From the NCBI RefSeq assembly GCF_000422285.1, contig NZ_AULM01000031.1, positions 1 through 43,048 of the forward strand: 43,048 nt of DNA. Reading direction: 5' to 3'. The stretch comes from Desulfatiglans anilini DSM 4660. GTDB lineage: Bacteria; Desulfobacterota; DSM-4660; Desulfatiglandales; Desulfatiglandaceae. The notes beneath the pieces were generated by a model, which made no database searches, had not been told where the DNA came from, and saw only the letters and a program-made list of their open reading frames with translations. How positions within the stretch are numbered: position 1 is the first letter of the stretch; every line of letters begins with the position of its first letter. A program made the translations under genes and the position numbers. This document shows positions 1 to 43,048 of this stretch, piece by piece.

Positions 1-128
1 CAGGCCGTGCTATATCCATGCCCCCACAGCCTCCCTTCGCACTTGGGGCAGGATGGCGGTCTGGGCCAGAGATATTTTCGACCCAGCCTGAAAAGGCTCT
101 TGACGCATACCCCGACAAATATTATCAA
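1..128 (-). CDS. Partial transposase-like protein, N-terminal end
   Basis: An open minus-strand frame runs off the left edge. It starts at about 128 (TTG) and contains a CPKCEGRLWGHGY zinc-ribbon motif, preceded by an RLGRKYLWPRPPSC stretch. Short CPxC-G-x-LxxHGY ribbons of this kind are common at the N-terminus of transposases and transposase-associated proteins, so I read it as the 5' end of an insertion-sequence gene whose body lies outside the window. Its position just before a truncated Wza-type gene supports this. The start codon is uncertain and only about 42 residues are visible, so family assignment is tentative. Confidence 0.4.
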   Translation of the reverse strand, partial: MIIFVGVCVKSLFRLGRKYLWPRPPSCPKCEGRLWGHGYSTA

Positions 129-164
129 TAGAGTACGGGTTGTGAGTTTTACTCACTGTTTTTC

Positions 165-196
165 GGGGTAAAGGGTGCTGCTACATCCTTTACCCC
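165..196. repeat. 10-bp perfect inverted repeat near the insertion-sequence edge
   Basis: GGGGTAAAGG at 165-174 is exactly complementary to CCTTTACCCC at 187-196, with a 12-nt loop. A smaller GTGAG/CTCAC inverted repeat lies just upstream (about 142-156). The pair sits between the transposase-like ORF and the truncated export gene, so it may be the terminal structure of the element or a hairpin in its leader. Confidence 0.5.
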
Positions 197-265
197 AATT
201 GTTTTCTATGACCGCTTCCGCCCTATTCCCAAAGCCAGAATAATTCGACATCCGACCCCCTCTAG

Positions 266-553
266 TCAAGCGTTTGTGAAAAATACGGCCCCTTCCCGAC
301 AGCATATTCTGCCAACCAACACGGGTTCACCGATGCCGCACAATGGGAAAAGATCTACTTGATCGAGCTCGGTGAAAATGCGGCCTATTTGAGGGATCTG
401 GATCTTCAGCAGATTGCATCCGTAACGCTTAAACCAAATCACGTTATATTTGTGCCAAAAACCGGCGTTGCAAAAGCCAATCAGGCAGTCGATCAATATA
501 TCCGGCGCATGCTTCCTTTCAGCATGAACTATGACGTTTACAATATGAGATAA
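266..553 (+). pseudogene. 3' remnant of a Wza-type polysaccharide export protein gene
   Basis: The frame is open from a TAG at 263 to the stop at 553. It encodes a sequence that fits the C-terminal end of SLBB-domain polysaccharide export proteins: a TDAAQWEKIYLI segment, then LKPNHVIFVPKTGVAKAN and a terminal VDQYIRRMLPFS. Full-length members are several hundred residues with a signal peptide, a Poly_export domain and SLBB repeats; none of that remains. The only start codon is an internal TTG at 359 with no convincing ribosome binding site. The missing 5' part and the adjacent transposase-like ORF indicate disruption by an insertion. The intact front half could lie left of the window. In the intact state it would form the outer-membrane export channel partnering the Wzz protein at 637. 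Confidence 0.7.
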
Positions 554-636
554 CATGCCTATTTTCAATTATAATATATACAATTTGAAATTATTTTTTA
601 TTGTACATATCTCCAAATTGAATGGAGGTGACGATC

Positions 637-2091
637 ATGAGCAACGTTAACACGAATATAAATGACTGGAATTATCAATTTGATAAAGTATTTTATGCCA
701 TTAAATCTCGTGGATCATTAATAATGATTGTTTTTTTAATAATTGCAATACCTTTAACGCTTATATCGTTGACAAAGCCAGAACCGCAAACAGCAGTTGC
801 AAAAATTATGTTTGAAAACAACCATAGATTGAGTCTCGAGCTGTCAAGCCAACTTTCGGAACGTGCTTCGCGCAGCACAATCGCCATCGAACGGATGAAT
901 TCTCAAATTGAAATTTTGAAAGGCAATACGCTGATCGAGAAGGTTGTCAAAAACCTTGCCATTGCAAAGTATCCGGAAAAAGAAGATGAAGCCATCAAAA
1001 AAGTCCAACAAGGAATCGAAGCTTACCTTATGCCGGAATCCACTATCATAGAAATCTCTTATACTGATTCAGATCCAGAATCCGCCAAAATGGTGCTGAA
1101 TACGCTTCTTCAATTATACAAAGAATATTACAGCAAAAATATAGAAGGAGAGAATGTATTTGATTTTTATAACGATAGAGTAGTGCAAATCGAAAGTGAG
1201 CTTAATAAGAGCATTGGTCATTTAAATCTCTTGAAATCCAGGGAAGGAATGTATGCCGATATCGAAACGGTTAAAAACGATTTAATCCAAAACATCCAGA
1301 ATACGAAAATTCGCATGAACGCGGCCAATCTAAAAATCGCTGAGCTGGATGCTCAAATAAAATACATACAGGATAAACTTCATAGTCAGCCATTGCAAAT
1401 TAACAACAACATTGAAATGATCGCAAACCCTGAAGTTATATCGATCAAAAATCAAATTGCTTTGCTTGAACTGGAAAAATCCAATCTTTTGACCAAATAT
1501 GTCGATGATTCCCGTGAAGTCAAGGATGTCGATACACAAATTGCCTTTCTTTACAAGCAGATACATAAACACGAACCAATGGTCGAAGGAAAACGCACAT
1601 TTGCGATAAATCCGTTACGTGAGAGTCTTCGGACTGCAGAGATGAATCTTTCCACCGAGCTGGATGGGGTGCAGAAATCCAGAAATGAGTTGATCCGTAT
1701 GATTCTGGCTGACGAGGGCCGGCTGGCGCATCTCGACACAGTCGAATACCAATTCATCGAAGCAGAACAAAAAGTGGCCTCCGGGAAAAAGATGCACAAC
1801 TTCTATCTCGGAAAGCTGGATGACGCCCGTTTCGTCGAGGCCATGAACAGCCGGGAGATCACTTCACTGAATGTGATCCAATCAGCGCAATTGAAGCAGA
1901 AAAAGCGCCTGGCGACTCTCTCGTCGGTGGCGGCCGGAACGGGGCTCGGCGCTGTCATCGCAGTCGTGTTTGCCCTCATTCTGGAGCTCTTCAGACCCCG
2001 CCTGAGCCGTCCGGATCAGATCCAGGAGATTCTGGGCATACCCGTACTGGGTTCCATCACAAACGGACACCACGAAAATCAACGGTCTTGA
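637..2091 (+). CDS. Wzz/GumC-type polysaccharide chain-length/co-polymerase protein
   Basis: This inner-membrane protein of about 484 residues has a transmembrane segment near residues 27-44, a long periplasmic coiled-coil-rich region, and a second transmembrane segment near residues 434-456, followed by RPDQIQEILGIPVLGSI. That is the Wzz/GumC architecture (PCP-2a family without a fused kinase). Such proteins set EPS chain length and bridge polymerase and export channel. The ATG at 637 is preferred over the ATG at 622, because GGAGGTG at 625-631 is a strong ribosome binding site ideally spaced for 637 and overlaps the upstream ATG. The stop overlaps the upstream edge of the next reading frame by a few bases, so the two are probably translationally linked. 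The first ~950 bases are AT-rich and the rest GC-rich. Confidence 0.88.
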   Translation: MSNVNTNINDWNYQFDKVFYAIKSRGSLIMIVFLIIAIPLTLISLTKPEPQTAVAKIMFENNHRLSLELSSQLSERASRSTIAIERMNSQIEILKGNTLIEKVVKNLAIAKYPEKEDEAIKKVQQGIEAYLMPESTIIEISYTDSDPESAKMVLNTLLQLYKEYYSKNIEGENVFDFYNDRVVQIESELNKSIGHLNLLKSREGMYADIETVKNDLIQNIQNTKIRMNAANLKIAELDAQIKYIQDKLHSQPLQINNNIEMIANPEVISIKNQIALLELEKSNLLTKYVDDSREVKDVDTQIAFLYKQIHKHEPMVEGKRTFAINPLRESLRTAEMNLSTELDGVQKSRNELIRMILADEGRLAHLDTVEYQFIEAEQKVASGKKMHNFYLGKLDDARFVEAMNSREITSLNVIQSAQLKQKKRLATLSSVAAGTGLGAVIAVVFALILELFRPRLSRPDQIQEILGIPVLGSITNGHHENQRS

Positions 2092-2096
2092 TCGCC

Positions 2097-4058
2097 ATGT
2101 ACAACGCATTTTACGGGTTCAGCAGAAAGCCCTTCAGCATCAGCCCTGATCCGGATTTCCTTTACAGCAATTCCACCTACAGAGAACTGGTGGCTGTGCT
2201 GAGATACGGGATTCTGGAGCAAAAGGGGATTATCTGCCTGATCGGCGAGGTAGGAACCGGGAAGACCATGGTGATCAACCATTTGACCGGCATCCTCGAG
2301 AAGCGGGTCCAGTTGGCGAAAATCTCCTTCCCCGGCCTTGGTTTCCACGGAATTCTCGACGCCATGACAACCGAGTTCGGGATTGCGGGGGGGGCCAAAA
2401 CCATCTCGGAACGGCTCGCTTCGCTCACAGACTTTCTGGTCTCCGCCAACGACAAGGGTCATATCGTCGCACTGCTCGTTGACGAGGCCCAGGCCCTGGG
2501 CGTGAAGTCACTGGAATTTATAAGGATGTTGTCGAACCTGGAAACGCCGAAAGAGAAGCTTCTCCAGGTTGTCCTGTCGGGCCAGCCCGAACTGAAAGAA
2601 AAGCTCAACCTCCCTCAACTGAGGCAATTCAAACAGCGCATCGCCTTAGCGTTCTATCTGAAACCGCTTTCCCTCGAGGAAATCCCCCTTTATATCGCCC
2701 ACCGGATACGCGTAGCCGGCGGCCACCTGGGGCTGACGATCTTCACCGACGAGGCGGTGAAGCTGATCGCCGATTACAGCCGGGGCATTCCCCGTATCAT
2801 TAACTCTCTCTGTGAGAATGCCCTTCTGACAGGTTGCGCCTTGAACCGCCCTCAGATCGATGCGGCGATCATCCAGGAAGCTGCCGACGACCTTATGCTT
2901 TCGCACAGGGAGGATGAAGGAAGCCGCCAGCAAGAAAACGACAAAAAGAAGAACGAGATCTTGCAGACCGGCATCCCGGAACAAACCTCCGAAGAACCGG
3001 CGGCTCTGACGCCGCCGAGGCCTTTGCCGGCTTTTGCATGGCGATGGGCGATGGGACTGGCGGTCTTTCTCCTGATCCTGATGTTCGCCCCTGCGGCCAC
3101 ATTGATCGACCGATATCAGCACATGAATGCAGAAGTCAATCAGGCCCTGGTGCACCCCAAGGATCCGACAACCACTCTCAGAAGCCTGCACACCGAAAAT
3201 CAGCCTCGACCCCTGTCCGTCGCAACACACCGGTCCCATTTGGGAAGCGACCCTGAATTTGACGGGCGACCCACCCTTACATCCGTGCAAAAGGCGTCCT
3301 ACGGTGAAGCACTATTCTCGCCTTATGATGTTCCTCCCGATGAGACGCCCCGAGAAGAAGAAGCATCCCGACTGAAGCCATTTGCAAGCGAGTTCACGGA
3401 CGTGACACCGACAAACGCAGCGCAGGAAGAGCCGGCAGAAGAATCGACCTCTCCCTTTGAAGAGGCGCGGCCAATCGAAATGCCGACGAGACCGGTACAG
3501 AGCCAGCAAATGATCGCAGCCTATCTGAACGCGTTGAAGACGTCCCAGGACAGCCCGCATCAGGAAATCGACCGAAAGAATCCGCTCGATGCTCCTCCTG
3601 CCGAAGGTTTTTATAAAAGGCGCATTTATCCGGGCGACACGATCACATCCTTGGCGAGGGACAACTATGGCCATGTGAACAGCCATGTGCTGGCCGTCAT
3701 CAAGGCGGCCAATCCAGATCTCGAAGACCTCGATGTGATCGTAAAAGATACTTACATCAACCTTCCGAACATGATATCCGGCCCCGCATTGATTAAAGAC
3801 AGCAGCGAACAATACTTTGTCATTGTATTTTCATGCGGGTCGCGCACCAGAATAGATACATGGGAAAAACACATCAAAGCTAAAATAAAAACAGATCTAT
3901 ATATTAGAGAAATTGACATTACATCCGAACGGAAAATTTATCAGATCGAATCAATGAGATATGAATCTATTAGTGAAGCACAATCATTTATTCATATTCT
4001 TTCACAAATCCCCTTGTTTGCAAAGTTAAAGGAGGAATATAATGAGCCAAATATATGA
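2097..4058 (+). CDS. ExeA/GspA-type AAA ATPase with LysM-like C-terminal domain
   Basis: The protein begins MYNAFYGFSRKPFSISPDP and FLYSNSTYRE, the classical opening of ExeA-type ATPases that accompany EPS loci (XrtA-associated ATPases). Walker A GEVGTGKT is at residues 50-57 and Walker B LLVDEAQ near 126-132. A proline- and acid-rich linker follows, then one transmembrane helix near residues 314-336. The periplasmic part contains a LysM-like segment around residues 505-558 (YPGDTITSLA, INLPN) and a C-terminal domain with a SPOR-like look. It likely couples cytoplasmic ATP hydrolysis to envelope assembly of the EPS machine, with the LysM part touching peptidoglycan. I chose ATG 2097 over TTG 2088 by homology of the N-terminus. 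The last ~270 bases are markedly AT-rich. Confidence 0.85.
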   Translation: MYNAFYGFSRKPFSISPDPDFLYSNSTYRELVAVLRYGILEQKGIICLIGEVGTGKTMVINHLTGILEKRVQLAKISFPGLGFHGILDAMTTEFGIAGGAKTISERLASLTDFLVSANDKGHIVALLVDEAQALGVKSLEFIRMLSNLETPKEKLLQVVLSGQPELKEKLNLPQLRQFKQRIALAFYLKPLSLEEIPLYIAHRIRVAGGHLGLTIFTDEAVKLIADYSRGIPRIINSLCENALLTGCALNRPQIDAAIIQEAADDLMLSHREDEGSRQQENDKKKNEILQTGIPEQTSEEPAALTPPRPLPAFAWRWAMGLAVFLLILMFAPAATLIDRYQHMNAEVNQALVHPKDPTTTLRSLHTENQPRPLSVATHRSHLGSDPEFDGRPTLTSVQKASYGEALFSPYDVPPDETPREEEASRLKPFASEFTDVTPTNAAQEEPAEESTSPFEEARPIEMPTRPVQSQQMIAAYLNALKTSQDSPHQEIDRKNPLDAPPAEGFYKRRIYPGDTITSLARDNYGHVNSHVLAVIKAANPDLEDLDVIVKDTYINLPNMISGPALIKDSSEQYFVIVFSCGSRTRIDTWEKHIKAKIKTDLYIREIDITSERKIYQIESMRYESISEAQSFIHILSQIPLFAKLKEEYNEPNI

Positions 4059-4752
4059 ACTCTTGAATAAAAACAAAGGGGATACGACTCACCAATCAAA
4101 TGAGTTGAAAGATTCAGAAGCCCATGAAAAGCAGCGCGAAAGCTATTTGCAAATTCCTGCGCTCGAAATTGATTCACACGAAAATACACGCCAGGAGTTT
4201 GAGTGCCTTTACAAGAACCTTACTCTTCTGGGAATGAAAGAAATTCGATCGATTCTCATATGCGGTTTATCTTGTGACAATAATCTTTTGCTTTCGATGA
4301 GCCTCGCATCAACGATCGCACGAAGCGAACCTTTGAAAATTCTTGTTGTCGATTCAAACGTGGATTCGCCGGGCCTCTATAAATATGAAGTGGGCAGACG
4401 ACGGCCCGGCTTTTCTGATTTTCTCCGAGAATATCAGCCCGTAGACCAATATGTCATGCCGTCGAGCAACCCACGCCTGTTTGGCATGAAACTGGGTCTG
4501 ATGGAAAACGGAGACCGTGAACGTCTGAACCCCTTGCGTGTGGAGTCGGCTATAAAAACGCTTCAATCGTACTACGACATGATTATTCTCGATGGCCCGC
4601 CGGTGATTTCAGAGAACTGCCTGCCGCTGGCCAAGAGTGTGGATGGAGTCATTCTGGTTCTACGAATGGGAATTTTAGCCGATTTGGTGAAAAAGGCACG
4701 CAGCACATTGGACCAGATACAAACGCGGGTCTTAGGCGCCATTCTTTCTTGA
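4042..4752 (+). CDS. CpsD/CapB-like P-loop protein with degenerate Walker A
   Basis: The start overlaps the preceding gene by 17 nt behind a good GGAGG at about 4030. The 236-residue protein resembles the cytoplasmic tyrosine autokinase that partners Wzz. It has a Walker A'-like ILVVDSNVDSP at about residues 99-109 and a Walker B-like MIILDGPPV at about 179-187, followed by the usual LAKSVDGVILVLRMG segment. The expected Walker A (S-x-x-G-E-G-K-T type, about residues 70-85) reads ICGLSCDNNLLLSMSLA and lacks the P-loop lysine and threonine. The protein also ends at RVLGAILS, without the usual C-terminal extension and tyrosine cluster. It is probably not an active kinase and may act as a structural or regulatory partner, unless the changes reflect decay. 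Confidence 0.75.
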   Translation: MSQIYELLNKNKGDTTHQSNELKDSEAHEKQRESYLQIPALEIDSHENTRQEFECLYKNLTLLGMKEIRSILICGLSCDNNLLLSMSLASTIARSEPLKILVVDSNVDSPGLYKYEVGRRRPGFSDFLREYQPVDQYVMPSSNPRLFGMKLGLMENGDRERLNPLRVESAIKTLQSYYDMIILDGPPVISENCLPLAKSVDGVILVLRMGILADLVKKARSTLDQIQTRVLGAILS

Positions 4753-4819
4753 CATTGAAGACTACGTAACCATATCGACAATCGTTTTTCAAAAAAGCAG
4801 AATCGATTTGAGGTAAATC

Positions 4820-6193
4820 GTGAATTGGACTTCTCTTTCCATTCCAAAGATCGGTACGCTCCTGATCCTTATGGGCGTCACTTTATTCGTGGCCCTTTCG
4901 GGTGCTGAAAAGATTGCATTTGCCATAGCCTTATCAACCGCTCTGCTTGTGGTCGTCACACTTCGGCCGAACCTGGCCATCCTGGCATTGTTAATCACGT
5001 TCCTCTTTTCCTATTCTTCCTATCTGCCCGATACCGGCAGGCTGACACCAAACAATGTCCTGGGAGCCGTTTTGTGCATTCTGCTCGCCGTCAAGCTGCT
5101 CAAGGGCGAATTCCCCTGGTTGCTGCGCATTCGGCAGATCCCCATTCTCGCTGCAATCGGTCTGATTTTCCTCATCGCCACCTACCTGGCTCCCGCCCAT
5201 CCTGAATCGCTGGCATCCATCGACAGAACCAACAAGGAGCTCTGGGACTTCTTCTCGCAGGCGGCCTTCGTGACATTCATGATTTTTTTCATCGTCAACA
5301 CAAAACAGGCGAGCCATGTCTTCTGGATCCTCTATGTCGTCATCCTGTTCTCTGCCGTTTCATCCATTACGAACCTCATGCAGCCAGCCGCCGATTACCG
5401 GGCCGTAGCCACCTTCGGCGTCAACATGGCCAAAAACTCCAATCATCTGGCCTTCTACTGTCTCATGGGCACGGTCATGAGCTGGTACCTCCTTCAAACA
5501 GCCCGATCCATTTCCGCCCGGCTCTGCTTCATCGTCATGGGTCTGCTGTTCTTGGGCGTAATTTTCCTGACCGCGTCCCGCAACGCAATGATCAATGTCC
5601 TCGTTCTATTTACAGTCATCACCCTCGAATCCGGCCTCAGCAAGAGAAAGGTGTTCGCCACCGCGGCCGTTCTCGTCCTGATTGGTTCGGCTGCGATCCA
5701 TTTCGTCCCGCAGAAAAACCTCGAGCGAATCACGGTCTTCAATATCGACCCGACTCAAAAAGAGGCCTCACAATCCCTGCTGCAGAGGTATCGGACCCTC
5801 CTGGTCGGATGGAAGATCTTTCTGTATGAAAATCCCCTGATCGGAGTCGGACCCGGAAACTTCCGATGGATTCGAAGAATCGACTATGATCACAAAACCG
5901 TTCCAACCCACAACGCTTTCCTCTGGGCCTTGACCAGCGGAGGGATCGTCGCACTTCTTCTTTACCTGCTTCTTTTCTGGGTGACGTGGAAAGATCTCCG
6001 GTGGATGGAGCACCGCGGCCACGCCACAGGACTTCCGCCACCCTGGATGATCAAGACCGTCCGGACAACCTTTATCCTCTTCATGGTCTTTTCCCTTTTC
6101 ACTGAAGCGTGGCTCGAACTGATCCTGTTTCTCCTGCTCGGGTTGACGGCCACCATGAAAAAGATCCATCTGCAAACGGCCCGCTCCGCCTGA
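4820..6193 (+). CDS. O-antigen ligase/polymerase family membrane protein (Wzy/WaaL type)
   Basis: The 457-residue protein is almost entirely hydrophobic, with about 10-12 predicted transmembrane helices. It carries the Wzy_C signature: NPLIGVGPGNF near residues 337-347, followed by THNAFLWALTSGG near 362-374, which includes the conserved periplasmic histidine. It most likely polymerises repeat units at the periplasmic face or ligates the polymer. Polymerase and ligase cannot be told apart by sequence alone. The start is GTG at 4820 behind GAGGT at about 4810. It sits between the co-polymerase/kinase-like genes and the glycosyltransferases, as expected in a Wzx/Wzy-dependent locus. Confidence 0.85.
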   Translation: MNWTSLSIPKIGTLLILMGVTLFVALSGAEKIAFAIALSTALLVVVTLRPNLAILALLITFLFSYSSYLPDTGRLTPNNVLGAVLCILLAVKLLKGEFPWLLRIRQIPILAAIGLIFLIATYLAPAHPESLASIDRTNKELWDFFSQAAFVTFMIFFIVNTKQASHVFWILYVVILFSAVSSITNLMQPAADYRAVATFGVNMAKNSNHLAFYCLMGTVMSWYLLQTARSISARLCFIVMGLLFLGVIFLTASRNAMINVLVLFTVITLESGLSKRKVFATAAVLVLIGSAAIHFVPQKNLERITVFNIDPTQKEASQSLLQRYRTLLVGWKIFLYENPLIGVGPGNFRWIRRIDYDHKTVPTHNAFLWALTSGGIVALLLYLLLFWVTWKDLRWMEHRGHATGLPPPWMIKTVRTTFILFMVFSLFTEAWLELILFLLLGLTATMKKIHLQTARSA

Positions 6194-6231
6194 CTTCCCA
6201 CTCATCCCCTCTCCATAGGACACCTTTTCCG

Positions 6232-7476
6232 ATGATCCAAATTGCGTATGTCCTTCATGACTTGAGCATGGGAGGCGCTGAAAGGCACCTGATCGAGGTC
6301 CTTCGCCACATTGACCGGAGGCGTTTCAGACCCTGGCTCTTCTGCCTCGGAAACGGATACGGCAAATCCCTTTATGAGGAGTACCGGCGAAGTGACGTGG
6401 CGATGATCAGTATGGGCATGGAGGGAGGCTTCGCGAGTCCGAGGAACCTGGCCAGGCTCATCCGAATGGCACGATTGATGCGCTCCGCTGACATCCATCT
6501 CGTCCACGGGTACCTCTTCGAAGGAAACCTGCTCGGGGTCCTGGCCGGCCGCCTCGCCGGTGTCCCTATCCTCATCGCCAGCAAACGAAGTCTGGATACC
6601 TACCACGGCCTGCAGAAGATCGCGTGCCGATTGACCAATCGGCTCGCCTCCAAAATCACCGCCAACTCCATGGCCGTTTTGAGATTCGCCCAGAAAACGG
6701 AAGGCTGCCCCGAAAATAAAATGGTGGTGATCCCCAACGGCACGAGCGCCAGCCCGCCCATCGAGGGATCCATCGAAAGAATGACCCTCCGGCGATCCTG
6801 GGGCATCCCGGACGATGGTCTGATCGTTGGAACCGTGGCAAGGTTTTTCTGGAAAAAGGATTACCCCTGTTTCATGAGGATGGCCGCCTCCGTGGCAAGA
6901 AGATCCCCCAATGCGTATTTCGTCGCCATAGGAGACGGTCCTCTGAGAGCCCAAATGGAGGAGATGGCCGGCGCATTGGGGATCAGCGAACGATTGCGTT
7001 TCCTCGGCTGGCGTGAGGATGCCGCAAGGCTGGCCGCTGGGTTCGATGTCTATGTGTGCGCCTCCGTGATCGAAGGCATGTCGAACGCCCTGCTGGAAGC
7101 CATGGCCATGGGGCTTCCCGCCGTCGCAACGGCCGTGGGGGGGAACGTTGAAACCGTGGCACACGGCCGCACCGGTTTTCTGGTTCCTCCAAAGGAACCG
7201 GAGCCCCTTGCAGATGCCGTTCTCCAGATCCTGGGCAACCCCCATGTCGCCCGGGAAATGGGACGGACGGGAAGACGGCGGATCGAAGACGAATTCAGCA
7301 CCCGGCGCATGGTAGACAGGATGGAAAGGCTCTATGAATCCCTTCTCACCGAACATGCAGAAGAACAGCGCCTCCGACGGGCGCATCACTCGACCGGTAA
7401 GGATCCTCTTCGTCATCGGAAGCCTCGACATCGGCGGCACGGAAAAACAACTGTATCTGCTCCTGAAGCACCTTGA
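6232..7476 (+). CDS. GT4-family glycosyltransferase
   Basis: The protein starts MIQIAYVLHDLSMGGAERHL, the typical nucleotide-binding opening of GT-B retaining glycosyltransferases of family 4. It contains EGMSNALLEAMAMGLPAVAT near residues 280-299, the EX7E motif that contacts the donor nucleotide sugar. It should transfer a sugar to a lipid-linked EPS intermediate at the cytoplasmic face; donor and linkage cannot be read from sequence. ATG 6232 is chosen because the longer frame back to 6109 overlaps the previous gene and adds a non-homologous leader. The last ~48 codons overlap the next gene by 143 bp and encode an odd Arg/His-rich tail (RRAHHSTGKDPLRHRKPRHR), which suggests the stop has drifted downstream of the family's usual end. 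Confidence 0.87.
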   Translation: MIQIAYVLHDLSMGGAERHLIEVLRHIDRRRFRPWLFCLGNGYGKSLYEEYRRSDVAMISMGMEGGFASPRNLARLIRMARLMRSADIHLVHGYLFEGNLLGVLAGRLAGVPILIASKRSLDTYHGLQKIACRLTNRLASKITANSMAVLRFAQKTEGCPENKMVVIPNGTSASPPIEGSIERMTLRRSWGIPDDGLIVGTVARFFWKKDYPCFMRMAASVARRSPNAYFVAIGDGPLRAQMEEMAGALGISERLRFLGWREDAARLAAGFDVYVCASVIEGMSNALLEAMAMGLPAVATAVGGNVETVAHGRTGFLVPPKEPEPLADAVLQILGNPHVAREMGRTGRRRIEDEFSTRRMVDRMERLYESLLTEHAEEQRLRRAHHSTGKDPLRHRKPRHRRHGKTTVSAPEAP

Positions 7477-8566
7477 CAGGCAGCGCTTTTCGCCGCGCGT
7501 GGTGACCCTCTCGGCAGGAGGATACTGGGTCGGCAAGATACGGCGTCTCGGCATCGATGTGATCGAATTGACCAGACGCAGAAGTTGGGAGATCCGCCGC
7601 CTGTGGAGGCTGACCCGAATCTTGAACCACACGGATCCGCATGTCGTTCACGGGTTCCAGATGCCTGGCAATGTTTACGCCGTTCTAAGTTCCATGATCA
7701 GCCGTAAAGGCCGTGTCCTCAGCAGCTACCGCAGCTTTGATCCGGCCCGAGACAGCCTTCACCCGCTTCAGGAGTTGAAATGTCTGCTTGCGTATGGCCT
7801 GGCCGAGAGAGTCGTATGCAACTCAGAAACACTCAACGCGGATTTGAACAACCGCTATCCGCGCCTCGCGAAAACGGTCGTGATTCATAATGGCATCGAA
7901 AGGCCGGTCAAAACACAGGACTGCTCGATCACGCAACTGAAGGAAGACCTGGGCCTCCCGCCGGCCTGTCCCGTAGTGGGTACAGTCGGGCGCCTCGTTC
8001 CTATCAAGAATCAATCCCTTTTTCTCAACATCGCCGAACGAATCCTGAAAGACCGCCCGGATACGCGATTCCTCCTGGTCGGGGGAGGGCCCCTTGAAAA
8101 GGCGTTGAAGCAGCTGGCATCGGACCTTGGAATAAGCCGGCACGTCGTCTTTACCGGCCAGAGGCCGGACGTTCCGGACCTGTTGAAGGTGTTTGACGTG
8201 TTCATCCTGACTACGTCAAACGGGAGCGGCACGGGCGAAGGATTTCCGAATGTCATCATGGAAGCGATGCTGAACGCAATCCCCTGCGTGGCGGCCAGAA
8301 AGGGAGGCCTTTCTGAACTGATCACGGACGGCCGAAATGGTTTCCTCGTAGACCCTTTACAGGCAAGGGTGTTCGCAGAAAAGGCAGTGACGCTTCTCGA
8401 TGATCCGGAATTGCGCTTCCGGATGGGACGCAACGGAAGAAAGGGCATTCTGGAAAAATTCACGGTGGAGCGGATGGTCGCACAGTTCGAAGGGCTCTAC
8501 CGGTCGATGCTGCAATCGCAACCAGAGAACACGAACGGAGAGGATCATGAAGGTATATATCCTTGA
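7334..8566 (+). CDS. GT4-family glycosyltransferase
   Basis: A GT-B fold glycosyltransferase of 410 residues with RILFVIGSLDIGGTEKQL near residues 24-41 and the EX7E region GEGFPNVIMEAMLNAIPCVA near 301-320. It is related to the preceding GT4 and probably adds the next sugar of the repeat unit. The start at ATG 7334 lies 143 bp inside the upstream gene. ATG 7355 is an alternative, but both lie in the overlap, since the conserved domain begins soon after. The C-terminus overlaps the start of the methyltransferase gene by 20 bp, indicating one tight operon. Confidence 0.87.
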   Translation: MNPFSPNMQKNSASDGRITRPVRILFVIGSLDIGGTEKQLYLLLKHLDRQRFSPRVVTLSAGGYWVGKIRRLGIDVIELTRRRSWEIRRLWRLTRILNHTDPHVVHGFQMPGNVYAVLSSMISRKGRVLSSYRSFDPARDSLHPLQELKCLLAYGLAERVVCNSETLNADLNNRYPRLAKTVVIHNGIERPVKTQDCSITQLKEDLGLPPACPVVGTVGRLVPIKNQSLFLNIAERILKDRPDTRFLLVGGGPLEKALKQLASDLGISRHVVFTGQRPDVPDLLKVFDVFILTTSNGSGTGEGFPNVIMEAMLNAIPCVAARKGGLSELITDGRNGFLVDPLQARVFAEKAVTLLDDPELRFRMGRNGRKGILEKFTVERMVAQFEGLYRSMLQSQPENTNGEDHEGIYP

Positions 8567-9746
8567 TAAACTGGCCTGCCCGAACTGCGGATCGAACTTG
8601 AACCTCACGCCTTTCGGGGTGGAAACCCATGATCCGAAAGCTGCCGGCGAACATCCTGGACCGCTGTGCCAACATTGGTGCGGACTCCATAGCGATTTCC
8701 CCGAGACACTGGACCGGCTCCCGTGCGGTCCATGCCAACACATGGAAATCATGGAGGGAATGCTTTCCTGTCCATGCGGGGCATGGTATCCCGTCATCAG
8801 GGGCGTCCCTCGAATGTTGGGTTTGGAGCTCAGACATATCTTTCTCGAGTATTACCCTGATTTTTTCCAGCGCCACGAGGAACATTTGCCTACCCTCAAA
8901 GAAGGCGAAAAAGGCTCTGTGAACAAAGCGCTCGAAATACAGAACAAAAGCAAAACCATTGACCGCTTCAGCTACGAGTGGAACGAATTCAAGGATTATC
9001 GGGAAGATAATTTTGAAAAAGGAGTCGGGTATCTTCCCAAAGGGCGCTTTGCGGGAAAGACCGTGCTCGACGCAGGGTGCGGCGCCGGGCGGCATGCCAT
9101 GGAAGCGTCAAGGCGCGGGGCCCGGGCCGTTTTTGCAATGGACCTCAGCAACGCGGTCGATGCCGCCTTTGAAAACACCTTTTCCGATCCGGCCATCCAT
9201 GTCATTCAAGGGGACATGTTCCATCTCCCCTTCAGACGGAATTCCCTGGACCTGATTTACAGCCTTTGGGCCTTGCCGCACACAAACGATCCACCTCAAG
9301 CCTTCCAATCCATGGTTCCCTTTCTGGCCGAAGATGGAATGATCCTCGCCTATCTGTACAGCAGCGAACGAAAAAAAGCCCATGGTGCCCTCCGACATAT
9401 CCGGAAGGTCACGACCCAACTCCCGAACCCGGTTGTACGCGCCATCGCCTTCATTCTGGGTGCCGTCGACTACGGCCTGCTGATCCTGCCCTATCGGGAA
9501 CTATCCGAGGCCCTGCCCATACCGGAGGGATGGAGGAGACTCGTCCCCACCCATGTCCGTTTGTATGCTTCGTGCAGCTTCAGCACCTGTTGCACCGACT
9601 GGATGGACCGCCTTTTCTATCCCCATGTCCATTACTATTCGACCGAAGAGATCCACGAATGGATCAGGCAGGCAAAGCTCAAGGCCCCTTCGGTCCGCCG
9701 CTTCGACAACTACGCCATCGTCGTTCACGGAACGCGGGCGGCTTGA
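8547..9746 (+). CDS. Zinc-ribbon plus SAM-dependent class I methyltransferase
   Basis: The 399-residue protein has two domains. Residues 1-90 hold a Trm112-like zinc ribbon, with CPNCG at 11-15 and a second cysteine pair CPCG near 76. Residues ~125-260 form a class I methyltransferase with motif I VLDAGCGAGRH near 171-181, an acidic strand end (FAMDLS) and a post-I QGDMFHLPF motif. Methyltransferases like this in EPS loci usually methylate a sugar or the lipid-linked intermediate; the substrate is unknown. The start ATG 8547 follows GGAGAGG and overlaps the previous gene by 20 bp; the frame back to 8400 is a shadow. Confidence 0.82.
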   Translation: MKVYILDKLACPNCGSNLNLTPFGVETHDPKAAGEHPGPLCQHWCGLHSDFPETLDRLPCGPCQHMEIMEGMLSCPCGAWYPVIRGVPRMLGLELRHIFLEYYPDFFQRHEEHLPTLKEGEKGSVNKALEIQNKSKTIDRFSYEWNEFKDYREDNFEKGVGYLPKGRFAGKTVLDAGCGAGRHAMEASRRGARAVFAMDLSNAVDAAFENTFSDPAIHVIQGDMFHLPFRRNSLDLIYSLWALPHTNDPPQAFQSMVPFLAEDGMILAYLYSSERKKAHGALRHIRKVTTQLPNPVVRAIAFILGAVDYGLLILPYRELSEALPIPEGWRRLVPTHVRLYASCSFSTCCTDWMDRLFYPHVHYYSTEEIHEWIRQAKLKAPSVRRFDNYAIVVHGTRAA

Positions 9747-9894
9747 CAAATATCCGGGGCACCCGTCCGGGACAGTGTCCGTCGACGCCATGACGTATGA
9801 GTCCAAAAGGCTCAAAAAGGCTCTTGCTGAACGGAATCGAGAAGAACCCGGCGATGTTCGCCGGGATTCGACGGAACTGTCGGAAGGAGACCGT

Positions 9895-11079
9895 ATGCAA
9901 ATCCAACTGATCAGCAACCCAGATGATCTGAAACCCTACCGTCCTCAGTGGAAGACCCTCCTGGAGCATTCTACCGGGAGCAGCCCTCTCTTTCTCTCTC
10001 CGGAATGGATCGAAAACTGGTGGAAACATTTCAGCGACGGCAGGCAAATGCAAACCATCCTCTTCCTGAACGGCAACCGCCTGGCAGGGATCGTGCCTCT
10101 TTTTACCACGACCACCCATGTTCTGGGCTTTCCTTTCAAGATTTTGCGTTTTCTAGGATCCCGGCACGCGGATCATCTCGACTTCTGTTTCGACCCTGAG
10201 TTGCGCTACGAATGTACGCAACGTCTTTTCCGCTTTGCCGGCGAACATCTCCAGTGGGATGTCATGGATTTAATGGACGTTCCTGAAGATTCCAGAAATC
10301 TCCCGATTCTGCGCACAGTGCTGACCGAACAGGATTACCCTTTCCAGGTCGAGCCGTCCATTCTTTGCCCTTTCCTCCCGGTCAATGGAGACGACTGGCC
10401 GGTCTATTACGCAAACACAAGATCCAAATCCACCCGCAAGGATCTCACGAGGCGCCTCCGCCGCCTTGCTGAAGGAAGCGAGGCCGTTTTTCGGCAATAT
10501 GACGATCCGGAAACTGTAAGGGAAGTCTTTCCCTGCCTGGTCGAGGTCTATGAAAAGCGCTGGACAGGCAAAAACCTCAGCCTCAGTTTTGCAGGAACCA
10601 AAGAAAGACAGTTCTATCAGGACGTCAGCGCGGACCTCTGCCGTGATGGACGGCTGCACCTGTTGACCTTGGAGGCCCAGGGGCAAATCGTCGCCTTTAC
10701 GCTTTCCGCCATGCACGGAACCCAGTTCACCTGGTTGATTACGGCTTATAACCCGGAGTATGAGCGGTATTTCCCCGGCGAACAAATTCTGGCGCGATTG
10801 CTGGAATCCGTTTTTGACATGAAGCGCTTCCATGAATTCGATTTTACGCGCGGGGAAGAGCCCTACAAATACAAGTGGACCAGCAGCCACCGGTGGAACG
10901 TCAGAGTTCTGGTAAGAAACAGAAAGACTTTTTCTCAAATTCCGTTCTCCGGAATCAGAATGGCCGCAAACATCAGACGTGAAGCCAAAAAAATAAAAGT
11001 GATTCGCAAAATCAAACTGAATTTAATCGGGAATATATCTCACAAAATCAAAAAATTAAGCAATTTGAATATCTATTGA
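9895..11079 (+). CDS. FemAB/CelD-like GNAT acyltransferase
   Basis: The protein of 394 residues starts MQIQLISNPDDLKPY, followed by PLFLSPEWIENWW, and continues with a duplicated GNAT fold typical of the CelD/BcsL and FemAB-like families found in EPS and cellulose loci. The second half has VAFTLSAMHGTQFTWLITAYNPEY and a FDFTRGEEPYKYKW motif, the characteristic end of the acyl-CoA-binding domain. It probably acylates a sugar or an aminoacyl group of the polymer precursor. Start 9895 has an excellent ribosome binding site (GGAAGGAGA); the open frame extends back to 9553 but without homology. The last ~130 bases are AT-rich and encode a basic tail. Confidence 0.8.
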   Translation: MQIQLISNPDDLKPYRPQWKTLLEHSTGSSPLFLSPEWIENWWKHFSDGRQMQTILFLNGNRLAGIVPLFTTTTHVLGFPFKILRFLGSRHADHLDFCFDPELRYECTQRLFRFAGEHLQWDVMDLMDVPEDSRNLPILRTVLTEQDYPFQVEPSILCPFLPVNGDDWPVYYANTRSKSTRKDLTRRLRRLAEGSEAVFRQYDDPETVREVFPCLVEVYEKRWTGKNLSLSFAGTKERQFYQDVSADLCRDGRLHLLTLEAQGQIVAFTLSAMHGTQFTWLITAYNPEYERYFPGEQILARLLESVFDMKRFHEFDFTRGEEPYKYKWTSSHRWNVRVLVRNRKTFSQIPFSGIRMAANIRREAKKIKVIRKIKLNLIGNISHKIKKLSNLNIY

Positions 11080-11134
11080 ACGTATTACGAACTATACAAA
11101 TATTCTTTCATGAAAGCACTGTATGGTATAAACC

Positions 11135-12040
11135 ATGGGGTCAAGAATATTCATAAAATCGCTTTTCATGAAATTGATAAAAATTTCCGCAACGCCGCTC
11201 TATTGGACAGCGACACTTCAATCACGGTTCCAAACCCATAAGAAAATCCCCATTCTTCTTTATCACAAAATCACAGATGTCTCCGAAGGGATCGATGCAT
11301 TTTGGAATGTATCGCCTGGACTTTTTTCAGAACAGATCGAATTTTTGCTCGAAAACGGTTTTCAGGTGATTTCGCTTCAGTCTTTTTATGACACCAGCCA
11401 ATTCAAGAACAACTTGCCTAGAAGTACGGTTATCCTGACGTTCGATGACGGTTATGCCAATTTCTACACAAATGTATATCCGGTCTTATGCAAATACCGG
11501 CTCCCGGCAACCGTTTTCCTGACTGTGCAGTACACGGGAACGAATTCGTTTTACGAATGGGATCGTCCCCTGATTGCCAAAAAAAAGGAATTCGAAAAGG
11601 AGTTCAGGCCGCTTTCCTGGAATCAAATAAATGAAATGAAAGAATCCGGACTCATCACCTTTGGATCCCATTCCATGTCACATCCTCATCTTGGCCGTCT
11701 GCCGGATGACAAGATCGTATACGAACTACGCGAGTCAAAAAGAATCCTCGAAGAACGGCTCGAACAGCCAATTCTGTTCTTTTCATATCCAGGCGGTAGT
11801 TATGCTTATGGCGATGTAAACAAAAACACCAGAAGGCATCTCGTGGAATGCGGCTATAAGCTCGCCTGCACATCACGGACTGGAAGAAATCGAATATCCG
11901 ACGACATCCTAAGTCTGAAGCGGATCGGCATCAGTAGACATGACGATATTCCGCTTTTCAGAGCGAAATTGACCGGTGGCTGTGATTGGATGGGCTGGGC
12001 GCAATTTGCTTTTCAGAAGACTTTTGCAAATGTTTGGTAA
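11135..12040 (+). CDS. Polysaccharide deacetylase (CE4/NodB family)
   Basis: The protein of 301 residues carries the NodB homology domain. Motif 1 LTFDDGY is near residues 101-107, with the two catalytic/metal aspartates. Motif 2 SHSMSHPHLG (near 178-187) supplies the two metal-binding histidines. Motif 3-like SYPGGSYAYG is near 216-225. The basic N-terminal segment RIFIKSLFMKLIKI could be a membrane anchor. It should remove N- or O-acetyl groups from the polymer, in the periplasm if the anchor is real. ATG 11135 is the first start after a short AT-rich gap; ATG 11168 is an alternative and no clear ribosome binding site decides between them. Confidence 0.85.
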   Translation: MGSRIFIKSLFMKLIKISATPLYWTATLQSRFQTHKKIPILLYHKITDVSEGIDAFWNVSPGLFSEQIEFLLENGFQVISLQSFYDTSQFKNNLPRSTVILTFDDGYANFYTNVYPVLCKYRLPATVFLTVQYTGTNSFYEWDRPLIAKKKEFEKEFRPLSWNQINEMKESGLITFGSHSMSHPHLGRLPDDKIVYELRESKRILEERLEQPILFFSYPGGSYAYGDVNKNTRRHLVECGYKLACTSRTGRNRISDDILSLKRIGISRHDDIPLFRAKLTGGCDWMGWAQFAFQKTFANVW

Positions 12041-12132
12041 ACTCTGAAAAACACCTTTCTTAATCTCCAATTCAAATTCAAGCAAAAGGTATCCATTTCA
12101 TCTATTTCTTCATACTATAATTGGGGGTTACT

Positions 12133-13506
12133 ATGAAAAGAATTGCATTTATCATGTCAACCTTCCCAACGCTCACAGAAACGTTTGTCGCTGGTGAAAT
12201 CAAGATTTTAATGGATGAATTCCCAAATAGTAAAATTTACTCCCTGCGGCGGCCATTCGATGTCAAACTCCACAAAGAATCCGAAGAACTGATGAAAAAG
12301 ACGGTTTATGTCGATCCGATCCATTCTGGTGCCTGTGCAGCCTCCAATTTCCATTGGATGGTCAGAAGGCCGAGGAAATATTTTGGCACCCTCGGCTTCC
12401 TCATCCGCCACACCCTCTCGAACCCGGTGCACTTCCTCAAAACGATGGCATTGTATCCACAGGCAGTGCACATCGCTTCGATGCTGAAGGAGACCCCTCT
12501 AAACCACCTCCATGCCCACTGGTCAGGCTATCCGACAACGGTGGCGCTTGCGGTTTCCAGATTGACGGGTTTGCGATTCAGTTTTACATCCCACGCCTGC
12601 GACACCAGCATGATCAAGACCATGGTGAAGCAAAAGGTGCAGGAGGCCGATTTCGTCCTGACCTGCACCCGCGATGCACTGAGATTCCTGTCTACTTTTC
12701 TGAATGCATCCGAAATGAAGAAAATTATCGTGAACTACCATGGCTCCAATCTCCAGAAGTTCCGGCCCGAGCTTCGCCGGAAACACTCCGAGGAAAGGCC
12801 CTTTCTGCTCGCTGTAGCAGATCTTCACGAAAGAAAAGGTTTTCCTTTTCTGCTCGAGGCATTGGCCCTGCTCCGGAAAAAAGAAGTTCCCTTTGCCTGT
12901 CACATCGTCGGCGAAGGGCCGCAGCGGACCTTCCTCGAAAAGAGGATTCAGGAACTGGGCCTTCAAGAGGCGGTGTTTCTCCCCGGCTCGATGACTCAGG
13001 AGAAGCTGATCGACGACTATTACGCCCTGGCCGATATCTTCGTTCTGCCTTGCGTCGTGCAGCACGTCCGATTCTTCCGCAAGAATGTGGATCTGGGGCG
13101 TCTGAAAATCATCGAAATCAAGATGAGCGGAGGCGAAGGGATTCAGAAAGACGGGATACCGAACGTCCTGGTAGAAGCGATGGGCATGAAGATACCCGTC
13201 GTCTCCACGCGGGTAGCGGGTATTCCTGAACTGATTCGGGATAAGGAAAACGGCCTGCTCGTCCCTCCGCGAGACCCCGAAGCCCTCAGCGCAGCCTTGA
13301 AATCGCTGATCGAGGATCCGTCTCTCCAGACAACATTAGGCGAAAAAGGCTATGTCCGTGCACACGAAGCCTTCGATCGCAGCAAAAATATTCAGGCCCT
13401 GGTCGAGATTTTCCGCGAGGATGGAGCGCCGGCCGCCTCGCCCGGCGCCAAAGGGGATGTGAGACTCCTGAGTCCATTGGGCAGGGCCGCTCCATCGCAG
13501 TCCTGA
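12133..13506 (+). CDS. GT4-family glycosyltransferase (WcaL-like)
   Basis: This is a 457-residue GT-B glycosyltransferase. MKRIAFIMSTFPTLTETFVA is the usual opening of the WcaL/AmsK branch of GT4. The nucleotide-sugar EX7E region is at DGIPNVLVEAMGMKIPVVST, near residues 337-356. The ATG at 12133 is used rather than the TTG at 12121, because GGGGG lies directly upstream. It probably adds a further sugar of the repeat unit. It is separated from the deacetylase upstream by a 90-bp AT-rich gap, so it could start its own transcript. The C-terminal ~20 residues are proline- and alanine-rich and probably disordered. Confidence 0.85.
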   Translation: MKRIAFIMSTFPTLTETFVAGEIKILMDEFPNSKIYSLRRPFDVKLHKESEELMKKTVYVDPIHSGACAASNFHWMVRRPRKYFGTLGFLIRHTLSNPVHFLKTMALYPQAVHIASMLKETPLNHLHAHWSGYPTTVALAVSRLTGLRFSFTSHACDTSMIKTMVKQKVQEADFVLTCTRDALRFLSTFLNASEMKKIIVNYHGSNLQKFRPELRRKHSEERPFLLAVADLHERKGFPFLLEALALLRKKEVPFACHIVGEGPQRTFLEKRIQELGLQEAVFLPGSMTQEKLIDDYYALADIFVLPCVVQHVRFFRKNVDLGRLKIIEIKMSGGEGIQKDGIPNVLVEAMGMKIPVVSTRVAGIPELIRDKENGLLVPPRDPEALSAALKSLIEDPSLQTTLGEKGYVRAHEAFDRSKNIQALVEIFREDGAPAASPGAKGDVRLLSPLGRAAPSQS

Positions 13507-13554
13507 ATGCGCATCCTGTGAAATCCCCTGTCAACGATCCGGTAGGAGGATGCC

Positions 13555-13827
13555 ATGGCAAGCAATTTTAGGATTAATCTCAGGAAAAATTGCGCAACAG
13601 TCCACATTCGCTTGAAAGGTGATTTTGACGGTGATTCCGCCGCCCGTCTGGCCAACATGATTGAAGACCTCTCTGGCGAAATGAAAAAAATTCGTATCGA
13701 TACATGCAACCTTGACAAGATTCACCCTTTTGGGAAGGCTGTTTTCCATGCACGCCTTGGAAAGACTATTCGCCTTGCTGACGATTGTAAGATTATCGGA
13801 GAAAACGCAGATCAATTCAAAATATGA
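13555..13827 (+). CDS. STAS-like small protein
   Basis: A 90-residue protein with a clear ribosome binding site (TAGGAGGATGCCATG). The pattern of HIRLKGDFDGDSAARLANMI followed by a KIRIDTCNLDKIHPFGKAVF segment matches the STAS fold of anti-sigma-factor antagonists: a beta strand, a helix, then the strand-loop-helix around the usual phosphorylation-loop position. There is no obvious DSSG-type phosphorylatable serine; the loop reads CNLDKIHPFGK. It may be a regulator or scaffold in the EPS operon. Assignment rests on fold-like pattern only. Confidence 0.65.
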   Translation: MASNFRINLRKNCATVHIRLKGDFDGDSAARLANMIEDLSGEMKKIRIDTCNLDKIHPFGKAVFHARLGKTIRLADDCKIIGENADQFKI

Positions 13828-13859
13828 AATATTATATACACACACCACACGCTATTTAG

Positions 13860-14010
13860 ATTCCATCTGGAAATGGTCTTTTTGGCCAGTCTCGGCGTTT
13901 ATCTGCACGTTTACTTGTGCGGCGACCTGCAGGCCGCCGCTGCGCAAAAAATCGATTTCCGCGATTGTACAAACCGGGACCCGCCCCGAAGGGGTGGGAA
14001 GAGGTACACT
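13860..14010 (+). repeat. Structured dispersed repeat, copy A (leader of the GT2 gene)
   Basis: Copy A of the repeat family. The 5' hairpin reads TTCCATCTGGAA (13861-13872). It is followed by the GGCCAGTCTCGG block, a second hairpin CTGCAC/GTGCGG (13903-13922), a GACCTGCAGGCC block, and a fourth, GC-rich hairpin (CCGCCCC, GAA, GGGGTGG, about 13980-13996). The start codon of the GT2 gene lies about 20 nt downstream of the end of the similarity. Similar to copies at 26775, 40385 and 41614. Confidence 0.65.
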
Positions 14011-14030
14011 GTATAGCCAGAGGTATTCTC

Positions 14031-15104
14031 ATGGAATCCCTTCGTACGCCATTGCGGTCTTCTACCTGGCACTCTCGTCAAACAGGTGACAACAGATCCA
14101 ATGATCCCTCACTGCCGATGGTCAGCATCCTTATTCCGGCCTTCAACGAAGAAGAATCCATTGCTGACTGCCTTGCTTCGCTCATTGAGCAAACCTATCC
14201 CCAGGACCGGATGGAAATCCTGGTGATCGATGGGTTAAGCCGGGACCGGACGCGCGATATCGTCCAGAACTTGTCAGCCCGCTATAGAAATATACGCCTT
14301 CATGAAAATCCAAAGCGCATCATCCCCTCCGCCCTGAATATCGGGATCCGCGAGGCGAAAGGCGATGTCGTCATACGGGCCGATGCCCACACCCTCTATG
14401 ACATCAACTACGTGATGAATTCAGTCACGCTGCTTTTGAAAACACAAGCCGGAAACGTCGGGGGGGTCATCCATCCCATCGGTAAGGGGCTGGTAGGCAA
14501 GGCCATTGCCATGGGCGTCAGTTCGCCCTTCGGTGTGGGCAACGCTTACTATCGTTATGCCGAATCACAACGCTGGGTGGATACGGTGGCGTTCGGGTGT
14601 TGGAAAAAGCAAACCCTCCTTGCGATCGGCGGTTATAACGAGACGTATCTTGTTAACGAGGACTACGAACTGAACTACCGGCTGCGCCAGAGAGGGGAAG
14701 GCATCCTCTTGTCTCCCGATCTCAAATGTTATTATTTCCCGCGTTCCTGTTTGAAAAACCTTCTGCAGCAATACTTCCGCTACGGCAGCTGGAAGGTGAA
14801 AATGCTGGCGGAGCACCCTGGATCGCTGGTCTACCGCCAAATCATCCCGCCGCTATTCGTCCTCAGCCTTTTTACCGCCATCGCCATGGCCCCGTTGCAC
14901 CTGCTTCCCCTGCTGCTGGTCGGGGGCACCTACGCGCTGGCCAATCTCTTCGTGTCCGTGCATACAGCGGCAAAACGCGGGTCCCGGTCAGGATTCGTCC
15001 TGCCGGTGGTCTTCTTCTCTATCCATCTGGCGTGGGGGATGGGGTTTCTTTCAGGCTTGCGACATCTTTTCCCCGTCAGGTCCGTCAAACTCAGGCCCGC
15101 CTGA
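14031..15104 (+). CDS. GT2-family glycosyltransferase (ExoA/succinoglycan type)
   Basis: The protein contains MVSILIPAFNEEESI then VIDGLSRDRTRDIV, typical of GT-A glycosyltransferases. RADAH is at the DxD position, and VNEDYELNYRLRQRGEGI with QQYFRYGSWK represent the ED and QxxRY/W motifs. The C-terminal ~100 residues are hydrophobic and make three to four membrane helices, as in ExoA-type transferases. The enzyme should extend a lipid-linked oligosaccharide at the inner membrane. ATG 14031 is preferred because GAGG is six nucleotides upstream; ATG 14118 would remove little of the domain. It is the first gene after repeat copy A. Confidence 0.82.
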   Translation: MESLRTPLRSSTWHSRQTGDNRSNDPSLPMVSILIPAFNEEESIADCLASLIEQTYPQDRMEILVIDGLSRDRTRDIVQNLSARYRNIRLHENPKRIIPSALNIGIREAKGDVVIRADAHTLYDINYVMNSVTLLLKTQAGNVGGVIHPIGKGLVGKAIAMGVSSPFGVGNAYYRYAESQRWVDTVAFGCWKKQTLLAIGGYNETYLVNEDYELNYRLRQRGEGILLSPDLKCYYFPRSCLKNLLQQYFRYGSWKVKMLAEHPGSLVYRQIIPPLFVLSLFTAIAMAPLHLLPLLLVGGTYALANLFVSVHTAAKRGSRSGFVLPVVFFSIHLAWGMGFLSGLRHLFPVRSVKLRPA

Positions 15105-15215
15105 AGGACCCCCATCCCGCCCTTTTCCTCGATGTTTTCATGTTCGCCGTCGCTCCTCACCTGCGGAAACAGCACCCTTTCAGGGGCATTACCCTCCCTG
15201 GTGAAGCGGCATGAA

Positions 15216-15240
15216 AACGCCCTGAAGCGTTCCATTTTTA
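15216..15240 (+). terminator. Weak intrinsic terminator candidate
   Basis: AACGC at 15216-15220 pairs with GCGTT at 15227-15231, followed by CCATTTTTA. The stem is short, so this is only a candidate end of the GT2 transcript. The gap around it, 15105-15313, holds no gene that I can support. Confidence 0.3.
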
Positions 15241-15313
15241 CAAACCAACCATTTTCCTCTGGATTTAGCATCGGAACTACCCATCGAGACCATTCCGTAA
15301 CGAGGACCTGACC

Positions 15314-16370
15314 GTGGAAATCTTGCTGGCCCTTCCAAAATCGCTGGTGAAACAGGCCTTCCTCTTGAGATCCTGTCTGAGCCCCAGGCTCAACGGTAAT
15401 GACAGAAATATCAGTGGGGTGATCCTCCAATATCATTCAGTCACCGCTGAAAAGAGATCATCTCTGCCTTATGTTTCACCCAGCTTGTCCGTGACAGTGC
15501 GTGATTTCGATAAACAAATGTCATTTATGAAGAAATATTATCAACCACAAAGTCTAACCAGATTTTTAGCAAAACATAAAGACAACCTGAAAAGCAATAA
15601 ATGTATGTTCGTTGTAAGTTTTGACGACGGTTATCGTGATAATTACACCTATGCATTGCCAATATTAAAAAAACACAGCATTCCAGCAATTTTTTATTTA
15701 ACAGTCGACTGCATAGATAGACGACCGCCATGGCCGTCTGAGCTACGATTTTTCATTTACAAAACAAAAAAGACATTGCTCAATCTTTCATCTGTTTCAG
15801 TATCTTTTCTTGTTGATGACAAGTTTAATAAAGATGCAACATACAACAGTCTTAAGAAAATGATGGTACGTATGAATCGCTCCGATAGAGAAGCGGTTTT
15901 GTCGGAGATATCAAGGAAAACTGCGCTCAGTGTTTCCGAGATGAAAGAGCTCGACAGCTTGATGCTGACTTGGAAAGATATTTGGGAGATGCGCGCAGCA
16001 GGTATGGAGTTCGGCTCCCACACGTTGAGCCACCCTTCCCTTTATCTCCCTCGAAGAGGCAGATAGAGAAGTCAGAGGCTCCAAGCACATGCTGGAAAGG
16101 GCGCTGGATATGCCGATCGATCACTTCAGCTATCCCAATCCCGGGGATTACCCGAATTTCAACAAGACGCTCAAAGAGCTGCTTCAGGAAACAGGATACC
16201 TTTCCGCGGCAACATCCGTGCCTGGACACATCCGGACAGGAGACGACCCGTGGTCCCTGAAACGCAAGGGGATATACAGAACCTACAGCAACCTGGCGAA
16301 CTTCAACTTCTGGGTCGGCCGGGAAACGAGGCATGATGCACCGGCACGGCTGGATCACGCCGGAGCCTAA
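15314..16370 (+). pseudogene. Polysaccharide deacetylase, frameshifted near 16040
   Basis: The frame starting at GTG 15314 (after GAGGA) encodes an N-terminal segment, then the NodB motif SFDDGYRDNYTYALP and the second motif GSHTLSHPSL. It hits a stop at 16066. A shifted frame at about 16040 continues with ISLEEADREVRGSKHMLERA and HFSYPNPGDYPNF, the expected third motif, to the stop at 16370. One base lost or gained between 16035 and 16050 would restore a ~350-residue CE4 deacetylase. Only one frameshift is seen, so a sequencing error is possible, but as given the gene is broken. It would duplicate the function of the intact deacetylase at 11135. The AT-rich stretch 15500-15960 differs from both flanks. 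Confidence 0.72.
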
Positions 16371-16415
16371 ACGTTCATAACCCTCAAATCCCAAACCCTC
16401 TGAGAGGACACGGCA

Positions 16416-17603
16416 ATGTACTCCGACCACCTTCCTGCAGCCGTCGTGCTTGGCCTGGGTCAAAACGGCCTTGCCACCGTCAGATCCCTGGGGAGACAAG
16501 GCATCCCGGTGATCGGAATCGATCGCAATCTCAGACAGTATACCGCAAGAACACGTTATTGCCGGAGGCTCCTGTGCACGGATTTCAAGTCCGGCGAGGG
16601 GCTGGTGGACCTGCTCGTGGACCTCGGCAAACGCCTGCCGCGGCGCGGGGTCTTGTTCCCCTCCGGGGATTTCAGCCTAGAACTGGTCAGCGAAAAGCGG
16701 GAAAGGCTGGCTCCGTATTACCATTTTTCATTCCCGCAAAAAGAGATCGTCCGGCTCACACTGAACAAACGGCAATTTTACACCTTTGCCGCTCTCAAAA
16801 ACTTTCCGATACCGCAGACCTTTTTCCCGCAATCGATGGATGAATGGCGGGGGATCGCAGACCAGGTCCGTTACCCCTGCATCGTCAAACCGTTCCAACC
16901 CAATCTCGGGTGGCGGAAGCTTTTCCCGGATCAGAAGCTCTTTACCGCGCAAAGCAGGGAAGACCTCTTGAGGATGCAAGACCGGTTGATACCGCTGCAC
17001 AAGGATCTTATCGTGCAGGAGCGCATCCCGGGCAGGGACGACCGGCTTTCCTTCTCCCTGACCTATCTAGACGAAACCTCCCAACCGCTGGGGATCTTTA
17101 CGGGCCGCAAACTCCGTCAGTATCCGCCGGATTTCGGAACATCCAGCATGGCGCAAAGTCTATGGGATCCATGGATTGCCTCAAAGTCCATCGAGATTCT
17201 GCAGGCCATGAAATTCACCGGCTATGGATCGGTGGAATTCCGTCTGGATTTGAGGGACAACGCCTACAAGATCATCGAAGTGACCGCGAGAACATGGTTC
17301 CCCCACGGGATCAGCACCGCATGCGGGCAGAATCTGACCTATCTGGCATACTGCCACCTGGTCGGGCTCCCGCTGCCCGAACTCGACGAGCCGCGCAGTC
17401 CGGTCAAATGGATCCACGAGGAAAGGGACCTCCGCTCATCGATCGACTATCTCCGCGCCGGGAGAATGACCGTCCGCGAATGGCTTTCATCCTACCGCGG
17501 CAAGAAGACCTTCGCCATATCAGCACGGGATGATCCGGCGCCCGCGCTCCACCTCCTGGCGCAGATGCTCTCAGTCCCCTGGCGCCGAATGCTGAAGGGC
17601 TGA
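16416..17603 (+). CDS. ATP-grasp carboxylate-amine ligase-like protein
   Basis: The 395-residue protein begins with a Rossmann-like AAVVLGLGQNGLATVRSLG. It has ATP-grasp segments YPCIVKPFQPNLGW near residues 152-165, QERIPGRDDR near 200-209, GYGSVEFRLD near 269-278 and KIIEVTARTWFP near 285-296. This resembles D-aspartate ligase and carboxylate-amine ligase families that couple ATP to an amide bond. In an EPS locus it could attach an amino acid or amine to a uronic acid or to a sugar carboxyl; this is inference. The gene has a GAGAGG ribosome binding site and follows the broken deacetylase by 45 bp. Confidence 0.8.
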   Translation: MYSDHLPAAVVLGLGQNGLATVRSLGRQGIPVIGIDRNLRQYTARTRYCRRLLCTDFKSGEGLVDLLVDLGKRLPRRGVLFPSGDFSLELVSEKRERLAPYYHFSFPQKEIVRLTLNKRQFYTFAALKNFPIPQTFFPQSMDEWRGIADQVRYPCIVKPFQPNLGWRKLFPDQKLFTAQSREDLLRMQDRLIPLHKDLIVQERIPGRDDRLSFSLTYLDETSQPLGIFTGRKLRQYPPDFGTSSMAQSLWDPWIASKSIEILQAMKFTGYGSVEFRLDLRDNAYKIIEVTARTWFPHGISTACGQNLTYLAYCHLVGLPLPELDEPRSPVKWIHEERDLRSSIDYLRAGRMTVREWLSSYRGKKTFAISARDDPAPALHLLAQMLSVPWRRMLKG

Positions 17604-17648
17604 CGGCGGCATTCGGTCTTTTACACCATCCCCATGCCGGAGCCCATC

Positions 17649-17675
17649 ATCTCCTGTTTCAGATGAAAGGAGGAT
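17649..17675 (+). promoter_or_regulatory. Hairpin that could cover the ribosome binding site of the next gene
   Basis: ATCTCCT at 17649-17655 is complementary to AGGAGGAT at 17668-17675 (one bulge), so the strong ribosome binding site of the CBM96-like gene at 17681 can be sequestered in a 27-nt hairpin. This is a structural possibility only. Confidence 0.3.
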
Positions 17676-17680
17676 AAGAA

Positions 17681-19018
17681 ATGCCGTGGTTTTGCAGAGT
17701 GATCCTGTGTGGCGCCTCTTTGATACTGGCATTGTTTGCCCAGCCCGCGCTGGGCGGCATCGTAAACGATACAGTCGTCGTGCAGTCCAAAGAAAGCGAC
17801 GCTTACGCAAAGCTGTATAATCTGACCGCCAATGTCTCGAGCAACTATGCCTATCTGGGTAAAGGATACCTGGTCGGGTGGCGTTTCGAGAACATGCCCC
17901 TGCCCCGAGGGGCCAAGATAGTCGATGCAGTCTTGGAGCTTTTCTGCAATCAGAAGGAAAGCGCTCCCTTGACGGTTCGCTACCTCGGGGAAGCGGCCGA
18001 CGATTCGGTTCCTTTCACGACAAGCGTGGGTGACATCGCCAACCGCAGAAAGACGAACTCCTCCATCTTGGATTCACCTGGATCCTGGAGCCTGTGGGGA
18101 TGGAACTCGAGCCCCTCGCTTCAAGCGGTTATTCAGGAGATCGTCGACCGGCCGGGATGGCGCTGCGGGCATGCCCTCGCGGTATTTGCGGACGGCTCCG
18201 TGAGCCCGGCCTGCCGGGGGATCTATATGAGCGAAAGGGCGCCGGAGTACGCGGCCCGCCTCCATGTCTCGTATCTGCTGGAGCAGGTCGAGTACGACAC
18301 GGACGGGGACCACGTTCCCGATCTCATCCTTTACGACCGGGACGGGGACGGGTATTTCGAATGTCCGGTGGGGAAGACGGAATACACCGGGACCCTGGTG
18401 GTTGAGCATCCCCTGGAGATCATGGGATACCCGGCGACGCGTTCCGAAACCCTCTTCAAAGGCGGGGCTTTCATCCTGACGAACGGCGGCAGGATCATCA
18501 GCGATTTGTGTTCCCCCATTGTCAGCTCGGCCTTTCCCGAACTGAAAGGAAACGATCTCCAGGTTGTCGCCCGCAACCACATATTCATCAGCTACAATGG
18601 AAAGATCTTGCTTGGGGGTGACGGCACAGAAAACTGGGACGGGGACGTCTACCTCGAAACCACGCGACCCGGTTCCGAAATCATCCTGAAAGAAGGCGCT
18701 TCGATATTTGGCCGCCATATCGACCTGATCACCTTTATGGGCGAAATCAACATCCGAAGGAACTGCAACCTCATCGGGAACTCGCACATCAATTTCAAAG
18801 CGCTTGAGAGCGGCGACATCCGTCTGAACCGCGACGTCGCCATATCGACTTCATCTCTGGATGGTGACTGCTGGGTCAAATTCACTGTCAGAGAAGGCGA
18901 CGTACATATGAACCGCGATATAGAGATCAGCGCCGATGTGATCGACATGTGCGGAGTTAACGGGAATATCTGGGATGATGGAGAAATCCGCATCATAGGC
19001 CTGAGGCAATGCTGGTAA
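17681..19018 (+). CDS. Secreted CBM96/DNRLRE-like domain protein
   Basis: The protein of 445 residues begins with a signal peptide (MPWFCRVILCGASLILALFA, QPALGGI). It then has a DNRLRE/CBM96-like beta-sandwich module, with the pattern NYAYLGKGYLVGWRFENMPL and, later, SPSLQAVIQEIVDRPGW. A calcium-binding type loop (DTDGDHVPD, YDRDGDGYFE) lies near residue 207-227. The C-terminal half is repetitive and beta-helix-like (GNSHINFKAL, GDIRLNRDVAI, GDVHMNRDIEI). It is probably an extracellular or surface matrix protein that binds the polysaccharide made by this locus. A strong AAAGGAGGAT ribosome binding site supports the start. Confidence 0.75.
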   Translation: MPWFCRVILCGASLILALFAQPALGGIVNDTVVVQSKESDAYAKLYNLTANVSSNYAYLGKGYLVGWRFENMPLPRGAKIVDAVLELFCNQKESAPLTVRYLGEAADDSVPFTTSVGDIANRRKTNSSILDSPGSWSLWGWNSSPSLQAVIQEIVDRPGWRCGHALAVFADGSVSPACRGIYMSERAPEYAARLHVSYLLEQVEYDTDGDHVPDLILYDRDGDGYFECPVGKTEYTGTLVVEHPLEIMGYPATRSETLFKGGAFILTNGGRIISDLCSPIVSSAFPELKGNDLQVVARNHIFISYNGKILLGGDGTENWDGDVYLETTRPGSEIILKEGASIFGRHIDLITFMGEINIRRNCNLIGNSHINFKALESGDIRLNRDVAISTSSLDGDCWVKFTVREGDVHMNRDIEISADVIDMCGVNGNIWDDGEIRIIGLRQCW

Positions 19019-19043
19019 GGCCATCTTCCTCGGAGGAAAAATC

Positions 19044-22000
19044 ATGAATCCTCGATCGAAAAGACTATCCTCACTGGGCCTCCTGCTGAAAAGGATTGCA
19101 AGGAAGTGTGCGGAACTCCTTTCGCTGCGTATCTTTATCGCAAAATACCCGAGGAGCGTGCCGAAAGGATCCATTGTTCTTTTCCCCTTGCAGGACGGTA
19201 TCCTTTGCTGTGGTCTGGCTGGCCTGATCGCTCTGAAACCGAGGGAATTCCCTCGACTGGATCTCGATCCAATCTTGAAAGGTTTTGAAAATATCGAAAA
19301 GGGGAGCCTCTCCCACTCAGGCCGGAACGGGGGGAAAATTACTCCGGACTACCTGGGCGGAGACGCATTCCTTTCCGATCTCTACCGGCAGGTGAAGGAC
19401 TTGACCCTCAGCATCCCCTTCAGTCGAATCTTTCTCGAAACAGAGAAGCAAGGGGTCCTCGCTCAATGGGTCTGTCGTCTTTCGAGGGTCATCTGCACAG
19501 AAGGCCAACGCTGTTCCGACCTGATGGGCCGACTCAACACCGATGATATGGACATGATGGTGCGCCGTATCGAATGGCTCCGAGACATTTCCTGGTGTCT
19601 CGAAAAGGAACTCCTTCGGAACGTAGCCAATGTAAAATATCTTTTGAACACCATTGAGAATCCGTCATTTCAAACGATTCGATTCTACAAGAATCTCAAT
19701 ACGGTTTTGAACAGCATCGATCGGCTGGAGGTGCGAGGACGGGACTCTGCTGGAATCTCCTTTATGATCTATCTTCAAAGCGAGGATTTTCTTGAGTTGA
19801 AACGGTGGATCGGTGAAATGGATGGCAGCAGGGAGTTCGAAAAACGGACTTCCGGCGATGTTCTCAGAAATGGAGACATCACCATCGGCAGCCCTTCAGC
19901 GGATCTGATCGGAGTGGCTTTTACTTACAAAGTCGCTGCAGAGGTAGGCAGACTGGGAGACAATGTCAGGTCCCTGAGGGAATCCATCCGAAACGATCGG
20001 ATCCTCCAGCAGATCGCGCCTTTCGAACATCGGCACTGCTCCATCTCATCCCATACCAGATGGGCGTCCGTTGGATCGATCACGGAACCCAACTGCCATC
20101 CGGTCGACAGCCGCACCACCGGCCCGAACAGCTGTCAGCATCGGATCATCCATGCCTGCTTGAACGGTGATATCGATAATTACCAGGAGCTCTTGAAATC
20201 CTATCAAAATCAAATACATCCGGAGCTGACGACGGACACCAAGATCATCCCCCTCCAGGTCCACAAATACATTCAGGCCGGCCATGATGTGGCAGAAGCA
20301 TTTCGCAGGACCGTGAACGATTTTGAAGGGTCCCACGCCATAGCGATGCACACGGACTTGGCGCCGGGGACCGTCTTTTTGGCCCAGAAGGGAGGAGGAC
20401 AATCCCTCTTTGTCGGCATAGGAGAAGAATGCATCATGCCCGCATCCGAGGTATACGGATTCGTTGAAGAAACCGCGCAATACTATCGCATGCAGGGGCA
20501 GAAGGAAGGGCAAATCTGTGTCATTCGTCAAGAAGCGGACAATGAGTGGCCGTCGGTCGTCGATTTCTTTCATTACGAAGGAACCCCTGTGACCGTTACG
20601 GAAAGCCGACTCCGAACAACAAAGATACGCTCCAGAGACATTGATCGGCAGCATTTTCCGCACTATTTCCTGAAGGAGATCTTCGAATCTCCCTCCTCGG
20701 TCGAGAGAACTCTTGCCAATCGCTGGCGGATTCTCGAAGAGCCGGGGAAATTATATGGAATTGCACCGGTCAAAGAAGTAATCCCGCCCTCTCTGAAGGA
20801 GGGAATGCGCCAAAAACAGATCCGCCGCATTTTCTTCATCGGACAGGGCACAGCGGGCGTCGCCGCCCAGGCCTGCGCTGAAATCACGGACCACTATCTC
20901 CTTCCTCTAGGCCTGCAGGTCTGCTCTTACAAGTCCAGCGAACTCAGCGGCTTTAGAATGGAAGAAACGACAGGGGAATGCGGGATGTCCGACACCTGCG
21001 TGGTAGCCGTCACCCAATCGGGAACGACGACGGACACCATCCTCGCCGTCGATATGGCGAGGAGCAGGGGCGCCTGTACGCTCGCAATCGTCAACCGCAG
21101 GGACTCGGAGATCTGCTTCAAGGTGGATGGCGTCCTTTACACGAGCAGCGGGCGTGATATCGAGATGTCCGTTGCTTCCACCAAAGCCTTCTACAGTCAG
21201 ATCATCGCCGGCGCGCTGCTTGGGCTCGCCCTCGCGGAAATCGGCGATTGCCGGGATCGCACCTTCATCTCTGAGGAGATCAAGCGCTTGATCGAGATCC
21301 CCGAGCACATGCAGACCATCCTGAAGATGGCGCCCAAGATCGAGGCCTCGGCACGCCGTCTTGCCGCGAGCAGGACGTATTGGGCCGCCGTCGGAAGCGG
21401 GCCCAACAAGGCGTCAGCAGATGAGATCCGAATCAAACTGAGCGAACTCTGTTACAAAACCATCTCATCGGATTACGTCGAAGACAAGAAACACATCGAC
21501 CTCTCTTCCGAGCCTCTGATCTTTGTCTGCACCGCCGGCACCAACGGCAAGGTCATCGGCGACATCATCAAGGACACCGCCATTTTCAGGGCCCACAACG
21601 CCCTGCCGATCGTTATCGCCAACGAAGGGGAGGACCGCTTCGAACCCTATGCCGAGGATATCTTTCATGTGCCGGCGATCAAACAGCACCTGTCCCCCAT
21701 CGTCAACACCCTCGTCGGCCACCTGTGGGGGTACTACGCAGCCCTGACGATCAACGATATCAGCAACCTGCTCTTTGACTTCAGGGAGAGTCTGCGCAAT
21801 CGAATCGAAGCCTATTCCGCCAAGGGGCTGGACGTCTATGAAATCCTGCTCGAAGACACCTTCAGGGAGGAGATCATAAAGTTCTACCATCAGTTCCGCG
21901 CACTGAAGGCAAGCAAACGGATTCCCGCGGTCATCGGCCTCCGACCGGCCTCCGACCTGATTCTCCTTCTAAAATACCTGGCCGGAAGGCTGCCCGCTTC

Positions 22001-22838
22001 TGACTTCGAACTGGATTTCGGCGTAAAGGGGACGGCAACCCATATCCTGAACAAACTCTTTTCCTGCCTGGACAGCTGCATTAACGGCCTGGCACGGCCG
22101 ATCGACGCCATCAAGCACCAGGCCAAGACCGTCACGGTCGGCACCAGCCGAATCAGCGAACACGACAGGGCGAAAGGCCTTTTCTTCGACCGCTTGGGGG
22201 CCCAGGGATTCGACGTCGCGCAACTTTCGAACCGCAACGTGATCCTTTTGAGAAATCTGCAGTCGGTGATTTCGGCGATCAAAGGCTCGATCCTCTATCG
22301 CATCGATCATCTGAACCTTCTGGGTGAACCCGTCGACGAAACGACGATCAGCGTGCTCAGCAAAGACGGCGCGCTGAAGGATATTCCCTCCCGTGTCGAA
22401 CAGGACAGTCGTCTTGTGGGGACCAAAAAGATCGTCGTACAAAACGGACACGTTCTCGTTGGTAAAGGCCGTCGAGACAAGCGGAAATTTGTTGTAGTTC
22501 CGATCATGTCACACAACCGGCATGTCCCCCGTGTTATTCAATACCTGTTTCTGATGAACGTCGCGTTCAACAAGGAGGTTCCCCTCGAGAAAAAGATCAG
22601 TGCGTTGGGGGATAAATTCCATCAGATAAAAAACACTGTACAGGAAAGTACGGTTGTGTGGAACGACAATATGATCGACAGCATTGATATCGACAAACTA
22701 TTTGTCGAATCATATGAGATGATTGCAGACTTGATCATCAGGAAATACAATGGCATTAGAAATGACAAATATATTAAAATGGAGGCCGATTCGATTAACC
22801 CCCACTATTACGGAAGCTTGGAACCATCATTCGTATAA
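19044..22838 (+). CDS. Giant GlmS-like glutamine amidotransferase/double-SIS protein
   Basis: The 1264-residue protein has the GlmS plan with added parts. A class II glutamine amidotransferase nucleophile candidate is Cys56 (CCGLAG), followed by RGRDSAGIS near 232-240, HTRWASVG at 337-344 and ACLNGDIDNY near 375-384. SIS1 begins FFIGQGTAGVAAQ near 598 and contains VTQSGTTTDT near 656-664 and SVASTKAF near 710-717. SIS2 starts near 780 (WAAVGSGPNKASADEI). Canonical GlmS is about 610 residues with Cys at position 1; here Cys56 implies a propeptide. The GlmS-type tail (LAKSVTVE) is not after SIS2 but has a counterpart KHQAKTVTVGTSR near 1024-1036. The final 230 residues have no assignment. It probably makes or modifies an amino sugar. 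Confidence 0.78.
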   Translation: MNPRSKRLSSLGLLLKRIARKCAELLSLRIFIAKYPRSVPKGSIVLFPLQDGILCCGLAGLIALKPREFPRLDLDPILKGFENIEKGSLSHSGRNGGKITPDYLGGDAFLSDLYRQVKDLTLSIPFSRIFLETEKQGVLAQWVCRLSRVICTEGQRCSDLMGRLNTDDMDMMVRRIEWLRDISWCLEKELLRNVANVKYLLNTIENPSFQTIRFYKNLNTVLNSIDRLEVRGRDSAGISFMIYLQSEDFLELKRWIGEMDGSREFEKRTSGDVLRNGDITIGSPSADLIGVAFTYKVAAEVGRLGDNVRSLRESIRNDRILQQIAPFEHRHCSISSHTRWASVGSITEPNCHPVDSRTTGPNSCQHRIIHACLNGDIDNYQELLKSYQNQIHPELTTDTKIIPLQVHKYIQAGHDVAEAFRRTVNDFEGSHAIAMHTDLAPGTVFLAQKGGGQSLFVGIGEECIMPASEVYGFVEETAQYYRMQGQKEGQICVIRQEADNEWPSVVDFFHYEGTPVTVTESRLRTTKIRSRDIDRQHFPHYFLKEIFESPSSVERTLANRWRILEEPGKLYGIAPVKEVIPPSLKEGMRQKQIRRIFFIGQGTAGVAAQACAEITDHYLLPLGLQVCSYKSSELSGFRMEETTGECGMSDTCVVAVTQSGTTTDTILAVDMARSRGACTLAIVNRRDSEICFKVDGVLYTSSGRDIEMSVASTKAFYSQIIAGALLGLALAEIGDCRDRTFISEEIKRLIEIPEHMQTILKMAPKIEASARRLAASRTYWAAVGSGPNKASADEIRIKLSELCYKTISSDYVEDKKHIDLSSEPLIFVCTAGTNGKVIGDIIKDTAIFRAHNALPIVIANEGEDRFEPYAEDIFHVPAIKQHLSPIVNTLVGHLWGYYAALTINDISNLLFDFRESLRNRIEAYSAKGLDVYEILLEDTFREEIIKFYHQFRALKASKRIPAVIGLRPASDLILLLKYLAGRLPASDFELDFGVKGTATHILNKLFSCLDSCINGLARPIDAIKHQAKTVTVGTSRISEHDRAKGLFFDRLGAQGFDVAQLSNRNVILLRNLQSVISAIKGSILYRIDHLNLLGEPVDETTISVLSKDGALKDIPSRVEQDSRLVGTKKIVVQNGHVLVGKGRRDKRKFVVVPIMSHNRHVPRVIQYLFLMNVAFNKEVPLEKKISALGDKFHQIKNTVQESTVVWNDNMIDSIDIDKLFVESYEMIADLIIRKYNGIRNDKYIKMEADSINPHYYGSLEPSFV

Positions 22839-22967
22839 CAGCTTTATTCTTATACGCTTCGACATCATTCTTTGCGTTTTCCGTCCTGATTTTTTATCCG
22901 ACATTTTTCCTGTATCCCATCAGCTGAATTTCTGAAACATAAACCAAAACCTACGAAAGGATTCAGG

Positions 22968-24068
22968 ATGACATCCAAAGATTCAAGATGTGTGCTCGTG
23001 ACTGGAGTTGCGGGATTTATCGGCTTTCATCTCGCCCTCAGGCTGCTGGAACAAGGTGACACGGTCATCGGAATCGACAATCTGAACGAATACTATGACA
23101 TTCAAATAAAATACGATCGCCTCAAACAGCTGACCAAGCAATCCTCCCGGTTTGTGTTCCACCGGATCGACCTGAAAGATCCCATCCTCTTGCGGACGGT
23201 GTTCGCCCGCCAGCGCTTCGATGTCGTCGTTCACCTCGCAGCTCAGGCAGGGGTGCGATACTCCCTCTCAAACCCCGGCGCCTATATCGAAAGCAACATC
23301 GCCGGCTTCCTGAACATCCTCGAAGCCTGTCGTCATCAAGGCGTGCCCCATCTGGTCTTCGCCTCATCGAGCTCGGTATACGGAGCCAACACGGGCATGC
23401 CGTTTTCCGTCCACCAGAATGTGGACCACCCCGTCTCCCTTTACGCAGCCAGCAAGAAGTCCAATGAACTGATGGCCCACAGCTATGCCCATCTGTTTGG
23501 ACTTCCCTGTACGGGGTTGCGGTTTTTCACGGTGTATGGCCCTTGGGGCCGGCCCGACATGGCCCTTTTCCTTTTCACCAAGGCGATTTTGGCCGGAGAG
23601 CCCATCCGCGTCTATAACTATGGGAGGATGCAAAGGGATTTCACCTACATCGATGACATCATCGAAGGCGTTGTCAGGGTCATGGAGCGCCCGCCGAAGG
23701 GCGATCCGGCCTGGTCAGGCGACAGACCGGACCCGGGTACGAGTTACGCCCCGTTCAGGGTCTACAATATCGGCAATGGCCAACCGGTCCCCCTCCTAGC
23801 CTTCATCGCGGTGATCGAAAAGTCGCTCGGTCTGGAGGCCGTCAAGGAGTATCTGCCGCTGCAGGCAGGAGACGTACCCGCCACCTATGCTGACATCAGC
23901 GACCTCCAACGCGATTTCGATTATCTGCCCCCTACGACCGTCGAAGAAGGCGTCCCCAGGTTTATTCGATGGTATCTGGATTACTACGGTTCAAAACAGA
24001 GCCTCCAGCCAGCCGACGAAGCCAATCGGGCAACCCTGAAACCATCGATTAGAATGGCTGCTATATAA
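22968..24068 (+). CDS. UDP-glucuronate 4-epimerase-type NAD-dependent epimerase
   Basis: The 366-residue short-chain dehydrogenase/epimerase starts with [13 protein letters not shown] (NAD-binding GxxGxxG). It has [12 protein letters not shown], the catalytic Tyr159/Lys163 in YAASKK, and [18 protein letters not shown] with [17 protein letters not shown]. These features match UDP-glucuronate 4-epimerases (CapI/LpsL/GAE family), which interconvert UDP-glucuronate and UDP-galacturonate. The call is specific to the subgroup only by these sequence features. It suggests a galacturonate or another uronic acid as a building block of the polymer. Start ATG 22968 follows GAAAGGA. Confidence 0.85.
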
Positions 24069-24115
24069 CCTGGATTCCGTCCGGCAATGGTCCTTTTGCC
24101 CAAACTCTGCCTAGA
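24067..24115 (+). repeat. Structured dispersed repeat, copy C (short, degenerate)
   Basis: A partial copy of the repeat family: TTCCGTCCGGCAATGG followed by CCTTTTGCCCAAACTCTGCC. Only the first hairpin and the next block are recognisable. It lies directly between the epimerase gene and the flippase gene, on the same strand as both. Confidence 0.5.
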
Positions 24116-24188
24116 CCTAAGCGCTTGTTTATACCCCGCACTACCCCGTGCGCTGGCAACCTCTCCCGCCGATCCGCCCCGAGGCGAT

Positions 24189-25682
24189 ATGTACAACAAA
24201 CTAAAAAGGCTCTTTAGCGAATCCTCAGTCTACACCCTCGGCAACATCCTCATGCGCTCCTTCTCGATCATTACGATGCCCGTCTTTACACGGTGCATGT
24301 CGACTCAAGAATATGGAGTGCTTTCGATAGTCAGAACTGTCCGCGACCTTCTCGCAGTCATTTACGAAGTCGGTACCCCCGCGTCCTCCATGCGGTTCTA
24401 CTATGACTGCAAGACGCATGAAGAGCGCGAGTTGCTCTTTTCGACGCTGTTTTTCCTGACCACGAGCTTCGGCATCTGCGTATCTCTTCCGCTTCTTATT
24501 CTGGGAGCCCCGCTGTGGGAATATTTCATCGAGGACATCCCCTTTCGTCCCTACGGCATCCTGACACTCATCACGGTCCTCCTAGCGGCCATCGGCATCC
24601 TGCCAAGGACCCTGTTCAGAGCGGAGGGGAAGGCCAAGCGCTTCGTGATGCTCAATCTGGCGCAAATGACTCTGATCGTGAGTCTTTCCCTCCTCTTTGT
24701 CATGGTATACCGCATGGAGGCGCTGGGCCCCATCCTCGGGGCATGCATTGCATCCGCCATCCTCTATGTCGTTTACCTCTACTATCTCTACCCCTATCTC
24801 CGCTTTCGGTTTTCATGGACGCTGATGAAGAAAGCCCTGCTCTTCGGTTTGCCGGACAGCCCTGTAAGGCTCGGGAACTGGGCGCTCAAGATGGCCAATC
24901 AACTGATCCTTCAACGTTACGTCGCGCTGGCCATGGTGGGAGTTTACGCAGTAGGCTACGCGATCGGCAGCATCCTTTTCGAACTCGTCATCAACGGCAT
25001 TCATTGGGCAGTGCTCCCTTTCTACTATCAAACAGCGACAGATGAAAATGAGGAGGAGGCAAAGAAAATATTCGCTTATGTAACTACATACAATTTTGCA
25101 CTGATTCTCTTGCTTGCTTTAGCAACCATTATGATGGGTAAAGAATTGCTCTTTATATTTGGATCAAGTAGATACATAACCGCCTTACCAATCGTTCATA
25201 TCATTGCATTATCATCAGTTCTTCAATTTCTTTTTTTTATTCCAAGCAGAAGTTTTTATTTGATGAAAAAAACCGTTTATCTAATTCCATTGCTTTTAAT
25301 AACAACAACCGTGAATATCGTATTATGTCTATTTCTCATTCCACATCATGGGATCATAGGCGCTGCATGGGCGACTATGATAGCCTATGGATTGCGTACT
25401 GTCCTTGCATGGTTCATAAGTCAGGCCTTATACCCCATAAATTATCAATATACGAGAATGATGAAAAATGTCATAGCGTTTGGAATTGTCATTTTTATAT
25501 GGTCGCGCCTCCCGGAGATAAGCCTTTTTTTTCGCATTATTATTAATTTTGCACTTATGACGCTTTATCCCCTGTCTTTATTTTTGATGAAATTTTTCGA
25601 GAAGGAAGAAATGGAACATATCAAATGGCAAATATACAGTCTTTTCAAGGAATTTAGATTTATATATAAAAACAATTGCTAG
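24189..25682 (+). CDS. Wzx-type polysaccharide flippase
   Basis: The 497-residue protein is strongly hydrophobic with about 12-14 membrane segments, and begins MYNKLKRLFSESSVYTLGNI, the usual start of MATE-fold polysaccharide transporters of the Wzx/RfbX type. It likely flips the lipid-linked repeat unit across the inner membrane to the Wzy-type polymerase at 4820. The start at 24189 has GAGG immediately upstream. The frame back to 24087 is non-homologous and overlaps repeat C. Codon use and base composition change sharply at about 25040: the last ~640 bases are AT-rich while the front is GC-rich. Confidence 0.85.
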   Translation: MYNKLKRLFSESSVYTLGNILMRSFSIITMPVFTRCMSTQEYGVLSIVRTVRDLLAVIYEVGTPASSMRFYYDCKTHEERELLFSTLFFLTTSFGICVSLPLLILGAPLWEYFIEDIPFRPYGILTLITVLLAAIGILPRTLFRAEGKAKRFVMLNLAQMTLIVSLSLLFVMVYRMEALGPILGACIASAILYVVYLYYLYPYLRFRFSWTLMKKALLFGLPDSPVRLGNWALKMANQLILQRYVALAMVGVYAVGYAIGSILFELVINGIHWAVLPFYYQTATDENEEEAKKIFAYVTTYNFALILLLALATIMMGKELLFIFGSSRYITALPIVHIIALSSVLQFLFFIPSRSFYLMKKTVYLIPLLLITTTVNIVLCLFLIPHHGIIGAAWATMIAYGLRTVLAWFISQALYPINYQYTRMMKNVIAFGIVIFIWSRLPEISLFFRIIINFALMTLYPLSLFLMKFFEKEEMEHIKWQIYSLFKEFRFIYKNNC

Positions 25683-25794
25683 AACAAATTTTTCTTGGTT
25701 GCTACAAGTTGGTTTGTTTATTGTTTGGCAAAACATGTCGATCTAATCCATCAAAAACCAGATTGAACAAAACACTATTTATTCGGAGGACGTA

Positions 25795-26739
25795 ATGAAA
25801 AGAAATTTTATCAGGTACTTGGTTATCGGTGTGTTAGCGATCTCTTGTGTTTTCGGCATGCTTCTCTTTGGCATGCAAGGAGCAAACGCTTCAGTCGCCT
25901 GCGTCGACGACGTTGAAGGACCGAACCTGGCCATAACGGCTCCAACCTCCGAAAGTCATTTTACGACATCTTCCCCGAGCGTAGATCTCTCCGGTTATGC
26001 CTTCGAACCATGTGGCATCGTCATGATCAGCTGGTCAACCAATTCATCCCAGGGCGATATTGCCGCGGGCTCGACATCGGACTGGATGAACTGGGCATGG
26101 CACGCCAACGGTATCCCCTTGGAGGAAGGGGAAAATCTTGTCATGATCTATGGGGTGGACGCCCGCGGAAATGAAAGTAGCATGACCCTGCTGGTAACTT
26201 ACACTCCTCCCTCCCCTCCACCGGAGCCACCTCCGGGTGAATACTCCGACATGGAAAACAGAAAAGCCAAATTCACGTTCTATTTCCAAGGGTATGATAA
26301 TTATGACCGAGGGAGCGACGTGTCGTACCTGGAAAAAGGTCCTGATGGAATATTCAGTATGCCTTTCAACGAAGATGTCACGGTTTCGATCGAATTCGGA
26401 GACCCCGATCTCCCGAAATTTTCCCAAACAATTCCCGCTGGAACTGTTGAGGGTACCACCAAGTATCGCTACGTTTCGGGTGGTCCTGGCATTCGTGAAC
26501 TTATATTCATGGATGCAACTTCGACTTCTGTCTATTTTTATGTCTTCCTTGATAAATGGAACTTTTTCCCAGATTTGAAAGCTTCCATGTCTAATGAGCA
26601 ATATATCGCTCTTTGTAAAAGCATTACAAATTTCACAATAACTGTTCAAATAGGTTCTGAGAAATTATACAGAGGGACGTCGCCTCTTTCTCAGGTCAAT
26701 TACACCACATCAAAGCTTGAATTGGCATTTAACAGATAA
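25795..26739 (+). CDS. Secreted Ig-like protein with uncharacterised C-terminal domain
   Basis: The 314-residue protein has a typical signal peptide (MKRNFIRYLVIGVLAISC, about 32 residues to NASVAC). Residues ~42-137 form an Ig-like module related to the one in the two minus-strand secreted proteins (GPNLAITAPTSES, then PLEEGENLVMIYGVDARGN). After a proline-rich linker, PPSPPPEPPPGE, comes a C-terminal domain (FYFQGYDNYDRGSD, then FNEDVTVSIEFGD) that I do not recognise. The best reading is an exported or surface protein that may bind polymer or another matrix protein. A GGAGGA ribosome binding site supports the start. Confidence 0.65.
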   Translation: MKRNFIRYLVIGVLAISCVFGMLLFGMQGANASVACVDDVEGPNLAITAPTSESHFTTSSPSVDLSGYAFEPCGIVMISWSTNSSQGDIAAGSTSDWMNWAWHANGIPLEEGENLVMIYGVDARGNESSMTLLVTYTPPSPPPEPPPGEYSDMENRKAKFTFYFQGYDNYDRGSDVSYLEKGPDGIFSMPFNEDVTVSIEFGDPDLPKFSQTIPAGTVEGTTKYRYVSGGPGIRELIFMDATSTSVYFYVFLDKWNFFPDLKASMSNEQYIALCKSITNFTITVQIGSEKLYRGTSPLSQVNYTTSKLELAFNR

Positions 26740-26774
26740 ATCAATCCTGGATTATCTAATTCCACAACTAGACA

Positions 26775-27003
26775 ATTTCCGTCCGGAAATGGTTTTTTTT
26801 GCCAATCTCTGCATCAATCTGCACGTTTGCTTGTGCAGCGACCTGCTGGGCTCCTCCGCGCAAAGAATTGATTCCCTTGATATTGCCACAACCGGGACCA
26901 GCCGCGAAACGGTGCACCTGAGCAGGCGCAGCGTGTGAACAAAAATCCTCATTTCCGGATTGGAAACTGGGCTCTACAGGGACATCATTTCAGGATGGTT
27001 CTA
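26775..27003 (+). repeat. Structured dispersed repeat, copy B (leader of the asparagine-synthetase-like gene)
   Basis: The longest clean copy together with E. Hairpin 1 is TTTCCGTCCGGAAA (26777-26790). Hairpin 2 is CTGCAC/GTGCAG (26820-26839, a perfect 6-bp stem). The conserved block GCAGCGTGTGA follows, and a third hairpin is TTTCC/GGAAA (about 26953-26967). The similarity ends about 15 nt before the ATG at 27018. Confidence 0.7.
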
Positions 27004-27017
27004 GAGAGGATTCGACA

Positions 27018-28823
27018 ATGGCAAAACTGATTTTACTGTGCCGACGCCACGGTCTGGAAAGAACGTCGTTCTCCGAAGAAGCGGCTATATTGGCAAAACG
27101 ATTAATGCCCGACAATTTTACACCCTCCTCCCTGAAAATCATCCATCAGGCCGGCGTGCATATCGCAATTTTCAACCCGAATAATCTGATACAAATCCAG
27201 GACGGCAGTGTTGCCATGGGTTACCTGTTCGAAGCTGATCATGAGTGGGGCAGACCCGGAAAGGACATCCCAGACGGTTCGATGGCTTTGTTTCGCTCCT
27301 CGCACGAGGCCGTCGAATTGGCAACGGACCTGATGGGTTCACGCGCAATCTGGTATACCAAGACACCCTCCCTTTTCATCGCCTCTACTTCGCAGAGGGC
27401 CATTGTACACTTCCTCGGCTCCTTCGAGCCCAACGAAGAAGCACATGCCTGGATGCTATCTTCCGGCACTATCGGCCCAGGAATATCATGGGACCGTCGC
27501 ATCAAAGCGCTCCCACTCAACAGCCGCCTGTATCTAGACAGGTTATCCTGGCGCACGAACCTGACATCGGGAGAAACCACATTTTCGCCACAAAATCGTC
27601 CACAATCGATGCTTCTTCAGGAATTACAAAATATTATCGAAAACGCCCTTGACCGGATAAAAATCGATCCGCAAGACTGGGTCCTTCCTCTGTCAGGGGG
27701 TTATGACAGCCGCATGCTTCTGCTCCAGTTCCACCGTAACTACAAAAATCTTCGCTGTGTGACCTGGGGTAAATCCAATGCCCAACAACACCGGTGGACC
27801 GATGCTGCGGTGGCCACAAATCTTTGCAAGGTGTTAAATGTAAACCATACCTATTTTGACACCGAAATCTCTGAAGAAGGCTTCAGTACCGTATTCGAAC
27901 GATTCCTCACAGCTGGAGAAGGCAGAATCGACCAGTTCGAGCCATACTTGGATGGTTTCGAACTCTGGCGACAGCTATCCTCAAGAAACGTAAAAGGTAT
28001 CATCAGAGGTGATGAGTGCTTTGGAAGCCGCACCCTGTATTCTGAACTGGACTTCAGAAAATTCTGCCTGGCAACCATGCTGAGTGACTATGATGATTTA
28101 AAAAATATGGGGCTAACAGATTCGTATACCCAGAAATGGCCAAGCAGTTTGAATCGAAGGGCATCTGAAACCTTGGAGATGTGGCGTGACCGGTTGTATA
28201 CGGACTATCTCTTCCCAGTTTGGCTTTCCGCTCTGAACGAATTGAAGCAGCCCTACGTCGAGATCATGACTCCTCTCATATCACGCGAGATCATACACTT
28301 TGTCAGACGCCTGCCGGATAACCTTCGGACCGAGAAAACACTCTTTCGGGCCGCTGTCACGTCATGTTCTCCAAATGTCCCGTTCGCAAAATACCCAGCT
28401 ATAGATCTCGGACGAAGCTATCTAAAACGGAAGGACGTATTGGAATTCATGCACGATCTCCTCCATTCGACGCATTGTCGGGGAATATTCCCGCCCGTTC
28501 TGATTGAAGCTGCAATTTGGCATTTGCATAACAATGGCTCAAAACCAATCACCCAGAAATTCCCTCTGACTCGTAAACTCCGTCCCTTCTTGCATCCACG
28601 CGTGGTAAAAGCCATACAAAAAACACTCAACCTACGAGAGAGAGTGGATTATTTCGACCTAGCATTACGCTGCTGCATCATCGACGCTATGACGCGACAC
28701 ATGGAAGAGGACGCAAAGGTATTCGATACCTCCGCCGAATACTCTTCCTCTCCACATAAAGCATTGCAGCCATTGCTTTATCCCATTAGAGAGCACAGTC
28801 AAACCGCCTTCGCAAGTCAATAA
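27018..28823 (+). CDS. Asparagine-synthetase-like protein lacking the N-terminal catalytic cysteine
   Basis: The 601-residue protein has a degenerate glutaminase-like N-terminal half followed by an asparagine-synthetase ATP-pyrophosphatase domain. The PP-loop is PLSGGYDSR, with the SGG at residues 226-228. The N-terminus starts MAKLILLCRRHGL and lacks the usual Cys2-Gly (MCGI), so glutamine hydrolysis at that site is unlikely. In EPS loci such proteins can amidate carboxyl groups of sugars; the substrate here is unknown. An AGAGAGG ribosome binding site precedes the ATG at 27018, and repeat copy B fills its leader. It is followed at 28997 by a second, different family member. Confidence 0.75.
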   Translation: MAKLILLCRRHGLERTSFSEEAAILAKRLMPDNFTPSSLKIIHQAGVHIAIFNPNNLIQIQDGSVAMGYLFEADHEWGRPGKDIPDGSMALFRSSHEAVELATDLMGSRAIWYTKTPSLFIASTSQRAIVHFLGSFEPNEEAHAWMLSSGTIGPGISWDRRIKALPLNSRLYLDRLSWRTNLTSGETTFSPQNRPQSMLLQELQNIIENALDRIKIDPQDWVLPLSGGYDSRMLLLQFHRNYKNLRCVTWGKSNAQQHRWTDAAVATNLCKVLNVNHTYFDTEISEEGFSTVFERFLTAGEGRIDQFEPYLDGFELWRQLSSRNVKGIIRGDECFGSRTLYSELDFRKFCLATMLSDYDDLKNMGLTDSYTQKWPSSLNRRASETLEMWRDRLYTDYLFPVWLSALNELKQPYVEIMTPLISREIIHFVRRLPDNLRTEKTLFRAAVTSCSPNVPFAKYPAIDLGRSYLKRKDVLEFMHDLLHSTHCRGIFPPVLIEAAIWHLHNNGSKPITQKFPLTRKLRPFLHPRVVKAIQKTLNLRERVDYFDLALRCCIIDAMTRHMEEDAKVFDTSAEYSSSPHKALQPLLYPIREHSQTAFASQ

Positions 28824-28996
28824 ATGCAACCCTCTTACAGAAAAGTTCGCAAATGCGTAGGTGAAATCATCTGCAACCCGAAAATCCAAAAAAGCGACAT
28901 GTCACACATAATGCGATTAATATATCGATACCCAATAAACATTTCACTTACTGAACTCACCAGAAACACACCAAATAGCTATCAAAAGGCAAGAAT

Positions 28997-30898
28997 ATGA
29001 GCTTTTTATGTGGATTTACGGATGCACAATACGATTTGTCCATACCGGCAAAAAAATTCATTCTAGATGGCATGACAAAACCATTACGGAATCATCCGGA
29101 CCAAAAGCCATTCACCTATGTCACAAAGGACATCGCCATTGCTTTTTTTCCACATAGACAAGAACCCCCTGATACAGCCAACTCCAAACGTGAACTTGAA
29201 AGCCACTCTATCCTTCCACACCTGGATGGAAAAATCTTCAACATCGATGATTTAAAAGAGCAGCTTGGCTTCAACGATATTGTCCAAAACGATTATGCCT
29301 ATCACAATATACTTAAAGCATTATACATCAAACATGGCGCACAGTATGCGCAGTATTTAGACGGAGAATTTCGAAGTTTAATTTGGGATTCACAAAACAA
29401 ATCACTTTTGTTGACAACAGATATGCTTGGATTAAAATCAACATATTATTATAGCAGTAAAAATCATTTCATTTTTTCATCTGAAATAAAATCGATCATT
29501 GTATCCCGCTTATTTGTGCCAGAAATAAGCTATGCAGGTATCAATGATTTTCCTACATTTGGCTATGTACCGCATCCTGAAACAATGTTCAAAAATATAA
29601 TGCAAATTGAACCAGGCACAACTATCAAAGTACAACAAAATCAAATTCGGAAGCACAATTACTGGTTATTCACCTTTAAAACGGAGGATATTCATTCTGA
29701 AAATCATTATATAAGTAGATTTTGCTCTCTATTGACGAATTCACTTAAAAAAAGAACAAAATATAATAACCGAATATGCGCTTACTTAAGTGGCGGTGTC
29801 GATTCCAGCGGTATATGTTCGCTCCTGAGCACGAGATTCAATGTCGCATTCAAGGCGATTACGATGGGATTTACAGAGCCGTCTTTCAATGAAATTCCTT
29901 ATGCAGGTCTCATTGCAAAAGAATACGCAATGGACTGGATTTCAAAAACCATACAGCCTGAAGATATCCAGCCCCTTTTCGAAAAAATGACTTATCATTT
30001 TGACTCCCCGTTTAAAGATTCCTCTGTCTTCCCATCGTATTTTGCCGCAAAAACAGCGGCCGATTATTCCGATATTGTATTGACTGGAGATGGACCTGAT
30101 CAGTTGATGCTTGGAAGTGATCAACATAAAAATTTCCAACTGGCAATGCATAACGATAATCTATTAAAAAAATTTACAAGAAAAATTGGCGTTAAAAAAA
30201 TATTTGAAAAAATGCCGATTTCCACCTCAAATGATAATTACTTGGATAAAATAAAAAGAAAAATCTATTCAACGTCGATTCCTTTTGAAGAAAAATTTTA
30301 CAGCAATAACATTATAAGTTTGCTATTAAAGCGGCATTTATATACAGAAGAATTTTTTTCTATACACAATGCGTTCAATCCATATCGCAATATTATTTTT
30401 AAGATGGAAAAAGTCAGGGATCGCTCCGCAATAGAACAATATCTTTTTTATGACATTTATTTTTACTTACATGACGATCTCATACCAAAGACTGCAGGAG
30501 CTTGTTCGTCAAACGCCATCACCCCTTCTTTCCCATATCTCGATAAGTATTTGTTGATATTTTATCAAACAATTCCTATTAAATATCGAATTAATAATTT
30601 AGAAACAAAATATCTAATGAAGAAGGCATTTTCTGGCATGGTTCCCGATGAAATACTCAACAGGCGGAAGAAAGGTTTTTCAATACCCAAGGACCAGTGG
30701 TATATATCTCAGCTGAAAGATTTTATCTGCGACATTCTTTATGACAATAAAACCCTGAACCGCAATTATTTTGATAAAAAAAATATCAGAAATATACTGG
30801 AAATGTATTTTTCCGGCCGATCGTCATTTTATTCCTGTTCAAGCACGCTGATAAACTCTTTGGTTACCCTTGAAATCTGGCACCGTATTTTTTTTTAA
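28997..30898 (+). CDS. Asparagine synthetase (glutamine-hydrolysing) family protein
   Basis: The 633-residue protein begins MSFLCGFTD; Cys5 is the likely glutaminase nucleophile, as in family members that start MSxxCG. The synthetase half has the PP-loop YLSGGVDSSG, Ser265, and continues with TMGFTEPSFNEIPYA and TGDGPDQLMLGSD as expected. It resembles the AsnB/AsnH group used for amide formation on sugar carboxyls or secondary metabolites rather than housekeeping asparagine synthesis. The gene is strongly AT-rich compared with the locus, which suggests transfer from another genome. The preceding gap of 173 bp has no repeat copy. Confidence 0.78.
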   Translation: MSFLCGFTDAQYDLSIPAKKFILDGMTKPLRNHPDQKPFTYVTKDIAIAFFPHRQEPPDTANSKRELESHSILPHLDGKIFNIDDLKEQLGFNDIVQNDYAYHNILKALYIKHGAQYAQYLDGEFRSLIWDSQNKSLLLTTDMLGLKSTYYYSSKNHFIFSSEIKSIIVSRLFVPEISYAGINDFPTFGYVPHPETMFKNIMQIEPGTTIKVQQNQIRKHNYWLFTFKTEDIHSENHYISRFCSLLTNSLKKRTKYNNRICAYLSGGVDSSGICSLLSTRFNVAFKAITMGFTEPSFNEIPYAGLIAKEYAMDWISKTIQPEDIQPLFEKMTYHFDSPFKDSSVFPSYFAAKTAADYSDIVLTGDGPDQLMLGSDQHKNFQLAMHNDNLLKKFTRKIGVKKIFEKMPISTSNDNYLDKIKRKIYSTSIPFEEKFYSNNIISLLLKRHLYTEEFFSIHNAFNPYRNIIFKMEKVRDRSAIEQYLFYDIYFYLHDDLIPKTAGACSSNAITPSFPYLDKYLLIFYQTIPIKYRINNLETKYLMKKAFSGMVPDEILNRRKKGFSIPKDQWYISQLKDFICDILYDNKTLNRNYFDKKNIRNILEMYFSGRSSFYSCSSTLINSLVTLEIWHRIFF

Positions 30899-31297
30899 AA
30901 TTCAAAACTTATTTATATTAGCATATTGTTGCATTTATATACTACTTATAGTTTGTATAAATTTGTTCTACTATAATATATATACATTTTTGATAATTGT
31001 TTATTAATGTCGATCTGAAAATGTACTATTAAATTTTTGTTCCGCATACTATCCAATTCCCATTAATCCACAATTATCTTTTTAGCCCTTGTCAAACCAA
31101 TACCACTAATCTTTTTTGAACCGTTTACGGCATCCCCACAGGGATTCCTCGTAAAAGGGAAGGCCCTGCTTCTTTCTAATAGGGCCCGCTTATAAATTGC
31201 ACCTGCTTGAAAGGAGGTGAACTCATTAAACTTTTGGTTTTTTTATTCATGAGCATTTTTGTTCAACCCTATTTATTCTATATCAGGGAGGAAAATC
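30899..31297. other. AT-rich intergenic region of about 400 bp before the secreted-protein gene
   Basis: No gene can be supported. It contains an AT-rich stretch up to about 31075. Then come an ATCCC/GGGAT hairpin (about 31134-31147), a GGCCCT/AGGGCC hairpin (about 31162-31186) and an isolated Shine-Dalgarno-like GGAGGTGA at about 31213 without a good start codon behind it. These could form a structured leader for the gene at 31298, but nothing identifies it as a known riboswitch. Confidence 0.35.
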
Positions 31298-32692
31298 ATG
31301 AAGGTAAATCAAGCAAGATCGACGGACTTCTTGAAGGGGACCCGGCAAAATGTCTTTCGGGGTCTGCTCGCCCTCTTGACGCTAGCCGTCCTCCTCGGGT
31401 TTATACCCTCCATCTCTCAGGCGGCTGAGTATAAGCTGGAAGATTTCATGATCCTGGTGGACGATCAACTGATCATCAGGGGCGCAGCGGACGTAAATGC
31501 CTATACGGGCGCAGGCAGAAGGACGGATCTTGGCAGCCGCTATTTCGCCGAGATCGGAGGCAAGGCCCGATGCCGCATCCCTGTCGGGGCTCCAACCGTG
31601 GCCGATGTGGCAGTGATTGCACCCAATATCCGTCTGGGGAACTTCGCGGCAGTGAGTCACATCATTTACGATGCCGCAACAGGTTCCTATTTAGATGTTG
31701 CAACGGCAGGCAGGATCGGTCCGGACCTGCTCGAAATTGACATGGGAAACAACTCGTTGAACGACACCGGCTTCAAGGATCTGCCAGCCTTTCCCGCTTT
31801 TCCAGGTGCCATTGTTCCTGGGCTCGTGGACGTCGTGATTCCATCCGGCGGCAGTCAGGTCGTCCCTCCTGGAGCCTATCGCGACTTGTTCGTCGGCTTC
31901 AAGGGCAAGGTCTATCTCCAGTCTGGTGTCTACACCTTCAGGCGCATCATTTTTTATCCGTCCGGGGAATACAACGTCTTTTTTGAAAACAACACGGAAG
32001 TGAGAGTGAAGGAGTTCGTTACCTTCTCGGAATACGGCAATGTCAATCCAACCATGGCGACCGACGTCATTCTGTATGTCGAAGGTGCGGACGGATCATA
32101 CGGAGGCGCAAACAAGAATCCTGTCGGCGTGTATGGCGAACCGGCGGCCTTCTACTATGCCGGCGACGGCCACTTCTGCCTCTGTTTCGTGTACGTTCCG
32201 AACGGAACGATCGGCCTGCGCGGGAAAAGCCAGCCACCACACGTCACCCAGTGGTTTGGACTGTCGTTCCTGGAGGTCTCCACCCTGCGCATTTCCCTGA
32301 ACCAATCCACCGAAACCTGCTATGTGCGGCCGGGCATCGAATGCGCGTGCATCACGGATTTCATCTTGAAATCGGATGGAACACTGCAGGTCAAGGGTGT
32401 CAATTTCAGTGAAGAAACCGTGGAGAGACTCGCGATCTTCACCCCGAACGCACCCCTGGTCGCAGGGGGTGTCACCAGCGGGAACACGGCCTCCGATCAA
32501 CTGCAGGCGAACCTGACTTTCGTCAGCCTCGACCGCTTCGACACGCAGAACAGCGTCGTGGCAGCCCTCAACGCCGCCGGATACGTGTCCGGAGATGAAT
32601 TCCTGCTGGGGATCATTTATCCCATCGACCTGAAGACCGGCAACATCGGCGGTTACTGCATCTTCACCGACAAAACGCTGGCCCTTCCCTAG
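31298..32692 (+). CDS. Secreted APNGT-type surface protein
   Basis: The 464-residue protein has a long signal peptide (FRGLLALLTLAVLLGFIPSI, then SQAAEYK). It then has a domain typical of secreted proteins with VVPPGAYRDLFVGFKGKVYL, QSGVYTFRRIIFY, VRVKEFVTFSEYG and a late FVYVPNGTIGLRG (the APNGT block). Such proteins are seen as surface or matrix proteins in EPS-producing bacteria; the exact function is not known. A GGGAGGAAAATCATG ribosome binding site and the signal peptide support start 31298 over 31259. The gene converges with the minus-strand subtilase gene behind a strong double hairpin. Confidence 0.68.
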   Translation: MKVNQARSTDFLKGTRQNVFRGLLALLTLAVLLGFIPSISQAAEYKLEDFMILVDDQLIIRGAADVNAYTGAGRRTDLGSRYFAEIGGKARCRIPVGAPTVADVAVIAPNIRLGNFAAVSHIIYDAATGSYLDVATAGRIGPDLLEIDMGNNSLNDTGFKDLPAFPAFPGAIVPGLVDVVIPSGGSQVVPPGAYRDLFVGFKGKVYLQSGVYTFRRIIFYPSGEYNVFFENNTEVRVKEFVTFSEYGNVNPTMATDVILYVEGADGSYGGANKNPVGVYGEPAAFYYAGDGHFCLCFVYVPNGTIGLRGKSQPPHVTQWFGLSFLEVSTLRISLNQSTETCYVRPGIECACITDFILKSDGTLQVKGVNFSEETVERLAIFTPNAPLVAGGVTSGNTASDQLQANLTFVSLDRFDTQNSVVAALNAAGYVSGDEFLLGIIYPIDLKTGNIGGYCIFTDKTLALP

Positions 32693-32704
32693 GCCATGGA
32701 CAGA

Positions 32705-32737
32705 CAACCGGCAGCCTCTCGACCGGACTGCCGGTTG
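32705..32737. terminator. Inverted repeat, first hairpin of the convergent terminator region
   Basis: CAACCGGCAG at 32705-32714 is complementary to CTGCCGGTTG at 32728-32737 with a 13-nt loop. It lies between the convergent ends of the secreted-protein gene (stop 32692) and the subtilase gene (stop at 32830). Confidence 0.45.
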
Positions 32738-32770
32738 CGTAACGAGCAGCGGAACGGAGAGCCGCTTATC

Positions 32771-32812
32771 CCCCTCCCGCACCGCGCAGTCCTGAAGGCG
32801 GTGCGGGAGGGG
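32771..32812. terminator. Strong 15-bp inverted repeat between convergent genes
   Basis: CCCCTCCCGCACCGC at 32771-32785 is a perfect complement of GCGGTGCGGGAGGGG at 32798-32812. Flanking GAGAGCC (about 32758) and GGCTCTC (about 32818) can extend the stem. Placed between two convergent genes it is a bidirectional terminator candidate. No clear T-run follows in either direction, so it may act instead as a transcript-end stabiliser or barrier. Confidence 0.55.
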
Positions 32813-32829
32813 AGGGTGGCTCTCTTCAC

Positions 32830-35760
32830 TCATGGGACAAACGTTATGCTGAGAATAATCGGCAGAGACGGGTCCAGCTCAAAGCAAGGAATCATTCGGC
32901 AGCGGTCGCTCCCGGCATCCTCTGCAAAAAGGGCCAATGCATTGCCGCTCCGCCAGTCTGGTGCGTTCACGATCTCCTGGACAATCGCGCAAAGGTTTGC
33001 GCTCCCGTTGTATGCGTTCTGCTCCCAAGCGCCCGGCTCATGGAGAACCTCCGCCATCGTCTTCGGCCTTGCACTCAGGCCGTGCGGAGCGCTCGTGAAC
33101 GGGTCGGAGTGTGCGCTCATCTCACCGGTGTACCTGATCCTGATGGGGTTGGTCCCATAAAGACGGCAGGGAATCTGCAGAAACGCCTCCCGGATCACCG
33201 CCCCGGGCGGCAGGGGAACCGATGCAAACCGGAAGCCGTTGATCCACCCCTGGCCTATATACATCGTTTTCCCGATTGTCGAGACAGCGCCGTTATAGGT
33301 TTTTTCCCCGGCATCGTCCGAACCCGTCCCGATCTCTACCTGGATCGTCTGAGGTTCTCCCTCGGGCACCGGCTCCGAAAACACCTCGATCAGCCTTGGG
33401 GTTTCATTTCCTGCAGCGTCATCGGCACATACCACAATGGTGTTCAAACCCTCCTGAAGAGGAATGGCGTCGATGCGCCAGTGCGTCGTCCCATCGGCTA
33501 GGCCCGAGACCCCCTTGTCCGTCGACCAGTGCACGCGGGTGACGCCCACGTTATCCCAGGCCGTCCCGGAAACATCGATCTGCAGCAGGTGGGTCACCAG
33601 AGGTCCGAGCATAACCGGATCCGTGATGTGAATCTGCGGCGGCACATCGTCTTCAGGCAGAGCAGTCATTCGGTACGTCACTGTCAGAAGCGCCCCTTGC
33701 GCGGGGTCCTGCTCGAATGCGGCAACCCGCCTGTAGGCGTTACTGCCCCGATCGGAGATGAAAAGATTCATCCCCGAACCCTCTCGCCAGCCCGGCCGCT
33801 GAACGATCTCCTGTACAACACTCTGCAGATCCGGGCTCTCATTGTATGCCCCGTTGACCCACACACCCGGCCGGTCGGCGATCGAAGCCAAGGTCTTCGG
33901 CCGGCCGCTCAAGTCCCTGGAAACCGCCGAAAAGGCAGAGGCGTCATCCGCGGCCTCCCCCTGGTAGAGGAGGTCCACGCTGCGATCCCCATATCCCCAG
34001 CAATACATTTTCAATTTGGCCGAAACGATGCTTGCGCCTAAGGGGATCGGAAGCCGATCGAAATGAAAAGCGTTGATATAACCCGCACCAACATATTGCC
34101 TTCCGAATGTCGGCAAAGTCATCCCGTTATAGGTCTTTTCGAGTGAATCCATATACCGATCCGCCACCTGCACTTCGATGGTCCGCAAAACGGAGGGATC
34201 GGGTTCATAGACAATCAGGATGATCGCTTTCCCCTGATTGTTTGCGGTGTCCCACGCAGTGACCGTTATCTGGTTTTCGCCCTCCTGAAGCTGCATGGCC
34301 GGGATGGACCAGTTCGCTCCACCCTCTGCCGGCCCTGAGCCTCCCCGGTCATTCTGCCAGGTGACATAGGCGATGCCTGAATCGTCGGACGCCCTGCCTG
34401 CGATCGTCACCGGGCTTTCTGCGCTGCGACAACTCGGTTCGGAGGTTGGAGAGAGGATCTCGACCATGGGCGGGGTCTTGTCCGAGGGATCACCCGGACA
34501 CACCGCAAGCGCTTGGAAGAGATTCAAATTTCCAAAATTGCGGTGAAGGGTGGGCCAGCAGGAACCATCGAACTGGAGTCGATCCGAAAACGCCTCGAGG
34601 ATCTCCGCCGCCTCGCCATATGTAAGGTTCGGATTTTGGGCAAAAAGCCGGGCTGCAGCCGCCGCCACAAAAGGCGTCGCCATGGAGGTCCCGCTCCAGG
34701 ATCCATAGCCTCCCCCCGGCAACGTGGAAAAGATGCTCACCCCCGGCGCGGAGATCGTCACATATTCGCCGTAATTGGAAAAGCTAGCCCTGCAATCCCG
34801 CTGATCGTTCGCTGCAACAGCCATCACCCCATCCGAATAAAGCGACCAGAAAGCGGGGAAATTCGCTTCGGTGCTGTTGCTGTTGCCTGCTGCCGCCACC
34901 AGGAGTTTCCCCTTGTCAACGGCATAATCGACCGCATCGTGAAAAATCACGGTCCCCATGTACGTGCCGAGGCTCAAGTTGATGACGCGCACCTCGGGCC
35001 GGTCGGCGGCATCATAGATGGCCTGAATCACGTTCCAGGTGGAACCCGAACCATCACTCCCGAGAGCCTTGTAGGCGAGAATCCTCACGCTGTCGATGAC
35101 TCCAGCGCTTCCCTCTCCGTTGTCCGCCGCAGCGGCGATAATACCACTGACATGTGTCCCATGGCCGTGGTCATCCATAGGATCGGCATCCCCGTTATGG
35201 AAATCATAGCCGGGGATCACTCTCCCTGCCAGTTCCGGATGCCTGTAATCGACGCCCGTGTCGATGACCGCCACCACAGGCCCCTCCCCTCTCCAGTAAG
35301 CCACTTGATCCGCTTCGATATCGGTATACCCCCAGGTAAGATAGGGATCGTTCGGGATCGCGGCCGCAAAAGCTCCGCCGCCCATCGAGCCGCCATCCAG
35401 GATCGCATCCGGCGCCGGGTCCGGGATAGAGACCGGAGCGTTCGGTTCGACACGAATGAAACCGGAAAATCGGTTCAAGGCCTGGAGAAACCGTTCCTGA
35501 AGGATGCCGGGATGCCTTTGGATGAGGAGTAAATGCGGCCTATTGGGCATAACCGCTTTGAGTCGGCCGCCAGCCCCTTCGGCGAGCGCTCGGGGATCCA
35601 GATTCTTGGCGTTGTGGTCGGGCTGAAGGGATACGATGAACTCATCGAATCCTTGAGCAGCGGCGGACGAACTGAACAGATGCAGTCCGGGCCATAAAAG
35701 AACGGTGACAAGAGAAAGGATCAGCCAAAAAACATGTTCGCCTTTGCTGCGGTAAGACAT
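32830..35760 (-). CDS. Secreted subtilisin-like serine protease (S8) with Ig-like and CBM96-like modules
   Basis: The 976-residue protein has a signal peptide (VFWLILSLVTVLLWPGLHL) and a propeptide region. The S8 catalytic domain has Asp167 (VAVIDTGVDYRHPEL), His200 (DDHGHGTHVSG), Asn293 (AAGNSNS) and Ser359 (GTSMATPFVAAA). The C-terminal half alternates two Ig-like domains (beginning near residue 430, TPPMVEILSP, and PPQIHITDP) with two DNRLRE/CBM96-like modules (EKTYNGMTLP and EKTYNGAVST). These modules are similar to those in the genes at 17681 and 37065. A protease with matrix-binding modules could process secreted matrix proteins or precursors. The gene has a GGAGGTG ribosome binding site and is controlled by a c-di-GMP-I riboswitch (see 35843-36039). 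Confidence 0.87.
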   Translation of the reverse strand: MSYRSKGEHVFWLILSLVTVLLWPGLHLFSSSAAAQGFDEFIVSLQPDHNAKNLDPRALAEGAGGRLKAVMPNRPHLLLIQRHPGILQERFLQALNRFSGFIRVEPNAPVSIPDPAPDAILDGGSMGGGAFAAAIPNDPYLTWGYTDIEADQVAYWRGEGPVVAVIDTGVDYRHPELAGRVIPGYDFHNGDADPMDDHGHGTHVSGIIAAAADNGEGSAGVIDSVRILAYKALGSDGSGSTWNVIQAIYDAADRPEVRVINLSLGTYMGTVIFHDAVDYAVDKGKLLVAAAGNSNSTEANFPAFWSLYSDGVMAVAANDQRDCRASFSNYGEYVTISAPGVSIFSTLPGGGYGSWSGTSMATPFVAAAAARLFAQNPNLTYGEAAEILEAFSDRLQFDGSCWPTLHRNFGNLNLFQALAVCPGDPSDKTPPMVEILSPTSEPSCRSAESPVTIAGRASDDSGIAYVTWQNDRGGSGPAEGGANWSIPAMQLQEGENQITVTAWDTANNQGKAIILIVYEPDPSVLRTIEVQVADRYMDSLEKTYNGMTLPTFGRQYVGAGYINAFHFDRLPIPLGASIVSAKLKMYCWGYGDRSVDLLYQGEAADDASAFSAVSRDLSGRPKTLASIADRPGVWVNGAYNESPDLQSVVQEIVQRPGWREGSGMNLFISDRGSNAYRRVAAFEQDPAQGALLTVTYRMTALPEDDVPPQIHITDPVMLGPLVTHLLQIDVSGTAWDNVGVTRVHWSTDKGVSGLADGTTHWRIDAIPLQEGLNTIVVCADDAAGNETPRLIEVFSEPVPEGEPQTIQVEIGTGSDDAGEKTYNGAVSTIGKTMYIGQGWINGFRFASVPLPPGAVIREAFLQIPCRLYGTNPIRIRYTGEMSAHSDPFTSAPHGLSARPKTMAEVLHEPGAWEQNAYNGSANLCAIVQEIVNAPDWRSGNALALFAEDAGSDRCRMIPCFELDPSLPIILSITFVP

Positions 35761-35796
35761 ACCTCTGCACCTCCTGATGGTTTATTCCCAGAATAC

Positions 35797-35847
35797 AGAC
35801 GAAATGATGGAATAGACCACAGGATGTCCTACCAAAGCATTTCGTCC
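35797..35847 (-). promoter_or_regulatory. Possible expression-platform stem for the c-di-GMP riboswitch
   Basis: On the minus strand, GGACGAAATG (RC of 35838-35847) pairs with CATTTCGTCT (RC of 35797-35806): nine perfect pairs plus one G-U. The first arm overlaps the 3' side of the riboswitch P1 helix, so this stem and P1 cannot form together, a typical switching geometry. It lies 37-87 nt upstream of the subtilase start. Confidence 0.5.
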
Positions 35848-36039
35848 GAGCAACCCCGCTACCGGAACCGCTTCCCGATGCGAACGATGGAGTGGCACAA
35901 GCGGCTGACTGCCCGGACTGCATCCCCAAGAGAGGCGCCCCGCATCTCAACCGCCGACCCATGATCACCCAGAAGCGCTGTTCTGCGGCCGGTGGCTTTG
36001 CGTCCCATCCTTATCGGAATGGTTTGCCTTTTTCGAACG
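35843..36039 (-). promoter_or_regulatory. c-di-GMP-I (GEMM-I) riboswitch with enlarged P3
   Basis: Read on the minus strand. P1 is CGTTCGA at 36039-36033 pairing with TCGGACG at 35849-35843 (7 bp). The aptamer then reads GGCAAACC, a CC-ATTCC/GGAT-GG hairpin (P2, 36022-36006), GGGACGCAAAGCC, ACCGGCC, and finally GGTAGCGGGGTTGC (about 35862-35849). These are the conserved GEMM-I signature blocks. P3 is closed by GAAC-CGCTTC (35983-35972) pairing with GAAGCG-GTTC (35874-35865), which leaves a ~97-nt insertion in the P3 loop. It lies 82 nt upstream of the subtilase start codon. It binds the second messenger c-di-GMP and is expected to control transcription elongation or translation of the protease. 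Confidence 0.82.
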
Positions 36040-36058
36040 GCCCTTCATCGCTTTCTCA

Positions 36059-36075
36059 CATCGCGTTCCCCTCCT
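36059..36075 (-). promoter_or_regulatory. Ribosome-binding-like motif with ATG-TGA
   Basis: On the minus strand, AGGAGGGG (36075-36068) is followed by ATG TGA (36061-36056), i.e. a start codon immediately followed by a stop codon, in the leader upstream of the riboswitch. It may be chance or a minimal leader ORF. Confidence 0.2.
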
Positions 36076-36161
36076 GTCTTGACGTTGCGAACATTCCCGA
36101 AGCGTTGCCCGGGCGGAACCAACGAATGTGATGCTCTACAGATCTTCCGGCGACAGCCGGG

Positions 36162-36190
36162 AATATAAAATAGAGAGCAAAGCCCGTCAA
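36162..36190 (-). promoter_or_regulatory. Sigma70-type promoter for the riboswitch/protease transcript
   Basis: On the minus strand, TTGACG (plus 36185-36190) and TATATT (plus 36162-36167) are separated by 17 bp. This is a near-consensus sigma70 promoter. The transcript would begin near 36155, leaving about 115 nt before the aptamer. A CCGGCTGTCGCCGG hairpin lies just inside the transcript. Confidence 0.6.
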
Positions 36191-36433
36191 GCAATAAAAT
36201 GCCATTAACCATCTATTCATACCGATCTAGGTGAAATTATCCGGTCAAGGATGAAGTCTATTGGCAATTTTTTCATAATAATAGAAATATGCGCCAACTC
36301 ATATTAACGCGTACTAAAATAATCAGAAAGAGTTTTAATAGCATACAAACTTATTTAAGCAATACTACACTCTATGCAATATGGATATGTACTGCATGTT
36401 TTACAGATAAATTATTATATAATAAAGGAATTG

Positions 36434-36865
36434 GTGGAGGCGATGAAAGAAAATGATAAAATTCAATTTGTAGAGAAAAGAGCATTCCAGCGCTTTTTAC
36501 TCGACAAAGATGTCTATTCTTTCACACACGCTGGCAAAATACTTGGCCTGATCAAGGATATCAGTACAGGTGGCATGACTGTTCAGTACGTCGTTCTGAA
36601 TGAGCGCCAACCGATAGATACCCTCTTTGATCTTGTCGACATCTTTATGATAGGCGGTCATTTCGTCGTTCGAGACACTCCGTGCAGAATAATCTACGAT
36701 CGGCGCTGCCCCAGAGAAGATCATTCATTCGGGCTGGTGGAAACGCGACGTATGGGCATTCAGTTTGGTCGCCTTTCAGCGGACCGCCAGGCCGCCATCA
36801 AGACCCTCATCGAAACATGCGCCCTGAGAGTTGCCCCGGAGAATACCGGGCCGGAATTGGCTTAA
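36434..36865 (+). CDS. PilZ-domain protein
   Basis: A protein of about 140-145 residues with the PilZ c-di-GMP-binding pattern: EKRAFQRF (RxxxR) near the start, DISTGGM (D/NxSxxG) and a terminal MGIQFG segment. It is expected to bind c-di-GMP and to act as a receptor for EPS or motility control. It sits next to a c-di-GMP riboswitch and within an EPS locus, which supports c-di-GMP control of the region. The start is either GTG 36434 (AAAGGA upstream) or ATG 36443 (GGAGG only two nucleotides upstream); both give the same domain. Confidence 0.78.
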   Translation: MEAMKENDKIQFVEKRAFQRFLLDKDVYSFTHAGKILGLIKDISTGGMTVQYVVLNERQPIDTLFDLVDIFMIGGHFVVRDTPCRIIYDRRCPREDHSFGLVETRRMGIQFGRLSADRQAAIKTLIETCALRVAPENTGPELA

Positions 36866-37064
36866 CAAGCCGCGGAAAAAAACATCCGCTGCGTTATCCC
36901 CAACCCGCCCCCCTGCGTTGCATCCATAAGAGGTTATTATTCCAAGTGATTTTGCAAGCCTTTCACGTGGCCGTTTTTCAAAGGCCTGCATGCATGCAAT
37001 TTTCCGTTCAGGATGCCTCTTTCAGAGTCTACCCTCCCCGACTGTTGCAAATCCCCATACAACC

Positions 37065-39743
37065 TCAATCGAGGAAATGGGGAAGCGGCGGGAAGACGCC
37101 GCTTCGGATATTGATCACGATCTCCTTATCATACGGATCGAGCGGCAGGGCTCCAGCCTGATCCAACACAGCTGAAAACGCCGCCTCTGCTGTTTGAGTG
37201 GTAACTGGAGGTACGTCCAGGGGCGCCGACAGTCGGGAGAGGTCCAACTCCTGAGGAGGCAGGATATTTCCGTCAATCCAGGCAGCCGAAGCCGCATCGA
37301 AATACCAGATTGCGGCATGCCCCCTTGTACTGTTCGGAGCGAGCCGGTAAACGTTATTAACGATGTTGGCTCGTGCACCCATGGCCAGTAGTGTTCCGTA
37401 GCTTCCCCATTGGTACATAACATTATTACGCAAATCGAAAACACCTTCATTCAATGAGGGAAGTCTTGCACCGCTATTGTAGAACAAATTGTGATGCAGA
37501 GTGATATTGGTTGTCCCGTTATATTTAACGAGGCTTTGTTTCCACGTATTTGCGAGAATACACCACGAAACAGTTATATCCTTGCTTGCACCGTAGCTAT
37601 AACCGGTAATGTCCAGATTGCCGTCGCCTGAATCAGCGATAGAACAATGATCTATGATCATATTACAGCATGAATTAATCTGGACACAATCAAAAGGGAA
37701 ACTGGATTTTCTGACCCGCAATCCTCTAAGAATGATATTTTCAGAACCAATGACGTAAAGTGTCATATCCGAGAAAACGACTCCAGACCCCAATCCATCA
37801 AGGGTAACATTCTGCAACTGGTCCAGGTGGATATCTGAATGATAGCTCCAATCACCCGAAAGCCGGATGGATGCATTTCCACCCGCTGAACAGGTGGCAC
37901 TGAGGATGGCCTCCAATTCCGATGGACTGCTGGCCGTGAATTCCTCATGTCCCCACCCACCGGTCGTTGCAGCGCCGAACCCCTCAGCAAATCCTTCATA
38001 GGCGGGCTCCTGCATCACGACGATATCGACGGTATCCGAGGAAAGTGCGCCATCCGCGAAAAGAACCTCTACGTGTACGGTATACGCGCCTTCCATTTCG
38101 TACCGGTGCACGGGTTCAGATTCCGCTGACGTACTTCCGTCTCCGAAATCCCATGCAAAGGAAACAACGGGATCGGAATAAAAGGAAACAGCCCGAAAAT
38201 GGACATTTTCCCCTGGCACCACCGCCTGTGGCTCCGCAACAGCTGTCACCGAATCCTCCCCCGGAAGGTGGTATTGAACGTACAGTGCAGCCGCCTCTGA
38301 TGGATCCCCTTCAAAAGCTCGCAGGCTGCGGTAGGAGGAACTTCCGTTGTCATACACAAGAATGCTGATGGGATTGCCCTCCTGCCATCCCGGCAATTCG
38401 ATCACGCTCTGCAGCAACTGCCTCAGGTTCGGGCTTGCGTTGTACACGCCCGATTGCCAGACGGGGCTGCGGTCCAGCACCGATTCGCTGGTGTAAAGCC
38501 TTGAACTGAGATCTAACGACCTCCAGCCGAAGGCCTCGGAATAGGCTGAACGCTCGGCGACGTATTTGAGACTTACGTCGTTCTCCACACCGGATGCGCA
38601 GGCCATCAGAAGGTGGGCCTTTTCTACCGCCGCGTTGGGAGGAATCGGACAATTCAGAAACCGGAAGCCGGCCGTCTGATCCTTTCCGATTAAAATTACG
38701 CTGTTACTTGACACAACGGCCCCGTTGTAAGTCTTTTCGAAGGCATCGTTCTCTCCGGCCGTCACAGAAAGAAAAGCCTCCTGTAGAAGGCCGTCCGGAG
38801 GGATATACGTGATGTGGCGCGAAGCGGTCCCGCAATTGCCGGACCCGTCCCAAGCCCGTACCGTAATCGAGTTTGCGCCTTCGACCAAGGGCACGTCCAG
38901 GATGGACCATTCACCTGTACCGGTTGCGGCCGCCTTGTATCCGGAGCGGGTCTCACATTCGACCTTTGTCACGAGGATGTTGTCCCAGGCCGTACCTTCG
39001 AGATCGATCCAGGGTTCCGATCTTTTCGTATCGGCAGGAGGCGTGAGGATGCTCACATCGGGGGGCACGGTGTCGTTCGAAGGGTCGGAAGGATCGTAAA
39101 GATAGTGAACGACGAGTTCAGCCGCATGGGCCGTGACGTAATCGATATGGTCCACCTTGCGAATACCTTCACTACCGTGGTCCTCGACGATAAGGGAAAG
39201 AGCGCCTCCCTGGACCCACCCCGGGCGGGAAATAATCTCCTGCACGATATCAGACAGTTCGGGACTCGCGCTGAAATCATAATGGTTCCAAGCCCCCGGC
39301 GTATCGATCACTGCTGCGCTCGTGCGTTTCCGACCACTGAGGCCATGAGGCGCGGTGTCAAACGGCATCGAGTCATCAGACGCATCGCCCGTATACCGGA
39401 GCGTGATCGAACGCGTCTCATACCCGGAGGCATATTGAAACAATTGGGCGGATTCGATGATCGCGTTCCTGGGAATTTGAACCTCGTCAAATCGATAGGC
39501 AAGCAGATAGTTTTTCCCCGCGTAGGTGTATTTCTTGTTTGTGGCGACAAAGCCGCTATCGAGTGATTCGACGGCATCATCCAACGATGCCGCCACCCGG
39601 CACCTGGCAACGATTTCATTTTCCTGTGCCGCGGTCAAAGACGTCGGAAGGCAGACGCTCAGTAACAGGAGCACACACGCAGAAATGGCCCAGCGGTGCA
39701 GAAGATCACTGCTTTTCCTCGTTTCTCTCTGAAGTACCATCAT
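37065..39743 (-). CDS. Secreted pectate-lyase-like protein with Ig-like, CBM96-like and PKD modules
   Basis: The protein of about 892 residues starts with a signal peptide (ISACVLLLLSVCLPTSLTAA). It continues with a CBM96/DNRLRE-like module, an Ig-like domain (PPDVSILTPP), a second CBM96-like module (EKTYNGAVVSSN) and a PKD domain (FAWDFGDGSTSAES, YTVHVEVLFADG). The C-terminal ~300 residues resemble pectate lyases of the PL1/Pec_lyase_C beta-helix type: GFGAATTGGWG, the calcium-site run IDHCSIADSGDGNLDITG and ITLHHNLFYNSGARLP with the catalytic-type arginine. It could cut or bind a uronic-acid polymer. A GGAGGTGA ribosome binding site supports ATG 39743 (39740 and TTG 39746 are nearly equivalent). 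Confidence 0.82.
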   Translation of the reverse strand: MMVLQRETRKSSDLLHRWAISACVLLLLSVCLPTSLTAAQENEIVARCRVAASLDDAVESLDSGFVATNKKYTYAGKNYLLAYRFDEVQIPRNAIIESAQLFQYASGYETRSITLRYTGDASDDSMPFDTAPHGLSGRKRTSAAVIDTPGAWNHYDFSASPELSDIVQEIISRPGWVQGGALSLIVEDHGSEGIRKVDHIDYVTAHAAELVVHYLYDPSDPSNDTVPPDVSILTPPADTKRSEPWIDLEGTAWDNILVTKVECETRSGYKAAATGTGEWSILDVPLVEGANSITVRAWDGSGNCGTASRHITYIPPDGLLQEAFLSVTAGENDAFEKTYNGAVVSSNSVILIGKDQTAGFRFLNCPIPPNAAVEKAHLLMACASGVENDVSLKYVAERSAYSEAFGWRSLDLSSRLYTSESVLDRSPVWQSGVYNASPNLRQLLQSVIELPGWQEGNPISILVYDNGSSSYRSLRAFEGDPSEAAALYVQYHLPGEDSVTAVAEPQAVVPGENVHFRAVSFYSDPVVSFAWDFGDGSTSAESEPVHRYEMEGAYTVHVEVLFADGALSSDTVDIVVMQEPAYEGFAEGFGAATTGGWGHEEFTASSPSELEAILSATCSAGGNASIRLSGDWSYHSDIHLDQLQNVTLDGLGSGVVFSDMTLYVIGSENIILRGLRVRKSSFPFDCVQINSCCNMIIDHCSIADSGDGNLDITGYSYGASKDITVSWCILANTWKQSLVKYNGTTNITLHHNLFYNSGARLPSLNEGVFDLRNNVMYQWGSYGTLLAMGARANIVNNVYRLAPNSTRGHAAIWYFDAASAAWIDGNILPPQELDLSRLSAPLDVPPVTTQTAEAAFSAVLDQAGALPLDPYDKEIVINIRSGVFPPLPHFLD

Positions 39744-39746
39744 CAA

Positions 39747-40384
39747 TCACCTCCAAAAGGAACGCCCATCAGGAAAGAAGCCCCGGTCGGGAACGCAATG
39801 AAATCGAAAAAACATTTCCTGCTAGACATAATCATTCTACCAAAGGCATTCTTAAATCAAATATGCAACGCAATATAAAAAAAATTACATTAACACAACA
39901 AAACTTTCATATATTTACAGTTACATACAAATCAAATTTCAGTAACTTTGATAATAAAACATGACATAATGCCATACATGTATTCTACATTAAGCAATAT
40001 CTCTTTGGCATGATTCTTTTCATATTATAAGACATTTGTCAATCACTAATATTACATCATGATTTTTTTTCTTCGTCTGACAAATTATGTAAAAATATTA
40101 ATGGTAATTATGCTGAGTCCGTAAATCTTCAACGTTTTCCGAAAAAGCAACTTGATTATGCTGAGTGCATGATTGAAAGAAGGAATTCGGCCAAAACTTT
40201 CCGACATAACTCCTATCATATATCGCCCTTAACTTCTCGAACGATTCCAACACGGAAATCATTTATCCTACTCGAACAGTCTGCAGCTCCATCAGGTCGT
40301 CCATAAAGGGGATTCCAACCTGGGTTGAGCCGGTCAGTCAAAATCGATTCCCGGATGGACCTGCTGAATGCTGACAGTTCATTC
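39747..40384. other. Gene-free AT-rich region between the pectate-lyase-like gene and repeat D
   Basis: No gene can be supported. The AT-rich stretch 39830-40060 probably holds the minus-strand promoter of the pectate-lyase-like gene. Two 12-bp direct repeats (ATTATGCTGAGT) are found at 40107 and 40155. Confidence 0.4.
40107..40166 (+). repeat. Two 12-bp direct repeats upstream of the recombinase
   Basis: ATTATGCTGAGT occurs exactly at 40107-40118 and 40155-40166, 48 bp apart. They lie about 450-500 bp upstream of the tyrosine recombinase gene and could be recombinase binding or element-boundary sites, or chance. Confidence 0.4.
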
Positions 40385-40560
40385 GTTTCCATCCGAAAAT
40401 GCTTTTTCGCCAATCTCGACATCAATCTGTACGTTTGCTTGTGCGGCGACCAACAGGTCATCTCAGCTCAACCACCTGATTTCCTGGATATTCGCAAAAG
40501 CTCCTCATTTCCGGATTGGAAACGGGGTTGCACCAGAAAACCATTTCCTGATGAAATCTC
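40385..40560 (+). repeat. Structured dispersed repeat, copy D (leader of the recombinase)
   Basis: Copy D: TTTCCATCCGAAAATG, then CGCCAATCTCGACATC, hairpin 2 CTGTAC/GTGCGG (40427-40446) and the third hairpin TTTCC/GGAAA (40508-40522). Hairpin 2 pairs only through two G-U wobbles, compared with copy B. The repeat ends about 55 nt upstream of the recombinase ATG at 40615. Confidence 0.65.
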
Positions 40561-40614
40561 ATTTAAGACAGGTATTCAATAATTCTAAAAACCATTGCTT
40601 AGTGGGGAAATATC

Positions 40615-41610
40615 ATGAAAAGCTTGCATGGAGGATTAAGTTTTAATAAAATATTGCAGAAATTTCTCTATTCAGACCTTGCCGATCAATCAGGCTTACG
40701 TCCCAAAACCCTTGTTGCATACCGCGATACCCTCAGGATATTTCTGGAATTCATGGAAGCGCGCTATTCCAAGGACGCATCCGATCTGACCCCGGCCGAT
40801 CTGAGCGCCTCTGTTGTCATTGAATTCCTGAAATATCTCGAGACGGTTCGCGGCAATGTCCCGAAAACGATCAACATCCGCCTGGCGGCTCTGCGCTCGT
40901 TCATGGCATTCGCCGCTGCCCATGACCCCAAGGCCCGTCTCATCCTGAAAGACCTGCAGACAATTCCAGTAAAGCGCCTGAAAAAACCCGAAATGAGCTG
41001 CCTATCCCACGAAGAAGTTCTGGCGATCATACAGGCCCCCAATCCATCCACTTGGTCGGGAGCAAGAGATCGCGCGATGCTTGCAACTCTTTACAACTGC
41101 GGTGCCCGGGTATCGGAGATCGTTTTGCTGCGGCGATCCGACGTCTACTTGAACGGCTCTGGAAGCATCCGGTTGCACGGAGGGGGACTGAAGGAAAGAA
41201 GGATTCCACTTTGGTCGATGACTCGGCATCATATTCTCGAATGGTTGGGAACAGCGCGCATAGGGAGCGACGCCCCTTTGTTCCCGAACCGGAAGGGCCA
41301 AATATTGACTCGCTCCGGTGTCGAGGACCGTTTGCGCAAGGCAGTGACGGCAGCCGCCACGCGGATGACCTCCCTCACGTGCAGAGCGGTTTCCCCTGAG
41401 ATGATCAGACGCACGACAGCCGTCCATCTTCTCAAGACAGGCGTCTCTCCGGGCGCCATGGCTATCTGGCTAGGCCTTTCGACCAGCGCAAGTGTCCGCA
41501 AATACACCGAAGCTGCAGCAGCAGTCCAGGGTGACAGTCTCCTCGATCTCCCTGAAATCCAAGGGAAATTTTCATCTCACTTTCGCTATCAGGACCTGCC
41601 CGCTTTCTAG
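40615..41610 (+). CDS. Tyrosine recombinase/integrase with altered catalytic residues
   Basis: The 331-residue protein has the fold of XerC/D-type tyrosine recombinases, most similar in style to the recombinases of transposon-like RIT elements. Expected catalytic residues are Arg165 (CGARVSEI), Lys193 (GGGLKER), Arg265 and Tyr297 (RKYTE), all present. The HxxR histidine is replaced by Glu262 (SPEMIRR) and the LGH histidine by Leu288 (WLGLST). With two of the canonical residues missing, full strand-exchange activity is doubtful. RIT elements carry three tandem recombinases; only one is present here. It is flanked by repeat copies D and E. Confidence 0.8.
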   Translation: MKSLHGGLSFNKILQKFLYSDLADQSGLRPKTLVAYRDTLRIFLEFMEARYSKDASDLTPADLSASVVIEFLKYLETVRGNVPKTINIRLAALRSFMAFAAAHDPKARLILKDLQTIPVKRLKKPEMSCLSHEEVLAIIQAPNPSTWSGARDRAMLATLYNCGARVSEIVLLRRSDVYLNGSGSIRLHGGGLKERRIPLWSMTRHHILEWLGTARIGSDAPLFPNRKGQILTRSGVEDRLRKAVTAAATRMTSLTCRAVSPEMIRRTTAVHLLKTGVSPGAMAIWLGLSTSASVRKYTEAAAAVQGDSLLDLPEIQGKFSSHFRYQDLPAF

Positions 41611-41613
41611 GTT

Positions 41614-41897
41614 CGTTTCCATCCGGGAATGGTCTTTCGGGACCATCTCGGCGTCCATCTGCACGTTTGCTGGTGCGCTGACCAACAGGCCGCTTCAGCA
41701 CAAACGCTTGGTTTTCTAATATGGCTCAAGCCGGGCCTTACTCCAAAGGGGTGGGACTAAGCAAGCGGAGGGTGTATACAAACCGGGAACCGCCCAGCAG
41801 GGGCGGGACCACGCGCGTGCAGCGTGTGACGAAAAATCCTCCTTTCCGGATGGGAAGCGGGGGTCCGCCGGGATGTCATTTCCGAATGGGTTCTTGA
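41614..41897 (+). repeat. Structured dispersed repeat, copy E (downstream of the recombinase)
   Basis: Copy E: TTTCCATCCGGGAATGG, then CCATCTCGGCGTCCATC, hairpin 2 CTGCAC/GTGCGC (41658-41677), the GC-rich hairpin CCGCC/GGGCGG (about 41791-41808), the GTGCAGCGTGTGA block (41817-41829) and the third hairpin TTCC/GGAA (41843-41855). It begins three to four bases after the recombinase stop codon and has no following gene. Confidence 0.65.
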
Positions 41898-42267
41898 TGA
41901 TGCAGAGCGCTTCTGATTGCGCGCAGCTGTTCTAATAATTTCTTTGACATATTCTGTAAAAACGGATATATGATCTGGCTCAGTAATCGATATTCCACTC
42001 CCATACCCAACTTCTAGACATACCGCTATCATGAGGAAAGCTCATCATTCTGAACTTTTTGAACCTCACCTTAGCTCCGATATAGAGAACCGCTGTTTTC
42101 ACATCGTGTTCTGGAGTGCGTAATCCCCCGCTTTTTCAAAAGCGAAGTCTACCTCTCACGGAGGATTCTGCTACGAGGATGGATAAGGTGTTTCTCCCTC
42201 GGCTGCCTTTGCGTCCGGAGACTTCTTTCGCGCGTTCTCTAGTTGTATACTAAAAAATCCCTTGTGA
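41898..42267. other. Gene-free stretch with a CGCTTTT/AAAAGCG hairpin
   Basis: No gene is supported here. A 7-bp inverted repeat (CGCTTTT at 42129-42135, AAAAGCG at 42138-42144) is visible. Confidence 0.35.
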
Positions 42268-42395
42268 GCAGGCTGTTAAAAACGGCTGGATGCAAGGCTT
42301 GCGAAATTCCGTGTAATCATGAACCCTTATCGGGTGCTGGCCTTACACGGGATAAGCGTAGCCATTTCGATAGGCGTTTTTCATCAGCCTGTTGC
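42268..42395. repeat. Long imperfect palindrome (mini-element candidate)
   Basis: GCAGGCTGTTAAAAACG at 42268-42284 is inversely similar to CGTTTTTCATCAGCCTG at 42375-42391. The inner arms (CCGTGTAA at 42309-42316 and TTACACGG at 42343-42350) match too. The intervening arms are about half identical in the folded state, so the whole 128-bp stretch folds into one imperfect hairpin, as in MITE-like elements. Confidence 0.5.
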
Positions 42396-42918
42396 ACGGG
42401 CCACGGCGGCAACCGGTGGAATCCCGGCCCGGCAATTCGCCCTATCTCCTCCTGTTCGCTAGGGTTCGCTCAAAAACGCACCAGGCTGAAAGACATTTTC
42501 CATCCTAGGCAAACAGCCGATCCCGTTCTGAAGGACGAGAGTCCCTCAGCATTCGCGCCGATCGGCTGGCCCCGATTGGAAATTCGATGCAGCTTCGAAG
42601 CTATCCGGTCTGCTCCCGTTAAATTCACCGGATTCGCGCAGCAGAAATCTATAGATAGAGCTCCCTGGACATAATTACAAGTGAGGAACGCTATGTTTAT
42701 TAACGCCGGTCAAAAAATGGACAGACATAGCCGGTAGAAAACTGGCCAAAATGAGCGGCTGAAAAACCGGCATTGCAGGTTCTTCCTTCTTTCCTGTATG
42801 TAAAACCTGTCTTTTCTTCCTGGATCTGCTTCTTTCTCTTCTTTATTTCGTCTTTTTGTGTAATCTCGAAAGATTAGGCTCACAAGTGTTATGGTTGTCA
42901 TCCACGGGGAGGACGACC
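42396..42918. other. Gene-free stretch leading to the second insertion element
   Basis: No supported gene. The run from about 42700 (including GACAGACATAGCCGG, then ACTGGCCAAAATGAGCGG) looks like the end region of an insertion element belonging to the ORF at 42919. Confidence 0.35.
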
Positions 42919-43048
42919 ATGAACGAGACTATTCGATGCCTCCATTGCGGATCTGTTTTCGAGCGCAATCCGCGCATCAAGACCCAACGCTACTGCGCCC
43001 GGAAGGAATGCCAGCGTGCCCGGAAGCGCCAGTGGCAGCGTGAAAAAC
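42919..43048 (+). CDS. Partial small zinc-binding transposon-associated protein
   Basis: The reading frame starts at ATG 42919 behind GGGGAGGAC and runs off the window. The 43 visible residues, beginning MNETIRCLHCGSVFERNPRI and followed by QRYCARKECQRARKRQWQ, form a CxxC...CxxxxC zinc-binding motif. This is a familiar pattern for short proteins carried by deltaproteobacterial insertion elements. Because only the N-terminus is seen, the family and the element type cannot be fixed. Confidence 0.5.
   Translation, partial: MNETIRCLHCGSVFERNPRIKTQRYCARKECQRARKRQWQREK

Follow-up and report, generated by a model that had tools for sequence, protein, structure and literature searches.

In C. difficile, the secreted protease PPEP-1 (ppep-1, CD2830) is under the control of a class I c-di-GMP riboswitch and releases adhesins when c-di-GMP is low (PMC11477304). 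Aptamers of this class (GEMM-I, RF01051) include Vc2, Vc1, Cd1 and Bc1. In Vc2 and Vc1 the ligand is contacted by residues G20, A47 and C92, and an interhelical C-G pair is universal (PMC4744006). A locus of related design is found in Desulfatiglans anilini DSM 4660, within a window (the whole stretch of DNA analysed, 43,048 nucleotides of contig NZ_AULM01000031.1) in which a c-di-GMP-I aptamer lies on the minus strand at 36039-35843 and the ATG of an S8 protease gene follows 82 nt downstream. Since the PPEP-1 precedent is published, the regulatory idea is less new than the initial annotation of this DNA implied; new in this study are two mutually exclusive structures predicted downstream of the aptamer.

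The aptamer shares with RF01051 members the P1/P2/P3 junction, equivalents of G20, A47 and C92, the interhelical C-G pair and a P3 core with a 3′ AG bulge and a 5′ bulge. It differs from them in its apical P3, which makes it ~100 nt longer than usual members, in a CGATAA loop on P2 and in having no CCTAAG..TATGG receptor. The element is a real, well-formed and mostly ordinary c-di-GMP-I riboswitch with an odd P3, and is predicted from its sequence to bind c-di-GMP.

The aptamer and its genomic setting

The initial annotation had placed a GEMM-I aptamer here, directly upstream of a secreted protease and in a region with a PilZ protein, and had proposed scoring it with the RF01051 covariance model. 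Every landmark that it named lies in its place on the minus strand (GGGACGCAAAGCC, GGTAGCGGGGTT, GAAC/GTTC and CGCTTC/GAAGCG included), the model score passes the curated cut-off, and an exported protease gene and a PilZ gene are both present. The features of the aptamer and its neighbours are:

35843..36039, minus strand: c-di-GMP-I (GEMM-I) aptamer (covariance models, folding, alignment)
36033..36039, minus strand: P1 5′ strand CGTTCGA (sequence, folding)
36005..36022, minus strand: P2 hairpin CCAT(T)CC-GATAA-GGATGG, its loop not a plain GNRA tetraloop
35980..35997, minus strand: P3 core, 5′ side AGCC-A-CCG-GCCG-CA-GAAC (folding)
35852..35868, minus strand: P3 core, 3′ side GTTC-CGGT-AG-CGG-GGTT (folding)
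35843..35849, minus strand: P1 3′ strand TCGGACG, shared with the anti-P1 hairpin (sequence, folding)
36028, minus strand: G, equivalent of ligand contact G20 of Vc2 (alignment; contacts from PMC4744006)
35999, minus strand: A, equivalent of ligand contact A47 of Vc2 (alignment; contacts from PMC4744006)
35850, minus strand: C, equivalent of ligand contact C92 of Vc2 (alignment; contacts from PMC4744006)
36002 + 35859, minus strand: interhelical pair C36002-G35859, the latter in the 3′ AG bulge of P3 (sequence; pair from PMC4744006)
32830..35760, minus strand: exported S8 (subtilisin-like) protease of 976 aa, the putative regulated gene (PF00082, motifs; signal peptide by inspection)
36374..36865, plus strand: PilZ-domain gene, divergently transcribed, encoding RxxxR and DxSxxG motifs (domain search, motifs)

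When the window is searched with all Rfam families, RF01051 scores 35.8 bits (E 0.0017) against a gathering cut-off of 35 bits. A whole-genome search gives the same match an E of 4.4e-5. The P3 insert keeps the score down: the alignment takes the 5′ half of the aptamer and then jumps P3. The related model RF03167 (c-di-GMP-I-GGC) covers all 193 nt, opening an insertion of 120 nt, and reaches 38.8 bits, short of its own cut-off of 59 bits. Identity of the 5′ core to canonical, high-scoring aptamers of relatives goes up to 92%, and L036 is the best core match (91% over 54 nt).

Folded without constraints, the sequence adopts the GEMM-I three-way junction as its minimum-energy structure. A P1 of 7 bp (CGTTCGA/TCGGACG) is followed by GC/GC pairs, P2 and then P3, which runs through AGCC/GGTT, CCG/CGG, the 3′ AG bulge, GCCG/CGGT, a 5′ CA bulge and GAAC/GTTC into the extension. 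Alignment to ~30 aptamers of the order Desulfatiglandales shows that the known c-di-GMP contact residues are all kept. The same alignment reveals no CCTAAG..TATGG receptor in P3, whereas most canonical relatives in the GGCAAACC subgroup combine such receptor-like segments with a GAAA loop in P2; the P2 loop here is CGATAA. With neither a GNRA tetraloop nor a receptor, the aptamer is a member of the c-di-GMP-I class but not of its type I. Type II members of class I that have no receptor are described (PMC11218506), so the degenerate receptor leaves c-di-GMP binding possible. Since tetraloop and receptor are both degenerate, affinity for c-di-GMP may be lower than that of canonical aptamers.

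The protease matches PF00082 in Pfam with 180.9 bits, which places it among the S8 subtilases. Its catalytic-triad motifs are all there (D in DTG 167, H in HGTH 200, S in GTSMA 357), and it carries an N-terminal signal sequence, as judged by inspection, and Ig-like modules. The rest of the window appears, from a reading of its open reading frames, to hold an exopolysaccharide-type gene cluster. No other riboswitch is found in the window, for example 5′ of the pectate-lyase-like gene. An orthologue of the riboswitch-protease pair or its architecture was not found in the relatives searched, and a genome of the same genus has neither the protease nor the riboswitch. As a separate observation, one module recurs in three exported proteins, among them the protease and the PKD/pectate-lyase-like protein (17681-19018, 32830-35760 and 37065-39746; 35-43% identity), which matched no Pfam family in the two proteins scanned.

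The long P3 arm

The departure from the class lies at the apex of P3:

35869..35977, minus strand: apical P3 extension, a CGCTTCT/GGAAGCG stem and a 97-nt insert (folding, shuffles, pattern searches)

The initial annotation had described an insertion of ~97 nt closed by GAAC/GTTC and CGCTTC/GAAGCG and had called it unusual. Both points stand, as exactly 97 nt separate CGCTTC from GAAGCG (35971-35875) and surveys find no counterpart. Across 61 genomes of the order, other GEMM-I matches measure 74-136 nt, bar a few shorter partial ones, at least two of which are at contig ends. Lengths in a phylum-wide sample reach 144 nt among the best 150 matches. A relaxed pattern applied to 85 genomes of the order returns 18 matches of normal length with a spacer of 20-50 nt, none at 84-114 and only this one at 115-145, and a stricter pattern matches no second long-P3 case in 395 genomes of the phylum; both patterns miss many true members, and the uniqueness of the P3 length is therefore indicative.

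The 11-pair stem that closes the extension is equalled by 0.4% of shuffles. The fold energies of the 97-nt insert (z +0.42) and of the whole aptamer (z -0.45) are no better than those of shuffled sequence, so support beyond chance extends to the core and the closing stem but not to the inside of the insert. The insert is not an independently stable RNA, having shuffle-level stability and no Rfam family. Nor is it a repeat or mobile element: neither the genome nor 60 relatives contain another copy, and there are no repeats in the region. The GEMM-I elements of 113-136 nt found in the order were also considered as long-P3 relatives and rejected, being mostly of another subgroup (C21/G46) with a P3 unrelated to the insert.

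Most likely, the aptamer tolerates this arm as an extension of the P3 apex. Vc2 crystal constructs reportedly carry a U1A-binding loop at the P3 apex, which suggests that the apex tolerates replacement. That the arm is a functional second domain, either a binding site for protein or RNA or a structural stand-in for the tetraloop-receptor contact that has been lost, is quite improbable; it would imply a two-input or rebuilt c-di-GMP-I aptamer. Combined with the degenerate tetraloop and receptor, the long P3 is a natural experiment on the extent to which the aptamer depends on peripheral docking.

Other GEMM-I elements were met in the course of the surveys. L060-L077, from relatives in the order, form a subgroup with AAAGCCAAACC..GACGGAAAGCC and often a long P3 (113-136 nt). 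Several have a conserved downstream element, GTGTGACATCGT, with a terminator, and in places a TCCTAATAGG..CCTGTTGGGAG hairpin lies upstream. The D. anilini genome itself has two tandem GEMM-I pairs (L001/L002 on contig C20 and L004/L006 on C58), with members ~134-170 nt apart and with terminator-like hairpins, upstream of genes for secreted proteins. It also has L003 (C34:14036-14162), a GEMM-I element upstream of an exported protein, in which G20 is replaced by A (GAAAACCAAACC); this type is associated with cGAMP sensing.

Expression platform and competing explanations

The region between aptamer and gene, and the promoter proposed upstream, contain:

35838..35848, minus strand: anti-P1 hairpin, 5′ arm CGGACGAAATG (folding, shuffles)
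35796..35806, minus strand: anti-P1 hairpin, 3′ arm CATTTCGTCTG (folding, shuffles)
35809..35824, minus strand: sequestor, anti-Shine-Dalgarno side (TCCTG, TGGT, TATTCC; folding)
35770..35788, minus strand: sequestor, hidden side (GGAATA, ACCA, CAGGA; folding)
35775-35770, minus strand: Shine-Dalgarno AGGAGG (sequence)
36162..36190, minus strand: predicted sigma-70-like promoter TTGACG-17 nt-TATATT (10/12 consensus matches)

The anti-P1 helix CGGACGAAATG/CATTTCGTCTG has 11 bp, is equalled in 0.055% of shuffles and occupies 6 of the 7 bases of the P1 3′ strand. The sequestor pairs TCCTG with CAGGA, TGGT with ACCA and TATTCC with GGAATA, and covers part of the Shine-Dalgarno sequence. On folding, the two structures are mutually exclusive, though a pseudoknot might hold both helices together. 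No terminator is found in the downstream region. On the folding model, exclusive helices without a terminator give the locus the make-up of a translational OFF switch. Translational c-di-GMP-I riboswitches of the order (L036/L165, L014, L166, L011 and L019) repeat this arrangement, from P1 strand through anti-Shine-Dalgarno and anti-P1 to Shine-Dalgarno, in sequences that differ; most lie upstream of proteins with a signal-peptide-like start. Those relatives have a P3 of normal length and, in most, a shorter anti-P1.

Switching at equilibrium was considered and given up, as folding predicts a Shine-Dalgarno sequence that is mainly paired in either state, at this locus as in the relatives; switching must then be co-transcriptional. 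In the folding of growing transcripts with no ligand, the anti-P1 form leads P1 by 3-6 kcal/mol for 3′ ends from 35796 to 35776, and P1 with the sequestor is better by about 1-7 kcal/mol from 35772 on. Ligand binding that locked P1 in place before transcription reached 35796 would thus steer the RNA to the sequestered state. With c-di-GMP bound, P1 would keep the strand 35849-35843, TCCTG-TGGT would pair with ACCA-T-CAGGA and the Shine-Dalgarno sequence would be hidden. With no ligand, 35806-35796 would capture the P1 3′ strand in an 11-bp helix ahead of the synthesis of the Shine-Dalgarno sequence, the anti-Shine-Dalgarno would be enclosed in the anti-P1 loop and the gene would be translated. 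The protease would then be produced at low c-di-GMP, perhaps to trim matrix or surface proteins or set them free. The reading favoured here, at a probability of about 0.6, is that the riboswitch represses translation of the exported S8 protease at high c-di-GMP.

A further calculation counts against this reading if the predicted promoter is where the transcript begins. The leader at 36126-36040 (minus strand) can pair with the P3 and P1 strands at 35899-35841, and this pairing is ~5 kcal/mol better than the aptamer fold. The promoter itself is only suggestive, since the region has 3 promoter-like sites against 1.3 expected. Just 5′ of the aptamer, at 36075-36056 (minus strand), AGGAGG is followed after 8 nt by ATG TGA, a start-stop open reading frame that may be due to chance.

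The RF01051 score, barely over its cut-off, is what a fortuitous resemblance with no riboswitch behind it might give, but that is extremely improbable: the insert accounts for the low score, the 5′ core closely resembles high-scoring aptamers of relatives, and the element is followed by a fitting expression platform and a gene. Sensing of another cyclic dinucleotide such as cGAMP could be proposed from the presence of L003 in the same genome and from the alignment of the full aptamer to the variant model RF03167; it is nevertheless very improbable, given the G at the G20 position, the A47 and C92 equivalents and an RF03167 score under its cut-off. A more substantial objection is that a former GEMM-I aptamer is decaying, the insert and the lost tetraloop and receptor having cut or ended binding, so that the leader would constitutively dampen translation. 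The degeneracy of these contacts, a unique insert that is not unusually stable and the want of any orthologue for this singleton are all consistent with such decay. It is still unlikely, as contact residues, P1, the bulges of the P3 core and the anti-P1 element are all intact and the 5′ core remains 91% identical to a canonical aptamer.

The direction of control could also be reversed, with c-di-GMP raising protease output. Here and in the relatives, the anti-Shine-Dalgarno sits in the anti-P1 loop and is freed once P1 forms, which makes an ON switch decidedly doubtful despite a class I precedent, Vc1 upstream of gbpA (PMC4744006).

Comparison with known protease and riboswitch systems

If the translational OFF reading is correct, the D. 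anilini locus parallels ppep-1 in having a class I c-di-GMP riboswitch 5′ of a secreted protease and production predicted at low c-di-GMP. The two differ in that PPEP-1 is a zinc metalloprotease of a Gram-positive host, whereas an S8 protease and a predicted translational platform are found here. Within the order, the nearest aptamer by core identity, L036, controls not a protease but an fn3/PKD protein, and no S8 protease lies 3′ of the other GEMM-I loci examined. Conversely, in 70 S8-containing loci from public genomes, only L081 has such a riboswitch 5′ of a relative of the protease, as an independent case. This locus, from a metagenome-assembled genome labelled Chlamydiae bacterium (JACPWU010000021.1; 5398-5485 and 5573-13077), has an RF03167 match over the cut-off upstream of an S8 operon, followed by a strong intrinsic terminator, a small I9-like open reading frame and a 2368-aa double S8 protein. 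It resembles the present locus in its c-di-GMP-I-type riboswitch 5′ of an S8 protease, and differs in its normal P3, transcriptional platform with a strong terminator, unrelated lineage and larger protease. Control of proteases by c-di-GMP riboswitches may therefore be recurrent as well as of a known kind. Should the proposed switch operate, the logic of PPEP-1, in which low c-di-GMP turns on a secreted protease, would extend to a distant bacterial group with an exopolysaccharide cluster, and together with L081 this would suggest that c-di-GMP riboswitches have come to control subtilases on more than one occasion.
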